This document shows positions 1 to 64,000 of a DNA stretch of 64,000 nucleotides, piece by piece. The DNA is from Methylohalomonas lacus (GTDB lineage: Bacteria > Pseudomonadota > Gammaproteobacteria > Methylohalomonadales > Methylohalomonadaceae). The stretch is taken from contig NZ_JANUCT010000013.1 in NCBI RefSeq assembly GCF_024808875.1, positions 1 to 64,000 of the forward strand, in the 5' to 3' direction. The position numbers and the translations under genes were made by a program. The notes beneath the pieces are model-generated. The model was not told the DNA's origin and did not search any database. It saw only the letters and a program-made list of their open reading frames with translations. Each line of letters opens with the position of its first letter. Positions within the stretch are counted from its first letter, which is position 1.

Positions 1-69
1 CGTCTTGACCCCTTTCGCCAGCTCCGCCGCCAGCGCCTTCAGTTTGTCCTGATCCATTGTCTCTGCCAT
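1..69 (-). CDS. IS256-family transposase, N-terminal fragment (cut by window edge)
   Basis: Only the first 23 codons are inside the window, reading left off the edge from ATG at 69. The peptide begins MAETMDQDKLKALAAEL and continues AKGVKT. A short N-terminus with LA-x-ELAKG-x-KT is typical of IS256-family (mutator-type) transposases, where PEDL usually follows. The call is supported by the terminal-repeat-like sequence that lies just upstream at 101-130. The catalytic DDE residues lie outside the window, so I cannot tell whether the gene is intact. Confidence 0.6.
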   Translation of the reverse strand, partial: MAETMDQDKLKALAAELAKGVKT

Positions 70-130
70 TGATGGGCTCCTCTTGTACACTAGCATCAAT
101 GGGCAGTTACACAATTTGATTTACAGGCTC
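1..130 (-). mobile_element. IS256-family insertion sequence, one end
   Basis: The transposase start at 69 is preceded by about 30 bases (101-130) that read, on the minus strand, GAGCCTGTAAATCAAATTGT and on to GTAACTGCCC. This resembles IS256-family terminal inverted repeats. Position 130 is therefore the probable outer boundary. The sequence from 131 onward matches an intergenic repeat copy at 43662-43759, so the junction is visible by comparison. The other end and any target duplication are outside the window. Confidence 0.6.
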
Positions 131-230
131 CGCCCCCGCCGCGAACGGCTCCAGTTAATGGCTTATTGATGTTTAATTGTTCCTTGACACCGAAACGGGG
201 TCGGGCACGCTATTTAAATCACCAATCAAT
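131..230. repeat. Dispersed composite repeat B-E, copy E1 (interrupted by the IS)
   Basis: The stretch starts CCCCGCCGCGAAC and contains CCTTGACACCGAAACGGGGT, then GGGCACGCTATTT and a CACCAATCAAT tail. It aligns closely with 43662-43759 and more loosely with 59575-59654. The left part of the B element, GTAGGAGCGGCGA, is missing because the insertion sequence begins there. The repeat runs to the stop codon of yacG. Confidence 0.65.
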
Positions 231-426
231 GTCGCGTCACGTCGTCGTCCGGGAAATCATCGAAGTCGGCCGGCTCTTCTGACGGCAGGCGGTTACTGCC
301 GTCGAACCAGGCGCCCAGGTCGATCAGCCGACAGCGTTCGCTGCAGAACGGCCGGTAGGGATTTTTGACGGGATCCAGCTGGGTGCTGCGCCCGCATTGC
401 GGGCAGTTGCCTTTCGGAGTGCTCAT
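226..426 (-). CDS. yacG: DNA gyrase inhibitor YacG
   Basis: This is a 66-residue zinc-binding protein of the YacG family; the E. coli protein is of similar size and binds GyrB, inhibiting supercoiling. Four zinc-ligand cysteines are visible at residues 8, 11, 28 and 32 in CPQC and CSERC contexts, followed by the family signature RLIDLGAWF. The C-terminus is acidic. It is the last gene of the pilB-pilC-pilD-coaE-zapD-yacG cluster. Its start overlaps the end of zapD by 4 bases, so translation is probably coupled. The call rests on motif and context. Confidence 0.93.
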   Translation of the reverse strand: MSTPKGNCPQCGRSTQLDPVKNPYRPFCSERCRLIDLGAWFDGSNRLPSEEPADFDDFPDDDVTRH

Positions 427-1193
427 AAAATGCAGCAGTGCAGGTCGAATTCGATGTCATCCTTGGCCTGAACGGGGCGGCTGAGGGTGTCTTCGCGCTG
501 CAGAAAGCGGACAGTAAAGCGATGCTTGCCGCCGCTGATTTCAGGGAAATAGGGACTCTCGGCCGGTAACAGCACGCGAATGAGCTGGCAGTTGTTACCA
601 CTGTCCAGGTTTTGCTGAAAGAAGCCGTTGTTGGCAGTGCTGTGCCGTGGTGTGGCGCTGTTGCGGATGATCGATAATGCATAGCCGACCGCATCGCGAA
701 TGATACGGATATCGCGATACCAGCGATCGAGATCGTTGATGCGGCTTGCATCCGGCTGACTCAGCCAATGATGGTAGGCCGGCAGATCGAAACTGCAGGT
801 GCCGCTCGGTATGGTGCTACGCTGCCTGATCGAGCCGATCAGTTCATCGGCCCGCAGTCCCTGTCCCGGCTGACAACTGGGTGAGCGCAGTTGCTCGGCC
901 AGACCATTGATGCCCTGGAGAATGGTTTGTAACCGGTTGCCGTCGACCGCCGGGTTCTCCTTGAGATTGCTCAGGGTGGTCGCGTGACGTTCGAGTTCCT
1001 TGATCAACTCCCCCTTCAAATCGCTGCGCGCCAGAAGCTCGGCGATTTCGATCAGATTATTCAGGGCCTCGCGACTGTCCCATTCGCTCTGACCATGAAT
1101 GCGCACATCAACATTGCGGAACAGGTGCTCTAGTCGCAGGAAACTGCGGACCCGTTCGTTCAATGGTTGTTCGAAGATGATCTGATCGCTCAA
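423..1193 (-). CDS. zapD: Cell division protein ZapD
   Basis: The 256-residue protein begins with the family N-terminus IIFEQPLNERVRSFLRLEHL. ZapD (formerly YacF) is a cytoplasmic protein that bundles FtsZ filaments at the division site. The length fits the family, with an alpha-helical N-terminal half and a beta-rich C-terminal half. It sits between coaE and yacG, the classic gammaproteobacterial order, and starts 13 bases after coaE ends. Nothing unusual was seen. Confidence 0.93.
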   Translation of the reverse strand: MSDQIIFEQPLNERVRSFLRLEHLFRNVDVRIHGQSEWDSREALNNLIEIAELLARSDLKGELIKELERHATTLSNLKENPAVDGNRLQTILQGINGLAEQLRSPSCQPGQGLRADELIGSIRQRSTIPSGTCSFDLPAYHHWLSQPDASRINDLDRWYRDIRIIRDAVGYALSIIRNSATPRHSTANNGFFQQNLDSGNNCQLIRVLLPAESPYFPEISGGKHRFTVRFLQREDTLSRPVQAKDDIEFDLHCCIL

Positions 1194-1206
1194 GGTTATC
1201 TCGGTT

Positions 1207-1848
1207 TCAGGATGAAATGTGATCCGTATTCTTCTGGCCGGCTAGCGTCCGATAGTATTGATGCAGGCGTTCTACCTGCCGGGACAGATGCTGGTTGTCG
1301 GCATCGTTCATCAGTACGTCATCGGCCTGTTGCAGTCGCTGCTGGCGCGACAGTTGCTGCTGCATGATCTGCTGTATGGCGCTGCTGTCCTGCCCATCGC
1401 GCTGGCTGGCGCGCTGTATCTGCAACGCTTCCGGACAATCCACGACCACCACCCGGTCAACCTGATCAGCTGCACCGGTCTCCAGTAACAGCGGCACGAC
1501 CCAGATGACATAATCGGCCGTCTGCGAAGCCGAGCGTTCGGCCAATGCCTGGTAAACCAGGGGGTGTAGAATCGCCTCCAGGCGCTGACGCTCGCTATCA
1601 TCGTTGAATATGCGTTGCCGCAACGCCGCGCGTGACAGGTGTCCGTCAGCGTCCAGTACACTGTCACCGAAGGCGTCGCGGATCGCCCGTAACGCGGGTT
1701 GTCCGGGGGCAGTCAGCTCGCGTGTTAACTCATCGGCATCGAACACGGGCACCCCCAGCGCGGCGAACAGTTGCGCCGCCGTGGATTTGCCGCTGCCGAT
1801 ACCGCCGGTCAGGCCAATGCGTAGTGGTCGCTGCGTCGCAGCTGTCAT
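1207..1848 (-). CDS. coaE: Dephospho-CoA kinase
   Basis: The enzyme phosphorylates the 3'-hydroxyl of dephospho-CoA with ATP, the last step of coenzyme A synthesis. A P-loop GLTGGIGSGKST lies at residues 13-24 and is followed by the FDAD motif typical of CoaE. The 213-residue length is slightly above the usual 200-206. Its ATG overlaps the pilD stop by 4 bases, as is common where coaE follows the prepilin peptidase gene. Confidence 0.95.
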   Translation of the reverse strand: MTAATQRPLRIGLTGGIGSGKSTAAQLFAALGVPVFDADELTRELTAPGQPALRAIRDAFGDSVLDADGHLSRAALRQRIFNDDSERQRLEAILHPLVYQALAERSASQTADYVIWVVPLLLETGAADQVDRVVVVDCPEALQIQRASQRDGQDSSAIQQIMQQQLSRQQRLQQADDVLMNDADNQHLSRQVERLHQYYRTLAGQKNTDHISS

Positions 1849-2720
1849 CCGGCCAACGCCCAGGCCAGATAGGCCTGACTGATGGCCGGACCCGCTATCA
1901 GCGTGATCCAGCCGGCCGCGGCCAGGTATGGACCGAACGGAATCGGCACGCGCCGATCATGCCCGCCGAAGACGATCAACGCTACCCCGACAATTGCACC
2001 AACGAGCGAGGCCAACACGACAATCAGGGGGAGTGCGTCCCAGCCCAGCCAGGCACCAAGCATACCCAGTAGTTTGAAATCACCGTATCCCATACCTTCC
2101 TTGCCGGTCAGCAGGCGGAAAGCTTGATAAATCAGCCAGAGAATACCGTAGCCGCAGATCGCACCGAGTACCGCGGCATGCAGACTGGTGAACACGCCGA
2201 ACAGGTTGGCGGCCAGTCCCAGCCAGAGCATTGGCAGGGTGATGTCATCCGGCAGATACTGCGTATCCAGATCAATGACACTCAGGGTCAGCAATGCCCA
2301 GCTCAGGATCGCGGCCAGCAGGGCCGCCATGCCGAAACCGAAATGCCAGGCACTAATCGCGGCCAGCAGTCCCGCTGCCAGTTCGACTACGGGATAGCGT
2401 AGCGCGATGCGTTGGCGGCAACCGGCACAACGACCGCGCAGCCACAGATAGCTCAGTACCGGGATATTTTCGTACCAGCGGATGGCATGCTGACAGTGTG
2501 GGCAACTTGACGCCGGTGACGCCAGGCTCAGGGGCGTGGCATCGGCCGGGTCGGCATCAAGTTCCAGCAGTTCACGGCACTGACAGCGCCAGTCGCGCTC
2601 CATCATGCGTGGCAGCCGCAGTATGACGACATTCAGAAAACTGCCGATGACAAGGCCAAGTAATGCAAAACAGAAGATAAAGGCCGCTGGCGTGGCCTGT
2701 AGATAGCTCAAGATAGACAT
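1845..2720 (-). CDS. pilD: Prepilin peptidase / N-methyltransferase PilD
   Basis: This inner-membrane aspartyl protease cleaves the leader of type IV prepilins after glycine and N-methylates the new phenylalanine. An N-terminal membrane segment is followed by the cytoplasmic zinc loop with paired cysteines at 73/76 and 98/101. Catalytic aspartates lie in the DLDTQYLPD segment (about residues 150-152) and in GYGDFK (Asp214). The 291-residue length is normal. It lies downstream of pilB and pilC; its substrate PilA is encoded at 20784-21215. Confidence 0.95.
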   Translation of the reverse strand: MSILSYLQATPAAFIFCFALLGLVIGSFLNVVILRLPRMMERDWRCQCRELLELDADPADATPLSLASPASSCPHCQHAIRWYENIPVLSYLWLRGRCAGCRQRIALRYPVVELAAGLLAAISAWHFGFGMAALLAAILSWALLTLSVIDLDTQYLPDDITLPMLWLGLAANLFGVFTSLHAAVLGAICGYGILWLIYQAFRLLTGKEGMGYGDFKLLGMLGAWLGWDALPLIVVLASLVGAIVGVALIVFGGHDRRVPIPFGPYLAAAGWITLIAGPAISQAYLAWALAG

Positions 2721-2785
2721 TCGATAGCGCCCCGATGATCCCGACCGGTGCTGGTCGGGCTGGCTGATTGGTTGCGCCGCGTTGG

Positions 2786-4003
2786 CTAGACGACCTGACC
2801 CATCTTGAAGATCGGCAGATACATGGAGACCACCAGGCCGCCGATAATCACACCCAGGAAGGCCATGATCATGGGTTCGAGCAGGCTGCTGAGCGAGTCG
2901 ACGGCGTTATCCACTTCTTCCTCGTAAAAGTCGGCGACCTTGGCCAGCATTTGATCAAGCGAACCGGCTTCTTCACCGATGGCGACCATCTGTACGACCA
3001 TGTTCGGGAACAGCTGTGATTCGCGCATGGCCACCTGCAGCTGGGTACCGGTGGATATCTCGTCACGCATCTCCATGATGGCGTTATAGAAAACGATATT
3101 GCCGGAGGCACCGGCCACCGAAACCATGGCCTCGACCAGCGGCGTACCGGCGGCAAACATGGTCGACAGGGTACGGGCAAAGCGGGCTACGGCGGCCTTG
3201 TAGAGGATGTCACCGATAATTGGCAGCTTGAGCAGCGCGCGGTCGATGAAGCGTGCCACGCTGCGAAACCGGCGTCTGGATTCGATGATCGCCCAGATGG
3301 TGCCGCCGATGCCGAGGGCGATTGCCCACCACCATTTCTGGAAGACAGCCGAAAGATAGAGCACAAACTGAGTCGGCGCCGGCAGATCGGCGCCAAACCC
3401 CTTGAACAGTTCCTCGAACTGCGGGATGACGAATATCAGCAGGATGGCGGTGACGATGAAGGCCACGACGATCACGGCGAGCGGATAGAACAGGGCCTTC
3501 TTGATCTTGCCCTTCAGTGTCTCGGTCTTTTCCAGGTAGGTCGCGATCTTGTGCAGCAGGGTCTCGAGGATACCGGCCTGTTCGCCGGCCGCGACCAGGT
3601 TGACGTAGAGCTCGCTGAAATGGCGTGGGTGCTTGGCCAGCGCCTCGGCCAGCGTACCGCCAGACTCGACATCCCCCTTGATCGCGAGAATCAGTTCCTG
3701 CATGGCGACGTTCTCGTGACCGCGGCCGACGATTTCAAACGCCTGCACCAGCGGCACACCGGCTGACATCATGGTCGCCAGCTGCCGGCTGAATACGGTG
3801 ATGTCCTTGGTGGTGATCTTTTTTCTACCACCACCGAACAGGGGCTTGGGTTTTTTCTTGACCTTCAGCGGATTGATGCCCTGGCGGCGCAGTACCGCCT
3901 TGACCAGCGAATCGGAGGTGCCGGTCATCTCGCCCTTGACGCGCTTGCCGCTCTTGTCCGTGCCCTCCCAGACGAACATCACCGATTTTGCTGCTTCTGC
4001 CAT
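2786..4003 (-). CDS. pilC: Type IV pilus inner-membrane platform protein PilC
   Basis: The 405-residue polytopic protein has two repeated GspF/PilC domains, one starting near residue 70 (FSRQLATMMSAGVPL) and one near residue 275 (FARTLSTMFAAGTPL). Hydrophobic segments lie near residues 170, 220 and 380. It is the inner-membrane platform on which the PilB and PilT motors act. It follows pilB with a 38-base gap and precedes pilD. The start MAEAAKSVMFVWEGTDKSG is family-typical. Confidence 0.95.
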   Translation of the reverse strand: MAEAAKSVMFVWEGTDKSGKRVKGEMTGTSDSLVKAVLRRQGINPLKVKKKPKPLFGGGRKKITTKDITVFSRQLATMMSAGVPLVQAFEIVGRGHENVAMQELILAIKGDVESGGTLAEALAKHPRHFSELYVNLVAAGEQAGILETLLHKIATYLEKTETLKGKIKKALFYPLAVIVVAFIVTAILLIFVIPQFEELFKGFGADLPAPTQFVLYLSAVFQKWWWAIALGIGGTIWAIIESRRRFRSVARFIDRALLKLPIIGDILYKAAVARFARTLSTMFAAGTPLVEAMVSVAGASGNIVFYNAIMEMRDEISTGTQLQVAMRESQLFPNMVVQMVAIGEEAGSLDQMLAKVADFYEEEVDNAVDSLSSLLEPMIMAFLGVIIGGLVVSMYLPIFKMGQVV

Positions 4004-4041
4004 GATTTTATTCTATCCGTAAATCCTTAAAGCCCCGATTT

Positions 4042-5757
4042 CTATTCCTGCGTGACGCGGTTGACTTCTTTCATGTCGATAATGCCGTCGGCCACCTTTT
4101 TCAGCGCCGACTGGCGGATGTCCGGTATGCCCTCGGCACGCGACTGGTCGGCCAGCTGGATGGCGGTGGCGCCGTCCATGATCATGCGGCGCATGGCTTC
4201 TGACACCGGCATCACCTGGTAGATACCTGTACGTCCCTTATACCCGGCATTGCACTGATCGCAACCTTCGGCTTCGGAAATCTTGATGCCGGCCTCAATT
4301 TGCTTGTCGGTAAAGCCTTCTTCCAGCAGCACCTCGTTGGGCACCTCGATCGGTTTGACGCAGTTCTTGCACAGCCGCCGTGCCAGGCGCTGGGCGATGA
4401 TGATATTCACGGAAGTGGCAATGCCGAAGGTCGGCATGCCCATATCCTGCATGCGGGTTAGCGTCTGCGGCGCATCGTTGGTATGCAGGGTGGACATGAC
4501 CATGTGGCCGGTCATGGCGGCTTTCAGGGCGATGCCGCCGGTCTCGAGATCACGGATCTCGCCGACCAGGATGATATCCGGGTCCTGGCGCAGGAACGCT
4601 TTCAGCGCCTTGGCGAAGGTGAGGCCGGTTTTCTCGTCGACCTGAACCTGGTTGATGCCGGGCAGGTTGATTTCCACCGGGTCCTCGGCCGTCGAGATGT
4701 TGACCTCGGTCTGGTTGAGGATGTTGATGCCGGTGTACAGCGACACGGTTTTACCACTACCGGTCGGGCCGGTCACCAGGAACATGCCGTAGGGCTTGTG
4801 CAGGTTCTCGAGAAACAGTTCTTTCTGGAAGTCCTCGTAGCCGAGTACGTCGATGCCGAGCTGGGCGCTGGAGGAGTCCAGGATACGCATCACCACCTTC
4901 TCGCCCCAGATGGTCGGGCAGGTGCTGACACGAAAATCGATCGACTTGTGCTTGGAGACCTTCAGCTTGATGCGGCCGTCCTGCGGTACACGGCGTTCGG
5001 AGACGTCCAGCCGTGACATGACCTTGATGCGCGCCGCCATCTTCAGCGCCAGGGTGGTTGGCGGCCTGGCGACCTCGATGAGCACGCCGTCCATGCGCAG
5101 GCGGACGCGGTAAAATTTCTCGTAGGGCTCGAAGTGGATGTCCGAGGCGCCCTTCTTGATGGCGTCCAGCAACACCTTGTTGACGAAGCGCACCACCGGC
5201 GCGTCGTCGACCTCGGTATCGACCTGCTCGTCCTGTTTTTCATCCTCGACGTCCAGGCCGTCCAGATCGTCGAATTCCTCGTCGGCCATCTCGCCGAGTC
5301 CGCCGTCGGAGGCCTCGATCATCTTCTCGATGGCCTTTTCGAGCTTGGTCTCCTCGGCCAGGATGGCCTCGGTGTTCATGCCGACGGCGAACTTGATCTC
5401 GTCCAGCGCCTGCAGGTTGGTCGGGTCGGAGACGGCGACGTACAGCCGCTTGCCGCGCTTGTACAGAGGCAGCGCGTGGTGCTTGCGGATCAGGTCTTCC
5501 TTGAGGAGTTTGGTGATCTCGGTGTCGAGTTCGACGCTGTCGATGTCCAGCAGCGGCACGCCGAATTCCTCGGCCGCGGCCTGGGCGATCTTCAGACTGT
5601 CGGCGAGCTTGTTTTCAACCAGGTAGGAGACGAACGGCTGCTTTTTCTTGAGGGCGTTCTGGAAGGCCTCGGCGGCGGCCGATTCCTCCATCAGGCCATC
5701 GACGACCAGCTTGCGCGCCAGCCCGCTTAACTGAACCTTGTTCGTCGATACTGCCAT
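4042..5757 (-). CDS. pilB: Type IV pilus assembly ATPase PilB
   Basis: This cytoplasmic hexameric ATPase drives pilus extension. The 571 residues contain an N-terminal MshEN/GspE-N domain, an acidic linker (about 157-185), a Walker A GPTGSGKT at 330-337, a Walker B in DPDIILVGEIRD, and C-terminal zinc cysteines (CKNC and CDQC). The retraction ATPase pilT is not in this window. It is the first gene of the pilBCD-coaE-zapD-yacG run. Its upstream gap carries GC-rich palindromes. Confidence 0.96.
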   Translation of the reverse strand: MAVSTNKVQLSGLARKLVVDGLMEESAAAEAFQNALKKKQPFVSYLVENKLADSLKIAQAAAEEFGVPLLDIDSVELDTEITKLLKEDLIRKHHALPLYKRGKRLYVAVSDPTNLQALDEIKFAVGMNTEAILAEETKLEKAIEKMIEASDGGLGEMADEEFDDLDGLDVEDEKQDEQVDTEVDDAPVVRFVNKVLLDAIKKGASDIHFEPYEKFYRVRLRMDGVLIEVARPPTTLALKMAARIKVMSRLDVSERRVPQDGRIKLKVSKHKSIDFRVSTCPTIWGEKVVMRILDSSSAQLGIDVLGYEDFQKELFLENLHKPYGMFLVTGPTGSGKTVSLYTGINILNQTEVNISTAEDPVEINLPGINQVQVDEKTGLTFAKALKAFLRQDPDIILVGEIRDLETGGIALKAAMTGHMVMSTLHTNDAPQTLTRMQDMGMPTFGIATSVNIIIAQRLARRLCKNCVKPIEVPNEVLLEEGFTDKQIEAGIKISEAEGCDQCNAGYKGRTGIYQVMPVSEAMRRMIMDGATAIQLADQSRAEGIPDIRQSALKKVADGIIDMKEVNRVTQE

Positions 5758-6017
5758 GCCGTCTGTACACCCCTAGAAGACGCAACCAGCCAGAATTACG
5801 ATATTAGAGCATATAGCCCGAAATACCAACAATCGTCTGGGGCTTCCGCGCAACTCTTGCGAGCTTACTTTAACAATGCGGCCGGCGCGCCGGGCCACCA
5901 CGCCGGCGCCGGCAACGAATGGTTAATTCTTTTATTTCAATATGATAGCAATTGTGCAGCGATGCCGCGCCGGCGCCGGCGCCGTTGGCCGGCGCCCGGC
6001 TGCATCCCGGGACCGGT
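5758..6017. other. Intergenic gap with two GC-rich palindromic blocks
   Basis: Two blocks of overlapping GGCGCCGGC-type palindromes lie at about 5878-5913 and 5963-6000. They are separated by 49 bases that are mostly AT-rich. The second block can fold as GGCGCCGGC opposite GCCGGCGCC around a short loop and lies just after clpB. No T-run follows it, so it is not a textbook intrinsic terminator. The part nearer pilB (5758-5830) must hold its promoter, but I see no convincing boxes. Confidence 0.45.
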
Positions 6018-8636
<2,619 letters not shown>

Positions 8637-8676
8637 GGTTGGGTTGCCTCGGATGTTGAATTTACGATTACCCAGT

Positions 8677-8705
8677 TAATGGGGGCAGGGTAGAAGGTAT
8701 TCAAG
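8677..8705 (-). promoter_or_regulatory. Heat-shock (sigma-32) promoter of clpB
   Basis: On the minus strand a -35 box CTTGAAT (8705-8699) is followed by 14 bases and then CCCCATTA (8684-8677). This is very close to the RpoH consensus CTTGAAA-N11-16-CCCCATNT. It lies about 40 bases upstream of the clpB start codon, the expected place. Confidence 0.8.
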
Positions 8706-8714
8706 TCGACTATT

Positions 8715-8776
8715 GTGGGAGCGGATTAAAATCCGCGATTTTTTGCCCTTTATCGCCGATTGAAATCGGCTCCCAC
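8715..8776. repeat. Dispersed repeat A, copy A1 (nested inverted repeat)
   Basis: Outer arms GTGGGAGC (8715-8722) and GCTCCCAC (8769-8776) enclose two smaller palindromes, GGATTAAAATCC (8723-8734) and GCCGATTGAAATCGGC (8755-8770). The whole could fold like a cloverleaf. Related copies lie at 27994, 28189 and 43566. It sits between the stop of the dehydrogenase gene and the clpB promoter. Confidence 0.8.
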
Positions 8777-8863
8777 AAAACAGTACTGGAGCGTATCTCG
8801 TCATTCGTATTTCGCAGGCTCTTTCGAGATACGAGCGACGCTGAGCGGCCGCCTTGCAGCCGC

Positions 8864-10306
<1,443 letters not shown>

Positions 10307-10339
10307 CCTTCCCCCTGAATTCAGGTCCATCAGCGCCTG

Positions 10340-11104
10340 TTACCTGCAAGCATAGTCTACCGGCGCGGCGTCCATCCATATGAGGCTGGCCATACGGCCG
10401 GTCGTGCCGTCACGACGATAGGAATAAAAGCGTAGCGGGTCGCTGTAGGTGCAATAGCCGCAGTTGCAGCAGGTCTCGACACCGGCCCGGCGCAGGGCGC
10501 GCTCGGCCAGACCGGGAAGATCAGCCTGCCAGTGGCCCGGCCGGCCGCGCGTGAAACAGCTATCGGCGTTGGCGAAGGTGGCCAGGCAGGCGTCGCGGAC
10601 GTCGCTGCCGACCTCGAAGGCGGCCGGGCCGATCGCCGGGCCCAGCCAGGCCAGCAGATCGGCGGGATGCGCCGGCAGGGCGGCCACGGTGGCGTCGATG
10701 ACGCCGGCGACCAGACCGCGCCAGCCAACGTGGACCACCGCCACGCAGCTGCCGCCGCGGTCGGTCAGCAACAGCGGCAGACAGTCGGCGGTCAGCACGG
10801 CGCAGACCACCCCGGGCCGATCCGTCCAGCTGGCATCAGCCGGCCCGTCGTCGATCGTGTGGGCTGCGATGACACGCGGGCCGTGTACCTGCTGCAGCCA
10901 GGCCGGCTCAGCCGGCAGCTGCAGGCATTGCTGCAGCTGCCGGCGGTTGTGGTTGACGGCAGCGCCGTCGTCACCAACGTGGGCGGCGAGGTTGAAGCTG
11001 GCGTAGGGCGGTTTACTGTAACCGCCGGCGCGCGTGGTCGTGCCGGCATGAACGTGATCCGGTGCCGGCCAATCGGCGGCTAGCCAGGCGCGCGTATCAG
11101 CCAT
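10340..11104 (-). CDS. pgeF: Peptidoglycan editing factor PgeF (YfiH, laccase-domain family)
   Basis: The 254-residue protein has the family motifs TTRAGGYSKPPYASFNLA near the N-terminus, then ADCLPLLL, VVHVGWRGL and a C-terminal region with SDPLRFYSYRRDG. Characterised members remove wrongly inserted serine from muropeptide precursors and have purine nucleoside/polyphenol oxidase activity. The open frame extends upstream to 11326, but that part overlaps rluD and looks like out-of-frame translation. ATG at 11104 overlaps the rluD stop by 8 bases and gives the family-length protein. Confidence 0.9.
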   Translation of the reverse strand: MADTRAWLAADWPAPDHVHAGTTTRAGGYSKPPYASFNLAAHVGDDGAAVNHNRRQLQQCLQLPAEPAWLQQVHGPRVIAAHTIDDGPADASWTDRPGVVCAVLTADCLPLLLTDRGGSCVAVVHVGWRGLVAGVIDATVAALPAHPADLLAWLGPAIGPAAFEVGSDVRDACLATFANADSCFTRGRPGHWQADLPGLAERALRRAGVETCCNCGYCTYSDPLRFYSYRRDGTTGRMASLIWMDAAPVDYACR

Positions 11105-12092
11105 GCTCGCGGGTATCGGCGGCGAGCCGGTCGGCGAGATCCTGCATGTCGTCCGGCATGGCGGCCTCGAACTGCAGCGGTTCGCCCGAGCACGGGTGCG
11201 CCAGCCCCAGTGCGCAGGCGTGCAGGGCTTGGCGCCGGAACCCCTGGATGGTGCTGCGCAGCGATTCGGCGGCGCCGCGCGGCAGTTTCGGCCTGGGACC
11301 GTAAAGCGGGTCACCGAGCACGGCATGATTCAGGTGCGCCATGTGTACGCGGATCTGGTGGGTGCGGCCGCTCTCCAGGCTCACACGCACCAGCGTGTGG
11401 GCGCGGTAACGGCTGACCACGCGGTAATGGCTGACCGCCGGCTTGCCGCCGGTGACTACCGCCATGCGCGTACGCTGGCGCGGGTGACGGCCGATCGGTG
11501 CGTCCACCGTACCGCCGGCGGTAAGCACGCCGTTGACGATGGCCAGATAGTCGCGCTTGATGCTGCGTGCCTGCAGCTCGGCGACCAGCCGGGTATGCGC
11601 CGTCGGCGTGCGCGCGATCACCATCAGACCACTGGTGTCCTTGTCCAGGCGCTGGACGATGCCGGCACGCGGCAGTTTTGCCAGCGCTGGATCGTGGCCG
11701 AGTAGGGCGTTCATGAGCGTATGCCGCGGATTGCCGGCGCCCGGATGCACGACCAGCCCGGGTGGCTTGTTGATGACGAGGATGGCGTCGTCCTCGTGGA
11801 CAATGGCCAGCGGGATGGCTTCCGGCTCCAGGCTGGTCGCCGCCGGCAGCTGGGCACGGATGCGAATGTGTTCACCGCCAGCAACCTTGTCACGCGGCCG
11901 TGCCGGACGGTCATTGACCAGCACCTCGGCGTTGCGGATCCAGCCGCTGATACGCACGCGCGAGTGTTCGCGGTAAACCGTGGCCAGCGCCTGGTCGAGC
12001 CGTTGGCCGGCCAGCTCCGCCGGTAATGTACAGTCGAGGCAGATCGTCCCGTCGGCCGGTGCTGTATCGTTGTTCGATTCGTTCGCGTTCAC
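11097..12092 (-). CDS. rluD: 23S rRNA pseudouridine(1911/1915/1917) synthase RluD
   Basis: The enzyme isomerises uridines in helix 69 of 23S rRNA. The 331-residue protein has an N-terminal S4 RNA-binding domain (about residues 25-90) and a catalytic domain with the RLDKDTSG motif containing the catalytic aspartate, then the SGRTHQIRVH signature. It is translationally linked to pgeF and divergent from bamD across a 51-base gap. The bamD-rluD-pgeF neighbourhood is classic for gammaproteobacteria. Confidence 0.95.
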   Translation of the reverse strand: MNANESNNDTAPADGTICLDCTLPAELAGQRLDQALATVYREHSRVRISGWIRNAEVLVNDRPARPRDKVAGGEHIRIRAQLPAATSLEPEAIPLAIVHEDDAILVINKPPGLVVHPGAGNPRHTLMNALLGHDPALAKLPRAGIVQRLDKDTSGLMVIARTPTAHTRLVAELQARSIKRDYLAIVNGVLTAGGTVDAPIGRHPRQRTRMAVVTGGKPAVSHYRVVSRYRAHTLVRVSLESGRTHQIRVHMAHLNHAVLGDPLYGPRPKLPRGAAESLRSTIQGFRRQALHACALGLAHPCSGEPLQFEAAMPDDMQDLADRLAADTREHG

Positions 12093-12143
12093 GTCGATGG
12101 GCTCTGCTTTACCAAACGCGGCTTTGCCGATACCCTTGGCGGG

Positions 12144-12968
12144 ATGAAAAAACTTGTACTGATGTTATTCATTCTGGGTCTGTCCGGCCTTGGTGGCTGC
12201 GGCTGGTTCGGCGGCGGCGACAAGGAAGATGAAACCGCGGCTTGGGACGCCGAGCGACTTTACGCCGAGGCCCGTGGTGCGCTGGATGCAGGCTACTATG
12301 AACGGGCCGTCGATTACTATGAAAAGCTCGAGGCGCGTTTCCCGTTCGGTACTTATGGTCAGCAGGCTCTGCTCGATCTGTCCTACGCCTATTATAAAAG
12401 CCAGGATTTTGACGGTGCTGTCAGTACCGCCGATCGTTTCATAAAACTCTATCCGCGCAACGAGGGTGTCGCCTACGCACTGTATCTGCGCGGCCTGGCC
12501 AACTTCAATCGCGGCCTCGGTTTCACCCAGCGGTTCCTGCCGATCGATCTGTCGCAGCGCGATCCCGGCAGTAGCATGGATGCTTTCCAGGATTTTTCCG
12601 AGTTGCTCAAGCGTTTTCCCGACAGCATTTACGTCGAGGATGCCAGATTGCGCATGGTGCACCTGCGCAACATGCTCGCCGAGCACGAGGTCGAGGTGGC
12701 GAATTACTACATGCGACGTGAAGCCTATGTCGCTGCGGCCAATCGCGCGGGCCATGTGGTGGAAAACTACCCCCGCACACCGGCGATTCCGGAGGCGCTC
12801 GCCGTTCTTGCCAAGGCCTACAAGGTGCTGGAAATGCCGGATCTGTCCGCCGATGCCCTGCGGGTGCTGGAGACCAACTACCCGAATCATCCCGGTATTT
12901 ACGAGGTACGCCGCGTCGTGGTCGGTTCGCGTTCCGGGGCTTCCGGCGAGGATGACGGCTGGTTCTAG
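12144..12968 (+). CDS. bamD: Outer membrane assembly lipoprotein BamD
   Basis: This lipoprotein of the beta-barrel assembly machine carries a signal peptide with lipobox LGGC (Cys19) followed by TPR repeats. Family landmarks include YYEKLEARFPFGTYGQQALLDL and the later RFPDSIYVEDARLRM. The 274-residue length is slightly longer than E. coli BamD because of a C-terminal extension rich in Ser and Gly. It acts in the periplasm, anchored to the outer membrane. Confidence 0.95.
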   Translation: MKKLVLMLFILGLSGLGGCGWFGGGDKEDETAAWDAERLYAEARGALDAGYYERAVDYYEKLEARFPFGTYGQQALLDLSYAYYKSQDFDGAVSTADRFIKLYPRNEGVAYALYLRGLANFNRGLGFTQRFLPIDLSQRDPGSSMDAFQDFSELLKRFPDSIYVEDARLRMVHLRNMLAEHEVEVANYYMRREAYVAAANRAGHVVENYPRTPAIPEALAVLAKAYKVLEMPDLSADALRVLETNYPNHPGIYEVRRVVVGSRSGASGEDDGWF

Positions 12969-13249
12969 CCCTTGTTCGCGGCGGGGGGGGTAGTCGCTCC
13001 TGCTTCCATTCTCTCCTCCTTGACGGGCGAGAGTCAGAGCCTGCCCCGTACTTGATATGGGGATGGGGTGATTGAATTATCGAGGATCTTTAAATTCACC
13101 CCCATTCCCGGCTTACTGCGTGCCGGGACAGGCTCTTGCTTCCCCCGTCAAGGGGGAAGGGACAAGGTGCGCTTCGCGCTGTAGGTTGATTCGCTCCCAC
13201 AGAAGCGGGCCTGCCGATCACTAATAACCAGTCACCAATCAACCAGTAG
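12969..13249. repeat. Repeat-filled gap with D element copy D1 and a B remnant
   Basis: A B-like remnant (TTCGCGGCGGGG and GTCGCTCCTGC, 12972-13003) is followed by a D element at about 13010-13160. The D core 13059-13110 (GGGGTGATTGAATTATCGAG and on to TTCACCCCCA) is nearly the reverse complement of 59480-59530. It is flanked by the hairpin CTTCCCCCGTCAAGGGGGAA (13139-13158). The end (13219-13253) is a run of CACTAATAACCAGTCACCAA type that recurs beside other repeats. No gene is seen. Confidence 0.7.
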
Positions 13250-14890
13250 TCAAACCGGCTGCTCGTTGTAACCCGAGGTGATCGGGTAACGCCGGTCGCG
13301 GCCGAAGGCGCGTTCGCTGATCCGCACACCGGGCGCAGCCTGGCGGCGCTTGTATTCGTTGCAGTCAACCAGTCTCACGACCTTGTTCACTACTTCGGTA
13401 TTGAAGCCGGCGGCGACAATCTCGTCCGGTGACTGGTCGCGCTCGATGTAGCGTTCCAGGATCGGGTCGAGAATCTCGTAGGCGGGTAGCGACTGGTCGT
13501 CGCGCTGGTCGGGTTTCAGTTCGGCCGACGGTGGCCGGTCGATGATCCGTTGCGGAATGACCCGGCCCTGGCTGTTGCGCCAGTTCGACAGTTCAAACAC
13601 CAGTGTCTTGGCGACATCCTTGAGCGGGGCAAAGCCCCCGGCCATGTCACCGTAAAGGGTCGCATAGCCGACCGACATCTCGCTCTTGTTGCCGGTGGCC
13701 AGCACCATCTTGCCGGTCTTGTTCGAGACCGCCATCAACATGACGCCGCGACAGCGCGCCTGGATGTTTTCCTCGGTGGTGTCCGCCGGCTGGTTTTCCT
13801 GGAAAATCGGGGCCAGCACTTCGAGAAAGGCATTGAACGGTTTTTCAATCGGGAACTCGTGGTAGTGCACGTTGAGTAGCCCGGCCATCTCGCGGGCGTC
13901 CTCGACACTCATGTCGGCGGTATAGCGCGACGGCATGCACAGCACCTCGACGTTGTCGGCGCCGAGGGCGTCAACCGCCAGCGCCAGCGTCAGGGCCGAG
14001 TCGATACCGCCGGACAGGCCGATGACGGCGCCTTTGAAGCCATTCTTGTGGACGTAGTCGTGGATGCCCATGACCAGCGCCCGGTAGATTGTATCCAGAC
14101 GTTGCGGCGGTTCGGTCGCGGTTTGCTCGACGGCGGTAATGCGCTTGCCATCCCGTTGCAGGGTGAGCGGAAACAGGCCGGTGGCAAACTGGGGCGCCGA
14201 CCACAGCAGTTTGCCTCTGTTGTCGAGCATCATTGAACCACCGTCGAAGATCAGTTCGTCCTGACCGCCGACTAGGTTGAGATACACCATGCCAAGGCCG
14301 GTTTCACCGATGCGTTCGTGCAGTACCCTCTGGCGCACACTGAGTTTGTCGACATGATAGGGTGAGGCGTTGATATTGATCAGCAGATCGGCGCCGGCCT
14401 CGTGCGCCTGTAATGCCGGTCCGGGTTGCCAGATGTCCTCGCAGATGGTGAAGCCGATGTTCATGCCCTTGTATTCGAGCAGGCATGGCTTATTGCCGGC
14501 CGTGAAATAGCGCTTCTCGTCGAACACGCCATAGTTGGGCAGCACCTGCTTGCGGTAGCGCGCGCGGATTTCGCGGTTCTCGATAATGAAACAGCTGTTG
14601 TACAGCCGGTCCTGTTCGTATTCCGGCAGACCGAGCACGATGCCGATATCGTCACTGGCGGCGATGATTTCGTCCAGTGCCTTGCGTACGCGCCGGCGCA
14701 GACCGGGACGCAGCAACAGATCTTCTGGCGGATAGCTGGTAATGGCCAGTTCCGGGAAGATCACCAGATCGGGCCGGTGTTCGGCACGTGCCCGGGCGAT
14801 GGCGTCAATGATCTGACGCGTGTTGCCGCGGATATCACCAACTGTAAGGTTGAGTTGGGCAAGAACGAGGCGCAGGCCTTGGGAATCCAT
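13250..14890 (-). CDS. nadE: Glutamine-dependent NAD+ synthetase
   Basis: The enzyme converts nicotinate adenine dinucleotide to NAD+ with ATP and glutamine. The 546-residue two-domain form has an N-terminal nitrilase-type glutaminase with the Glu-Lys-Cys triad visible in FPELAITSYPPEDLL, YRKQVLPNYGVFDEKRYF and TICEDIW. The C-terminal synthetase domain has the PP-loop LSGGIDSAL near residue 290. It is transcribed alone, with repeats beyond its 3' end and sucD upstream. Confidence 0.95.
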   Translation of the reverse strand: MDSQGLRLVLAQLNLTVGDIRGNTRQIIDAIARARAEHRPDLVIFPELAITSYPPEDLLLRPGLRRRVRKALDEIIAASDDIGIVLGLPEYEQDRLYNSCFIIENREIRARYRKQVLPNYGVFDEKRYFTAGNKPCLLEYKGMNIGFTICEDIWQPGPALQAHEAGADLLININASPYHVDKLSVRQRVLHERIGETGLGMVYLNLVGGQDELIFDGGSMMLDNRGKLLWSAPQFATGLFPLTLQRDGKRITAVEQTATEPPQRLDTIYRALVMGIHDYVHKNGFKGAVIGLSGGIDSALTLALAVDALGADNVEVLCMPSRYTADMSVEDAREMAGLLNVHYHEFPIEKPFNAFLEVLAPIFQENQPADTTEENIQARCRGVMLMAVSNKTGKMVLATGNKSEMSVGYATLYGDMAGGFAPLKDVAKTLVFELSNWRNSQGRVIPQRIIDRPPSAELKPDQRDDQSLPAYEILDPILERYIERDQSPDEIVAAGFNTEVVNKVVRLVDCNEYKRRQAAPGVRISERAFGRDRRYPITSGYNEQPV

Positions 14891-14963
14891 AATCGATAGC
14901 TTATAGCGGATGGAAAATGCTCGGCTAGTTTAGCAGATGCGGCTATCGGCCAGTTGCGGTTCG

Positions 14964-15839
14964 CTATTCGCCCAGCGCCTGTTGGACGGTTATGCCCAGC
15001 TCGGCCGGTGAACGGGTTGTTCGTACACCGGCGGCTTCCAGGGCCGCGAACTTGTCGGCGGCCGTGCCCTTGCCACCAGCGATTACCGCGCCGGCGTGGC
15101 CCATGCGTCGGCCGGGCGGGGCGGTGACCCCGGCGATATACGCGACCACCGGTTTGCTGACGTGATCCCTGATATAGGCCGCTGCCTCTTCCTCGGCACT
15201 GCCGCCGATCTCGCCGACCATGATGATGGCATCGGTCTGCTCGTCGGCCTCGAACAGTTGCAGGCAGTCGATAAAAGTCAGCCCCTGGATGGGATCGCCG
15301 CCGATGCCGACGCAGGTGCTCTGGCCCAGGCCCAGTTTCGTGGTCTGGTATACGGCTTCGTAGGTCAGGGTGCCGGAACGCGAGACAATCCCGATGCGGC
15401 CCTGGCTGTGAATGCTGGCCGGCATGATGCCGATCTTGCACTCATCGGGCGAGATGATGCCGGGACAGTTGGGCCCGACCAAGTGCACGTCCGGGTACTG
15501 GTCGAGATAGGCGCGGATCCTGACCATGTCCAGCACCGGGATGCCTTCGGTGATGCAGACGATCACCTTGATGCCAGCATCGCAGGCCTCGGCGATCGCC
15601 TCGGCCGTGTAGGCGGCCGGGACGTAGATCATGCTGGCATCGGCGCCGGTTTCGGCGATCGCGTCAAAAACGGTATTGAACACCGGCCGATCAAGATGCC
15701 GTTCGCCGCCACGGCCGGGCGTCACGCCGCCGACCACCTGTGTGCCGTAGGCGATCGCCTGCTGCGAGTGGAAGGTGCCCTGCTTGCCGGTGAAACCCTG
15801 ACAGATAACCCGGGTATTCTTGTCGATCAGAATGCTCAT
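14964..15839 (-). CDS. sucD: Succinate--CoA ligase, alpha subunit
   Basis: This TCA-cycle enzyme subunit binds CoA and carries the phosphohistidine. The start [20 protein letters not shown] is canonical; the open frame continues upstream, but those residues come from an intergenic repeat. The CoA-binding FTGKQGTFH and the active-site histidine segment [14 protein letters not shown] are present. The length of 291 matches the family. The Shine-Dalgarno sequence is weak, and an F-type repeat sits 18 bases upstream, separating it from sucC. Confidence 0.95.
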
Positions 15840-15857
15840 GATATTTTCGTATAATGT

Positions 15858-15996
15858 CCGCGAATGAACGCAAATTAACGCCAATAACCGGAATCATTGC
15901 TTCTATAGCATAACGCGTACGGTGTTATTGTTAAGCCACCCGGGCATGGGATGAGGTTTATAAGACATTTACGTTTGTTCGCGTATATTTGCGGTC
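15858..15996. repeat. Dispersed repeat F, copy F1, between sucC and sucD
   Basis: The left arm CCGCGAATGAACGCAAATTA (15858-15877, continuing ACGCCAATA) faces the right arm TTACGTTTGTTCGCGTATAT (15969-15988, continuing TTGCGGTC), with about 80 unrelated bases between. The same arms flank a spacer at 37200-37386. It occupies nearly all of the sucC-sucD gap, which in most genomes is only a few bases. Confidence 0.7.
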
Positions 15997-15999
15997 TGC

Positions 16000-17160
<1,161 letters not shown>

Positions 17161-17310
17161 AGCAGGTTTATACGATTGTCGCGGTGTTCGAAGACTATGC
17201 TTGAAGCAACTGGATTCGGCAGTGACTATAACCGACTCGTCGCGGCATTTATATGACGGCTGCCGGACAAGCCTTTAATATAGTTGGCAGATACTGGAAA
17301 TCAGGATCGC

Positions 17311-17553
17311 ATGATTCGTTATCTCATAATAGGTGCCGTGCTGTATCTCGTCGGCGTACTGGTACGGCGTGTGTTGAAACAACTGCGCCAGCCTGCCGAA
17401 TCGCAGCAAACGGAAAAATCCGCCAGCGAAGCCACCGCCCGCTGTGCACATTGCGGTATGTTCGTGCCGCGCAATGAGGCGGTGCGTGGTGACGGCCGGG
17501 AGTTTTGCAGCCGTGAACATCAGCAGCTCGGGACTCGCCGGGACGGGGCATGA
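17311..17553 (+). CDS. PP0621-family small membrane protein with a C-terminal zinc-ribbon-like motif
   Basis: The likely start is ATG at 17311 (80 residues, MIRYLIIGAVLYLVGVLVRR). There is one N-terminal membrane segment, then a polar linker and a C-terminal motif CAHCGMFVPRNEAV followed by FCSREH, four potential metal ligands. I recognise this as the PP0621 family, commonly encoded just upstream of pilS in pilus-bearing gammaproteobacteria. Its 3' end overlaps the pilS start by 4 bases, which suggests co-translation. Its function is unknown. Confidence 0.75.
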   Translation: MIRYLIIGAVLYLVGVLVRRVLKQLRQPAESQQTEKSASEATARCAHCGMFVPRNEAVRGDGREFCSREHQQLGTRRDGA

Positions 17554-19160
17554 GCGCCAGACTGATCCCGGGGTCGGATTATGACGAGGTGGCCTGGCGG
17601 GCGCTGAGTTTTTTCAGCGGCTACCGCTTCATTATCAGCCTGATTTTCGTGGCGCTGGTGTGGCTGACCGATCTGCCGGAGCCGCTCGGCACATTCGATG
17701 ACCGGCTTTTCGCCCTGGTAACGCAGGCGTATTTCCTTGCCGCACTTTTGCTTTTTGTGCCACTGCGCCTGCGGTGGCCGGGGTTCGGCTACCAGGTGGC
17801 CGGCCAGGTTTTCATCGATATATTTGCCATCACCCTGATCATGTACGCCAGCGCCGGGGTGAGTAGCGGCTTTGGCATGCTGCTCATGATCGCCGTCGCC
17901 GGTGGCAGCCTGCTCAAGCCCGGCAAGATTGCCTATTTCTTTGCCGCCCTGGCGACGCTCGCCGTGCTTGGCGAGGAGCTCTACGCGCATCTGGTACGTT
18001 TTTTTCCAGCACCGAACTACACCCATGCCGCGGTGCTCGGCAGCACCTTTTTCATCGTCGCCTTCATCGGCCACAAGCTGGCGTTGCGTGTGCGCGAAAG
18101 CGAACAGCTGGCGGCGAGCCGCGCGATCGATATCCAGAATCTGGCGGCACTCAATGAACAGATCGTCCAGCACATGCAGTCCGGCGTGCTGGTCATCGAT
18201 GCGGATAATTCGATCCGGCTGGCGAACAGTTCGGCACGCAAGCTGCTGGGCGCGCGCCAGGAGCTGGCGGGTCAGCCCGTGACGTCGGTTTGCCCGGAAC
18301 TGAACTGGTTCATCGAACAGTGCCGCAGTCAGGGTGAGCAGGCGCCGGTGGTGATCCGGCCGTCGACGGCAGCAGTCGACGTGCAGGCCTCGTTCCGGCC
18401 GCTGAACCCCGGTGGCGACGCTGGCCTGCTGGTGTTCCTAGAAGATGCCTCAGTGCTGCGTCAGCGTGCCCAGCAGATGAAGCTGGCCTCGCTCGGACGT
18501 ATGGCGGCGAGCATTGCCCACGAGGTGCGCAATCCGCTTGGTGCCATCAGCCATGCCGGCCAGCTGCTGGGCGAATCGCCGCAGCTGGATGCGGGCGACC
18601 GGCGCCTGACGGCGATCATCCAGGACCATTCGAAGCGGGTGAACGCGATAGTGGAAAACGTCATGCAGGTCAGCCGCCGGCAGGCGCCGGCACCGGAGAC
18701 TTTTGAGCTCGGGAACTGGCTTGAGGAATTCTGTAGCGAATTTCGCCACCAGAACGACCTGCCGGAAGCGGCCGTGTTTTGCCGGGTGGAACCGGCCGAC
18801 ATACTGGTGACCATCGATCCCAGCCAACTGCAGCAGGTCATGCTCAACCTGTGCAGCAACGCGTTGCGCTACAGTCGCAATGAACCGTTGTTGACGATCA
18901 TCTGCGGTGTTCATGATGATCTCGAACGCCCGTACATCGATGTCATCGATCAGGGACCGGGCATGCCGGTGGCGATCGCCGAACACGTTTTCGAGCCGTT
19001 TGTGACGTCGGAAAGCCAGGGCACCGGGTTGGGCTTGTATATTGCCCGTGAGTTGTGCGAGGCCAACCAGGCGACCCTGCAGTTGCATGACAACAGCGAG
19101 ACGGGGTGCTGTTTCCGGATCAATTTCCCGCATCCGGACAAACGCCATATTCTTGAGTAA
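17550..19160 (+). CDS. pilS: Sensor histidine kinase PilS
   Basis: PilS senses membrane pilin levels and phosphorylates PilR. About six N-terminal membrane segments (residues 20-180) are followed by a PAS-like domain (205-300), the HisKA H-box SIAHEVRNPLGAIS with the phosphorylated histidine at 324, and ATPase boxes NLCSNALRY, DQGPGMP and GTGLGLYIA. The 536-residue length is typical. pilR follows after 9 bases. Confidence 0.95.
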   Translation: MSARLIPGSDYDEVAWRALSFFSGYRFIISLIFVALVWLTDLPEPLGTFDDRLFALVTQAYFLAALLLFVPLRLRWPGFGYQVAGQVFIDIFAITLIMYASAGVSSGFGMLLMIAVAGGSLLKPGKIAYFFAALATLAVLGEELYAHLVRFFPAPNYTHAAVLGSTFFIVAFIGHKLALRVRESEQLAASRAIDIQNLAALNEQIVQHMQSGVLVIDADNSIRLANSSARKLLGARQELAGQPVTSVCPELNWFIEQCRSQGEQAPVVIRPSTAAVDVQASFRPLNPGGDAGLLVFLEDASVLRQRAQQMKLASLGRMAASIAHEVRNPLGAISHAGQLLGESPQLDAGDRRLTAIIQDHSKRVNAIVENVMQVSRRQAPAPETFELGNWLEEFCSEFRHQNDLPEAAVFCRVEPADILVTIDPSQLQQVMLNLCSNALRYSRNEPLLTIICGVHDDLERPYIDVIDQGPGMPVAIAEHVFEPFVTSESQGTGLGLYIARELCEANQATLQLHDNSETGCCFRINFPHPDKRHILE

Positions 19161-19169
19161 GATTGCGCC

Positions 19170-20522
19170 ATGGCCATTGCTAGAGCCCTGATAGTCGACG
19201 ACGAACCGGATATTCGCGAGCTGCTGGCGATGACGCTCGCGCGCATGGATATCGACTGTGACAGCGCCACCAACCTGGAAGATGCGCGCGAACTGCTCAA
19301 CCGGTCGACGTTCCATGTCTGTCTCACCGACATGCGCCTGCCGGATGGCAACGGAATCGATTTCGTCGGCCATATCCAGAAGGAACGGCCGCAACTGCCG
19401 GTTGCGGTGATCACCGCCCACGGCAACATGGAATCGGCTATTCAGGCGCTGAAGGCCGGTGCGTTCGACTTTGTCACCAAGCCAGTGGATCTCGCGGTAC
19501 TGCGCAATCTGGTCGAGACCGCGCTGAAACTATCGCTGGAACAGCACGAGGCCCGGCACGAACTGATCGGCGACAGCCCGGCCATCCGCGAGGTGCGCAG
19601 CATGGTTGCCAAACTCGCCCGCAGCGAGGCGCCGGTTTACATCAGTGGCGAATCCGGCACCGGCAAGGAACTGGTGGCCCGGCTTATCCACGAACAGGGC
19701 GCGCGCGCCGAACAGCCGTTTGTACCGGTCAACTGCGGCGCCATTCCGCCCGAACTCATGGAAAGTGAGTTTTTCGGCTACAAGAAAGGCAGCTTCACCG
19801 GCGCGACCAGCGACAAGGACGGCCTGTTCCAGGCCGCCCGTGGCGGCACCCTGTTTCTCGACGAGATCGCCGAGTTGCCGCAGTCCATGCAGGTCAAATT
19901 GCTGCGCGCCATCCAGGAAAAGTCCATCCGTCCGATCGGTGCCAACGAAGAGCTTGCCGTCGACGTGCGTATCCTCAGCGCGACGCACCAGCCACTGGCC
20001 GGGCTGGTTGCCAACGGCCAGTTTCGCCAGGACCTGTTCTACCGTATCAACGTGATCGAACTGTATGTGCCGCCCCTGCGCGAACGCAGTGACGACATCG
20101 CGCTATTGGCCGACCATATTCTTGCCAGACTGGCAGCCGGCAGTGGCCGGCAATTCAAGCTGAGCAGTGCCGCCCGCCAGACCCTGTCGAACTACAGTTT
20201 CCCCGGCAACGTCCGCGAGTTGGAGAATATCCTCGAGCGCGCCACGGCCCTGTGCGACAGCGACGTGATCGACGCCGCCGATTTGCGTCTGCAGCAGATA
20301 CCGGCGGGGACCGGGCAGGCAGATGCCGACCGGGTCGAGGATAACGGCAGCTTCACGGACTACGGTGACCAGTCGCTGGACACCTACTTGGTGGATATCG
20401 AGAAACAGACCATCATGGATGCACTGGAGAAAACCCGCTGGAACAAGACCGCCGCCGCCAAGCTGCTGGGCATCAGCTTCCGCGCCCTGCGCTACCGGCT
20501 GGAGAAGCTCGGTTTAGAATGA
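19170..20522 (+). CDS. pilR: Sigma-54-dependent response regulator PilR
   Basis: PilR activates pilA transcription with RpoN. The receiver domain has the phosphoacceptor Asp54 in DMRLPDGNG. The AAA+ domain has Walker A GESGTGKE (160-167), the sigma-54 contact loop as GSFTGA (207-212; the classic form is GAFTGA) and Walker B GTLFLDE. A Fis-type helix-turn-helix ends the protein (TAAAKLLGISFRALRYRLEK). Its presumed target promoter lies about 140 bases downstream, before pilA. Confidence 0.95.
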   Translation: MAIARALIVDDEPDIRELLAMTLARMDIDCDSATNLEDARELLNRSTFHVCLTDMRLPDGNGIDFVGHIQKERPQLPVAVITAHGNMESAIQALKAGAFDFVTKPVDLAVLRNLVETALKLSLEQHEARHELIGDSPAIREVRSMVAKLARSEAPVYISGESGTGKELVARLIHEQGARAEQPFVPVNCGAIPPELMESEFFGYKKGSFTGATSDKDGLFQAARGGTLFLDEIAELPQSMQVKLLRAIQEKSIRPIGANEELAVDVRILSATHQPLAGLVANGQFRQDLFYRINVIELYVPPLRERSDDIALLADHILARLAAGSGRQFKLSSAARQTLSNYSFPGNVRELENILERATALCDSDVIDAADLRLQQIPAGTGQADADRVEDNGSFTDYGDQSLDTYLVDIEKQTIMDALEKTRWNKTAAAKLLGISFRALRYRLEKLGLE

Positions 20523-20529
20523 TTCCAGG

Positions 20530-20546
20530 GTGACGTGTTACGTCAC
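20530..20546. promoter_or_regulatory. Perfect 17-base palindrome after pilR
   Basis: GTGACGT-GTT-ACGTCAC has 7-base arms. A short TTTA follows, so it could be a weak terminator for pilSR. It could equally be a protein-binding dyad about 140 bases upstream of the pilA transcription start. The sequence does not decide between these. Confidence 0.4.
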
Positions 20547-20662
20547 TTTACGCCACACTGAGGGCCTCTGAGGCGGCAGGTAAGGACCATTCGTTGGCCA
20601 CAAAACACTTGTTTTCGTGAACTGCTTGGCAAAATCGGGGATCGCAGGGGAGAGGCAGCCTG

Positions 20663-20678
20663 TGGCACAAATACTGCT
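20663..20678 (+). promoter_or_regulatory. Sigma-54 (-24/-12) promoter of pilA
   Basis: TGGCAC (20663-20668), five bases, then CTGCT (20674-20678) matches the RpoN consensus TGGCAC-N5-TTGCW with one mismatch. The start site would be near 20688, giving a leader of about 95 bases before the pilA ATG at 20784. A sigma-54 activator gene, pilR, lies immediately upstream. Confidence 0.85.
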
Positions 20679-20783
20679 TTATAATTACCGGACTCGATAA
20701 TGCGCCAATTAAACGGCCACTCGATTTAAGCTGTAACCATCGCGGGACTTAAGCCGCAACAAGCAACAATCAGGAGAGTACTC

Positions 20784-21215
20784 ATGAAGAAACAGGTTCA
20801 ACAGGGTTTTACCCTTATCGAACTGATGATCGTGGTCGCGATTATCGGCATCCTTGCCGCCGTCGCCATCCCCGCTTATCAGGACTACACCATTCGCGCC
20901 CAAGTCACTGAAGGCATCGGCTTTGCTGCTGCTGCCAAAACTTCGGTCTCCGAATTTTATGTGTCACAGGGCGAGATGCCGGCTAATATATCAGAGGCTG
21001 GTTTTGATGACGTCAGCACCGATGTTGTTCGGTCACTAGCATATGGAACCAGTGGCTCCAATGGTCAGATAACTGTCACGTTTGAAGATCTCGGGGGAGA
21101 TATGGGTGGTGGCGAAACCATGATATATGAAGGAACAGGAGATACCGGTGGCGTCAGCTGGGATTGCACGGGTGGTGACCTTCAGGCCAAGTACCGCCCG
21201 GCCAACTGCCGTTAA
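20784..21215 (+). CDS. pilA: Type IV major pilin PilA
   Basis: The 143-residue prepilin has an 8-residue leader ending QQG, then [20 protein letters not shown], the hydrophobic helix with Glu5 of the mature protein. A C-terminal disulfide loop is formed by Cys128 and Cys142. The variable region is short and rich in Gly, Asp and Glu. The protein ends NCR, so the C-terminal serine glycosylated by PilO-type enzymes is absent. The Shine-Dalgarno CAGGAGAG is good. Regulation by PilR and sigma-54 is indicated upstream, and a strong terminator follows. Confidence 0.96.
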
Positions 21216-21240
21216 TTTCAGCTAAAAGAAATAATGGCTT

Positions 21241-21270
21241 AAAGCCCCATCCAGTGATGGGGCTTTTTTA
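21241..21270 (+). terminator. Intrinsic terminator of pilA
   Basis: AAGCCCCATC-CAGT-GATGGGGCTT followed by TTTTATTT forms a 10-base-pair hairpin with a T-run. It lies about 25 bases after the pilA stop, so the genes behind it need their own promoter or readthrough. Confidence 0.92.
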
Positions 21271-21302
21271 TTTGAAGCGTTGAAACAAGAAAATAATTGT
21301 TA

Positions 21303-23237
21303 ATGAAAGAGAATCATCTGAAGCTGCTGTTAGTAGCGCTGTTGATAGCCTTGACGGTTTCGGTTTACTGGCCTGCCATGGGTGGAACGTTTGTATTCGA
21401 TGATTACCCGAACATCATAGACAATCAGCAGTTGCACATGCAAAAGGATAGCCTGGCTGACTGGACCAGGGCCAGCCTTTCTGGATTTGCAGGCCCGTTA
21501 CTACGTCCAATAAGCATGTTTACCTTTGCGGTCAATCTAGAGATGTGTGGGCTATATCCACGATGTTTCAAGCTGACCAATCTGGCCATACATGTTATGA
21601 CTGGTTTGCTGTTATTTCTTGTTGTAACGAGACTCCTCAAACAACATTCCTCGATTTCTAATAGCAATATATCACCGAAAAGCATCATGCTGATTTCAGG
21701 TGCAATAGGACTGCTCTGGCTATTGCATCCTATTAATGTCAGCAGTGTCGCATATGTAGTTCAGAGAATGAATTTACTTGCTGGCCTGTTTGTATTTTCT
21801 GGCCTTCTGTCGTATTTGATAGGCCGTCAAAAAATGGAGTTAGGTAATGGAGGCAGAATTCATATTTTAGCTGCCTTTATGATCACAATTCCTGCCATGC
21901 TCTCCAAGGAGAATGGTGCATTACTGCCGTTTTTCCTGTTGTTGGTGGAGATTTATTTCTTTAAATTCAGAAGTGAAGGGAAAGCGGATAGATATTTGCT
22001 TGTTTCGCTTTTTTCGTTATCCATAGCTTTACCAGTGGTTGTGGTTCTTGGCTTCGTTATACTAAATCCCGAGTGGCTCCTGCAGAGGTATGACAATAGA
22101 GAATTTTCTCTGATTGAGAGAATACTGACTCAACCCCGGGTCCTGTCGCTTTATCTGGGTCTTTTGGTTTTCCCGACAAACCAAAGACTCTCTCTGTTTC
22201 ATGATAATTTTGAGGTTTCAACTGGCCTTCTAGAACCGACAAGCACCTTGCTCGCATTATTGGGATTGTTCGGAGTTGTTATTTTAATTTGTGCACTTTA
22301 TAAGCGGGCGAAGCTTTTGAGTTTTGGGCTAGCTTTTTTCTTGGTTGGACACCTGATAGAGTCGACTATAATTCCCCTGGAGATGGTATTTGAGCACAGG
22401 AACTATATTCCAGCTTTTGGTATATTACTGCCATTAATCTATTATCTGTATGCTTCTACATACGGAATAAAAACAATCAATATAAGACGCTCATGCATAG
22501 TTATTTTGATTGTGTTGTTTGCGGTCATTACCCTGCTCAGAGCCGCGGAATGGGGGAATCCGCTACTATTGGCGGAGCTGGAAGCTAAATCGAATCCTGA
22601 TTCAGTACGGATTAATAATCTTGCTGGCAGAACCTATGCTAATGCCTATGAATCGGTTCCAGACGAGGACAAAAGTGCTGTTTATAAACAGGCTCATGAA
22701 TACTACAAAAAGGCGCATGAACTAGCCGAAGGTGACCTGATTAGCCTGGCTTCCTTGATAAGACTGGAGTCAAGAGCCAGAGGCTCAGCCAGGTACAAAT
22801 GGTATTCCAGTATGCTAGATATTCTGGAAAGCAAGAAACTGTCTGCCTCTGACAGTAATGCTATAAAACATTTGTTAGCTTGTCAGCGTCAGGGAATTTG
22901 TCCGGCCAGCAAGACTGGTTTTGAAAGCCTTATAAAGGCAGTAGAGGAAAATCCAAACCAGAACAGCAAATACAGAGCAATGATCTATACTGATTTTAGC
23001 CAGCATTATTGGTCGTTTATAGGCGATCAATCCAAAGCATTGGAGTATAGCAAAAAGGCCTATTCTGTATACCCAGAGGAAATAAGAATTGTGCTCAATT
23101 ATGCAAGTATATTGATCGCGAATGGGGATCATGAAAGGGCGGAGATGTTGATACAGGATGCAGGATCCATGGATATTCTTGGAATTCATTCAGTTAGAAT
23201 CAAGGAGCTGACCAATTTTGTGGAGCAGGCTAAATAA
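21303..23237 (+). CDS. GT-C-like polytopic membrane protein, candidate pilin or surface glycosyltransferase
   Basis: The protein is 644 residues from ATG 21303; a TTG at 21297 is possible. About ten membrane segments span residues 8-420. An early periplasmic loop FVFDDYPNIIDNQQ resembles the acidic first loop of GT-C/PMT-type sugar transferases that use polyprenyl-phosphate sugars. The last 220 residues are soluble and TPR-like. Position directly behind pilA recalls the accessory pilin-glycosylation genes of Pseudomonas (for example TfpW), but I claim only positional analogy. Base composition is far more AT-rich than pilR. It overlaps the next gene by one base. Confidence 0.65.
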   Translation: MKENHLKLLLVALLIALTVSVYWPAMGGTFVFDDYPNIIDNQQLHMQKDSLADWTRASLSGFAGPLLRPISMFTFAVNLEMCGLYPRCFKLTNLAIHVMTGLLLFLVVTRLLKQHSSISNSNISPKSIMLISGAIGLLWLLHPINVSSVAYVVQRMNLLAGLFVFSGLLSYLIGRQKMELGNGGRIHILAAFMITIPAMLSKENGALLPFFLLLVEIYFFKFRSEGKADRYLLVSLFSLSIALPVVVVLGFVILNPEWLLQRYDNREFSLIERILTQPRVLSLYLGLLVFPTNQRLSLFHDNFEVSTGLLEPTSTLLALLGLFGVVILICALYKRAKLLSFGLAFFLVGHLIESTIIPLEMVFEHRNYIPAFGILLPLIYYLYASTYGIKTINIRRSCIVILIVLFAVITLLRAAEWGNPLLLAELEAKSNPDSVRINNLAGRTYANAYESVPDEDKSAVYKQAHEYYKKAHELAEGDLISLASLIRLESRARGSARYKWYSSMLDILESKKLSASDSNAIKHLLACQRQGICPASKTGFESLIKAVEENPNQNSKYRAMIYTDFSQHYWSFIGDQSKALEYSKKAYSVYPEEIRIVLNYASILIANGDHERAEMLIQDAGSMDILGIHSVRIKELTNFVEQAK

Positions 23238-24109
23238 TGACTGACGTCGACAATAGCAGAGTAAGTATTATCTTGCCTGCCAAAAATGAGGCAGCCTCTT
23301 TAAAGCATTTGCTGCCAGAACTAAAAAATTGCTTCCCGGAATCTGAAATAATAGTTGTCGATGATGGATCAAATGATACAACAGTCGAAGTTTGTGAATC
23401 TAATAACGTGACTTGCTTACAGCATCAATATAGTAAAGGTAATGGGGCAGCCATAAAGTCAGGTACTAGGGCGGCAACAGGAGAGATTTTAGTATTTATG
23501 GATGCAGATGGGCAGCATTTAGCGGAGGAAATAACCAAGCTTCTAGATGTGCTGGAACAGGGCTATGATATGGTAGTAGGTGCAAGAAAGTTTGGGCATC
23601 AGGCTAATTATGGTAGGGGTTTAGCTAATACTGTTTATAACAAATTTGCCAGTTTAGTTACTGGGCATCTGGTTAAAGATCTGACATCAGGTTTTCGTGT
23701 CGTTAGAGCAGAGAAATTTAAGGAATTTCTTTACATGCTTCCGAATGGGTTTTCATATCCAAGCACAATCACTATGGCCTTTTTTCGTGTGGGTTACTCA
23801 GTAGTTTATGCTCCTATTAATGTCAAGAATAGAATTGGCAAGAGTCATATTAGACCTTTACGTGACGGGTTAAGATTTTTGCTTATTATATTTAGAATTA
23901 CAACATTATATTCACCTCTTAAGATATTCCTGCCAATTAGTAGTTTTGTTTTTTTGGTTGGATTTATGTACTACATATATACTTATATTACTGATGATCG
24001 CTTTACTAATATGAGTGCTCTTTTGATCTTGTCAGCGATTTCCATTTTCTTAGTAGGGTTGGTCTCAGAACAAATTACAATGCTTTTGTATAAGAAAGAT
24101 GCGAAATGA
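23237..24109 (+). CDS. Family 2 glycosyltransferase, polyprenyl-phosphate-sugar synthase-like
   Basis: The 290-residue protein begins with a GT-A fold: VSIILPAKNEAASL, VVDDGSNDTT and a DADGQH metal-binding motif, as in dolichyl-phosphate-mannose synthase and GtrB-type enzymes. Two membrane segments near the C-terminus (about residues 230-252 and 258-282) would anchor it to the inner membrane. It probably loads a sugar from a nucleotide donor onto a polyprenyl phosphate, supplying the GT-C-like protein encoded just before it. The start codon shares one base with the preceding stop. Confidence 0.8.
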   Translation: MTDVDNSRVSIILPAKNEAASLKHLLPELKNCFPESEIIVVDDGSNDTTVEVCESNNVTCLQHQYSKGNGAAIKSGTRAATGEILVFMDADGQHLAEEITKLLDVLEQGYDMVVGARKFGHQANYGRGLANTVYNKFASLVTGHLVKDLTSGFRVVRAEKFKEFLYMLPNGFSYPSTITMAFFRVGYSVVYAPINVKNRIGKSHIRPLRDGLRFLLIIFRITTLYSPLKIFLPISSFVFLVGFMYYIYTYITDDRFTNMSALLILSAISIFLVGLVSEQITMLLYKKDAK

Positions 24110-25155
24110 GAGTGCTTATAGACATAGGCCATCCTGCCCATGTCCATTTTTTTAAAAATCCAATTAATATTCTCCAACGCTCTGGTCATGAAATTATAAT
24201 AACTAGTCGTACTAAAGAGATGACTCAGTTATTACTTGATCAGGCTGGAGTTGAGCATTTCAATCTGTCAAATCAAGGGCCAGGTGGCATTAAGTCGTTA
24301 TTATCTGAGCTTCTTGTTCGTGACTGTAGGCTTTATAATCTTGTAAAAAAAGTCCGACCTGATGTTATGGCAGGAATTGGAGGGATATTTATAGCTCATG
24401 TAGGGGCGATCACACGTATACCGTCTATAGTTTTTTATGATACGGAAAATGCCAAGCTGCAAAACATTTTAACTTATCCACTAGCAAAAAGAGTTGTTGT
24501 GCCGGATTGCTATAGGGCATGGACGCCGAAATGGAAAACTTTACGCTATAAAGGCTATCATGAACTCTCCTATTTGCACCCTGCATATTTCACACCTGAT
24601 CGAAATATTGCGATTATTAATGGGATGGTTGAAGGACAGGAAAATTACTTATTACGACTGGTTTCTTGGAAGGCTAGCCATGATATTGGACAATCTGGTC
24701 TATCCATAGATAATATCCGATTATTAGTGAGTTACTTATCTAAGAGAGGTAATATTGTAATCTCATCCGAAGCAGAACTAACTGATGATCTCAAAAAATA
24801 CCAATATCGAGGAGATATCTCACAGATTCATCATCTACTGGCATATTGTGATGGCTACATAGGTGAAAGTGCGACTATGGGATCAGAAGCAGTTGTTTTA
24901 GGTGTGCCATCAGTTTTTATATCAGCAGAGGGAAGAGGGTATACTACAGAGCAAGAACTTAGGTATGGGTTGTCAAAAAATATAGAAAAAAATGATTGGC
25001 TTTCTATTAAAGAAGGAATTGACTGGTTGCTAACACTAGATATTTATAAGTGGGACGAAAGACACACACAAATGCTAGCAAACACTATTGACGTTGCGTC
25101 ATTTGTAGGAGAGCAAATTATTGCTACTGGGCGCCCACGCAAGCTATGTGATTAG
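24106..25155 (+). CDS. DUF354-family GT-B-like protein
   Basis: The 349-residue protein starts MRVLIDIGHPAHVHFFKN, the signature of DUF354 proteins. These are predicted to adopt a glycogen-phosphorylase/GT-B fold related to UDP-GlcNAc 2-epimerases and MurG-type transferases. No membrane segment is seen. The GYIGESATMGSEAVVLGVPS segment near residue 255 resembles the donor-site region of that fold. It overlaps the preceding GT2 gene by 4 bases, so the three genes form one unit. The exact reaction is unknown. Confidence 0.75.
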   Translation: MRVLIDIGHPAHVHFFKNPINILQRSGHEIIITSRTKEMTQLLLDQAGVEHFNLSNQGPGGIKSLLSELLVRDCRLYNLVKKVRPDVMAGIGGIFIAHVGAITRIPSIVFYDTENAKLQNILTYPLAKRVVVPDCYRAWTPKWKTLRYKGYHELSYLHPAYFTPDRNIAIINGMVEGQENYLLRLVSWKASHDIGQSGLSIDNIRLLVSYLSKRGNIVISSEAELTDDLKKYQYRGDISQIHHLLAYCDGYIGESATMGSEAVVLGVPSVFISAEGRGYTTEQELRYGLSKNIEKNDWLSIKEGIDWLLTLDIYKWDERHTQMLANTIDVASFVGEQIIATGRPRKLCD

Positions 25156-25997
25156 ATAAAATCTATTTTTTTATATGAGTCCCAGTCTAACTTCGAATCA
25201 ATTTCGTTCCGTTGTTTTTCAGTAAATAAACTTAGCCATTTTTTTTTCTGATTCGATGCCTTATCCAAGGCTGACGTTTTCCAATGCTCGTTGTCTCGAG
25301 TAATTACTGATGTTGATTTAGTTTTTCTGAGGGATAGATTTATTTCTCTTTGTATATTAGTCATTAACGAATATTTTCTATTTATTAAGTCCTCGTACCG
25401 AACAAAAATACATTCACTATTATTTGCTTTTTCTAAAGCTATATTTACCGAACTATTCCATAAGTTTATTGCAAATTCGATATTTTCATGCCCAAACCAA
25501 TGCGGGTATTTCAAAGAACGGTCATATATTGATGCAACAACATCGTTGCCTTGGCGAATTATATAAATGATATATGGTTTCGGCGAGATAGCTTCAATAT
25601 ATTCTAGTCTATAAAAATGCTTAGGAGTCTTTTCTACCCAAGTACTATAGCCTAATTTATTTGCTAGCTGATCAAGATAAGTTACCCATAATAGTATGCT
25701 GTGTTCTTTGGATGTTATGCAATAAAAGAATTTTTTTAGGCCAAGTTGTGGAGTCCAATACTTGATTGCATCTTTGGTTTTATTTAGTTTGAAAAGAAAG
25801 TTATAAGGTGGTGTTACTTTATTGGAATACATCGATTGTAGACGATACATTGCCTTAATTCGGGCAGCATAATTATCTAGGCCATCCAAGAAATAGCCTG
25901 TTTCTGGGAAGCAGCAAACGTCAAAATACTTCCCCATTTCATTTTGCATGATAGTTGTGCCCGAGCGCGAACAACCTACTATGCAAATCCTTTTCAA
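25152..25997 (-). CDS. Sulfotransferase-family protein
   Basis: The 281-residue protein starts KRICIVGCSRSGTTIMQNEM, where CSRSGTT is the 5'-phosphosulfate-binding loop of PAPS-dependent sulfotransferases. IYIIRQGNDVVASIYDRSL fits the 3'-phosphate-binding region. It would transfer sulfate from PAPS to a hydroxyl, possibly on a glycan. It is transcribed against the glycosyltransferase genes and overlaps the DUF354 stop by 4 bases. It shares their AT-rich composition. The acceptor is unknown. Confidence 0.82.
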   Translation of the reverse strand: MKRICIVGCSRSGTTIMQNEMGKYFDVCCFPETGYFLDGLDNYAARIKAMYRLQSMYSNKVTPPYNFLFKLNKTKDAIKYWTPQLGLKKFFYCITSKEHSILLWVTYLDQLANKLGYSTWVEKTPKHFYRLEYIEAISPKPYIIYIIRQGNDVVASIYDRSLKYPHWFGHENIEFAINLWNSSVNIALEKANNSECIFVRYEDLINRKYSLMTNIQREINLSLRKTKSTSVITRDNEHWKTSALDKASNQKKKWLSLFTEKQRNEIDSKLDWDSYKKIDFI

Positions 25998-26162
25998 GGT
26001 GCCTCCTGCTACTACTATTTTTATTGATCTTGATGGCTAGTAGTGAATTCAATCTACCTTAACAAATATAACAACCCGTGCCAGCTTAGTGTTGCTGTAG
26101 TTAGTCAGCCAGCAGTTGGCCCTTCATAGAAATGTAACATCTTTATTGGTGCAACTAGCGGA

Positions 26163-26963
26163 TTACTCATGTGCTTGTTTTGCAAGAATAGCTTTTTGCA
26201 TGGCTTCATGAATTTTAGGTGTGCCAATCATGACATTCCCTGACTCCAGATAATTATTGCCACCAGTCATATCCGCAACAATACCACCTGCCTCCTCGAC
26301 CAGTAGTGCCCCCGCAGCCATATCCCAGGGTTGCAGCCCGAATTCCCAGAAGCCGTCCAGCCGGCCGCAGGCGACGTAGGCCAGATCCAGTGCGGCGGCG
26401 CCGGCGCGGCGGATGCCGGCGGTCTGGGTGATCAGGGCGCGGAAGGTTTCCATGTAGCGATCCAGGTGCTCCATTTCCTTGAAGGGAAAGCCGGTGCCCA
26501 GCAGTGCGTTTTCCAGCCGGGTCTCCTTGCTGACATGGATGCGCTTGCCATCCAGCTGGGCGCCGCTACCGCGGCTGGCGCTGAACAGTTCGTTCTTGAA
26601 CGGATCGTAGACGACCGCCTGGTCGAGCTTGCCGCGATGCTGCAGGGCGATGGACACGGCGAATTGCGGGAAGCCGTGGATGTAATTGGTGGTGCCGTCC
26701 AGCGGGTCGATGATCCAGAGATACTCGTCGCGGACGTCGCCGGGGCCATTATAGCCGCTTTCCTCGGCGAGAATGCCGTGTTTCGGGTAAGCCTTGTGCA
26801 ATGTCTGTATGATTGCGACCTCGGCCTTGCGGTCGACATCGGTTACGAAATCGTTGCGCCCCTTGGCATCCACGGACAGATCCTGGACCCGGTCCATGTG
26901 ACGTAAAATGACGGTCCCCGCGGCGCGTGCGGCGCGGGTGGCAGTGTTGAGCATGGGGTGCAT
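26163..26963 (-). CDS. suhB: Inositol-1-monophosphatase SuhB
   Basis: The 266-residue Mg-dependent phosphatase has the family motifs ILAEESG, WIIDPLDGTTNYIHGFP and PWDMAAGALLVEEAGG, which bind metal and substrate. Besides inositol phosphatase activity, SuhB in E. coli joins the rRNA antitermination complex. It marks the return to high-GC sequence after the AT-rich island, although its last codons are still relatively AT-rich. It is divergent from trmJ. Confidence 0.95.
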   Translation of the reverse strand: MHPMLNTATRAARAAGTVILRHMDRVQDLSVDAKGRNDFVTDVDRKAEVAIIQTLHKAYPKHGILAEESGYNGPGDVRDEYLWIIDPLDGTTNYIHGFPQFAVSIALQHRGKLDQAVVYDPFKNELFSASRGSGAQLDGKRIHVSKETRLENALLGTGFPFKEMEHLDRYMETFRALITQTAGIRRAGAAALDLAYVACGRLDGFWEFGLQPWDMAAGALLVEEAGGIVADMTGGNNYLESGNVMIGTPKIHEAMQKAILAKQAHE

Positions 26964-27028
26964 GGTGAGGACAGACTCCGTAAATTAAGCCGCAATTGTA
27001 CGGGGCGCGTTGCAGACAGTGAAGCAAG

Positions 27029-27766
27029 ATGACACAGAACCTGAATAATATCCGTATTGTCCTCGTCGGGACGACGCACCCGGGCAACATCGGCGCCGCC
27101 GCACGTGCCATGAAATGCATGGGGTTGTCCAGCCTCTATCTGGTACAGCCGCCGTTCGGTTTCCCCGGCGCTGACGCCACAGCCCGTGCCGCCGGTGCGG
27201 ACGACCTGCTGGCCGCGGCAGTCAGCTGCGAGACACTGGAGCCGGCTATTCGCGACTGCTCGCTGGTCGTTGGCACCACGGCGCGCGAGCGCAGCATCCC
27301 CTGGCCGGTGTTAACGCCCGAGCAGTGTGCAAAGCAGTCCCTGCAGGCGGCAGCTGACGGCCCGGTGGCGCTGCTGTTTGGCCGCGAGCGCTCCGGCCTG
27401 ACCAACGAGGAAATCGACTGCTGTAATGCGGTGGTCAATATTCCGACCGACCCGGCTTTCAGTTCGCTGAACCTGGCCGCTGCGGTGCAGGTACTGAGCT
27501 ACGAGATTTACAAGATCGTCAGTGCCCAGCAACCGGTTGCCGACGAGACGCCGAAGATACCGCTGGCGACGAACGAGGAACTGGAATATCTGTACGAGCA
27601 CCTGCAGCGGACGATGACGCGGGTCGGCTTTTATGATCCCGTTAAGCCCCGCCGCGTGATCCGGCGCCTGCGGCGCCTGTTTGGTCGGGCCCAGCTGGAT
27701 CAGAATGAGCTCAATATCCTGCGCGGGTTCCTTGCGGCAGTGGATGAGAAAACGCCGCCGGAGTAG
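27029..27766 (+). CDS. trmJ: tRNA (cytidine/uridine-32-2'-O)-methyltransferase TrmJ
   Basis: This SPOUT-class methyltransferase modifies position 32 of several tRNAs. Motifs include VLVGTTHPGNIGAAARAMK at the N-terminus, LLFGRERSGLTNEEID and the knot region IPTDPAFSSLNLAAAVQVLSYE (22 residues in total, near 150). The 245-residue length is standard. It is divergent from suhB, a common arrangement in gammaproteobacteria. Its 3' side opens into a 539-base repeat array. Confidence 0.95.
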   Translation: MTQNLNNIRIVLVGTTHPGNIGAAARAMKCMGLSSLYLVQPPFGFPGADATARAAGADDLLAAAVSCETLEPAIRDCSLVVGTTARERSIPWPVLTPEQCAKQSLQAAADGPVALLFGRERSGLTNEEIDCCNAVVNIPTDPAFSSLNLAAAVQVLSYEIYKIVSAQQPVADETPKIPLATNEELEYLYEHLQRTMTRVGFYDPVKPRRVIRRLRRLFGRAQLDQNELNILRGFLAAVDEKTPPE

Positions 27767-27856
27767 AGGCGAATAATATGGATGGCGGGTCAGGCGCGGC
27801 ATGAAGGGTGAAATGGCGCCGATTATGATCGGTTTTCACGGGCTGATTGGTGACGG

Positions 27857-27952
27857 GTAGGAGCGGCGACCCCGCCGCGAAAGAAGGGTTCAGATGCCGC
27901 GCCAGTATCCATTTGCCATTCGGCCCGGGGTCGGCCCTCCTAAGGGCTGGTT
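27857..27952. repeat. Dispersed repeat B, copy B1
   Basis: The stretch starts GTAGGAGCGGCGACCCCGCC and ends CGGCCCGGGGTCGGCCCTCC. It is close to the reverse complement of 32164-32249. The arms are GC-rich and could form a long imperfect hairpin. It is the first unit of a B-A-B-A array in the trmJ-purM gap, which holds no gene. Confidence 0.75.
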
Positions 27953-27993
27953 AATTGGTAAATGGTGATTCGTGATTGGCAAGGCCCGTCCTC

Positions 27994-28059
27994 GTGGGGG
28001 GCGGATTCAAATCCGCTAACTCTCCGGCGCATGTTTCGCCGATTTTAATCGGCTCCCAC
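27994..28059. repeat. Dispersed repeat A, copy A2
   Basis: GTGGGGGGCGGATTCAAATC at the left and GCCGATTTTAATCGGCTCCC at the right reproduce the nested inverted repeat seen at 8715-8776. The loop sequences differ. Confidence 0.75.
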
Positions 28060-28078
28060 GGGCTGTGGTTCGGCAATC

Positions 28079-28165
28079 GTAGGAGCAGCGACCGCGCCGC
28101 GAATAAGGGTTCAGGTCCCGTGCTGTAATCTGCTTCTCATTCGGTCCGCAGTCGGGCCTCCTACG
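28079..28165. repeat. Dispersed repeat B, copy B2
   Basis: GTAGGAGCAGCGACCGCGCC at the left and TCGGTCCGCAGTCGGGCCTC at the right align along their length with B1, with scattered changes that often preserve pairing. Confidence 0.72.
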
Positions 28166-28188
28166 ATAGATTGGTGACGCCTGCCATT

Positions 28189-28249
28189 GTGGGAGCGGAT
28201 TGCAATCCGCGAACTCTTCAGCGTATGTTTCGCCGAATAAATTCGGCTT
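28189..28249. repeat. Dispersed repeat A, copy A3 (degenerate right end)
   Basis: GTGGGAGCGGATTGCAATCC and GCCGAATAAATTCGGC are present, but the closing CTCCCAC arm is replaced by unrelated bases. It lies about 55 bases from the purM stop. Confidence 0.68.
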
Positions 28250-28305
28250 GTATATTTGTGGTGACGGGTCTACTCGTTAGAGAAGGCTTGTCGGGGCGGA
28301 GGGAC

Positions 28306-29373
28306 TCAGTCGGTGTGCTGCAGGATCACGCCTTGATCGTCGGCACGCGGCACGATGTGGCCGATCACCCTGGCGTCCTCACCGGCGCTGTTCAGCTGTT
28401 CGATCGCTTTTTCCGCCTGGTCGGCGGGGACGCAGACGACCATGCCGATGCCGCAGTTGAAGGTGCGGTACATTTCGTTGAGTTCGATGCCGCCGCGTTC
28501 GGCCAGCCAGTCGAACACGTTCGGCCAACGCCAGCTCTGTGTGTCGATCGTGGCGCTGACATGGTCCGGCAGCATGCGCGGCACGTTCTCCAGCAGACCG
28601 CCACCGGTGATGTGGGCCATGCCGCGCACGTCGACGTGCTTGATGAGTTCGAGCAGCGGCTTGATGTAGATGCGTGTGGGGGTCAACAAATGGTCCGCAA
28701 GCGTGCCGCCGTCGAGCTTGTTGGCCAGGCCCATATCCTCGCGCTCGAGCACCTTGCGGATCAGCGAATAGCCGTTCGAGTGCGGACCGCTGGAAGCGAG
28801 TCCGATCACGGCGTCGCCGGGTTCGATGCGGCTGCCGTCGATAATCGCGTCACGCTCGACCACGCCGACGCAGAAGCCGGCCAGGTCATAGTCGCCCTCG
28901 GCGTACATGCCCGGCATTTCCGCTGTTTCGCCGCCTATGAGTGCTGCGCCGGCCAGCTCGCAGCCCCTGGCAATCCCGCTGACCACCTGCTCGGCGACGT
29001 CGACATCGAGCCGGCTGCTGGCGAAGTAGTCGAGAAAAAACAGCGGCTCGGCGCCCTGGACGACAAGATCATTGGCACACATGGCGACCAGGTCAATGCC
29101 GATGCCGTCGTGGCGGCCGCTGTCGATGGCCAGCTTGATCTTGGTGCCGACGCCGTCGGTACCGGCGACCAGTACCGGCTGCCGGTAATTCAGCGCGCCG
29201 ATGTCGAACAGCGCGCCGAAACCGCCGATGGCGCCGAGCGCGCCTGGGCGCTGGGTCTTTGCGCACATCGACTTGATGCGCTGGACGAGATCGTTGCCGC
29301 GATCGATGCTGACACCGGCGGCGGCATAGTCGAGACCGGGGTTGGTTTTATCGGGGGTATTGTCTTGGGACAC
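28306..29373 (-). CDS. purM: Phosphoribosylformylglycinamidine cyclo-ligase (AIR synthetase)
   Basis: The enzyme closes the imidazole ring in the fifth step of purine synthesis, using ATP. The 355-residue protein has the typical [17 protein letters not shown] start, [12 protein letters not shown], the [19 protein letters not shown] segment and a [11 protein letters not shown] motif. It is divergent from the DUF2066 gene. That gene and hda are commonly found upstream of purMN-type clusters, although purN is not visible here. Confidence 0.95.
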
Positions 29374-29496
29374 GGGCGGGCTGGACGCTGTTCTGTAAGG
29401 CCGTCATGTTAAGGTCGTGCCCGGCCTGCCGCAATCATTACTTGTTCGTGACGGCCTTGCTTGACTTAACACGGCCGCTTGCATAGCGTGCTGCGC

Positions 29497-30564
29497 ATGA
29501 TGCCTCGATTATTCGTTTTTCTTGTTCTTGTTGGCGTGTTCGGGCTGCCGCAGTTGCAGGCCATGCCGGTCAGCGGGCTGTATGAAGCACGCGTGACCGT
29601 GCCCGACCAGTCCGAGAGTGAGCGCCGCCAGGCGCTGCCACGGGTGCTGGGCCAGGTACTGATCAAACTTACCGGCGATCGCGGGATTATTGACGACGGG
29701 CGTTCCAAGCCGATTCTCAATAATGCCCAGGATTACCTTCAGCAGTATCGCTACCTCGAGCCGGGCGATGACGATGAATCGCTGCGCCTGCTGGCCAGTT
29801 TCGACAGCGCGGCCGTATCCGAGGCGCTACGCCGCGAGGGCATCGCCGCCTGGGGCAATGAACGGCCGGCGACGCTCGTCTGGCTGGCGGTCAGCAATGA
29901 TGCCGGCGACCAGCTCGTCGGCATGGAGCAGTCGGCGCCGGGCGGCGAGAATTACCTGCAGCCGATCATCGAACACGCCCAGCGGCGCGGCCTTCCGCTA
30001 TTGCTGCCACTCATGGATCTGGAGGATGCCCGGGAGCTGGATGCGGCCGACGTCCGCGACGGCTCGGTCAGCCGGATACGCGCCGCTTCCGAGCGCTATC
30101 CCGCCGATATCGTGATTGCAGTGAGTGTTGGCGCCGGCGGTGACAGCGTGCGTGCGCGCTGGACGCAGCTGTCGCAAGCGGATGGTGATGCTGACTGGAC
30201 AACCTCGGGCGACTCCGTCGATGCGGCGCTGGCGGCCGGTATTGACCGTCTGGCCGATAAGCTTGCACAGCGCTATGCACCGCGCACAGTGGCCGGCGAG
30301 GGGCGGCGTCTGCAGTTGACCGTCACCGATATCGACAGCCTCGAAGACTACGCCCGTGCCCAGAAGTACCTGGCGGGGCTGAGCAATGTCAGCCGGGTCA
30401 ATGTCAGCCGGGTGCGATCGGACAGCGTCGTCTTCGAGGTCGAGAGTAATGTCGATGCCGCCGCCCTGGACCAGACCATTGGCATCGGCCGCACCCTGCG
30501 CGCCGCTGGTGATGCCGGCGACAGTGATGGCGACGCTGGCCGTCGCTACCGTCTGCTGCCCTGA
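29497..30564 (+). CDS. DUF2066 exported protein
   Basis: A 355-residue protein starts at ATG 29497; the frame is open from TTG 29479. A signal peptide (LFVFLVLVGVFGLPQLQA) is followed by VSGLYEARVTVPDQSESER, a DUF2066 landmark. A periplasmic or envelope location is likely, and the function is unknown. It lies between purM (divergent) and hda (same strand, 30 bases on). This DUF2066-hda proximity to purM is conserved in gammaproteobacteria. Confidence 0.82.
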   Translation: MMPRLFVFLVLVGVFGLPQLQAMPVSGLYEARVTVPDQSESERRQALPRVLGQVLIKLTGDRGIIDDGRSKPILNNAQDYLQQYRYLEPGDDDESLRLLASFDSAAVSEALRREGIAAWGNERPATLVWLAVSNDAGDQLVGMEQSAPGGENYLQPIIEHAQRRGLPLLLPLMDLEDARELDAADVRDGSVSRIRAASERYPADIVIAVSVGAGGDSVRARWTQLSQADGDADWTTSGDSVDAALAAGIDRLADKLAQRYAPRTVAGEGRRLQLTVTDIDSLEDYARAQKYLAGLSNVSRVNVSRVRSDSVVFEVESNVDAAALDQTIGIGRTLRAAGDAGDSDGDAGRRYRLLP

Positions 30565-30594
30565 CTGACTCCACAACAGCCGGACGCCGCCCGT

Positions 30595-31326
30595 ATGAAC
30601 GCTCCCGCCGGACTGCAACAGCTGCCGCTGGCATTCACGCTGAACGAGCGACTGGACTTCAATCTGTTCGTCGCCGGCGACAACGCTGCCGTCTGTGGTC
30701 GCCTACAGGAGCTGGCCGCCGAGGGCCGGGGCCAGGTCTACCTGTGGGGCGCGCCGGGCAGCGGTCGCAGCCACCTGCTGCAGGCAACCTGTCAGCTGGC
30801 GGGCCAGCACCAGCTGCGCGCCGCCTACGTGCCACTGGCGCAGTTTGCGGCGCACGGGCCGGGATTGCTGGAAGGCCTGGAAGGGCTTGACCTGGTCGCG
30901 CTCGATGATCTGCAGACGGTTGCCGGCCAGGACGACTGGGAGCAGGCCTTGTTCGGGCTCTACAACAGCCTGCGCGATGCCGGCCGCGCGTTCGTGGCCG
31001 CGGCCGACAGCAGCCCGCGTGGACTGGCACTGGAGCTGGCGGATCTGCGCTCGCGGCTGGGCTGGGGCGAGGTCTTTCACCTGCAGCCGCTGGCCGACGA
31101 CGACAAGCGCGAGGCATTGGTTCGGCGCGCCAGCGCCCGCGGCATCGAGCTGCCCGACGAGGTGGCCGTTTACCTGCTGCGGCGGACAGTGCGCGACATG
31201 GCCGGCCTGATGGCCTGGCTGGATCACCTCGACCAGGCACAGCTGGCCGCGCAGCGCCGGCTCAGCATCCCGTTCGTGAAAAGCCTGCTGCAGGAATCGG
31301 CGCCGCCGGGCCCCGGGGCGGACTGA
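30595..31326 (+). CDS. hda: DnaA regulatory inactivator Hda
   Basis: Hda binds the DNA-loaded sliding clamp and stimulates hydrolysis of DnaA-ATP, preventing re-initiation. The clamp-binding motif QLPLAF lies at residues 8-13. The P-loop is GAPGSGRSH, with Arg where true ATPases have Lys, a common Hda variant. A DnaA-like AAA+ core follows (LDLVALDDLQ as Walker B). The 243-residue length is normal. Confidence 0.93.
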   Translation: MNAPAGLQQLPLAFTLNERLDFNLFVAGDNAAVCGRLQELAAEGRGQVYLWGAPGSGRSHLLQATCQLAGQHQLRAAYVPLAQFAAHGPGLLEGLEGLDLVALDDLQTVAGQDDWEQALFGLYNSLRDAGRAFVAAADSSPRGLALELADLRSRLGWGEVFHLQPLADDDKREALVRRASARGIELPDEVAVYLLRRTVRDMAGLMAWLDHLDQAQLAAQRRLSIPFVKSLLQESAPPGPGAD

Positions 31327-31327
31327 C

Positions 31328-32092
31328 GTGGTTCTCGTCCAGAGCGTCAGTGCCGGTCACGGTGCGGCCTGGTTCCGACAGGGCTGGCAGGCCTTCAGGA
31401 ACGCCCCCGGCCTGTTGATCGGGGTGCTGTTGTTGTGGCTGATACTGGCTATCGTGGTCGAATTCGTTCCGCTGATCGGGCCGCTGGCCTTTGTCGTCAT
31501 CTCACCGGCACTGTTCGGCGGTTACGTCGTAATGTGCCGGCACGCGCTGGAGGACGGGCAGCCCGCCCTGGAACAGTTCTTTGCCGGTTTGACCCAGCCC
31601 GGTCAGCGCGGCGAGATGATCATCCTCGGGCTGTTGCTGTTGGTGGCCTATGTCGTCGTGTTTGTGGTGTCGGGCCTGTTTTTCATGCTCACCGCCGTGC
31701 TGGTGCTGGGTTCGGTGCCCTGGCAGACGCTGGGCGAGTTGCAGTCGGCCACGCCGCAGGACGCGGTGCTGACGTTGGGCATGCTGGTCGTGTTCCTGCT
31801 GACCACGCTGCTGGGGGTGCTGCTGTTCACGCTGCTGGCGATGGCGTTTACCTACGCCAGCCCGCTGGTGCTGGAGGGCCGCGCCGGCGCCACGGCGGCG
31901 CTGCGCCTGAGCCTGGACGCCTGCCTGCGCAATATTCTGCCGCTCGGCGTCTTCGCCGTGATCTATATCGTCCTGTTCATCATTGCCCTGATACCGCTGG
32001 GTCTGGGACTGCTCCTGTTTCTGCCGGTGAGCCTGGCCGCAATCGCCGCCAGCTACGGCGACCTGTTTGCCGAAGCCGAAAGCATCGCCTGA
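31328..32092 (+). CDS. BPSS1780-family polytopic membrane protein
   Basis: The 254-residue protein starts with GTG one base after the hda stop. About six hydrophobic segments are visible, with FRNAPGLLIGVLLLWLILA at residues 23-41 and a PLIGPLAFVVISPALFGGYV stretch that resembles BPSS1780/YciC-like membrane proteins. No catalytic motif is evident. Close linkage with hda suggests co-transcription rather than shared function. The function is unknown. Confidence 0.75.
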   Translation: MVLVQSVSAGHGAAWFRQGWQAFRNAPGLLIGVLLLWLILAIVVEFVPLIGPLAFVVISPALFGGYVVMCRHALEDGQPALEQFFAGLTQPGQRGEMIILGLLLLVAYVVVFVVSGLFFMLTAVLVLGSVPWQTLGELQSATPQDAVLTLGMLVVFLLTTLLGVLLFTLLAMAFTYASPLVLEGRAGATAALRLSLDACLRNILPLGVFAVIYIVLFIIALIPLGLGLLLFLPVSLAAIAASYGDLFAEAESIA

Positions 32093-32163
32093 AATCCGGG
32101 GATGGCCCGTTCGCGCAGCAAGCTGCACGCCTACATGCTTGCCAATCACCAATTAGCCCGGCC

Positions 32164-32249
32164 GTAGGAGGCCCGCCCCCGGGCCGAATGGGAAATGGAT
32201 ACTGGCACGGCATCTGAACCATTCTTTCGTGGCGGGGTCGCCGCTCCTG
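32164..32249. repeat. Dispersed repeat B, copy B3 (inverted relative to B1)
   Basis: GTAGGAGGCCCGCCCCCGGG at the left and GGCGGGGTCGCCGCTCCTG at the right, with ATGGATACTGGCACGGCATC in the middle, form almost the exact reverse complement of 27857-27952. It lies between converging genes and is flanked on both sides by short CCAAT-rich runs. Confidence 0.78.
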
Positions 32250-32269
32250 CCAATTAACCAATGAACCAG

Positions 32270-32881
<612 letters not shown>

Positions 32882-32963
32882 TCATCCTTACACTGTTTGT
32901 TGTTCGTATTTTGCCGGCTACGGCTTGTCCGGGCCGTCTGGGAGCGGGCACACGGCGGTGAGC

Positions 32964-33314
32964 TCAACCCAGAAGTTCCAGGACCTTCTCCGGCGGCCGG
33001 CCGATGACGGCCTGATCATCGACAACCACGATCGGTCGCTCGATCAGGATCGGGTGCTTGACCATGGCGGCAATTACGGCATCGTCGTTCAGCTTCGGAT
33101 CGTCGAGACCGGCTTCCTTGTACGCGGTTTCATTTTTGCGAACCAGGTCACGCGGCTTTATGCCCAGCATTTTCAGAAGTTTTTTCAGGCGGGTCGCGCT
33201 CGGCGGGGACTTGAGGTATTCCACCACCAGCGGCGCATGGCCGGCTTTTTCAATCAGTTTCAGCGTGTCACGCGATTTTGAACAGCGTGGATTGTGGTAT
33301 ATGGTTACTTTCAT
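32964..33314 (-). CDS. arsC: ArsC-family arsenate reductase (YfgD type)
   Basis: The 116-residue thioredoxin-fold protein starts MKVTIYHNPRCSKSRDTL, with the catalytic cysteine at residue 11 in CSKSR. The central RKNETAYKEAGL and HPILIERPIVV segments are typical of glutaredoxin-dependent ArsC proteins. No ArsR, ArsB or Acr3 neighbours are present, so this may be the housekeeping YfgD-like branch rather than a dedicated arsenic-resistance gene. Confidence 0.9.
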   Translation of the reverse strand: MKVTIYHNPRCSKSRDTLKLIEKAGHAPLVVEYLKSPPSATRLKKLLKMLGIKPRDLVRKNETAYKEAGLDDPKLNDDAVIAAMVKHPILIERPIVVVDDQAVIGRPPEKVLELLG

Positions 33315-33418
33315 GATGCATCAGTCGCCTTTAAGCCAATGGATGATAGCGTGTCGTTATGATAAATCCAGTTCACTTTTACCTGTAGCCTAGTAGCTTC
33401 AGCTCGCGAGCCAATTCC

Positions 33419-34729
33419 ATGTATCACCGTCTTCGACAGATCCGCCTGCCGCAGTTCAGCCTGAGCACGATCATCGCCTTTTTCCGTTATCTGGGCTACT
33501 GCATTACCTCGGTGCAAAGCATCCAGATTGCCACCGCCTTGGCCTATACGACATTGCTATCGCTGGTGCCGATGGTTGCCGTAACCTTCAGTTTTCTTGG
33601 CGCCCTGCCGGGCTTTGGCCAGTTCGAGCTGCAGATACGCGAGTTCGTCTTCGACAACTTCGTTCCGGCCTTTGGCGAAACGATCGATCAGTATTTGAAT
33701 CAGTTTGCCGGTGCTGCCAAGCAGCTGACCATGACCGGTGTGCTATTTCTGCTCGTTATCGCACTGATGCTGATGGCCACGATCGAGAACGCCTTCAATC
33801 GCATCTGGAAAGTCGGCGAGAAACGCCGGCCGGTATTTCGCTTTCTTATCTATTGGCTGCTGCTGACGCTGGGGCCGATACTGGTCGGCGCCGGTCTGGC
33901 GTCGACCTCGTATTTCCTGTCGCTGCCGGCGGTGGATACGCTCGGCGGCTGGTTTGAGTTGCAGAAACGCCTGTTGTCGTTACTGCCGTTTCTGACGACG
34001 ACAATCGCATTGACGCTGTTGTACTTGCTTGTACCGAACTGTTATGTGGCGCCACGCCACGCGCTTATCGGCGGCGCCAGCGCTGCCATCCTGTTTGAAA
34101 CCGTCAAGTACGGCTTCGGCTATTACGTCAAGACCGTGCCAACGTACGAAGCTATTTACGGCGCGCTGGCGGTGCTGCCGATATTCCTCATCTGGATTTA
34201 TGTGTCCTGGGTGGTGGTGCTGCTGGGCGCGCAGCTGACATACAGTCTCAGCACCTTCCGTCTGAACAGTACCGTCACCGAACCGGAACGCGACTGGAAT
34301 CTGATCGATGTCTGCCTGGTGTTGTCACATTTGTGGCAGGCGCAACGCAAGGGCAGCGGCCTGACCCTGGACCAGCTCGGCCAGATGGAACCGGATCTGG
34401 CGGTGGAGCATATCATCGAGATCCTCGAGGTACTGCAGGCGGAAGACTGGGTTCTGGAAAAGGCGGAGCAGGGCGAATGGATACTGACCCGCGACCTGTC
34501 CGAACAGACATTGCTGGATCTGCACTACCTGATGCCGACCCGGTTGCCTGATGCACAAACCTCGCGTGTGCCGACCAGCCACGTAGAACATTCGCTGGCC
34601 GAGATTTTCAGTCGCTACGGCGACGCCGTGCAGGAAACGCTGTCGGTTTCGATCAAGCCCCTGTTCCAGGAGACGGCAGCGCAGGAAACCACCGAGACGA
34701 CACCCGGGACTAATCCGGCTGCGCCGTGA
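33419..34729 (+). CDS. YihY/BrkB-family inner membrane protein with C-terminal extension
   Basis: The 436-residue protein has six membrane segments in the first 285 residues and family landmarks such as ALAYTTLLSLVPMVAV and YEAIYGALAVLPIFLIWIY. The E. coli protein ends near residue 290; here about 145 soluble residues follow, resembling the winged-helix-like tail seen in longer relatives. It was once annotated as RNase BN, which is now considered wrong. Its end overlaps the converging PilZ-like gene by 20 bases. Confidence 0.88.
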   Translation: MYHRLRQIRLPQFSLSTIIAFFRYLGYCITSVQSIQIATALAYTTLLSLVPMVAVTFSFLGALPGFGQFELQIREFVFDNFVPAFGETIDQYLNQFAGAAKQLTMTGVLFLLVIALMLMATIENAFNRIWKVGEKRRPVFRFLIYWLLLTLGPILVGAGLASTSYFLSLPAVDTLGGWFELQKRLLSLLPFLTTTIALTLLYLLVPNCYVAPRHALIGGASAAILFETVKYGFGYYVKTVPTYEAIYGALAVLPIFLIWIYVSWVVVLLGAQLTYSLSTFRLNSTVTEPERDWNLIDVCLVLSHLWQAQRKGSGLTLDQLGQMEPDLAVEHIIEILEVLQAEDWVLEKAEQGEWILTRDLSEQTLLDLHYLMPTRLPDAQTSRVPTSHVEHSLAEIFSRYGDAVQETLSVSIKPLFQETAAQETTETTPGTNPAAP

Positions 34730-36299
34730 ACTGCTCGAAAGCGGCCAGTTCCTCGATGCGTTGCCGGGTGTGGACGGACTGACGACCGTCGATTGTTTCG
34801 ATATCCAGGGCCTGGTTTGCGGTCAGCTGGCCGCGCCCGGCGAGCAGTGACAGTTCGTCATTGGTCCGGATACGGAAACCGTGTTGCAGCTCGCGGCGGT
34901 TGCGGAAACGCAATGCTACCGGCTGACAGTCGGTGCCCAGCAATTGTACGCCGATACGGTAGGTTGTCGCCGCCTCGATTCGCAGCCAGCGAATGATACC
35001 CAGGCGCCAGTAGGCACCCGCGTCCGTTTCCGTCAGGCGCAAGCCGAGCAGGTCGCCGACCCGGACGCTGTAGGCCGGTCGCTGTTGATGTTCGAGCGCG
35101 CATCCGCCGGCGCTTTTATTGATGAGATCCCAGGTTTCCAGGGCAAAGTAATTGCCCGAGCGGTGCAGGTCGTCTCTGACGGCGTGGTCTTCGCTCTCGC
35201 CCTCGACATCGAGACCGTCGGCGCCGGCCGGTTCCGGTTTGCGTAACTGGCGGAGCAGATCGCTGCCGCCGTTCATGTGAATGTGGGTCGCCTGCAGGCC
35301 GCAGGTCAGCGCCAGTTTGCCGTTGGCCGGAGAGCGTGGGAAGCGGCGCTTCGGTGGCAGGTTCCAGGCGCGGACCATCTGCTCGACGAGCAATTGCCGA
35401 TAGCTGTCGGATAATTTCAGATCCGCGGGTGTTTCCCCCTGGCGCAGACGCTCGCGTGCCTGTTGCGCGTTCAGGTACAGCGCACGGGCATCGAGCAGTC
35501 GATGACCGGCATGCGCCTCGCTGGGATCGAAACGGTTGTAGGGTCGGGGTGGCAGGTCGCCATCCAGATCGACAACGAACAGGCCACCGGCGTTCTGGCC
35601 GTCGCGGTAAGGCTGCAGTTCGGCCCGTTCCAGCCAGCTGGCAAGCTGGTCATGGACTTCCCAGATGCCGCCGAACGGCAGATGCGGCGGATCGACCACC
35701 GCGGTCAGCAGCATGCTGCAATAGCTGTGGGCAATGGTTGTGGTGCGGCCACCGGCCAGCTTGATACCGTTATGCAGTAGCTCAAGCGATTCGGCAAAAC
35801 GGTACAGGCCATGCAGTTGCTGCCAGACGCCGGCCGGCGGCGGTGCGTACTGCAGGTACGAGAAGATCAGGGCCTGCGACAAATAGTCGATGCCTTGCTG
35901 CGTGGCCCGTAACGGTGGCTTGCTGCCCCAGACTGATTTCCTTTCCTGCGTGTCGTTGATAATGTGCTGGCTCATCAGCGCCAGGTCCGCGGCCAGCTGT
36001 TGCATCGAATGCAACTGGCGCTGCATGTTTTCCATGCTACTGAGTGTGTGCTGGGCGCCGGTTCTGATCTGTGATTGCAGGTAATACTGGTAAGGTTGGT
36101 CGTAGAGGCCGAGCAATGCTTCGCGCGTGGCCGGTTTCAATGTCAGCTGGTTGGTTGCGGTGAGTGCCGCGTGCAACAGTTGCGTGGTGTGCTCGAAATC
36201 AGCAAATGGCAGAGTTTCAAGCCATTCCTCGACGTGCATCGGCCGGGACTCGATCAGGCCGTCCCTGCGTAATGGCAACCCGTCTTCTGTTGAAGCCAT
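34710..36299 (-). CDS. Large cytoplasmic protein with a C-terminal PilZ-like domain
   Basis: A 529-residue protein is read from ATG 36299; an upstream ATG at 36341 adds 14 unlikely residues. The first 380 residues are helical and unassigned. Near residue 400 a segment INKSAGGCAL matches the (D/N)xSxxG half of the PilZ c-di-GMP motif, with RDDLHR about 20 residues before it. Arginine spacing is not perfect, so c-di-GMP binding is an inference. No membrane segment or signal peptide is seen. Possible roles in motility or adhesion fit the pilus genes, but no direct link exists. Confidence 0.6.
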   Translation of the reverse strand: MASTEDGLPLRRDGLIESRPMHVEEWLETLPFADFEHTTQLLHAALTATNQLTLKPATREALLGLYDQPYQYYLQSQIRTGAQHTLSSMENMQRQLHSMQQLAADLALMSQHIINDTQERKSVWGSKPPLRATQQGIDYLSQALIFSYLQYAPPPAGVWQQLHGLYRFAESLELLHNGIKLAGGRTTTIAHSYCSMLLTAVVDPPHLPFGGIWEVHDQLASWLERAELQPYRDGQNAGGLFVVDLDGDLPPRPYNRFDPSEAHAGHRLLDARALYLNAQQARERLRQGETPADLKLSDSYRQLLVEQMVRAWNLPPKRRFPRSPANGKLALTCGLQATHIHMNGGSDLLRQLRKPEPAGADGLDVEGESEDHAVRDDLHRSGNYFALETWDLINKSAGGCALEHQQRPAYSVRVGDLLGLRLTETDAGAYWRLGIIRWLRIEAATTYRIGVQLLGTDCQPVALRFRNRRELQHGFRIRTNDELSLLAGRGQLTANQALDIETIDGRQSVHTRQRIEELAAFEQFTAQPD

Positions 36300-36498
36300 G
36301 ACAATGGACCCGGGGCGTGTTGCAAATGCCGGGCAGTACACAGCCCCCCTGCCGTGTGTGCCGGCTGCTTGTCACAATGCGCCGTGGCGGCGATCGTTCA
36401 GGGCAACATCTGACGCTATGTTAACCTAGATCCACGGCAGAAAGACAACCATCCGGCGGACGGATACCATGCCGGACCAGCGATGAAGGAGGGAGGCA

Positions 36499-36807
36499 TT
36501 GACGACGACGGAACATCAGGGCCTGCATTGTGAAGTCAGCGGCCGCGTGCAGGGTGTATCATTCCGCATGGCGGCCCAGGGTGAGGCGCAGCGGCTGGGT
36601 TTGACCGGCTGGGTGCGCAACCTGCCCGACGGCCGGGTCGAGGTGCAGGCTTTCGGGCCGTCCGCCAGCCTCGATGAATTCCGCACCTGGCTGAAGCGCG
36701 GTCCGCCGCTGGCCAGCGTACTCAGACTCGACTGCGAGTCTATCGAATATGAAGCGTATCCTGACTTTCAGATACTGAGCACGCCCGCAACCAACACAAA
36801 TGAATAA
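36499..36807 (+). CDS. acyP: Acylphosphatase
   Basis: The 102-residue protein hydrolyses acyl phosphates. The signature GRVQGVSFRMAAQGEAQRLG carries the catalytic Arg, and GWVRNLPDGRVEV supplies the Asn. I accept the TTG start at 36499 because a strong AGGAGGGAGG lies just upstream and no suitable ATG exists. It is divergent from the PilZ-like gene and is followed after 14 bases by an NTF2-like gene. Confidence 0.92.
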   Translation: MTTTEHQGLHCEVSGRVQGVSFRMAAQGEAQRLGLTGWVRNLPDGRVEVQAFGPSASLDEFRTWLKRGPPLASVLRLDCESIEYEAYPDFQILSTPATNTNE

Positions 36808-36821
36808 CCGAGGTAGAACTT

Positions 36822-37193
36822 ATGAGCGATCCAACCGAACTGGCTGATTATGCCGCCATCCGCCAGTGCATACAGCATTACATCGACGGTGCCGTGTCCG
36901 CCCGCGGCGACGATATGAAACCGGCTTTTCATCCGGACGCGACGATTTTTGGTTACGTCGGCGAGGAGCTTTTTGCCGGGCCGATACAGCTGTTGTTCGA
37001 CTGGAACGACAACAATGATCCGTCGCCGGATCTGCAGGCAGAGATCACGAAGATCGAGATTGCCGGCAGCATCGCCACGCTACGGCTGGAGCTGGACAAC
37101 TGGCTGGGACATCGATTTACCGACATGTTCACATTGCTGAAAACCGATGGCCGTTGGCAGGTCATGAACAAGGTCTTTCACCTGCACGGTTGA
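36822..37193 (+). CDS. NTF2-like (SnoaL/lumazine-binding-type) protein
   Basis: The 123-residue protein has the cone-fold pattern of the nuclear transport factor 2 superfamily: ADYAAIRQCIQHYIDGAVS, then a strand with FHPDATIFGYVG, and the C-terminal strands FTDMFTLLKTDGRWQVMNKV. Such proteins bind small ligands or act as isomerases or hydrolases. No catalytic residue can be assigned. It follows acyP closely and ends just before repeat F2. Confidence 0.75.
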   Translation: MSDPTELADYAAIRQCIQHYIDGAVSARGDDMKPAFHPDATIFGYVGEELFAGPIQLLFDWNDNNDPSPDLQAEITKIEIAGSIATLRLELDNWLGHRFTDMFTLLKTDGRWQVMNKVFHLHG

Positions 37194-37199
37194 AATAAA

Positions 37200-37386
37200 C
37201 CGCGAATGAACGCGAAGAACGCAAATAGGACAGAAGAATAGAATTACAGCCAGGCTATGAATCTGTCTTTACTGCACCTGACATGGGCGGGTTTCAGGGC
37301 AGAAAAAATATTCAGGGATACAGAGCCGAGCCACAGCTCTAGCACTCTTATTTTTTCATTTGCGTTTATTTGCGTTCATTCGCGGT
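37200..37386. repeat. Dispersed repeat F, copy F2
   Basis: The left arm CCGCGAATGAACGCGAAGAA (37200-37219, on to CGCAAATA) and the right arm TTTGCGTTTATTTGCGTTCA (37359-37378, on to TTCGCGGTC) are inverted copies separated by about 130 bases. The arms match those at 15858-15996, while the spacers do not. It lies between the stops of two converging genes. Confidence 0.72.
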
Positions 37387-37397
37387 CCTCATTCAAT

Positions 37398-39110
37398 TCA
37401 GACAGAAGCCAGTTGTGCCCTGATGAAGTCCACGGCGCCTTCAAGCGGTATGTTCTGATTTTCACTGTCGGGGCGGGCCCGGTATTCCAGCTGGCCGGCG
37501 TCCAGGCCCTTTTCACTGAAGACGATCCGGTGCGGGATGCCGATCAGCTCCATGTCGGCAAACATCACGCCCGGGCGTTCGCGGCGATCGTCGAGCAGCA
37601 CGTCGATGCCGGCGGCGCGCAGCTCGGCGTACAGCTTCTCCACCGCATCACGCAGGCGTTGTGACTTGTGCATGTTGATCGGCAACAGCGCCAGTTCGAA
37701 CGGCGCGATCGCGGCCGGCCAGATGATGCCGCGGTCATCGTGGTTCTGTTCGATCGCGGCGGCGACCACGCGCGAGACGCCGATGCCGTAGCAGCCCATA
37801 GTCAGGGTTTGCGCCGTGCCATTTTCATCCAGGCAAGTGGCCTTCATCGCCGAACTGTACTTGGTGCCAAGCTGGAAGATGTGACCGACCTCGATGCCGC
37901 GGCGAATAACCAGCGTACCCTGACCGTCAGGGCTCGGGTCGCCGGCGACGACGTTGCGCAGGTCAGCGACCTCGGGCAGCTCGGCGTCGCGGCCCCAGTT
38001 GATACCGAAATAGTGCTTCGCCTCGATATTGGCACCGGCACCGAAGTCGCTCATGGCCGCGACGCTGTGGTCGACCACGCAGGGGATCGGCAGATTAACC
38101 GGCCCCAGCGAGCCCGGGCCGGCACCGATGGCGGCGCGGATCTCGGCTTCGCCGGCGAACTCGAACGGCTCGGCGACCTGCGCCAGCCGGGCCGCCTTGA
38201 CGGCGTTAAGCTCGTGGTCGCCGCGCACCAGCAGCGCCAGCAGGCCACCGTCGGCGGCCTTGACGATGAGGGTCTTGACGGTCTTCTCGATCGGCAGGCC
38301 GTGCTGCTCGACCAGATCGGCAATGGTTTTCGCCTCCGGCGTGTCGATCAGGCGCAGTTCCTCGGTCGCTGCGGCGGGCTCGCCGGCCGGCGGCGCGGCT
38401 TCGGCCAGCTCGACGTTGGCGGCGTAGTCGCTCGCGTCGCTGAAGGCGATGGCGTCCTCGCCGGATTCGGCCAGGACGTGGAATTCGTGCGAGGCATTGC
38501 CGCCGATGGCGCCGGTGTCGGCAATGACGGCGCGGAATTCCAGCCCCAGGCGCTCGAAGATGCGGGTGTAGGTGGTGTGCATCTGCTGGTAGGTTTCGCG
38601 CAGCGAGGCCTCGTCCAGGTGAAACGAGTAGGCGTCCTTCATGAGAAATTCGCGCGCGCGCATGATGCCGAAGCGCGGCCGGATCTCGTCACGGAACTTG
38701 GTCTGGATCTGGTAGAAGTTGGCCGGCAGCTGCTTGTAGCTGCGGATCTCGCGCCGAATCAGGTCCGTGATCACCTCTTCATGGGTGGGACCCAGGCAGA
38801 AATCGCGCTCGTGGCGGTCGCGGATGCGCAGCAGTTCCGGACCGTAGTGGTCCCAGCGGCCGGACTCGGCCCACAATTCGGCCGGCTGGACGCCCGGCAT
38901 CAGCAGTTCCTGGGCACCGGCGGCGTCCATTTCCGCGCGCACGATGGCTTCGACCTTGCGCAGCACACGCAGGCCCAGCGGCAGCCAGCTGTAGATGCCG
39001 GCGGCGGACTTGCGGATCATGCCGGCCTTGAGCATCAACTGGTGGGAAATGATCTCGGCGTCGGCCGGGGCCTCACGCAGGGTACTGAGCAGGTAGTTCG
39101 TGGTGCGCAT
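37398..39110 (-). CDS. proS: Prolyl-tRNA synthetase
   Basis: This class II aminoacyl-tRNA synthetase of the bacterial type has 570 residues. Motif 2 includes [27 protein letters not shown]-like sequence near residues 135-160. The inserted editing domain (about 225-390) contains GDHELNAVK, and the C-terminal anticodon-binding domain starts near 470. The N-terminus [20 protein letters not shown] is typical. It appears monocistronic. Confidence 0.96.
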
Positions 39111-39203
39111 GGCTGGTTATTGTTCCTGTTGGGTTGCTGCGCTCGCCGGCGGGCGAGCGCGCCATTATTCCACCGCCCGGCGGCGCTTTAAAGTCCGGCG
39201 TGC

Positions 39204-39232
39204 TTGACCGGTTGTGGCAATCACAGTACTGT
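39204..39232 (+). promoter_or_regulatory. Sigma-70-type promoter candidate for the ilv operon
   Basis: TTGACC (39204-39209), 17 bases, then TACTGT (39227-39232), with perfect spacing. About 80 bases of leader separate it from the ilvI ATG, including a GC-rich hairpin (CCCGGGCCCGGCCGGG). No branched-chain-rich leader peptide was found. Confidence 0.5.
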
Positions 39233-39315
39233 TAATGGTTTCCCCACGGCCCTACCCGGGCCCGGCCGGGAACTGACTATCACTATAACCAAACATGTTT
39301 TAGCTGAGGCAGGTC

Positions 39316-41064
39316 ATGACAGAGCCATCCCAAAAGGAAAAGCTGCGCGGCGCAGAGATCTTCGTGCGTGCGCTCAAAGATGAGGGCGTCGAGCACGTTT
39401 TCGGTTACCCCGGCGGCGCCGTTCTCCATATCTACGACGAACTGTTCAAGCAGGACGCGGTGGAACACATCCTCGTCCGCCACGAGCAGGGCGCGACCCA
39501 CGCCGCCGACGGCTACGCGCGCGCGACCGGCAAGCCGGGCGTCGTGCTGGTAACCTCCGGGCCCGGCGTGACCAATACCGTGACCGGTATCGCCACCGCC
39601 TACATGGATTCCATCCCGCTGGTGGTGTTCAGCGGCCAGGTGCCGACCGCCCTGATCGGCAACGACGCCTTTCAGGAAGTCGACGCCATCGGCATCACGC
39701 GCCCGTGCGTGAAACACAATTTCCTCGTCCGTGACGTCAAGGACCTTGCCAGCACGATCAAGAAGGCATTCCACGTCGCCATGAGCGGCCGGCCGGGACC
39801 GGTGCTGGTCGATATCCCCAAGGACGTCACCGCCGACGTCTGCGAATACGACTATCCCGAGTCGATCGAGCTGCGCTCCTACAAGCCGGTGACGCGCGGC
39901 CACCCGGGCCAGATCCGCAAGGCGGCCGACCTCATCCTGGCGGCGAAAAAGCCGATGATCTACGCCGGCGGCGGCGTCATCCTGTCGAATGCCCATCAGG
40001 AACTGACCGAGATGACGCAACGGCTGGGTTACCCGATCACCAATACGCTGATGGGTCTGGGCGCCTACCCGGCGACCGACAAGCAGTTCGTCGGCATGCT
40101 CGGCATGCACGGCACTTATGAGGCCAACATGGCCATGCATCACTGCGACGTGCTGGTCGCTATCGGTGCGCGTTTCGACGATCGTGTTACCGGCGACCTG
40201 GAGAAGTTCTGTCCGGAAGCCAAGATCGTGCATATCGACATCGACCCGGCGTCGATCTCCAAGAACGTGCCGGTGGATGTGCCTATCGTCGGTGACGTCA
40301 AGAGTGTGCTCGGTGACCTGACCGAGTTGCTGAAAGAGGACGCACGGCAGCCGGATGCGGCGGCACTGGCCGACTGGTGGCAGCAGATCGCCGACTGGCA
40401 GAAGCTCGATTGCCTGCGCTACAACCGCAACAGCGACATCATCAAGCCGCAGTATGTGGTGGAGAAACTCTGGGAAGTCACTGGCGGCGATGCCTATGTG
40501 ACCTCCGACGTCGGCCAGCATCAGATGTGGGCGGCACAGTACTACAAGTTCGACAAGCCGCGGCGCTGGATCAACTCCGGTGGCCTCGGCACGATGGGTT
40601 TCGGCGTGCCGGCGGCGATGGGCGTGAAACTCGCCTTCCGTGACGAGGAGGTGGTGTGCATCAGCGGCGAGGCCAGCCTGGTGATGTGTCTCCAGGAGCT
40701 GTCGACCTGCCTGCAGTACGACCTGCCGATCAAGATTGTCAGCCTGAATAACCGCTACATGGGCATGGTGCGGCAGTGGCAGGAATTCTTCTACGCCGGC
40801 CGCTACTCGCATTCATACATGGACGCGATCCCGGACTTCGTCAAGCTGGCCGAGGCCTACGGCCACGTCGGCATGCGTATTGAAAAGAGCGTTGATGTCG
40901 AGACGTCGCTGAAGGAAGCACTGGCGATGAAGGACCGGCTGGTGCTGATGGACTTCATCACCGATCAGACCGAGAACGTCTATCCGATGATTGCCGCGGG
41001 CAAGGGACAGAACGAAATGCACCTTTCACCCGAGCAGAGCTCGACCGACCGGGAACTCGCCTGA
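39316..41064 (+). CDS. ilvI: Acetolactate synthase, large subunit
   Basis: This ThDP enzyme makes acetolactate or acetohydroxybutyrate, the first common step of branched-chain amino acid synthesis. The 582-residue protein has the catalytic Glu in RHEQGATHAADGYAR, the FAD-region GDDRVTG-like ARFDDRVTGD, and the ThDP C-terminal half. The metal-binding motif, usually GDGS, reads GEAS here (residues 451-454); Glu for Asp is a known variant, and Ala for Gly is less usual. ilvH follows after one base. Confidence 0.95.
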   Translation: MTEPSQKEKLRGAEIFVRALKDEGVEHVFGYPGGAVLHIYDELFKQDAVEHILVRHEQGATHAADGYARATGKPGVVLVTSGPGVTNTVTGIATAYMDSIPLVVFSGQVPTALIGNDAFQEVDAIGITRPCVKHNFLVRDVKDLASTIKKAFHVAMSGRPGPVLVDIPKDVTADVCEYDYPESIELRSYKPVTRGHPGQIRKAADLILAAKKPMIYAGGGVILSNAHQELTEMTQRLGYPITNTLMGLGAYPATDKQFVGMLGMHGTYEANMAMHHCDVLVAIGARFDDRVTGDLEKFCPEAKIVHIDIDPASISKNVPVDVPIVGDVKSVLGDLTELLKEDARQPDAAALADWWQQIADWQKLDCLRYNRNSDIIKPQYVVEKLWEVTGGDAYVTSDVGQHQMWAAQYYKFDKPRRWINSGGLGTMGFGVPAAMGVKLAFRDEEVVCISGEASLVMCLQELSTCLQYDLPIKIVSLNNRYMGMVRQWQEFFYAGRYSHSYMDAIPDFVKLAEAYGHVGMRIEKSVDVETSLKEALAMKDRLVLMDFITDQTENVYPMIAAGKGQNEMHLSPEQSSTDRELA

Positions 41065-41065
41065 C

Positions 41066-41557
41066 ATGCGCCACATACTCTCCCTGCTTCTGGAAAATGA
41101 AGCCGGTGCGCTGTCGCGCGTGTCCGGACTGTTCTCCGCCCGTGCCTTCAACATCGAATCGCTGACCGTCGCGCCGACCGAAGATCCGAGCATCTCGCGC
41201 ATGACGCTGGTAACCGGCGGTTCGGAAGAGGTCATGGAACAGATCATCAAGCAGATCAACAAGCTCGTCGACGTCATCAAGGTCGTCGACCTGAGCGAAG
41301 CGCGGCATATCGAGCGTGAACTGATGCTGATCAAGACCCAGGCCAAGGGCGCGGCGCGCGAGGAAGTCAAACGTCTGGTCGACATCTTCCGCGGCCGCAT
41401 CATCGACGTGACCGAAAACAGCTACACGATCGAGCTGACCGGTCCCGGCGACAAGCTCAACGCGTTCCTGGAAGCGCTCGATCGGCGCATGATTCTCGAG
41501 GTCGTGCGTTCGGGGGTGTCCGGCATCGCACGCGGCGACCGGGCGATTGGCATTTAA
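41066..41557 (+). CDS. ilvH: Acetolactate synthase, regulatory small subunit
   Basis: The true start is ATG 41066 (163 residues, the family length), giving MRHILSLLLENEAGALSRVS; the upstream frame overlaps ilvI and is spurious. The N-terminal ACT domain (residues 1-75) binds valine for feedback inhibition, with the conserved NEAGALSRV segment. The C-terminal domain has GRIIDVTENSYTIELTG. It activates IlvI and is translated from the same mRNA. Confidence 0.95.
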   Translation: MRHILSLLLENEAGALSRVSGLFSARAFNIESLTVAPTEDPSISRMTLVTGGSEEVMEQIIKQINKLVDVIKVVDLSEARHIERELMLIKTQAKGAAREEVKRLVDIFRGRIIDVTENSYTIELTGPGDKLNAFLEALDRRMILEVVRSGVSGIARGDRAIGI

Positions 41558-41579
41558 TTGTGTGAATGGTGAGTTGATT

Positions 41580-41633
41580 GTTCGCGGCGCGAGCTTGTCG
41601 CGGTATGCCGTAAACCGGGATCGCCGCTCCTAC
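41580..41633. repeat. Dispersed repeat B, divergent copy B5
   Basis: GTTCGCGGCGCGAGCTTGTC at the left and GGGATCGCCGCTCCTACC at the right match the ends of B elements in reverse orientation; the interior is shorter. It is followed by a CCAGTCACTAATCAACC run. It lies between ilvH and ilvC without an evident terminator. Confidence 0.55.
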
Positions 41634-41675
41634 CTATTCGCTATTTACCAGTCACTAATCAACCATTAGAAGTGA

Positions 41676-42710
<1,035 letters not shown>

Positions 42711-42759
42711 GCTGGCAGCTGGCTGTCCAATTTGGTAGCCGTACCAGCAGTAACGCGAA

Positions 42760-42795
42760 AGCGCCCGCTCATGGTTGAGCGGGCGTTCACTTTTT
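42760..42795 (+). terminator. Intrinsic terminator after ilvC
   Basis: CGCCCGCTCA-TGGT-TGAGCGGGCG forms a 10-base-pair GC-rich hairpin, followed by TTCACTTTTT. It closes the ilv transcription unit. Confidence 0.88.
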
Positions 42796-42842
42796 ATAGG
42801 GATCGCTGACACTGAACGCTGAAGAGCAGGCGGCGGTAAAAT

Positions 42843-43520
42843 ATGCCCAGTAACAGTTATCCAATCATTGCCCGCGAGGGCTGGTTCTACGTTGTCCTGA
42901 TTGCAGCCGTGGCACTGCTGGTCAAGATTTATGTCAGTCTGGCCGCCGGCATCGGTCTGCTCGCGCTATTGGCCATACTGCTGGTGCTGTTACGCGATCC
43001 GCCGCGCTCGGTACCGTCGGTTCCCTCGGGCCTCGTCAGTCCCGTGCATGGCCATGTCGTCGACGTTAACCATGTTACCGACATCTGGCTGAAACGCCCG
43101 TCAACGCATATTCGCCTGCGCATGTCACCGCTCGATATCTATTCGTTACGCTGTCCGATCGAGGGCCGGGTGATGGACCAGAAGTCGGGCCGTGATCACG
43201 ATAACCCGCACATTCGCCAGTATGCCTTCTGGCTGCGTACCGACGAGGGTGACGATGTGGTCGTGTCGATCCGCATGGGCTGGCTGCCGAAACGCGCCCG
43301 CCTGTACGTGCAGTCCGGCGAACGTCTGGGCCAGGGCCAGCGCTGCGGTTATATCTATTTCGGCGGCGAGGTTGACCTCTGGTTGCCGGAACACGTGCGC
43401 CTCGACATTGAAAACGGCCAGCCGGTGGTTGCCGGTTCCATGCTGCTGGGCAAGTTGGTGCATCGCCACGGCGCCAGCATTACCGATGTCGACACCGTGC
43501 CCGCCGCCCGCGCTTCCTGA
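42843..43520 (+). CDS. Phosphatidylserine decarboxylase-like protein lacking catalytic residues (predicted pseudoenzyme)
   Basis: The 225-residue protein aligns from memory with short (archaeal-type) phosphatidylserine decarboxylases: YPIIAREGW start, membrane segment at 14-50, and RDPPRSVPSVPSG. All three catalytic positions are changed. SPADG has become SPVHG (His69 for Asp), the VHxNR motif is IYSLR (Tyr100 for His), and the self-cleaving FGS is FGG (Gly175 for Ser), so no pyruvoyl group can form there. It lies just before pssA. Loss of decarboxylase activity is an inference; a scaffold or regulatory role in phospholipid synthesis is possible. Confidence 0.75.
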   Translation: MPSNSYPIIAREGWFYVVLIAAVALLVKIYVSLAAGIGLLALLAILLVLLRDPPRSVPSVPSGLVSPVHGHVVDVNHVTDIWLKRPSTHIRLRMSPLDIYSLRCPIEGRVMDQKSGRDHDNPHIRQYAFWLRTDEGDDVVVSIRMGWLPKRARLYVQSGERLGQGQRCGYIYFGGEVDLWLPEHVRLDIENGQPVVAGSMLLGKLVHRHGASITDVDTVPAARAS

Positions 43521-43832
43521 GCCACAGGGTTATTAGTGATTGGTGGTTGGCGACGCCCGGTCTCTGCGGGAGCGGATTAAAATCTGCGAACCTTCCAACG
43601 CTTGTATCGCCGATTATAATCGGCTCCCACAGTAGAATGATTTTAGGATCGTAGGAGCGGCGACCCCGCCGCGAACAGCGCTGGTTAAAGGGCCATTGAA
43701 TTTTAATTTTCCCTTGACGCCGAAACAGGGTCGATCACGCTATTTTGTCACCAGTCACCGCCGGCAGCATTTGCAAGTTCACCGGCAGCACGCGAGAATT
43801 GATTCCCCATTTTCCCAGGCTAATCTGAAGCG
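43521..43832. repeat. Repeat-filled gap with A4, B4 and E2
   Basis: Repeat A copy A4 is at 43566-43630 (left GCGGGAGCGGATTAAAATCT, right GCCGATTATAATCGGCTCCC). A B left half (GTAGGAGCGGCGACCCCGCC, 43651-43670) runs directly into the E segment (CCTTGACGCCGAAACAGGGT and GATCACGCTATTT, to 43759). This shows the intact form of the composite that the IS interrupts at 131. Nothing else is seen. Confidence 0.75.
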
Positions 43833-44624
43833 ATGTCCTACCGAATGAACCGTGGCCGCGGTATCTACCTGCTGCCCAACCTGTTTACCACCGGTGCCCT
43901 GTTCGCCGGTTTCTACGCGATCGTCGCGGCCAGCGGCCAGTACTTCGAGGCGGCCGCCGTGGCCATTTTTGTCGCCATCGTGCTTGACGGCATGGACGGG
44001 CGCATCGCCCGCATGACCAATACCGAGAGCGAGTTTGGTGCCCAGTACGACAGTCTCTCGGACATGGTGTCGTTCGGCCTGAGCCCGGCGCTGGTGATGT
44101 ATGCCTGGTCGCTGGGTGATATGGGCAAGGCCGGCTGGCTGGCGGCATTTATTTACGCCGCTGCCGCCGCACTGCGGCTGGCGCGCTTCAATACCCAGGT
44201 CGGCAGTGCCGACAAGCGCTATTTCCAGGGCCTGCCGTCGCCGGCGGCGGCCGGTCTGATTGCCGGCCTGGTCTGGCTCGGCAGTCGCTACCAGATCAAT
44301 ACCTTCTTCCTGACCCAGGGATTCACGCTGTTTCTGACGGTTGCCGCCGGCGTACTCATGGTCAGCAACGTGCGCTACAACAGCTTCAAGGAGCTGGATC
44401 TGCGCGGCAAGGTGCCGTTCATGACGATCCTCGTCATCGTACTGGTGTTCGTCTTCATCTCGCTCGAGCCGCCGCTGGTGCTGTTCGGTATGCTGCTGCT
44501 GTATGCCGCGTCCGGTCCGGTGCTGACGCTGATGACCCTGCGCCAGCACCGCGCCCGCCGTACCGGTGCGGCGGGCGGCTCGCAACCCCGCGAACAAGTG
44601 CCCGATGAGGACCGGGACGCCTAG
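43833..44624 (+). CDS. pssA: CDP-diacylglycerol--serine O-phosphatidyltransferase
   Basis: This integral membrane enzyme makes phosphatidylserine from CDP-diacylglycerol and serine. The 263-residue protein starts with RGIYLLPNLFTTGALFAGFY, and the CDP-alcohol phosphotransferase motif reads DGMDGRIARMTNTESEFGAQYDSLSD-like at residues 50-75, with its Asp residues intact. About seven membrane segments are seen. Phosphatidylserine must be decarboxylated to phosphatidylethanolamine by an active enzyme, presumably encoded elsewhere. Confidence 0.94.
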   Translation: MSYRMNRGRGIYLLPNLFTTGALFAGFYAIVAASGQYFEAAAVAIFVAIVLDGMDGRIARMTNTESEFGAQYDSLSDMVSFGLSPALVMYAWSLGDMGKAGWLAAFIYAAAAALRLARFNTQVGSADKRYFQGLPSPAAAGLIAGLVWLGSRYQINTFFLTQGFTLFLTVAAGVLMVSNVRYNSFKELDLRGKVPFMTILVIVLVFVFISLEPPLVLFGMLLLYAASGPVLTLMTLRQHRARRTGAAGGSQPREQVPDEDRDA

Positions 44625-44699
44625 TCCGGTCGCTGACGAGCGGGCGATCCCGCGGCGCCTGCGCCATCAGCCAGGGCGTTGCGCTTTTTAGACCCAGTC

Positions 44700-44728
44700 T
44701 TGAAATTTGCCCGCAGGCGTCCTATATT
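44700..44728 (+). promoter_or_regulatory. Sigma-70 promoter candidate for leuA leader
   Basis: TTGAAA (44700-44705), 17 bases, then TATATT (44723-44728) is close to consensus. The start site would fall near 44735, only a few bases before the leader-peptide ATG at 44739, so the leader would be nearly leaderless. Confidence 0.6.
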
Positions 44729-44738
44729 GGCTCCTATC

Positions 44739-44834
44739 ATGCAATACAACAGCGCAATCAAGCTTTCCCTCCGCAACCGTACCCACGGTTCCGCGCTGCT
44801 GCTCGGCCTGCTGCTGCCCTGCCAGGGCAGATAA
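44739..44834 (+). CDS. leuA leader peptide (leucine-sensing)
   Basis: A 31-codon frame encodes MQYNSAIKLSLRNRTHGSA followed by LLLGLLLPCQGR and a TAA stop. Six of seven consecutive codons (44796-44816) are leucine codons, the hallmark of an attenuation leader ahead of leucine genes. It is too short for usual gene calling. It ends 113 bases before leuA. Slow decoding of the leucine run would stall a ribosome on the hairpin at 44814-44830. Coding is visible; the regulatory mechanism is inferred. Confidence 0.75.
   Translation: MQYNSAIKLSLRNRTHGSALLLGLLLPCQGR
44814..44830 (+). promoter_or_regulatory. Hairpin overlapping the end of the leuA leader peptide
   Basis: CTGCCCT-GCC-AGGGCAG is a perfect 7-base-pair stem spanning the last leucine codon and the stop region. 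ATAATCTTACTT follows, too weak a T-tract for a certain terminator. A second small hairpin, AACCGT-ACCC-ACGGTT, lies upstream at 44775-44790. A ribosome stalled on the leucine run would cover the main stem. Confidence 0.5.
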
Positions 44835-44947
44835 TCTTACTTCACAAATCCCGTTGTACCGTCGGTCGTTAACCCGGCCCAAGCCATTTACAGTTGTCGC
44901 GTTCGAGCCATCTGTCTACACTCGGGCGCAATGCAGGAAGAAGAGCT

Positions 44948-46504
44948 ATGAGTGCCAATAAAGACAAACTTTATATATTCGATACGACCTTGCGCGACGG
45001 TGAACAAAGTCCCGGCGCCTCCATGACCAAGGACGAGAAGATGCGCATCGGCAAGGCGCTGGAGCGCATGCGCGTCGACGTCATCGAGGCCGGGTTCCCG
45101 GCCGCCAGCCCCGGAGATGCCGAGTCTGTACAGGCGGTTGCCGAGATCGTCAGGGACAGCACGATCTGTGGTCTCGCCCGCGCGCTGGACAAGGACATCG
45201 ATATTGCCGCCGAGGCGCTCAAGCCGGCCGCCTCGAAACGCATACACACATTTATCGCCACGTCGCCCATTCACATGCAGACGAAGCTGCGCATGGAGCC
45301 GGACCAGGTCGTCGAGCAGGCGGTACGGGCGGTCAAGCGCGCGCGCGGTCATACCGATGATGTCGAGTTTTCGGCCGAGGATGCCGGGCGTTCGGAATTC
45401 GACTTTCTCTGCCGCATTGTCGAGGCAGCGATCGACGCCGGCGCCAATACGATCAACATTCCCGATACTGTCGGCTACAACCTGCCCAGCCAGTTCGGTG
45501 ACTTGATCCGGCGTTTGCGTGAAAACATTCCGAACTCGGACAAGGCGGTGTTCTCCGTGCACTGCCACAATGACCTCGGCCTGGCGGTGGCCAACTCCCT
45601 GGCCGCCGTGTTGAACGGCGCGCGCCAGGTTGAATGCACCATCAATGGTCTCGGCGAGCGTGCCGGCAACGCGGCGCTGGAAGAGATCGCCATGAGCGTG
45701 CGCACGCGCCAGGACGTGTTTCCATGCAACGTTGACCTCGAGACCACCGAGATCATCAATTGTTCACGGCTGGTATCGACCATCACCGGTTTCGTCGTGC
45801 AGCCGAACAAGGCCGTCGTCGGCGCCAACGCGTTCGCGCACGAGTCCGGTATTCACCAGGACGGCGTGCTCAAGAACCGCGAGACCTACGAGATCATGAA
45901 GGCCGAGGACGTCGGCTGGAACACCAACCGCATGGTGCTCGGCAAACATTCCGGCCGCAATGCCTTCAAGGCGCGGCTCAAGGAAATCGGCATCGACTTC
46001 GCCCGCGAGGAAGAACTCAACAGCGCGTTCAGCCGGTTCAAGGATCTCGCCGACAAGAAGCACGAGATCTACGACGAGGATTTGCAGGCGCTGGTCTCCG
46101 AGGTCATCCACGACTCGGTCAAGGAACGCTTCAAGCTGGTCGGCATGCGCGTGTGCTCGGAAACCGGTGAGACGCCGGTCGCGCAGGTTACCCTGCTGGT
46201 CGATGGCAAGGAACAGAGCATCTCCGCCGAGGGCGGCGGTCCGGTCGACGCCACGTTCAAGGCGATCGAGTCGCTGGTCAAGAGCGGTTGCGACCTGCAG
46301 CTGTATTCGGTCAACAATATCACCACCGGCACCGATTCGCAGGGCGAGGTCACCGTGCGGCTCGACAAGCGTGGCCGCATCGTCAATGGCCAGGGGTCCG
46401 ATACCGACATTGTTATCGCCTCGGCCAAGGCCTATCTCAATGCCCTGAACAAGGCCCTGCAGACCGGCGAGCGGACGCACCCGCAGGCGGCCAGCCAGAT
46501 ATGA
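44948..46504 (+). CDS. leuA: 2-isopropylmalate synthase
   Basis: The enzyme condenses acetyl-CoA with 2-oxoisovalerate, the committed step to leucine. ATG 44948 is chosen because [20 protein letters not shown] is the family N-terminus and AGGAAGAAGAG precedes it; the frame extends upstream without sense. The 518 residues include the TIM barrel with [16 protein letters not shown] and the C-terminal leucine-sensing domain (from about residue 390). Regulation through the leader peptide at 44739 is likely. leuB, leuC and leuD are not nearby. Confidence 0.96.
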
Positions 46505-47259
46505 GCGACCGCGCGGCCGGCCTGTCCGAGCGTCAGCGTCAGTATCTGCAGGCGCTGGATATCCCGGTCTGGCGGTCGCGCGCTGCGGTGGATGAAACGG
46601 CTGCCGAATCCCAGGCAGTGGCGGCGCAAGCGGCAGAACCCGTGGCCGCGCCGCTCGGTGCCGACGTGACGGCGGCCTGGTCGCAGCTCGAACGCGAGGT
46701 GGTCGAGTGCACCAAGTGCGAGCTGTACCGGACACGAACGCAGGCGGTGTTCGGCGTCGGCAACCGGCAGGCGGACTGGCTGATCGTCGGCGAGGCGCCC
46801 GGCCGCGATGAGGATCAGCAGGGCGAGCCGTTCGTCGGCCGCGCCGGCAAGCTGCTCAATGCCATGCTCGAGGCGCTGGGTTACGCGCGCGAGGATGTCT
46901 ACATCGCCAACATCCTGAAAAGCCGGCCGCCGAAAAACCGCGACCCGAAGCCCGAGGAAGTAGCGGCCTGCGAGCCCTATCTCAAGCAGCAGATCGCCCT
47001 GCTGAAGCCGAAGATCATTCTCGCCGTCGGCCGTGTCGCGGCACAGAACCTGCTCAAGACCGACACGCCGATCGGCAAACTGCGCGGCCAGCGACTGGAG
47101 TACCAGGTAGCGGCGGAGACCGTGACAAAGGTGCCGGTGGTGGTGACCTATCATCCGGCCTACCTGCTGCGATCGCCGGCCGACAAGCGCAAGGCGTGGC
47201 AGGATTTACTGCTGGCGCGACAGATTTACCATGAAGCTCGCAGTGGGGCTGCGGCGTGA
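46501..47259 (+). CDS. Family 4 uracil-DNA glycosylase (unusual iron-sulfur site)
   Basis: The 252-residue enzyme removes uracil from [23 protein letters not shown] and the [11 protein letters not shown] motif identify family 4. Of the four cysteines that normally hold a [4Fe-4S] cluster, Cys70, Cys73 and Cys157 are present, but the third, normally in LKCRPP, is Ser141 (ILKSRPP). The cluster may use serine or be less stable. The first 60 residues are a variable linker. The ATG overlaps the leuA stop (ATGA). Confidence 0.88.
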
Positions 47260-47735
47260 GTGCCGTCCTGAAACCGGAACCGCAGTTCCGGCCGATGCGC
47301 GAAACCGACGTCGAGGTGGTGCTGGCCATCGAGAACAGCGCCTACGATTATCCGTGGACGCCGGGTATCTTCCATGACTGCCTGCGGGTTGGTTATTCCT
47401 GCTGGATCATGGGGCAGCAGAATCCCGTCGACGGTTACGGCATCATGACCATCGGTGCCGGCGAGTGCCACATACTCAATGTCTGCATCAGTCCGGCGCT
47501 GCAGAATCGGGGACTGGGGCGCTTCATGCTCGAACACCTGCTCGGCCTGGCCAGTGAGTACCGCGCGGATACGGCATTTCTCGAGGTCCGCCCGACCAAC
47601 AAATCAGCCATTCATCTTTATGACAGCATGGGCTTTAATCAGGTCGGCATCCGGCGCGATTATTATCCGGCGGCCAGCGGCCGCGAGGATGCGCTGATCC
47701 TGGCAAAGACCCTGGCGACCGGCGACTGGGGTTAG
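47256..47735 (+). CDS. rimI: Ribosomal protein alanine N-acetyltransferase RimI
   Basis: This GNAT-family enzyme acetylates the N-terminal alanine of ribosomal protein S18. The 159-residue protein shows the acetyl-CoA-binding motif ISPALQNRGLGRFMLEHLL, then FLEVRPTNKSAIHLYDSMGF and the C-terminal tract RRDYYPAASGREDALIL characteristic of RimI. The start is GTG at 47256, overlapping the glycosylase stop by 4 bases. Confidence 0.93.
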   Translation: MSAVLKPEPQFRPMRETDVEVVLAIENSAYDYPWTPGIFHDCLRVGYSCWIMGQQNPVDGYGIMTIGAGECHILNVCISPALQNRGLGRFMLEHLLGLASEYRADTAFLEVRPTNKSAIHLYDSMGFNQVGIRRDYYPAASGREDALILAKTLATGDWG

Positions 47736-47805
47736 CTGCCAGGTGTTGGCACGATATGGCGTGCCGGCTTCATGCTGCCAGCAGCGGTTGCGGCATCGTG
47801 TTTGC

Positions 47806-48831
47806 TCAGGCCAACAGGGTGATCGTGGCGGCAGCAGCATAAAGCAACAGGATCAGGAAACTCTCGAAACCGATACGGCCGATGCCGTCGCGTTCCCGGC
47901 AGATGAAGCCGAGCAGCAGAATGGCGGTCATGAGGATCGTGAGCAGCCCCCAGGCGAGCTGCGGCGTGCCGATGGCGTGGTAGATGGAACCGTCGCGATA
48001 GGCGATGTCCGCGGCGGCAAACACCAGGATGTTAAAGCAGTTGGTGCCGAGGATGTTGCTGACCGCGAGTGTCAGGGCGCCGTAGCGAACAGCCGCAATG
48101 GTCGTGACCAGCTCGGGCAGGGAAGTAAAGAATGCCGTGAACAGGGTGCCGACCGCGGATTCGGACAGGGCGGTTTCGCTGGCAATGGTCTCGGCGGCGT
48201 TCATCAGCGCCCAGCCGGAAGTCGCAATCAGCAGCGCCAGCAGGGCGAACACCAGCCATAACCGCAGTCCGGCGCGCTGGTTGTCATTGCCGGCCTGGTC
48301 CGGCTGGTCGACCACGGTCTGCGAAGTGCGCCGCGGTATCCACATGGGCCGGTATTGGCTGCTTTGCACGAGGCGGTAACCCAGAATATAGCTGCATACC
48401 AGTAGCGGCGTGATCGGGTGAATACCGAGCACAGCGACCGGCACCGTGACCATGGCAAGCAGGGGGATGACCAGCAGGCCGATGAACAGGGCGGCCTGGA
48501 TAAGATTGGGCGAGGTTGCCGCGGCGTGTTCGAGATTGGCCTTGCGGTAGAAGATGTCGCCGATGCAGAGAAAAACCAGGTTGACGGCCAGGCTGCCCAT
48601 GACATTACCCATGGCCAGTGCGGCGTAACCATCAACGGCGGCAGTCAACGTGGCCGCGAAATCCGGCAATGAGGTAATGCCGGCAAGAAACAGCCCGCCC
48701 ATCAGCGCTTCACCCCAGCCGGTCCGATCGGCCAGTTCATCGGCCAGCTGTGCCAGGCGCACGCCGGTTACAGCGATAATGACAGCGGCAATGGCAAAGA
48801 CGACAATACTGCTGCCGAGGGTTGAGAACAT
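47806..48831 (-). CDS. Calcium/sodium exchanger-family (CaCA) membrane protein
   Basis: The 341-residue protein has about ten membrane segments in two inverted halves. The alpha repeats are GLFLAGITSLPDFAATLTAA with GNVMGS, and TAFFTSLPELVTTIAAVRYG with SNILGTNCFN. The first repeat has Asp where Glu is usual in the SxPE motif. A hydrophilic loop (about residues 165-190) separates the halves. It transports cations, probably Ca against Na or protons. It is transcribed alone. Confidence 0.88.
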   Translation of the reverse strand: MFSTLGSSIVVFAIAAVIIAVTGVRLAQLADELADRTGWGEALMGGLFLAGITSLPDFAATLTAAVDGYAALAMGNVMGSLAVNLVFLCIGDIFYRKANLEHAAATSPNLIQAALFIGLLVIPLLAMVTVPVAVLGIHPITPLLVCSYILGYRLVQSSQYRPMWIPRRTSQTVVDQPDQAGNDNQRAGLRLWLVFALLALLIATSGWALMNAAETIASETALSESAVGTLFTAFFTSLPELVTTIAAVRYGALTLAVSNILGTNCFNILVFAAADIAYRDGSIYHAIGTPQLAWGLLTILMTAILLLGFICRERDGIGRIGFESFLILLLYAAAATITLLA

Positions 48832-48969
48832 GAAGGCAATTTGTCGGATGAGAGTATCGGCATTACTGTAGAACGGATTGGCCGATGTTCAAAACCGGTA
48901 TTTCATCGACAATCGGGCAAAGCCGTCTAAACTGAAGCCAATCGGTTCGCCGGGCGGGGATACAATCTT

Positions 48970-49608
48970 ATGGCCATACGCCATTTCCGGATACAGGCAA
49001 TGTGCCGTTACGGTAAAGGATTCAGGCCGGGCCTGATACTGCTGCTGTTATTGCTTGCCGGCATGCGGGTGGGGGCGGCACTGGAGCCACGGCCGCCGGC
49101 GGCGGAGCTTGAGCGGCTGGTAGAACGTTACGAGCAAATGCAGGAAAGGCTGGATAACCGGCGGTATGCAGCCCTGGTCAATTACCGTCAGCCGTCCTGG
49201 GAGCCGCGCTTTTACCTTGTCGACCTGCAGCAGCAGCGTGTTGTAGAGAGCTATCATGTCGCGCATGGCAAGGGATCGGACCCCGAGCACGATGGTTTTG
49301 CCAGCGCCTTCAGCGATCGCCACGGCAGTCACATGAGTTCGGTCGGTTTCTTTCTCACCGGCGAGACCTATGTCAGTGAACAGGCCGGTCATGGGTTGTC
49401 ATTGCGACTGAAGGGGCTGTCGCCCTCGAACCGCAACGCTTTTGACAGGAATATCGTTATCCATGCCAACCATTACATGGAAAATGATTTCATCGATCGG
49501 TTCGGCAAGCCCGGCCGCAGCCACGGTTGCTTTACACTGAAATCGGACGATCGCGATGAAGTCATCGCACGACTGCGTGGCGGTGCCTTGATCTACGCAA
49601 TTCATTGA
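48970..49608 (+). CDS. Exported L,D-transpeptidase-like protein (YkuD_2 type)
   Basis: The 212-residue protein has a hydrophobic signal segment (GLILLLLLLAGMRVGAALE); ATG at 49003 is an alternative start. The C-terminal catalytic region reads VIHANHYMENDFIDRFGKPG then RSHGCFTL, carrying the His and the nucleophile Cys of the SxGC motif. The upstream HGKGSDPEHDGFASAFSD is typical of murein L,D-transpeptidase catalytic domain proteins. It acts in the periplasm on peptidoglycan stem peptides. The next gene, an exported hydrolase, starts only about 35 bases on. Confidence 0.88.
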   Translation: MAIRHFRIQAMCRYGKGFRPGLILLLLLLAGMRVGAALEPRPPAAELERLVERYEQMQERLDNRRYAALVNYRQPSWEPRFYLVDLQQQRVVESYHVAHGKGSDPEHDGFASAFSDRHGSHMSSVGFFLTGETYVSEQAGHGLSLRLKGLSPSNRNAFDRNIVIHANHYMENDFIDRFGKPGRSHGCFTLKSDDRDEVIARLRGGALIYAIH

Positions 49609-49643
49609 CAGTCGGCAGGAACCTGTCGGATTTCAGCCGGTCG

Positions 49644-50969
49644 ATGAACAGAGTCATGAAAAGCCTGAACCTTACATCCTGCCTGTTGTTACTGCTGCTG
49701 TCTTTGCTGGCAGCGCCACTGGCGGCTGACGAGGGCGAGACCGAGCGACCGGATGAGGAAACGTCGGCAGTAATCGAAGAAGATACGGCTGACGATGAAA
49801 CGCCGGCCACTGAGGCACAAGTCGAATCGCCGACTGAAACGGGCGCTAAGACGGCGAGCGCCAGCGACGATGACGCGGCGCAGACGTTTACCCTGCTGAA
49901 TAACGATGTGGCGCCGGGCAGCATGCGGCGCCTGTCCTGGTACGCCAGCGAGAACTCGGCGGGTCTTTCCGAGGCGACACCGGTGCTGGTGGCGCACGGC
50001 GTAAATGCCGGACCGACACTGTGCGTGACCGCCGCGGTCCACGGCGATGAACTCAACGGCGTCGAGATCGTGCGCAATCTGCTCTACGATGTCGATCCGG
50101 AACGCCTGAACGGCACAATCATCGGCGTGCCGATCGTGAACCTGTACGGTTTTCGTCTGGGTTCGCGCTACTTGTCCGATCGCCGCGATCTGAACCGTTA
50201 CTTTCCCGGCAATCCGGATGGCAGCTCGGCCTCGCGCATTGCCTATTCACTGTTCGAATCGGTGATCAAGCATTGTGATTACCTGGTTGACCTGCACACC
50301 GGTTCGTTTCAGCGCGTGAACATGCCGCAACTGCGCGCGGATCTGAATAACGATGATGTGCTGAGAATGACCAAGGGTTTCGGCGCCACGGTGATACTGC
50401 ATGGTGAGGGTCCGGACGGCAGCCTGCGTGGTGCCGCGACCCGTGCCGGCATACCGGCGGTGACGGTAGAAGCGGGCGAGCCGATGCGGGTGCAATCGGA
50501 ACAGGTCGAACATGGCCTCAAGGCATTGCGCAGCCTGCTGAACTACCTCGACATGGTGCCGCGGTTCTCACTTTGGGGCGAGCCGCAACCCATCTATTAC
50601 AAGTCGGAATGGGTGCGGGCCGAGGACAACGGCATATTGACCAGCAGCGTCAATCTCGGTGACACGGTCGATGAGGGTGAACTGCTGGGCACTATCGTCG
50701 ATCCGATCACCAACAGCCGCAATGCCATTCATTCGCCCGTTGCCGGCCGCGTTATCGGCATGGCGCTGAACCAGTCCATGCGGCCCGGCTATGCGGCTTA
50801 CCATATCGGCATCCGCAAGACCGAAGAGCAGATCGTCGAGGAGGCCGACCTGGCCATCGACGACACTGACAAAACCCGCGACCGCGATAACGAGTCAGAA
50901 TCCGACGAGTCGGACGAACAGGACACCGCCGCGGTTGATGTACCGCCGGACACCGAGGCCACGGAGTAG
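49644..50969 (+). CDS. Exported succinylglutamate desuccinylase/aspartoacylase-family hydrolase
   Basis: This zinc-dependent M14-like hydrolase has a signal peptide (SLNLTSCLLLLLLSLLAAPL). I chose ATG 49644; ATG 49656 is equally possible. Zinc ligands are visible in AAVHGDELNGVEIV (His and Glu) and DLHTGS (His). A C-terminal barrel-like domain (NLGDTVDEGELLGTIVDP) precedes an acidic tail rich in Asp, Glu and Ser. A second acidic stretch follows the signal peptide. It probably cleaves an amide in the periplasm. The neighbouring L,D-transpeptidase suggests a peptidoglycan-related substrate. Confidence 0.8.
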   Translation: MNRVMKSLNLTSCLLLLLLSLLAAPLAADEGETERPDEETSAVIEEDTADDETPATEAQVESPTETGAKTASASDDDAAQTFTLLNNDVAPGSMRRLSWYASENSAGLSEATPVLVAHGVNAGPTLCVTAAVHGDELNGVEIVRNLLYDVDPERLNGTIIGVPIVNLYGFRLGSRYLSDRRDLNRYFPGNPDGSSASRIAYSLFESVIKHCDYLVDLHTGSFQRVNMPQLRADLNNDDVLRMTKGFGATVILHGEGPDGSLRGAATRAGIPAVTVEAGEPMRVQSEQVEHGLKALRSLLNYLDMVPRFSLWGEPQPIYYKSEWVRAEDNGILTSSVNLGDTVDEGELLGTIVDPITNSRNAIHSPVAGRVIGMALNQSMRPGYAAYHIGIRKTEEQIVEEADLAIDDTDKTRDRDNESESDESDEQDTAAVDVPPDTEATE

Positions 50970-51017
50970 CCGTCTCTGTTATAGTCCGGATCTCATTTCC
51001 AGACAGGAGACGCAAGC

Positions 51018-51491
51018 ATGAGCCTGACTCGCTTTTGCCGTTGGTTGACCGTGGTCGGCCTGGTACTGCTGGCGCCGGCACTGGCGGCGCATGAAGCCGA
51101 TGATGAGGTTGTCCCCGACAGCGAATACGCCACCGCCGCCGGCAAGCAGCTGGAAGGGCCCGCGGAAACCCGCGGCGTCGCCGGGGTCGAGAAGCTCGGC
51201 TCACTGGCCCTGGTGGAGGAATTCGCGGGCATGGACGGCCATGAGTTTCGTATCCGCGAGATCACCATCGACCCGGGCGGTGTTATCGCCATACACGAGC
51301 ACGACTCGCGGCCGGGCTATGCCTACATTCTCGAGGGCGAGATTATCGAGCATCGCAACGATCGGCCGGAACCGGTGACTCGCACCGCCGGTGACGTAGC
51401 ACAGGAGCGCAGCGGCGTCGCCCATTGGTGGGAAAACCGCTCGGATGCACCGGTCCGCGCCCTGGTTATCGACATCGTCCCCACAGAATAG
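51018..51491 (+). CDS. Exported cupin-domain protein
   Basis: The 157-residue protein has a signal peptide ending near ALAAHEA and a single cupin barrel. Motif 1 reads IAIHEHDSRPGYAYILEGEI, with His and Glu ligands, and motif 2 reads GVAHWWENRS. It could bind a metal and small molecule in the periplasm. No enzyme class can be assigned. It follows the aspartoacylase-like gene by 48 bases on the same strand. Confidence 0.82.
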   Translation: MSLTRFCRWLTVVGLVLLAPALAAHEADDEVVPDSEYATAAGKQLEGPAETRGVAGVEKLGSLALVEEFAGMDGHEFRIREITIDPGGVIAIHEHDSRPGYAYILEGEIIEHRNDRPEPVTRTAGDVAQERSGVAHWWENRSDAPVRALVIDIVPTE

Positions 51492-51597
51492 GCCGTGCTC
51501 GTTTCGGTTACGCGAATCTGGCATGATTGCTGCCAATAGCCATGATTCACGATCCACGATTCATGCCCGTGACGCCTGTTGATTGAAGACCTGATGT

Positions 51598-52497
51598 ATG
51601 CCCCGAGCTGATTATCCAACACTTGAAGCCACTGTCGGTAACACGCCGCTGGTGCGACTGCAGCGTCTGCCCGGCGCAACCGACAATGTCGTCCTCGGCA
51701 AGCTTGAGGGCAACAACCCGGCCGGTTCGGTCAAGGACCGCCCGGCGCTGTCGATGATCACCCATGCCGAGGCGCGTGGCGACATCAAGCCTGGCGATAC
51801 GCTGGTCGAAGCGACCAGCGGCAACACCGGTATCGCGTTGGCCATGGTCGCAGCCATGCGCGGTTATCGGCTGGTGCTGATCATGCCCGAACACCTGAGC
51901 CTGGAACGTCGCGCGGTAATGAAGGCCTTTGGCGCCGAGCTGATTCTGGTCTCGGAAGCCGGCGGCATGGAGGAGGCGCGCGACCGCGCCGACGACATGG
52001 GCCGCAAGGGCGAGGGCCTGGTGTTGAACCAGTTCGCCAACCCGGACAATCCGCAGGCGCACTATGAAACCACCGGCCCGGAGATCTGGCGCGATACCGG
52101 CGGCCGGGTCACACACTTCGTCAGTTCCATGGGCACCACCGGCACCATCATGGGCGTGTCGAGGTACCTGAAGGAGCAGAATCCCGACATCCAGATCGTC
52201 GGCGTGCAGCCGAAGGACGGTGCCAGCATTGCCGGCATCCGCCGCTGGCCGGAAGCCTACCTGCCGAAGATTTTCGACCGCTCGCGCGTGGATCGGATCA
52301 TCGACGTCGGCCAGGAAGAGGCCGAGACCACCACCCGGGCGCTGGCCAGCCAGGAAGGCATTTTTGCCGGCGTCTCTTCCGGCGGCACCATGTGGTCGGC
52401 GCTGCAACTTTCGCAGGAAGTCGACAACGCTGTAATCGTGACCATCATCTGCGACCGCGGTGACCGTTACCTCTCGACGAACATTTTTCCGGCGTAG
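51598..52497 (+). CDS. cysM: Cysteine synthase B
   Basis: This PLP enzyme makes cysteine (or S-sulfocysteine) from O-acetylserine. The 299-residue protein has the PLP lysine in NNPAGSVKDRPALSM, the TSGNTGIALA loop, and the CysM-type C-terminus FAGVSSGGTMWSALQLS with DRGDRYLSTNIF. The following ydbH-like gene starts inside its last 38 bases. Confidence 0.95.
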   Translation: MPRADYPTLEATVGNTPLVRLQRLPGATDNVVLGKLEGNNPAGSVKDRPALSMITHAEARGDIKPGDTLVEATSGNTGIALAMVAAMRGYRLVLIMPEHLSLERRAVMKAFGAELILVSEAGGMEEARDRADDMGRKGEGLVLNQFANPDNPQAHYETTGPEIWRDTGGRVTHFVSSMGTTGTIMGVSRYLKEQNPDIQIVGVQPKDGASIAGIRRWPEAYLPKIFDRSRVDRIIDVGQEEAETTTRALASQEGIFAGVSSGGTMWSALQLSQEVDNAVIVTIICDRGDRYLSTNIFPA

Positions 52498-54538
52498 TCT
52501 CGCCTGCCTGCTGCTGCTGGCGGCATCGCCGGGCGCCGCCGAGCCGCTGCTATCGCTGCAGTTTGCCGAACTCGAACATGAAGCGCTGACGCTGCGGCAG
52601 GTCGATATACGTATCGAGCAGAACGCCGCCGGTGAACATCGGTTCGAGTTGCAGGCGGACGAACTCGCACTGAATGCCGCCGACGTTGTCAGGGATGTCA
52701 GCCTGCAGTGTCGGGCGCGACTGACGCTCGCGCATGTGGCATGCGAGAGTGGCCGGTTGGCGTTGACGCACGCCGACCTCGGCCGGCTGAACGGCGCCGT
52801 GAGTTTTCGTTACGCCTTCGGACAGGGGCTGGAGCACGCCGAATTGACCGGCCTCGGGCTGGCGGCGGGCCGCATCGATCTGCAGGTGGCCCGACCCGGA
52901 TCGGAGTGGGCGATCACGGCCGATCTGACGGCTGTTGATCCAGGCCAGCTGCAACCGCTGTTGCAGCAGGTCGGATTGGCGCTGCCGGCCCTGTCCGGGC
53001 GCCTGGACGGCCGTATCCAGGCGGCGGGCTGGCCGCTGACCGAGGTTGTCGCCGATATGGCCGTCCAGGAATTGAACTATAACGGCGACAGCGTGGCCCA
53101 GGACGTTGCCGGTGACCTGCAACTGACCGCGCGGCGGCAAAACGGTGACTGGCAGAATGAACTGCAGCTGAACCTGACTGCCGGCGAGCTGTACCTCGTG
53201 CCGCCATTGCCGGGCTACCAGACGCCGCCGGGGTTTTACATCGCCGTTGCCGGGCAGCCCATCCACCTGGATGCGGTCTTCGGCTATGCGCCGGTCACGG
53301 CGCAGGTCACGATCCAGGATTTGAATTACCATCATCCTGAAGTCATCCGCCTGAATGGTGCCGGCCGCCTGCGGCTCGGTACTGCTGGCGGTCTGCAGGC
53401 GCTGGCAGTGACTGTGCCGTCCGTCGACCTGACGCGGGCCTTCCCCGTCTATCTGCAGCCATGGCTGATCGACAGCAGTTATAACGATATTGAACTCGGT
53501 GGCCAGGCGGCGCTGGAGATCGGTCTCGATGAAACCGGGATCAGCGCGTTGGGCCTGCAGTTCGATGATGTCGACATCCGCGATCCGCGCGACCGTTTCG
53601 GTATCAGTGACCTGAGTACCGACATTCAGATGACGCGTGCCCGGCAACATGCCTCCAGGGTCAGCTGGGAGCGCATCGATGTCTACCAGTTGCAGCTGGG
53701 CGCGGGCGCCATTTCGCTAGTCAGCGATGACTTCAGTATCCGGGTCACCGATTGGCAGGACGTGGCACTGCTCGATGGCACGCTGAATATCAGTGAGCTG
53801 GATTTGCGCAACGTCGGTACGGCCGCATTCGAAATGCATCTGGCCGGCGCTGTGCAGGCGGTGTCACTGCCAACGCTGACGGCAGCACTCGGCTGGCCGG
53901 AGCTGGGCGGTACGCTGACCGGCGAGTTTGCCGGACTGAACTACCAAGGCGGTGATCTGCGCATGGACGGCGAGCTGCTGGTGCACATGTTCGATGGCCG
54001 GGTGACCATCCGCGAATTGGCCGTGCGCGACCTGTTCGGCAACCTGCCGGTGCTTGCTGCGGATGTCGACGTGCGCGACATTGATCTCGAGCGCCTGACC
54101 GAAACCTTTGCCTTTGGTAAGATTACCGGCCGTCTCAGCGGCCATATCCACGGTCTCCGGCTGGAGAACTGGCAGCCGGTCGCCTTTGATGCCAGCCTGT
54201 CGACACTGGACGACGGCGATACCCGCCACCGCATCAGCCAGAAGGCGCTGAACAACCTGACGCAGATCGGTGGCGGCCTGAGTGGCGCGCTGTCGCGCGG
54301 CTTTCTGCGCTATTTTGACGAGTATTCCTACGGTGAACTCGGCGTCAGCTGCCGGCTTGCCAATGGTTTTTGCGAACTCGGCGGTGTCGAGCGCTACAAT
54401 GACGGGTACTATCTCCTGACCCGCGGCGGCCTGTTGCCGCCCTGGGTGGAAGTCAGGCTGGCCGGTTCGGTCATTGCCTGGGACGCGCTGATCGCCGGCT
54501 TTCAACAGATCGCCGAAAGCGAGGTCGAGATCGACTGA
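52460..54538 (+). CDS. YdbH-like AsmA-type envelope-spanning protein
   Basis: The 692-residue exported protein starts at GTG 52460, inside cysM, with signal RRTFFRRSLACLLLLAASPG. It is a long beta-rich protein. The C-terminus (LSRGFLRYFDEYSYGELGVS, then CRLANGFCELGG and LLPPWVEVRLAGS) matches the YdbH family as I remember it. YdbH in E. coli (about 880 residues) forms an intermembrane bridge for phospholipid transport with the lipoprotein YnbE and is modulated by YdbL. A ydbL-like gene follows. The family call comes partly from this pairing. Confidence 0.75.
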   Translation: MTVTSRRTFFRRSLACLLLLAASPGAAEPLLSLQFAELEHEALTLRQVDIRIEQNAAGEHRFELQADELALNAADVVRDVSLQCRARLTLAHVACESGRLALTHADLGRLNGAVSFRYAFGQGLEHAELTGLGLAAGRIDLQVARPGSEWAITADLTAVDPGQLQPLLQQVGLALPALSGRLDGRIQAAGWPLTEVVADMAVQELNYNGDSVAQDVAGDLQLTARRQNGDWQNELQLNLTAGELYLVPPLPGYQTPPGFYIAVAGQPIHLDAVFGYAPVTAQVTIQDLNYHHPEVIRLNGAGRLRLGTAGGLQALAVTVPSVDLTRAFPVYLQPWLIDSSYNDIELGGQAALEIGLDETGISALGLQFDDVDIRDPRDRFGISDLSTDIQMTRARQHASRVSWERIDVYQLQLGAGAISLVSDDFSIRVTDWQDVALLDGTLNISELDLRNVGTAAFEMHLAGAVQAVSLPTLTAALGWPELGGTLTGEFAGLNYQGGDLRMDGELLVHMFDGRVTIRELAVRDLFGNLPVLAADVDVRDIDLERLTETFAFGKITGRLSGHIHGLRLENWQPVAFDASLSTLDDGDTRHRISQKALNNLTQIGGGLSGALSRGFLRYFDEYSYGELGVSCRLANGFCELGGVERYNDGYYLLTRGGLLPPWVEVRLAGSVIAWDALIAGFQQIAESEVEID

Positions 54539-54617
54539 GCGTATCATCGGCGCAATCAATCGTGCCGTTCGCGGTCAAAGACATTAACCACACTGGGTTC
54601 ACCAGGGAGTAAAGCGC

Positions 54618-55259
54618 ATGCAATCATCAACTGAATCTGCTGTTTTGTCGCGGTCGCCGTCAATCTGGCTGATCGCCGGACTGGCGCTGCTGAGTGCCTG
54701 CGTAACGGTCAATGTCTATTTCCCGGCCGCTGCCGCAGAAAATGCCGCCGATCGTTTTATCCGCGGTGTCTACGGCGAACCCGCCGCGCCGGAATCGTCC
54801 AGTGACGAGGCGTCGCCGGAGCCACAGTCCGGGCTGCACGACACCTTTGGCCAGCGCGCGCTGACAGGCTTGCTCGATTTCGTGGTGCCGGCGGCGCACG
54901 CACAGCAGCCGGATATCACCATCTCCACGCCCGGCATCAACAAGCTGCAAAGCGCGATGAATGCGCGCCACGAGAAACTCAAGCCGTACTACGAAAGCGG
55001 TGCGGTTGGCATGGACAGCAATGGCTTCATCACCCTGCGCGATGAATCTGCCATACCGTTGAAGGATCGCAACAACGTCAAAAAGCTGGTGGCCGACGAG
55101 AACAATGATCGCGAAGCGCTGTACCGTGAGGTGGCGAGTGCCAATGGTCATCCGGAATGGAAGTCCGACATCCAGGCGATTTTCGCCAAGCGCTGGGTGG
55201 CCAATGCACCGTCGGGCTGGTGGTACCAGAGCGCCGGCGGTGACTGGGTACAGAAATAG
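54618..55259 (+). CDS. YdbL-family (DUF1318) protein with a lipoprotein signal
   Basis: The 213-residue protein has a clear lipobox LSAC (Cys28), then VTVNVYFPAAAAENAADRFI, a DUF1318 landmark. The YdbL core (ARHEKLKPYYESGAVGMDSN, then FITLRDE and VADENNDREALYREVA) fills the C-terminal half. E. coli YdbL is a soluble periplasmic protein, and the separate small lipoprotein YnbE bridges to YdbH. No YnbE frame exists in the 80-base gap here, so this protein may do both jobs. It is probably anchored to the outer membrane. Confidence 0.8.
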   Translation: MQSSTESAVLSRSPSIWLIAGLALLSACVTVNVYFPAAAAENAADRFIRGVYGEPAAPESSSDEASPEPQSGLHDTFGQRALTGLLDFVVPAAHAQQPDITISTPGINKLQSAMNARHEKLKPYYESGAVGMDSNGFITLRDESAIPLKDRNNVKKLVADENNDREALYREVASANGHPEWKSDIQAIFAKRWVANAPSGWWYQSAGGDWVQK

Positions 55260-55277
55260 TTCGGATAACAGCGTTTT

Positions 55278-56066
55278 ATGAATATTCTGGTATTTGATAT
55301 CGAGACGGTGCCGGATACCGAATCAGCCGCCCGTCTTTACAACCTGGCAGGCCTGAGTGAGGCCGAGGCCGCCGAAGTGATGTTCAGCCGGCGGCGTCAG
55401 GAAACCGCCGGTCAGAGTGACTTCATCCGCCATCATTTGCAGCGCGTCGTGGCGATTTCCGTGTTGCTGAAAAGCGGCGACAAGATGAGTCTGTGGACGC
55501 TGGGTGATGTCGATTCCAGCGAAGCCGAGATCGTCGAACGCTTTTTCGACGGTATCGAACGCTATATCCCGACGCTGGTCAGCTGGAACGGTCGCGGCTT
55601 CGACCTGCCGGTACTGCATTACCGCGCGCTGTTGCACGGTATCTCGGCACCGAAGTATTGGGATACCGGCGATGACGACAACAGCTTCAAGTGGAACAAT
55701 TACCTGAATCGCTTCCACCAGCGGCATACGGACCTCATGGATGTGCTCGCCGGGCACGAGGGCCGGGCCTCGGCGCCATTACATGAAATCGCGGTAATGC
55801 TCGGTTTCCCCGGCAAGCTCGACATCAGTGGCGGCGATGTCTGGGAACGCTATCTGGATAATGACATCGCCGGCATTCGCGACTATTGCGAGACCGACGT
55901 GCTCAATACCTATCTTGTCTACCTGCGCTATGAATTGCTGCGCGGCCGCCGCGATCGCCAGTGGTTCGACGACCAGTGCCGACAGCTGCGCGATTATCTA
56001 CGCGCCGAAACACGGCCGCACCTGGACGAGTTTCTGCAGGCCTGGCCGGAAACGACTGCCAACTAG
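55278..56066 (+). CDS. PolB-like 3'-5' exonuclease
   Basis: The 262-residue protein has a DEDDy-type exonuclease fold like the proofreading domain of family B DNA polymerases. Acidic residues lie in FDIETVPD (residues 5-12), in SWNGRGFDLPVLHYRAL, and in YCETDVLNTYLVYLRYE, where Asp and Tyr are the third and catalytic-tyrosine motifs. No polymerase domain is present. It probably processes DNA or RNA ends. It is followed by rlmD after 7 bases. Confidence 0.87.
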   Translation: MNILVFDIETVPDTESAARLYNLAGLSEAEAAEVMFSRRRQETAGQSDFIRHHLQRVVAISVLLKSGDKMSLWTLGDVDSSEAEIVERFFDGIERYIPTLVSWNGRGFDLPVLHYRALLHGISAPKYWDTGDDDNSFKWNNYLNRFHQRHTDLMDVLAGHEGRASAPLHEIAVMLGFPGKLDISGGDVWERYLDNDIAGIRDYCETDVLNTYLVYLRYELLRGRRDRQWFDDQCRQLRDYLRAETRPHLDEFLQAWPETTAN

Positions 56067-56073
56067 CCCGCCT

Positions 56074-57408
56074 ATGTCCCGCCGTCAGCAGAGCAAAACG
56101 CCGGTCGTGTTCGAGGCCACGATCGACTCGCTGTCACCGGAAGGCCGAGGTGTCGCACACATCGACGGCAAGGCGACTTTTATCGACGGGGCGCTGCCCG
56201 GCGAAACCGTGCGCGCACGTTACCACAAGCGCCGCAAGCGCATGGATGAGGCCGAGGTCGTCGGCGTCATTCACGCCAGCAGCGAACGGGTGCAGCCAAA
56301 GTGTCCACACTTCGGCATCTGCGGTGGCTGCCGCCTGCAGCATCTTGACGCCAGCGCCCAGATCCGCCACAAGCAGCAGGCACTGATGCAACAGCTGAAA
56401 CACATCGGTGGTGTCCAGCCGCTGGCCGAGCGCCTGCCGATGACCGCGCCGGTATGGGGCTACCGGCACAAGGCACGACTGGGTGTAAAGTACGTCGATA
56501 AGAAGGAAAAGGTGCTGGTCGGTTTTCGCGAGCGCGGTAGTGCGTTCCTGGCCGATATCGAACGCTGTGAAGTCCTGCATCCGTCGGTGGGCGAACTGAT
56601 TACGCCACTTTCGGAACTTATCGGTAGCCTCACCGTGTATCGTCAGGTGCCGCAGATTGAAGTGGCTATCGGCGAGGACCGCGTCGCCCTGGTGTTGCGT
56701 CACCTGGCACCGCTGACCGCGGATGATCATGCACTGCTGCAACAGTTCGAGCGTACGCACGAGGTTTGCTTCTTCCTGCAGCCTGGCGGACCGGATACGA
56801 TTCAGTCCCTGAATCCGTCAACACCGGCAACGCTGCGCTATCATCTGCCGAAGCATGCCATCGACTTCGCGTTCCGGCCGACCGACTTTACCCAGGTCAA
56901 TCCGTCGATCAATGAACGGCTGATCGACGGGGTGATCGACTGGTTGCAACCGACGGCCGACGATCGCGTGCTCGATTTGTTCTGTGGGCTGGGCAATTTT
57001 TCGCTGCCGCTGGCACGCCGGGCCGGACGCGTGACCGGCGTCGAGGGCGATGCTGCCCTGGTCGAGCGCGCGCGTGCCAACGCGCTCGCCAATCAGATCG
57101 ACAATGCCGAGTTCTTCAGCGCCGATCTGGCCGCCAACGATTTGCAGGCGGCGTTTATGTACCGGCGTTACAACAAGGTGCTACTGGACCCGCCGCGCAG
57201 CGGCGCCGCCACACTCATCGATCGACTCAACTGGAACGGTGTCGAACGCATCGCCTATGTCTCCTGCAATCCGGCCACGCTGGCGCGCGACAGCGGCGCG
57301 CTGGTCAACGAGCATGGTTTTGAACTGGTCGCCGCCGGCGTACTCGACATGTTTCCGCATACCGCCCATGTCGAGTCACTGGCCCTGTTCCAGCGCGCGG
57401 CCTGCTAG
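56074..57408 (+). CDS. rlmD: 23S rRNA (uracil-1939-C5)-methyltransferase RlmD
   Basis: The enzyme methylates U1939 with SAM. The start is ATG 56074; the longer upstream frame overlaps the exonuclease gene. The 444 residues contain a TRAM domain (FEATIDSLSPEGRGVAHIDG), the [4Fe-4S] cysteines in CPHFGICGGC and in ERCEVLHPSV, the SAM site VLDLFCGLGNFSLPLA, DPPRSGA, and the catalytic cysteine in SCNPATLARD. Confidence 0.95.
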   Translation: MSRRQQSKTPVVFEATIDSLSPEGRGVAHIDGKATFIDGALPGETVRARYHKRRKRMDEAEVVGVIHASSERVQPKCPHFGICGGCRLQHLDASAQIRHKQQALMQQLKHIGGVQPLAERLPMTAPVWGYRHKARLGVKYVDKKEKVLVGFRERGSAFLADIERCEVLHPSVGELITPLSELIGSLTVYRQVPQIEVAIGEDRVALVLRHLAPLTADDHALLQQFERTHEVCFFLQPGGPDTIQSLNPSTPATLRYHLPKHAIDFAFRPTDFTQVNPSINERLIDGVIDWLQPTADDRVLDLFCGLGNFSLPLARRAGRVTGVEGDAALVERARANALANQIDNAEFFSADLAANDLQAAFMYRRYNKVLLDPPRSGAATLIDRLNWNGVERIAYVSCNPATLARDSGALVNEHGFELVAAGVLDMFPHTAHVESLALFQRAAC

Positions 57409-57411
57409 CTG

Positions 57412-58905
57412 ATGGCACGGCACGTGTGGCGTTGCCTGGCCGGGCTGCTGCTGTGTCTGGGCCTCGGTGCCTGCGACAATGGCGACGGCCGCGATACCAT
57501 TCGCCTCGGTATTGCTGCCGGGCCGGTGACGCTGGATCCGCGTTTTGCCACCGATGCCGCATCGCATCGCATCAGCCGCCTGCTCTATCGCGGGCTGGTC
57601 GATTTCGACGCCAGCAATCGGCCGGTGCCGGAGCTGGCCGACTGGTCGCAAAGTGATCCGCGCACCTATCGGTTCGAACTGCATGACACACGGCGGCCGT
57701 TTCACCATGGCCATCGCCTGACGGCCGCCGACGTTGCGGCGACCTATCGCTCGGTGCTGGATCCGAAAACCGGTTCGCCACACCGCGGCTCGTTGACGGT
57801 GATCGAAAGCATCGAGGTGATCGACAGCGATACGCTGGTGTTTCATCTGAGCAAGCCCGACCCGCTGTTTCCCGGCCGTCTGACACTGGGCATCCTGCCG
57901 GCCGAAAAGATCGACAGCGGTCATGCCTTCGGTCAGCGTCCGCTCGGTAGTGGCCCGTTGCGACTGGTACGCTGGCCGTCGGAGGAACGCGTCGTGCTCG
58001 AACGCCGCGCTGACGAACAGCGTATCGAGATCGTCACGGTCAAGGATCCGATCGTGCGCGTGCTCAAGCTCATGCGCGGCGAAATCGATCTGGCGCAGGG
58101 CGATCTGCCGCAGGAGCTTTTGACCTGGATGCAGGACCGCGAGGGTGTCGAGGTGGTGACGAAGCGCGGCTCGATTTTCAGTTACCTGGGTTTCAACCTG
58201 CGCGACCCGGTGGTTGGTGAGCCGCTGGTGCGCGAGGCTATTGCTTACGCCATCGATCGTGACGCGATCATCGAACATGTACTGGGTGGCGCGGCGCGTC
58301 CGGCCGGCGGCCTGCTGCCGGCCGATCACTGGGCCGGGCATCCGACACTCGATGGTTACGCCCACGATCCGGCACGTGCCCGGGCCTTGCTCGAACAGGC
58401 CGGTTATGCCGCCGGCGACGGTCCGGCGATCGTTTACAAGACGTCGAACAACCCGGCGCGCATCCGGCTGGCGACGATCATCCAACATCAGCTGAAGGAG
58501 GTCGGTTTCGACGTCGAGATCCGCAGCTACGACTGGGGCACGTTTTACGCTGACATCAAGAGCGGCCAGTTCCAGATGTACAGCCTGTCCTGGGTCGGTC
58601 TGAAACTGCCGGATATCTACCGCTATGTCTTTCACAGTGAGTCGCTGCCGCCGGCCGGCGCCAACCGCGGTCACTATGATAATCCGATCGCCGATGCGTT
58701 GATCGAGGAGGCTGAAAGCCTGGACGAACTCGATGATCAGGCGCTGGTCTACCAGGCGCTGGCAGCGCATCTGCACGCGACCCTGCCGTACGTGCCGCTG
58801 TGGTATGAGGACAACTTGCTGGCGAAACGTCCGGGCATCCGCGATTATGAACTGCCGCCCGACGGCAACTACGACGGCCTGATTACAGTGAAGCGTGAAC
58901 AATGA
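57412..58905 (+). CDS. Peptide-binding lipoprotein (SBP family 5, OppA/DppA-like)
   Basis: The 497-residue protein has a lipobox LGAC (Cys21) and the family 5 pattern: LDPRFATDAASHRISRLLYR at the start of the mature protein, then YRFELHDTRRPFHHGHRLTA and VREAIAYAIDRDAIIEHVL. It captures oligopeptides in the periplasm for an ABC importer. Two matching permease genes lie at 60244-61979, with no ATPase gene here. It overlaps the next gene, an L,D-transpeptidase, by 4 bases. A murein-peptide ligand is plausible but unproven. Confidence 0.9.
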   Translation: MARHVWRCLAGLLLCLGLGACDNGDGRDTIRLGIAAGPVTLDPRFATDAASHRISRLLYRGLVDFDASNRPVPELADWSQSDPRTYRFELHDTRRPFHHGHRLTAADVAATYRSVLDPKTGSPHRGSLTVIESIEVIDSDTLVFHLSKPDPLFPGRLTLGILPAEKIDSGHAFGQRPLGSGPLRLVRWPSEERVVLERRADEQRIEIVTVKDPIVRVLKLMRGEIDLAQGDLPQELLTWMQDREGVEVVTKRGSIFSYLGFNLRDPVVGEPLVREAIAYAIDRDAIIEHVLGGAARPAGGLLPADHWAGHPTLDGYAHDPARARALLEQAGYAAGDGPAIVYKTSNNPARIRLATIIQHQLKEVGFDVEIRSYDWGTFYADIKSGQFQMYSLSWVGLKLPDIYRYVFHSESLPPAGANRGHYDNPIADALIEEAESLDELDDQALVYQALAAHLHATLPYVPLWYEDNLLAKRPGIRDYELPPDGNYDGLITVKREQ

Positions 58906-59387
58906 CGACCGACCTGCGTATAGAGATCAGTATCGGCGAACAGACGCTGGCGCTCTACCGCGGCGAGAAGCTGCTGCGCCGCTACAATGTGTCTACCGCA
59001 CGCAATGGTGCCGGCGAACGGCAGGACAGTTTTTGTACGCCACGCGGCGAACATGTTATCGCCGAGAAGATCGGTGCCGGCTGTGCAGCGGGTACGGTAT
59101 TCGTTGGCCGCCGGCCAACTGGCGAAATCTATGCACCCGAGCTGCGGCAGGCGGCACCGGACCGCGACTGGATACTGACCCGCATTCTCTGGCTGGACGG
59201 CTGCGAGGACGGCATCAATCGTGGCGGCGAGGTCGACAGCAAGCGCCGCTACATCTACATCCACGGCACGCCGGATGATGTCGAACTGGGCGTGCCCGGT
59301 TCGCGCGGCTGCATCCGCATGCGCAATAGCGACATCATGGAACTGTTCGATGAAGTTGAAACCGGCACGCCGGTGTGGATTGGGTGA
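58902..59387 (+). CDS. L,D-transpeptidase, YkuD family, without signal peptide
   Basis: The 161-residue protein starts TTDLRIEISIGEQTLALYRG and carries the catalytic motif YIHGTPDDVELGVPGSRGCI with its His and Cys. That is the full YkuD domain for peptidoglycan cross-linking or protein attachment. No signal sequence is seen, which is odd for a periplasmic enzyme, although many short YkuD proteins are annotated so. The 4-base overlap with the binding-protein gene implies co-expression. Confidence 0.87.
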   Translation: MTTDLRIEISIGEQTLALYRGEKLLRRYNVSTARNGAGERQDSFCTPRGEHVIAEKIGAGCAAGTVFVGRRPTGEIYAPELRQAAPDRDWILTRILWLDGCEDGINRGGEVDSKRRYIYIHGTPDDVELGVPGSRGCIRMRNSDIMELFDEVETGTPVWIG

Positions 59388-59654
59388 CCGGTGATTGGCA
59401 AGGCCTGCTTTCCTGGGAGCGCGCCAATCAAAAGCGCGTAGCGCCACTTTTATCTCTTCCCCCTTGATGGGGGAAGCTGGGATGGGGGTGAATTAAACAG
59501 CCTCGATAATTCAATCACCCCCACCCCGACCCTCCCCCGTTGAGGGGGAGGGAATGGAATGTGGATGGTCGCTGGTTAATGAGTTAACTGGTTAGAGGGC
59601 TAATGAAATTGCAATTTTCCTTGACAGCGAAACAGCTTCAATCAACCAATCAAC
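59388..59654. repeat. Repeat-filled gap with D2 and E3
   Basis: A D element at 59456-59552 has end hairpins CTTCCCCCTTGATGGGGGAA (59457-59476) and CTCCCCCGTTGAGGGGGAG (59532-59550), with core GGGGGTGAATTAAACAGCCT (59484-59503), inverted relative to 13059-13110. An E-like segment follows at 59575-59654 (CCTTGACAGCGAAACAG), ending in a CAATCAACCAATCAACG run. A degraded A-like arm TGGGAGCGCGCC is at 59413. No gene is seen. Confidence 0.7.
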
Positions 59655-60150
59655 GCTTGTCGGTTTCCTCGCGCACGGTTTCGCGCACGAGTTCCCGGGC
59701 GAAGCGCTTCATCTGTGTTTCGTACAGCACCAGTTCGCCGCCGGTGCGCACCACGCCGAGAGCAATGCGCGCCAGCAGTAACAGCAGCAGCAGGGCGATC
59801 ACCCAGGCAACGTAATAGGACAGGCTGAGCCGGTACTGGGGTTCGGCAGCAGCGGATGCGGGATCGCGTTGTGCCGTCGGCGCGCCGTCCGGGCCATAAC
59901 GGTCGAGTTCATCGCCCCGGGCGCCGGATCGGTCAGGTGCTTCCAGCTGCAGCGGTGCAATACTGCGGTCGATGTTCGAACCCTGCTCGATGGCTTCGGC
60001 AAAGCGTTCGATCCGTTGCGGTTCGTGATACAGTTGCCAGGCTTCGTTGAGCACTTCCAGCGCCAGCCACAGGCCGAACAACAGCAGTATCAGGCCGATG
60101 GCGCGGACAACGAAAGCGAAAAAGTCACGGCTGCCGTCATAGAAACTCAT
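59650..60150 (-). CDS. Hypothetical membrane protein with two transmembrane segments
   Basis: I do not recognise this 166-residue protein. The N-terminal helix SFYDGSRDFFAFVVRAIGLI leads into a membrane segment at about 14-34. A polar, acidic middle (residues 45-105) follows, then a second segment YVAWVIALLLLLLLARIALG. The C-terminus is charged (ELVRETVREETDKR). It is transcribed opposite to its neighbours and sits between the binding-protein pair and the permeases, perhaps as an insertion into an ancestral operon. Confidence 0.6.
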   Translation of the reverse strand: MSFYDGSRDFFAFVVRAIGLILLLFGLWLALEVLNEAWQLYHEPQRIERFAEAIEQGSNIDRSIAPLQLEAPDRSGARGDELDRYGPDGAPTAQRDPASAAAEPQYRLSLSYYVAWVIALLLLLLLARIALGVVRTGGELVLYETQMKRFARELVRETVREETDKR

Positions 60151-60243
60151 GGTGGTCCGTCCCTGAATTTTACTGATGTACCCATTCTACTTAACCTGCG
60201 CGCATTTTGCGCGCCGCCGCTGATGCATTGATAATTCGTTCAC

Positions 60244-61170
60244 ATGCTGCGCTATATCGCTTTACGCCTGGCTTCCAGCGCGCTGGTCATCTTCGGTGTT
60301 TCCAGCGTCGTCTTCCTGTTACTGCACCTGGTTCCGGGTGACCCGGTAGAGGTCATGCTGGGCGAGTCCGCCGGCGTGACCGACCGCGAGGCCCTGCGCG
60401 AGGCGCTGGGGCTGAATCTGCCGCTGTGGCAGCAGTGGCTGCAGTACATGCAGCAGCTGCTGCAGTTCGACCTGGGCGTATCGCTGCATTCCAAGCGGCC
60501 GATTGCCGGGCTGTTGGCTGAGCGTATCCCGGTGACCGCGGTACTGGCCGGCGCCAGCCTGCTGCTGGCCTTGCTGCTGGCCGTGCCGCTGGGGGTGCTG
60601 GCGGCGGTCTATCACAACCGCGCCGTTGACCGCGGCGCCATGGTATTTGCCCTGGCCGGCGTGGCGATCCCGAATTTCTGGCTCGGGCCGCTGCTGATCC
60701 TGGTGTTTGCCTACTGGTTCGGCTGGTTGCCGGTCAGCGGCATGCAGGGCCCGGCCTCGGTCATTCTGCCGGCGCTGACCCTGGGCACGGCGCTGGCTGC
60801 CCTGCAGTCGCGCATGATTCGCACCGCCCTGCTCGAGGAGCTCGGTCGCGACTACATCCGTGCCGCACGCGCCCGCGGCTTCAGTCCGTTGCGCGTGATC
60901 GGCCGCCACGCCCTGGGCAACGCGCTGCTGCCGGTGACGACGGTACTCGGCCTGCAGCTGGGTGCCTTGCTGACCGGTGCGGTCGTTACCGAGCAGATAT
61001 TCAACTGGCCCGGCGTCGGCCAGCTGCTGATCGATTCCATCCAGAAGCGCGACTACCCGGTCGTCCAGGCCTGCATCCTGTTCATTAGCCTGACCTATGT
61101 CAGCGTCAATCTGCTCACGGATCTGACCTACGCCGTGCTCGATCCGCGCGTGCGCCTGGAGGCGGAATGA
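60244..61170 (+). CDS. Peptide ABC transporter permease (OppB/DppB type)
   Basis: The 308-residue inner-membrane protein starts MLRYIALRLASSALVIFGVS, then LLHLVPGDPVEVMLGE and six membrane segments. The EAA-like cytoplasmic loop DYIRAARARGFSPLRVIGRH contacts an ATPase. It pairs with the next gene by a 4-base overlap. Substrate type follows from similarity to peptide importers. The binding protein at 57412 is the obvious partner. Confidence 0.92.
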   Translation: MLRYIALRLASSALVIFGVSSVVFLLLHLVPGDPVEVMLGESAGVTDREALREALGLNLPLWQQWLQYMQQLLQFDLGVSLHSKRPIAGLLAERIPVTAVLAGASLLLALLLAVPLGVLAAVYHNRAVDRGAMVFALAGVAIPNFWLGPLLILVFAYWFGWLPVSGMQGPASVILPALTLGTALAALQSRMIRTALLEELGRDYIRAARARGFSPLRVIGRHALGNALLPVTTVLGLQLGALLTGAVVTEQIFNWPGVGQLLIDSIQKRDYPVVQACILFISLTYVSVNLLTDLTYAVLDPRVRLEAE

Positions 61171-61979
61171 ACGGGGTACTGCGTCAGCTGCCGCTGGCCA
61201 TTCTCGCCGCCTGGTCGCTGGCCGCCTTGCTGGCGCCGTGGTTGCCGCTGGCGCCGGACCAGATCGGCTTGGCGCGCATCCTGGAGATTCCGCAACCGGC
61301 CGCCTGGCTGGGGTATGATGATCTCGGCCGGCCGGTGCTGGACCGCCTGATCGTGGGCGCGCGCACTTCGTTTATCGTCGCTGCTGCAGTGGTGTTTCTG
61401 TCGCTGCTGGTTGGTACGACGATTGGCCTGTTCAGTGCATGGTTCGGCGGCTGGTTCGACCGCGTCATCGTCTTCATCACCGACGTGTTCCTGGCGTTTC
61501 CCGGCATTCTGCTGGCGATCGCGCTGGCGGCGGTACTCGGCCCGGGCATCAGCAACGCCGTATTCGCGCTGGCGGCGGTTGGCTGGGTTGGCTTCGCACG
61601 CCTGGCCCGTGCCCAGGCGTTGTCGGTAAAAACCCTGGATCACGTGACTGCGGCGCGGTCGCTGGGCAGCGGCCACTGGGTGATCGCGCGTCGCCATATC
61701 CTGCCGCTGGTGCTGAGTCCGCTGATCGTTCAGGCGACCTTCGAGCTGGCCGGGGTGGTGATCGCCGAGGCAACGCTGTCGTTTCTCGGTCTCGGCGTAC
61801 AGCCGCCCGAGGCTTCGCTGGGGGCGATGATCCGCGACGGCACCCGGTATATGCTGGTCGCGCCCCATATGGTGGTCGCACCGGGACTGGCGGTGTTCAT
61901 CATCGTGCTGAGCGTCAACCTGCTCGGCGATCGCTTGCGCGATCGCATGGACGTGCGGTTTGACGATCACAAACAATGA
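61167..61979 (+). CDS. Peptide ABC transporter permease (OppC/DppC type)
   Basis: The 270-residue protein has the OppC pattern: an N-terminal membrane segment, GYDDLGRPVLDRLIVGARTS, VFLAFPGILLAIALAAVLGP, and the EAA loop DHVTAARSLGSGHWVIARRH. It forms the membrane channel with the preceding permease. No ATP-binding gene follows; nagZ comes directly after, which hints at transport of peptidoglycan fragments. Confidence 0.92.
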   Translation: MNGVLRQLPLAILAAWSLAALLAPWLPLAPDQIGLARILEIPQPAAWLGYDDLGRPVLDRLIVGARTSFIVAAAVVFLSLLVGTTIGLFSAWFGGWFDRVIVFITDVFLAFPGILLAIALAAVLGPGISNAVFALAAVGWVGFARLARAQALSVKTLDHVTAARSLGSGHWVIARRHILPLVLSPLIVQATFELAGVVIAEATLSFLGLGVQPPEASLGAMIRDGTRYMLVAPHMVVAPGLAVFIIVLSVNLLGDRLRDRMDVRFDDHKQ

Positions 61980-61996
61980 CACGGAGACAAGCTGAC

Positions 61997-63055
61997 ATGG
62001 CGCTGGGACCGGTGATGCTCGATCTGCGCGGCAGCCGCATCGAGGCCGACGAATACGAACTGCTGCGGCATCCGGCCACTGGCGGTGTCATCCTGTTTGC
62101 GCGCAATTTTGAATCGGTGGCCCAGCTGGAAGCGCTGGTGCATGAAATCCATGATCTGCGCGAACCGCACCTGCTGGTTGCCGTCGACCACGAGGGTGGT
62201 CGGGTACAGCGCTTCCATGGTGAATTCACGCGCCTGCCGCCCTGCGGTCTGTTCGGCCGGGTTTACGATCGCGGCAAAGAACACGGTCTGGCGCTGGCGG
62301 ATCGCGCCGGCTGGTTGATGGCGGCCGAATTACGCGGTGTCGGCATCGATTTCAGTTTTGCCCCGGTGCTGGACATCGACAAGGGGGTCAGCGAGGTTAT
62401 TGGTGATCGCGCGTTTCATCGTGATGTAGACAGCGTCATGCAGCTGGCGCGGCGCTACATGGACGGCATGCTGCGCGCCGGCATGGCGGCGGTCGGCAAG
62501 CATTTTCCCGGCCACGGCTCTGTAGCTGCCGATTCGCATCACGAGCTACCGGTCGATGAGCGCCGCTTCGAGGACATTCTCATGGAAGACCTGCGCGTAT
62601 TCCGCTACCTGATCGACAATCACCTGGCCGCCATCATGCCGGCACACGTGGTCTATCCGCTGGTGGACGACCGGCCGGCCGGATTTTCGCGTGTCTGGTT
62701 GCAGGATGTGCTGCGTGAACAGCTTGGTTTTCAGGGCGCGATCTTCAGTGACGACCTCGGCATGAGCGGTGCCGCGGTGGCCGGCGATATGGCGGCGCGT
62801 GCCGACGCCGCGCTGGCGGCCGGTTGCGACATGCTGCTCGTCTGTAACAACCAGGCCGGTGCTGCGGCCGTACTCGAGCATGTCAAGACCGCGCCGCCGC
62901 CGGCGACCCAGGCGCGTCTGATGCGCATGCAAGGCCGGCGTGCGCCCGCACTGGCAGAACTGCAGCAGCTGGAACAGTGGCGCACGCTGGCAGCCGAGAT
63001 CGGTACGCTGGACCGGACGCCGGAACTGGACCTGGATAATGACCAGCTTGTATAG
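61997..63055 (+). CDS. nagZ: Beta-N-acetylhexosaminidase NagZ
   Basis: This cytoplasmic glycoside hydrolase family 3 enzyme removes N-acetylglucosamine from anhydromuropeptides during cell-wall recycling. I chose ATG 61997 (352 residues, MALGPVMLDLRG) since GGAG lies upstream; ATG 61976 would overlap the permease stop by 4 bases. The catalytic loop KHFPGHGSVAADSHHELP and the nucleophile segment FSDDLGMSGA are present. Confidence 0.94.
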   Translation: MALGPVMLDLRGSRIEADEYELLRHPATGGVILFARNFESVAQLEALVHEIHDLREPHLLVAVDHEGGRVQRFHGEFTRLPPCGLFGRVYDRGKEHGLALADRAGWLMAAELRGVGIDFSFAPVLDIDKGVSEVIGDRAFHRDVDSVMQLARRYMDGMLRAGMAAVGKHFPGHGSVAADSHHELPVDERRFEDILMEDLRVFRYLIDNHLAAIMPAHVVYPLVDDRPAGFSRVWLQDVLREQLGFQGAIFSDDLGMSGAAVAGDMAARADAALAAGCDMLLVCNNQAGAAAVLEHVKTAPPPATQARLMRMQGRRAPALAELQQLEQWRTLAAEIGTLDRTPELDLDNDQLV

Positions 63056-63950
63056 AATGATCGCCGTCCTGTTGCTGGCACTGTTGGCGGCGCCAGCCGC
63101 CGCCTACGAATGCCAGCCGCTGGAGTTGCGCGAGCCGGCCGCGGCGGTGGATATTCGCCACGACCGCGGCCTGCTCTGGCGCATCAGCAAGCCGGGTTCG
63201 GCAACCAGCTACCTGTACGGTACCATCCACGTTTCCGATCCGGAGATTACCGATCTGCCGGAGCCGGTCCTCGCGGCGCTGGCAGATGCCAGCCATTTTG
63301 TCATGGAAGCGGAACTCGACGGTCCGGCGATGCTCGGTTTTGCCCAGCAGATGTTCTATAGCGACGGCCGGCGTCTGAGTGAGCAACTCGATGACGATCT
63401 GTACACACGCGCCGAGGATTTGCTCGGCCGGCACGGTGTTCCGCCGCTGGCGGCGCAGTCGCTGAAACCCTGGGCGGCATTCATGACCCTGAATATGCCG
63501 CCGGACAATGGTCTGCCGCTGGATCTCGTCCTGATGGAAAAGGCCGAACAGCGCGGCATGAGTGTGCGCGGTCTCGAGACCATGGAAGAGCAGCTGGCAG
63601 TGTTTGCTGACCTCGACGAGTCAGCCCAGCTGCGGCTGCTGGTCGATACACTGTGTCATTACGAGGATCTGCAGCGCGATATGGCGCAAATGAAGACGCT
63701 CTACCGGCAGCGTGATCTGGCGGGCCTGTTCAGGTATCACAACAAATACAATCTGCAGGATCGGGCGGTGTATAAACAACTCATGCAGCGGCTGTTATGG
63801 GATCGCAATCGTGTCATGGCTCAACGGATCGCCGCGATCATCGCGGAAGATGATGCCTTTGTTGCGATTGGTGCGATGCATCTGCCGGGCGCAGAGGGCG
63901 TGCTGACACTGCTCGAGAACGCGGGCTTCAAGGTCCAGATGGTGTACTGA
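63039..63950 (+). CDS. TraB/GumN-family exported protein
   Basis: The 303-residue protein from ATG 63039 (ATG 63057 is possible) has a signal peptide MIAVLLLALLAAPAAAYECQ. The family pattern includes LLWRISKPGSATSYLYGTIH (GTIH motif), then FVMEAEL and the closing FVAIGAMHLPGAEGVLTLLE with its GxxH. TraB/PrgY/GumN proteins are thought to be metal-dependent hydrolases or peptidases. It overlaps the nagZ stop by 17 bases, so co-expression is likely. Confidence 0.87.
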   Translation: MTSLYRMIAVLLLALLAAPAAAYECQPLELREPAAAVDIRHDRGLLWRISKPGSATSYLYGTIHVSDPEITDLPEPVLAALADASHFVMEAELDGPAMLGFAQQMFYSDGRRLSEQLDDDLYTRAEDLLGRHGVPPLAAQSLKPWAAFMTLNMPPDNGLPLDLVLMEKAEQRGMSVRGLETMEEQLAVFADLDESAQLRLLVDTLCHYEDLQRDMAQMKTLYRQRDLAGLFRYHNKYNLQDRAVYKQLMQRLLWDRNRVMAQRIAAIIAEDDAFVAIGAMHLPGAEGVLTLLENAGFKVQMVY

Positions 63951-63952
63951 CA

Positions 63953-64000
63953 ATGAATGAACTCTGGCAGCAATTCAAACCATTCATGGTTGAGACCAGC
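63953..64000 (+). CDS. Start of an unidentified gene (cut by window edge)
   Basis: ATG 63953 opens a frame MNELWQQFKPFMVETS that runs off the window, 2 bases after the TraB/GumN stop. Sixteen residues are too few for identification. Tight spacing suggests the operon with nagZ continues. Confidence 0.4.
   Translation, partial: MNELWQQFKPFMVETS

Follow-up and report, generated by a model that had tools for sequence, protein, structure and literature searches.

The window analysed here, a stretch of 64 kb of Methylohalomonas lacus DNA, contains an AT-rich island at about 21.3-26.1 kb, 3' of pilA and its terminator and ahead of suhB. The GC content of the island was 0.34-0.42 versus about 0.60, and in 1-kb windows it was the only part of the whole 64 kb to fall below 0.48, which confirmed the sharp drop in composition that an earlier note on this DNA had reported behind the pilA terminator. 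Gene by gene, GC contents were 0.525 for pilA, 0.422 for the glycosyltransferase (GT-C) gene, 0.369 for the GT2 gene, 0.385 for the DUF354 gene, 0.336 for the sulfotransferase gene and 0.598 for suhB. The island consists of four genes, encoding a GT-C/TPR protein, a GT2, a DUF354 protein and a convergent Sulfotransfer_3 protein; the earlier note had stopped short of the last two. The flanking suhB was assigned from its translation. The other features of the region are the following.

17,550-19,160: pilS, upstream of pilA (assigned by reading the translation).
19,170-20,522: pilR, upstream of pilA (assigned by reading the translation).
20,784-21,215, plus strand: pilA, the type IVa major pilin and proposed acceptor (Pfam Pilin 1.1e-20, N_methyl 4.4e-10).
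21,241-21,269, plus strand: Rho-independent terminator, a proposed attenuator (11-bp stem plus T run).
21,303-23,237, plus strand: GT-C glycosyltransferase of 644 amino acids, the proposed pilin O-glycosyltransferase (AF2 model, Foldseek, invariant residues).
23,237-24,109, plus strand: GT2 resembling polyprenyl-phosphate-sugar synthases, with C-terminal TM helices, the proposed donor synthase (Pfam Glycos_transf_2 3e-29).
24,106-25,155, plus strand: DUF354 protein, GT-B-like by family, a probable accessory sugar enzyme (Pfam DUF354 2.2e-19).
25,152-25,997, minus strand: Sulfotransfer_3 protein, possible glycan-modifying cargo (Pfam Sulfotransfer_3 8.9e-20).

The earlier note had placed two overlapping genes at 21,303-23,237 and 23,237-24,109, and both positions were right: the GT-C and GT2 genes share one base (TAATG), and the DUF354 gene in turn overlaps the GT2 gene by 4 bases. 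The GT-C gene starts with an ATG at 21,303, and its open reading frame can begin at a TTG at 21,297. Long direct repeats were sought at the island borders and none were found. The GT-C/GT2 island is probably a horizontally acquired cassette.

The GT-C protein is predicted to have 11 TM helices (residues 1-417) followed by a TPR domain (residues 435-643). The AF2 model of the whole protein, built on 58 aligned relatives, had a pLDDT of 94.6, and a model of residues 1-440 reached 95.3. A fold search with the whole protein told little, as the TPR tail took over its matches, which is why the membrane domain was modelled separately. With this model, ranks 1-24 of the Foldseek search of the PDB were all members of the GT-C family, with matches to STT3 of OST, ArnT, PglB, AglB, Pmt1, Pmt4, PIG-U, ALG12, AftA, EmbB, PimE and DPY19; beyond rank 24 the list turned to unrelated transporters. 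The ArnT match was the structure with undecaprenyl phosphate, at 17% identity to the GT-C protein. The E-values were modest (0.003-0.15) and the query TM-scores mostly 0.33-0.50, values that do not single out one GT-C subfamily. An unbroken run of 24 GT-C ranks would nevertheless be hard to obtain by chance, and the product of 21,303-23,237 is predicted to have a GT-C membrane fold. This was the structural check set beforehand for the GT-C-like fold that the earlier note had proposed, and its outcome favoured that proposal. No convincing Pfam, NCBIfam or PHROGs model was found for residues 1-440, and only the TPR part could be named (Pfam TPR_12, 4.5e-06). That part folded in the model as a solenoid of helical pairs, bearing out the TPR-like tail that had been noted. 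Searching the sequences of the PDB with a profile of the GT-C membrane domain gave no match, and the Wzy_C (O-antigen ligase) domain had no match in the GT-C family at E up to 1. The M. lacus genome carries one GT-C of this family.

A DXD-like acidic motif in the first extracytoplasmic loop is a trait of the GT-C superfamily and is present here as D33-D34. These residues belong to the acidic loop FVFDDYP that had been pointed out earlier, and both were invariant in 73 of 73 homologues. Other invariant positions in the family alignment were R68, H97, P143, Q154, R155, K202, L359, E364, H365 and R366, with E203, E216, R266, R273, E353, E360, N367 and Y368 nearly invariant. The TM count and sidedness were read from the model helices, hydropathy and loop charge. 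Loops rich in K/R, taken as cytoplasmic, occur at about residues 111-124, 176-188, 221-227, 332-337 and 386-396, whereas the DD, R68, QR, KE, HD and EHRNY motifs and the TPR tail all lie on the opposite side, in the predicted periplasm. In this topology the DD, R, QR, KE and EHR residues are those expected of a GT-C active site in periplasmic loops.

The same build has been described for the human TMTC proteins, O-mannosyltransferases that combine a GT-C domain with TPRs. They carry DD and a ..RP motif in EL1, RxD in EL2 and KE in EL3; the long loop joining TM7 and TM8 (EL4) has an acidic residue, ERxxY lies between TM9 and TM10 (EL5), and the TPRs come after the last helix (PMC7801869). The motif series reads DD, ..RP, RxD, KE(T/Q)xxT, DW, ERxxY. 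Like TMTC1-4, the GT-C protein has 11 TM helices followed by trans-side TPRs, and by comparison with the published motifs its own occur in the same order and loops: D33-D34, R68-P69, R155xN157, K202-E203, H300-D301 and E364-H-R366-N-Y368. The two differ in RxN for RxD, in the lack of DW and in ExRxY for ERxxY. TMTC enzymes take their sugar from dolichyl-phosphate-mannose, the product of a DPM synthase, and the GT2 encoded here is a relative of DPM synthase; the TMTC substrate is cadherin, whereas the substrate proposed for the GT-C protein is pilin. The TMTC_DUF1736 domain (PF08409) had no match in 58 GT-C members at E up to 1. A search of 56 genomes for this domain also gave no match, yet it gave none in any control genome either. 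The GT-C protein may work like a TMTC protein, by analogy; TMTC membership is not claimed, because TMTC_DUF1736 was undetected and some motifs differ.

The second gene of the pair fits a donor-synthase role. Its best NCBIfam models, AglJ (1.1e-34) and a dolichyl-phosphate hexose transferase, both scored below cut-off, and its nearest solved structures were ArnC (7.8e-15), DPM synthase (9.2e-15) and GtrB sll0501 (1.1e-09). Together with the Glycos_transf_2 match, these upheld the earlier description of a GT2 resembling polyprenyl-phosphate-sugar synthases. Among 56 linked GT2s, D89-x-D91-x-QH (Q93, H94) and R199-x-G201-x-S203 showed conservation of 93% or more, and the C-terminal end was hydrophobic. 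Given these nearest relatives and conserved signatures, the putative product of the GT2 is most likely a polyprenyl-phosphate-linked monosaccharide.

The linkage to pilin was examined across genomes. A scan of the genome collection gave 43 loci, mostly with pilin, one or two GT-Cs and GT2 in that order, from Halieaceae, Chromatiaceae, Competibacteraceae, Xanthomonadaceae (Stenotrophomonas), Pseudomonas chengduensis, P. toyotomiensis, Azoarcus and Desulfobacterota. Such a scan is biased towards near relatives, and a profile search was therefore made in 185 evenly drawn gammaproteobacterial genomes, with the regions around the matches parsed. The GT-C family was present in 61 of the 185, about a third. 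Clusters scoring above 200 bits (n=46) were treated as evaluable, and a pilin was counted if it lay upstream in the same orientation, no more than 1 kb away. A pilin was directly upstream in 34 of the 46, against a chance expectation that we estimate at about 0.3% (about 13 N_methyl genes per 2.8 Mb), in keeping with the expectation that the gene would be found mostly behind pilA in relatives. The GT2 followed the GT-C in 30 of the 46. Twelve of the 46 had no pilin within 3 kb, which counts against a role in pilin glycosylation; the unlinked clusters examined adjoin unrelated housekeeping genes, and several retain the GT2. The pilin/GT-C pair lies behind pilSR in many loci, occurs without pilSR in two (L135 and L141) and forms an inverted unit facing pilR in another (L116). 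Since the link survives these changes of context and orientation, a mere insertion hot spot is disfavoured. In a tree of 133 GT-Cs, sequences clustered by position (directly behind pilin or second in tandem), with many changes, and for this reason no clean split into first and second enzymes is claimed. Plasmids gave no relative at a tblastn E of 1e-5.

The space between pilin and enzyme is also recurrent. In M. lacus it holds the hairpin AAAGCCCCATCCAGTGATGGGGCTTTTTT at 21,241-21,269. Of 62 pilin/GT-C pairs, 40 have a terminator-like hairpin 3' of the pilin, versus 2 of 290 control gene ends in the same loci. An attenuated layout of pilin, terminator and accessory gene is known from P. aeruginosa and several other genera (PMC11841053). 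The pilin itself ends in ...NCR and, as the earlier note had observed, is without the C-terminal serine. At the last aligned column of 56 linked pilins, Ser or Thr was found in 0 of 56 and Arg in 70%, so that a TfpO-like enzyme acting on a C-terminal Ser is not expected, in line with the argument of the earlier note. No Ser or Thr emerges from the linked-pilin alignment as a conserved acceptor, which also counts against pilin glycosylation.

Several related loci depart from the common arrangement. Tandem GT-Cs (two or three) with a single GT2 were found behind a pilin in twelve Halieaceae loci (L037-L040, L043, L046, L047, L051, L052, L056, L058 and L061) and three tandem GT-Cs in L127, an arrangement that suggests stepwise or multi-site glycosylation. 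In L041 (Stenotrophomonas) and L135 (G164), pilin, GT-C and pilin follow each other on one strand, with no GT2 homologue in the fetched locus. The Desulfobacterota loci L055, L057, L059, L062, L065 and L068 have small pilin-like genes as neighbours of the GT-C gene; in several of them these genes are on the other strand or pilR is close by. In L163 (G034, 1,402,500-1,412,500 of a single-contig 3.4 Mb genome) the pilin is intact, whereas the GT-C gene has several stop codons and the GT2 gene is split; because the cassette there is decaying, the GT-C/GT2 module is dispensable in that lineage. Six Pseudomonas genomes (L183-L188) carry distant GT-Cs directly behind pilA (profile E about 1e-18 to 1e-22) with the motifs NPLIFDDE or YVWDD. 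Five of these are closely alike (about 550-570 aa) and that of L184 is different (about 640 aa); the L183 protein has clear TPR matches. They represent further pilin-linked subfamilies and are possible TfpW relatives.

The order pilin, GT-C, GT2, DUF354 recurs in L042 (Chromatiaceae) and in L126 (G133, with two GT-Cs). No homologue of the sulfotransferase was seen in the other cassette loci compared, and its membership of the module is uncertain. Among 95 proteins scanned downstream of cassettes, raw counts were 17 for GT4/GT1-type glycosyltransferases and 13 for SAM methyltransferases, with a few LPG_synthase_TM and DegT proteins; in P. chengduensis a Wzx-like protein lies 3' of the GT2. The DUF354 protein and the sulfotransferase would then probably serve as tailoring cargo that elaborates the glycan. 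The flippase GtrA (PF04138) was absent from the M. lacus cassette and genome and was found in 7 of 14 control genomes; another flippase candidate, LPG_synthase_TM, was likewise absent from the M. lacus genome. These missing candidates are a further point against pilin glycosylation. The genome encodes two Wzy_C proteins, with PglL-type domains detected in neither.

The reading we prefer, with a probability of about 0.77, is that the cassette is a pilin-specific, TMTC-like O-glycosylation module, probably acquired horizontally. It builds on what is directly supported, namely the genes themselves, a predicted fold of the GT-C type, the conservation of active-site residues and a gene order of pilin, terminator, GT-C and GT2 that recurs. 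From these we infer pilin glycosylation by the GT-C protein, along with the donor lipid, periplasmic transfer, pilin as the acceptor and the roles of the TPR domain, the DUF354 protein and the sulfotransferase. In the proposed mechanism, the GT2 would transfer a single sugar from a nucleotide-sugar to undecaprenyl phosphate in the cytoplasm, and a separate protein would flip the lipid-linked sugar to the periplasm. There the GT-C protein, using the DD motif of EL1 together with basic and acidic residues in EL2 to EL5, would move the sugar to a Ser/Thr of membrane-embedded PilA ahead of pilin assembly. The periplasmic TPR domain would probably recognise the pilin, the pilA terminator would hold expression of the enzyme well below that of the pilin, and the DUF354 protein and sulfotransferase would probably elaborate the glycan. 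Judging by TfpO and TfpW, the obvious candidate for the biological purpose would be evasion of phages.

Other readings of the locus were weighed. The pair could be a Gtr-type system decorating LPS O-antigen or another envelope glycan, with the site behind pilA serving as an insertion hot spot. A GT2 with a GT-C is the classical arrangement for adding side branches to O-antigen in the periplasm (PMC11127046), and the three-component systems (GtrA/GtrB/Gtr*) likewise place a polyprenyl-phosphate GT2 beside a GT-C; the island is compositionally foreign, and some clusters have the GT2, adjoin unrelated housekeeping genes and are without a pilin. A hot spot, however, leaves unexplained why the GT-C family sits behind pilins in varied contexts and orientations. 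Unlike Gtr systems, the cassette is pilin-linked and has a TPR domain, which would suit a protein acceptor better than a polysaccharide, and the third component, GtrA, is absent from both the cassette and its own genome. We regard this explanation as unlikely. The GT-C domain might instead be a non-catalytic scaffold and the protein a TPR factor for pilus biogenesis or a chaperone, comparable to the TfpY/FimB accessory proteins, also found behind pilA. TfpY-like proteins occupy the same position and aid assembly without modifying the pilin (PMC11841053), and the PilW profile gives a weak match to the TPR tail, as it would to any TPR. This is very improbable: the invariant DD, R, QR, KE and EHR residues fit a GT-C active site in predicted periplasmic loops, and a dedicated polyprenyl-phosphate GT2 travels with the GT-C.

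A third possibility is a diverged TfpW, with polyprenyl-phosphate D-Araf as the donor for an oligosaccharyltransferase or arabinosyltransferase. Among described pilin enzymes, TfpW was the only pilA-linked GT-C found (PMC11841053). It has the same location and belongs to the same GT-C class, and the profile also finds the six distant Pseudomonas GT-Cs directly behind pilA. TfpW and the protein studied here share the pilA-linked GT-C, the intervening terminator, a pilin substrate (here proposed) and no need for a C-terminal Ser. The TfpW of P. paraeruginosa (Pa5196/PA7) uses lipid-linked D-Araf from genes elsewhere (RGP80), with tfpX alongside, and these D-Araf genes lie away from the pilA locus (PMC12369383). 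Compared by description and gene position only, the cassette here differs in having its own GT2 and a TPR domain, and its donor enzyme is a DPM-synthase-like GT2 and not the dedicated D-Araf pathway of P. paraeruginosa (PMC12369383). A diverged TfpW is accordingly given very little credence. The TfpW-type logic invoked by the earlier note is an analogy only: the arrangement of motifs is like that of eukaryotic TMTC enzymes and ArnT/PMT, and the donor logic differs too, with the GT2 in the cassette here and the D-Araf genes elsewhere in P. paraeruginosa (PMC12369383).

If the cassette is a pilin-specific O-glycosylation module, it would add a further route to those of TfpO, TfpM, PglS and TfpW. 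TfpO, TfpM, PglS and PglL are of the Wzy_C/WaaL class (PMC12645811). Like the activity proposed for the GT-C protein, TfpO/PilO, TfpM, PglS and PglL modify pilin in the periplasm, and TfpO, TfpM and PglS are often genetically linked to it; unlike them, the GT-C protein has ArnT/STT3/PMT-type fold matches, and Arg is the last residue of most pilins linked to it. A 2025 review of bacterial O-glycosylation names TfpO, TfpM, PglS and PglL and makes no mention of tetratricopeptide, GT-C or TMTC (PMC12645811). No Pfam model covers the catalytic domain of the GT-C family, and in the open-licence literature no paper tying the family to pilins and no report of pilA-linked TPR/GT-C enzymes was found. 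The evidence leans somewhat towards an undescribed and widespread class of pilin-specific O-glycosyltransferases of TMTC-like build, carried in Gammaproteobacteria and Desulfobacterota by exchangeable pilin/terminator/GT-C/GT2 cassettes whose methyl-, sulfo- and glycosyltransferase cargo would diversify pilus glycans. If the family does glycosylate pilins, pilin-specific O-glycosylation would be far commoner outside pathogens than is known, and which glycan a pilus carries would be a mobile trait linked to pilA, with pilus-specific phages as a plausible driving force. The family would also provide a bacterial model for TMTC chemistry, and the compactness of the enzyme and its genetic linkage to the acceptor would offer a tractable bacterial system for TMTC-like protein O-glycosylation and for glycoengineering.
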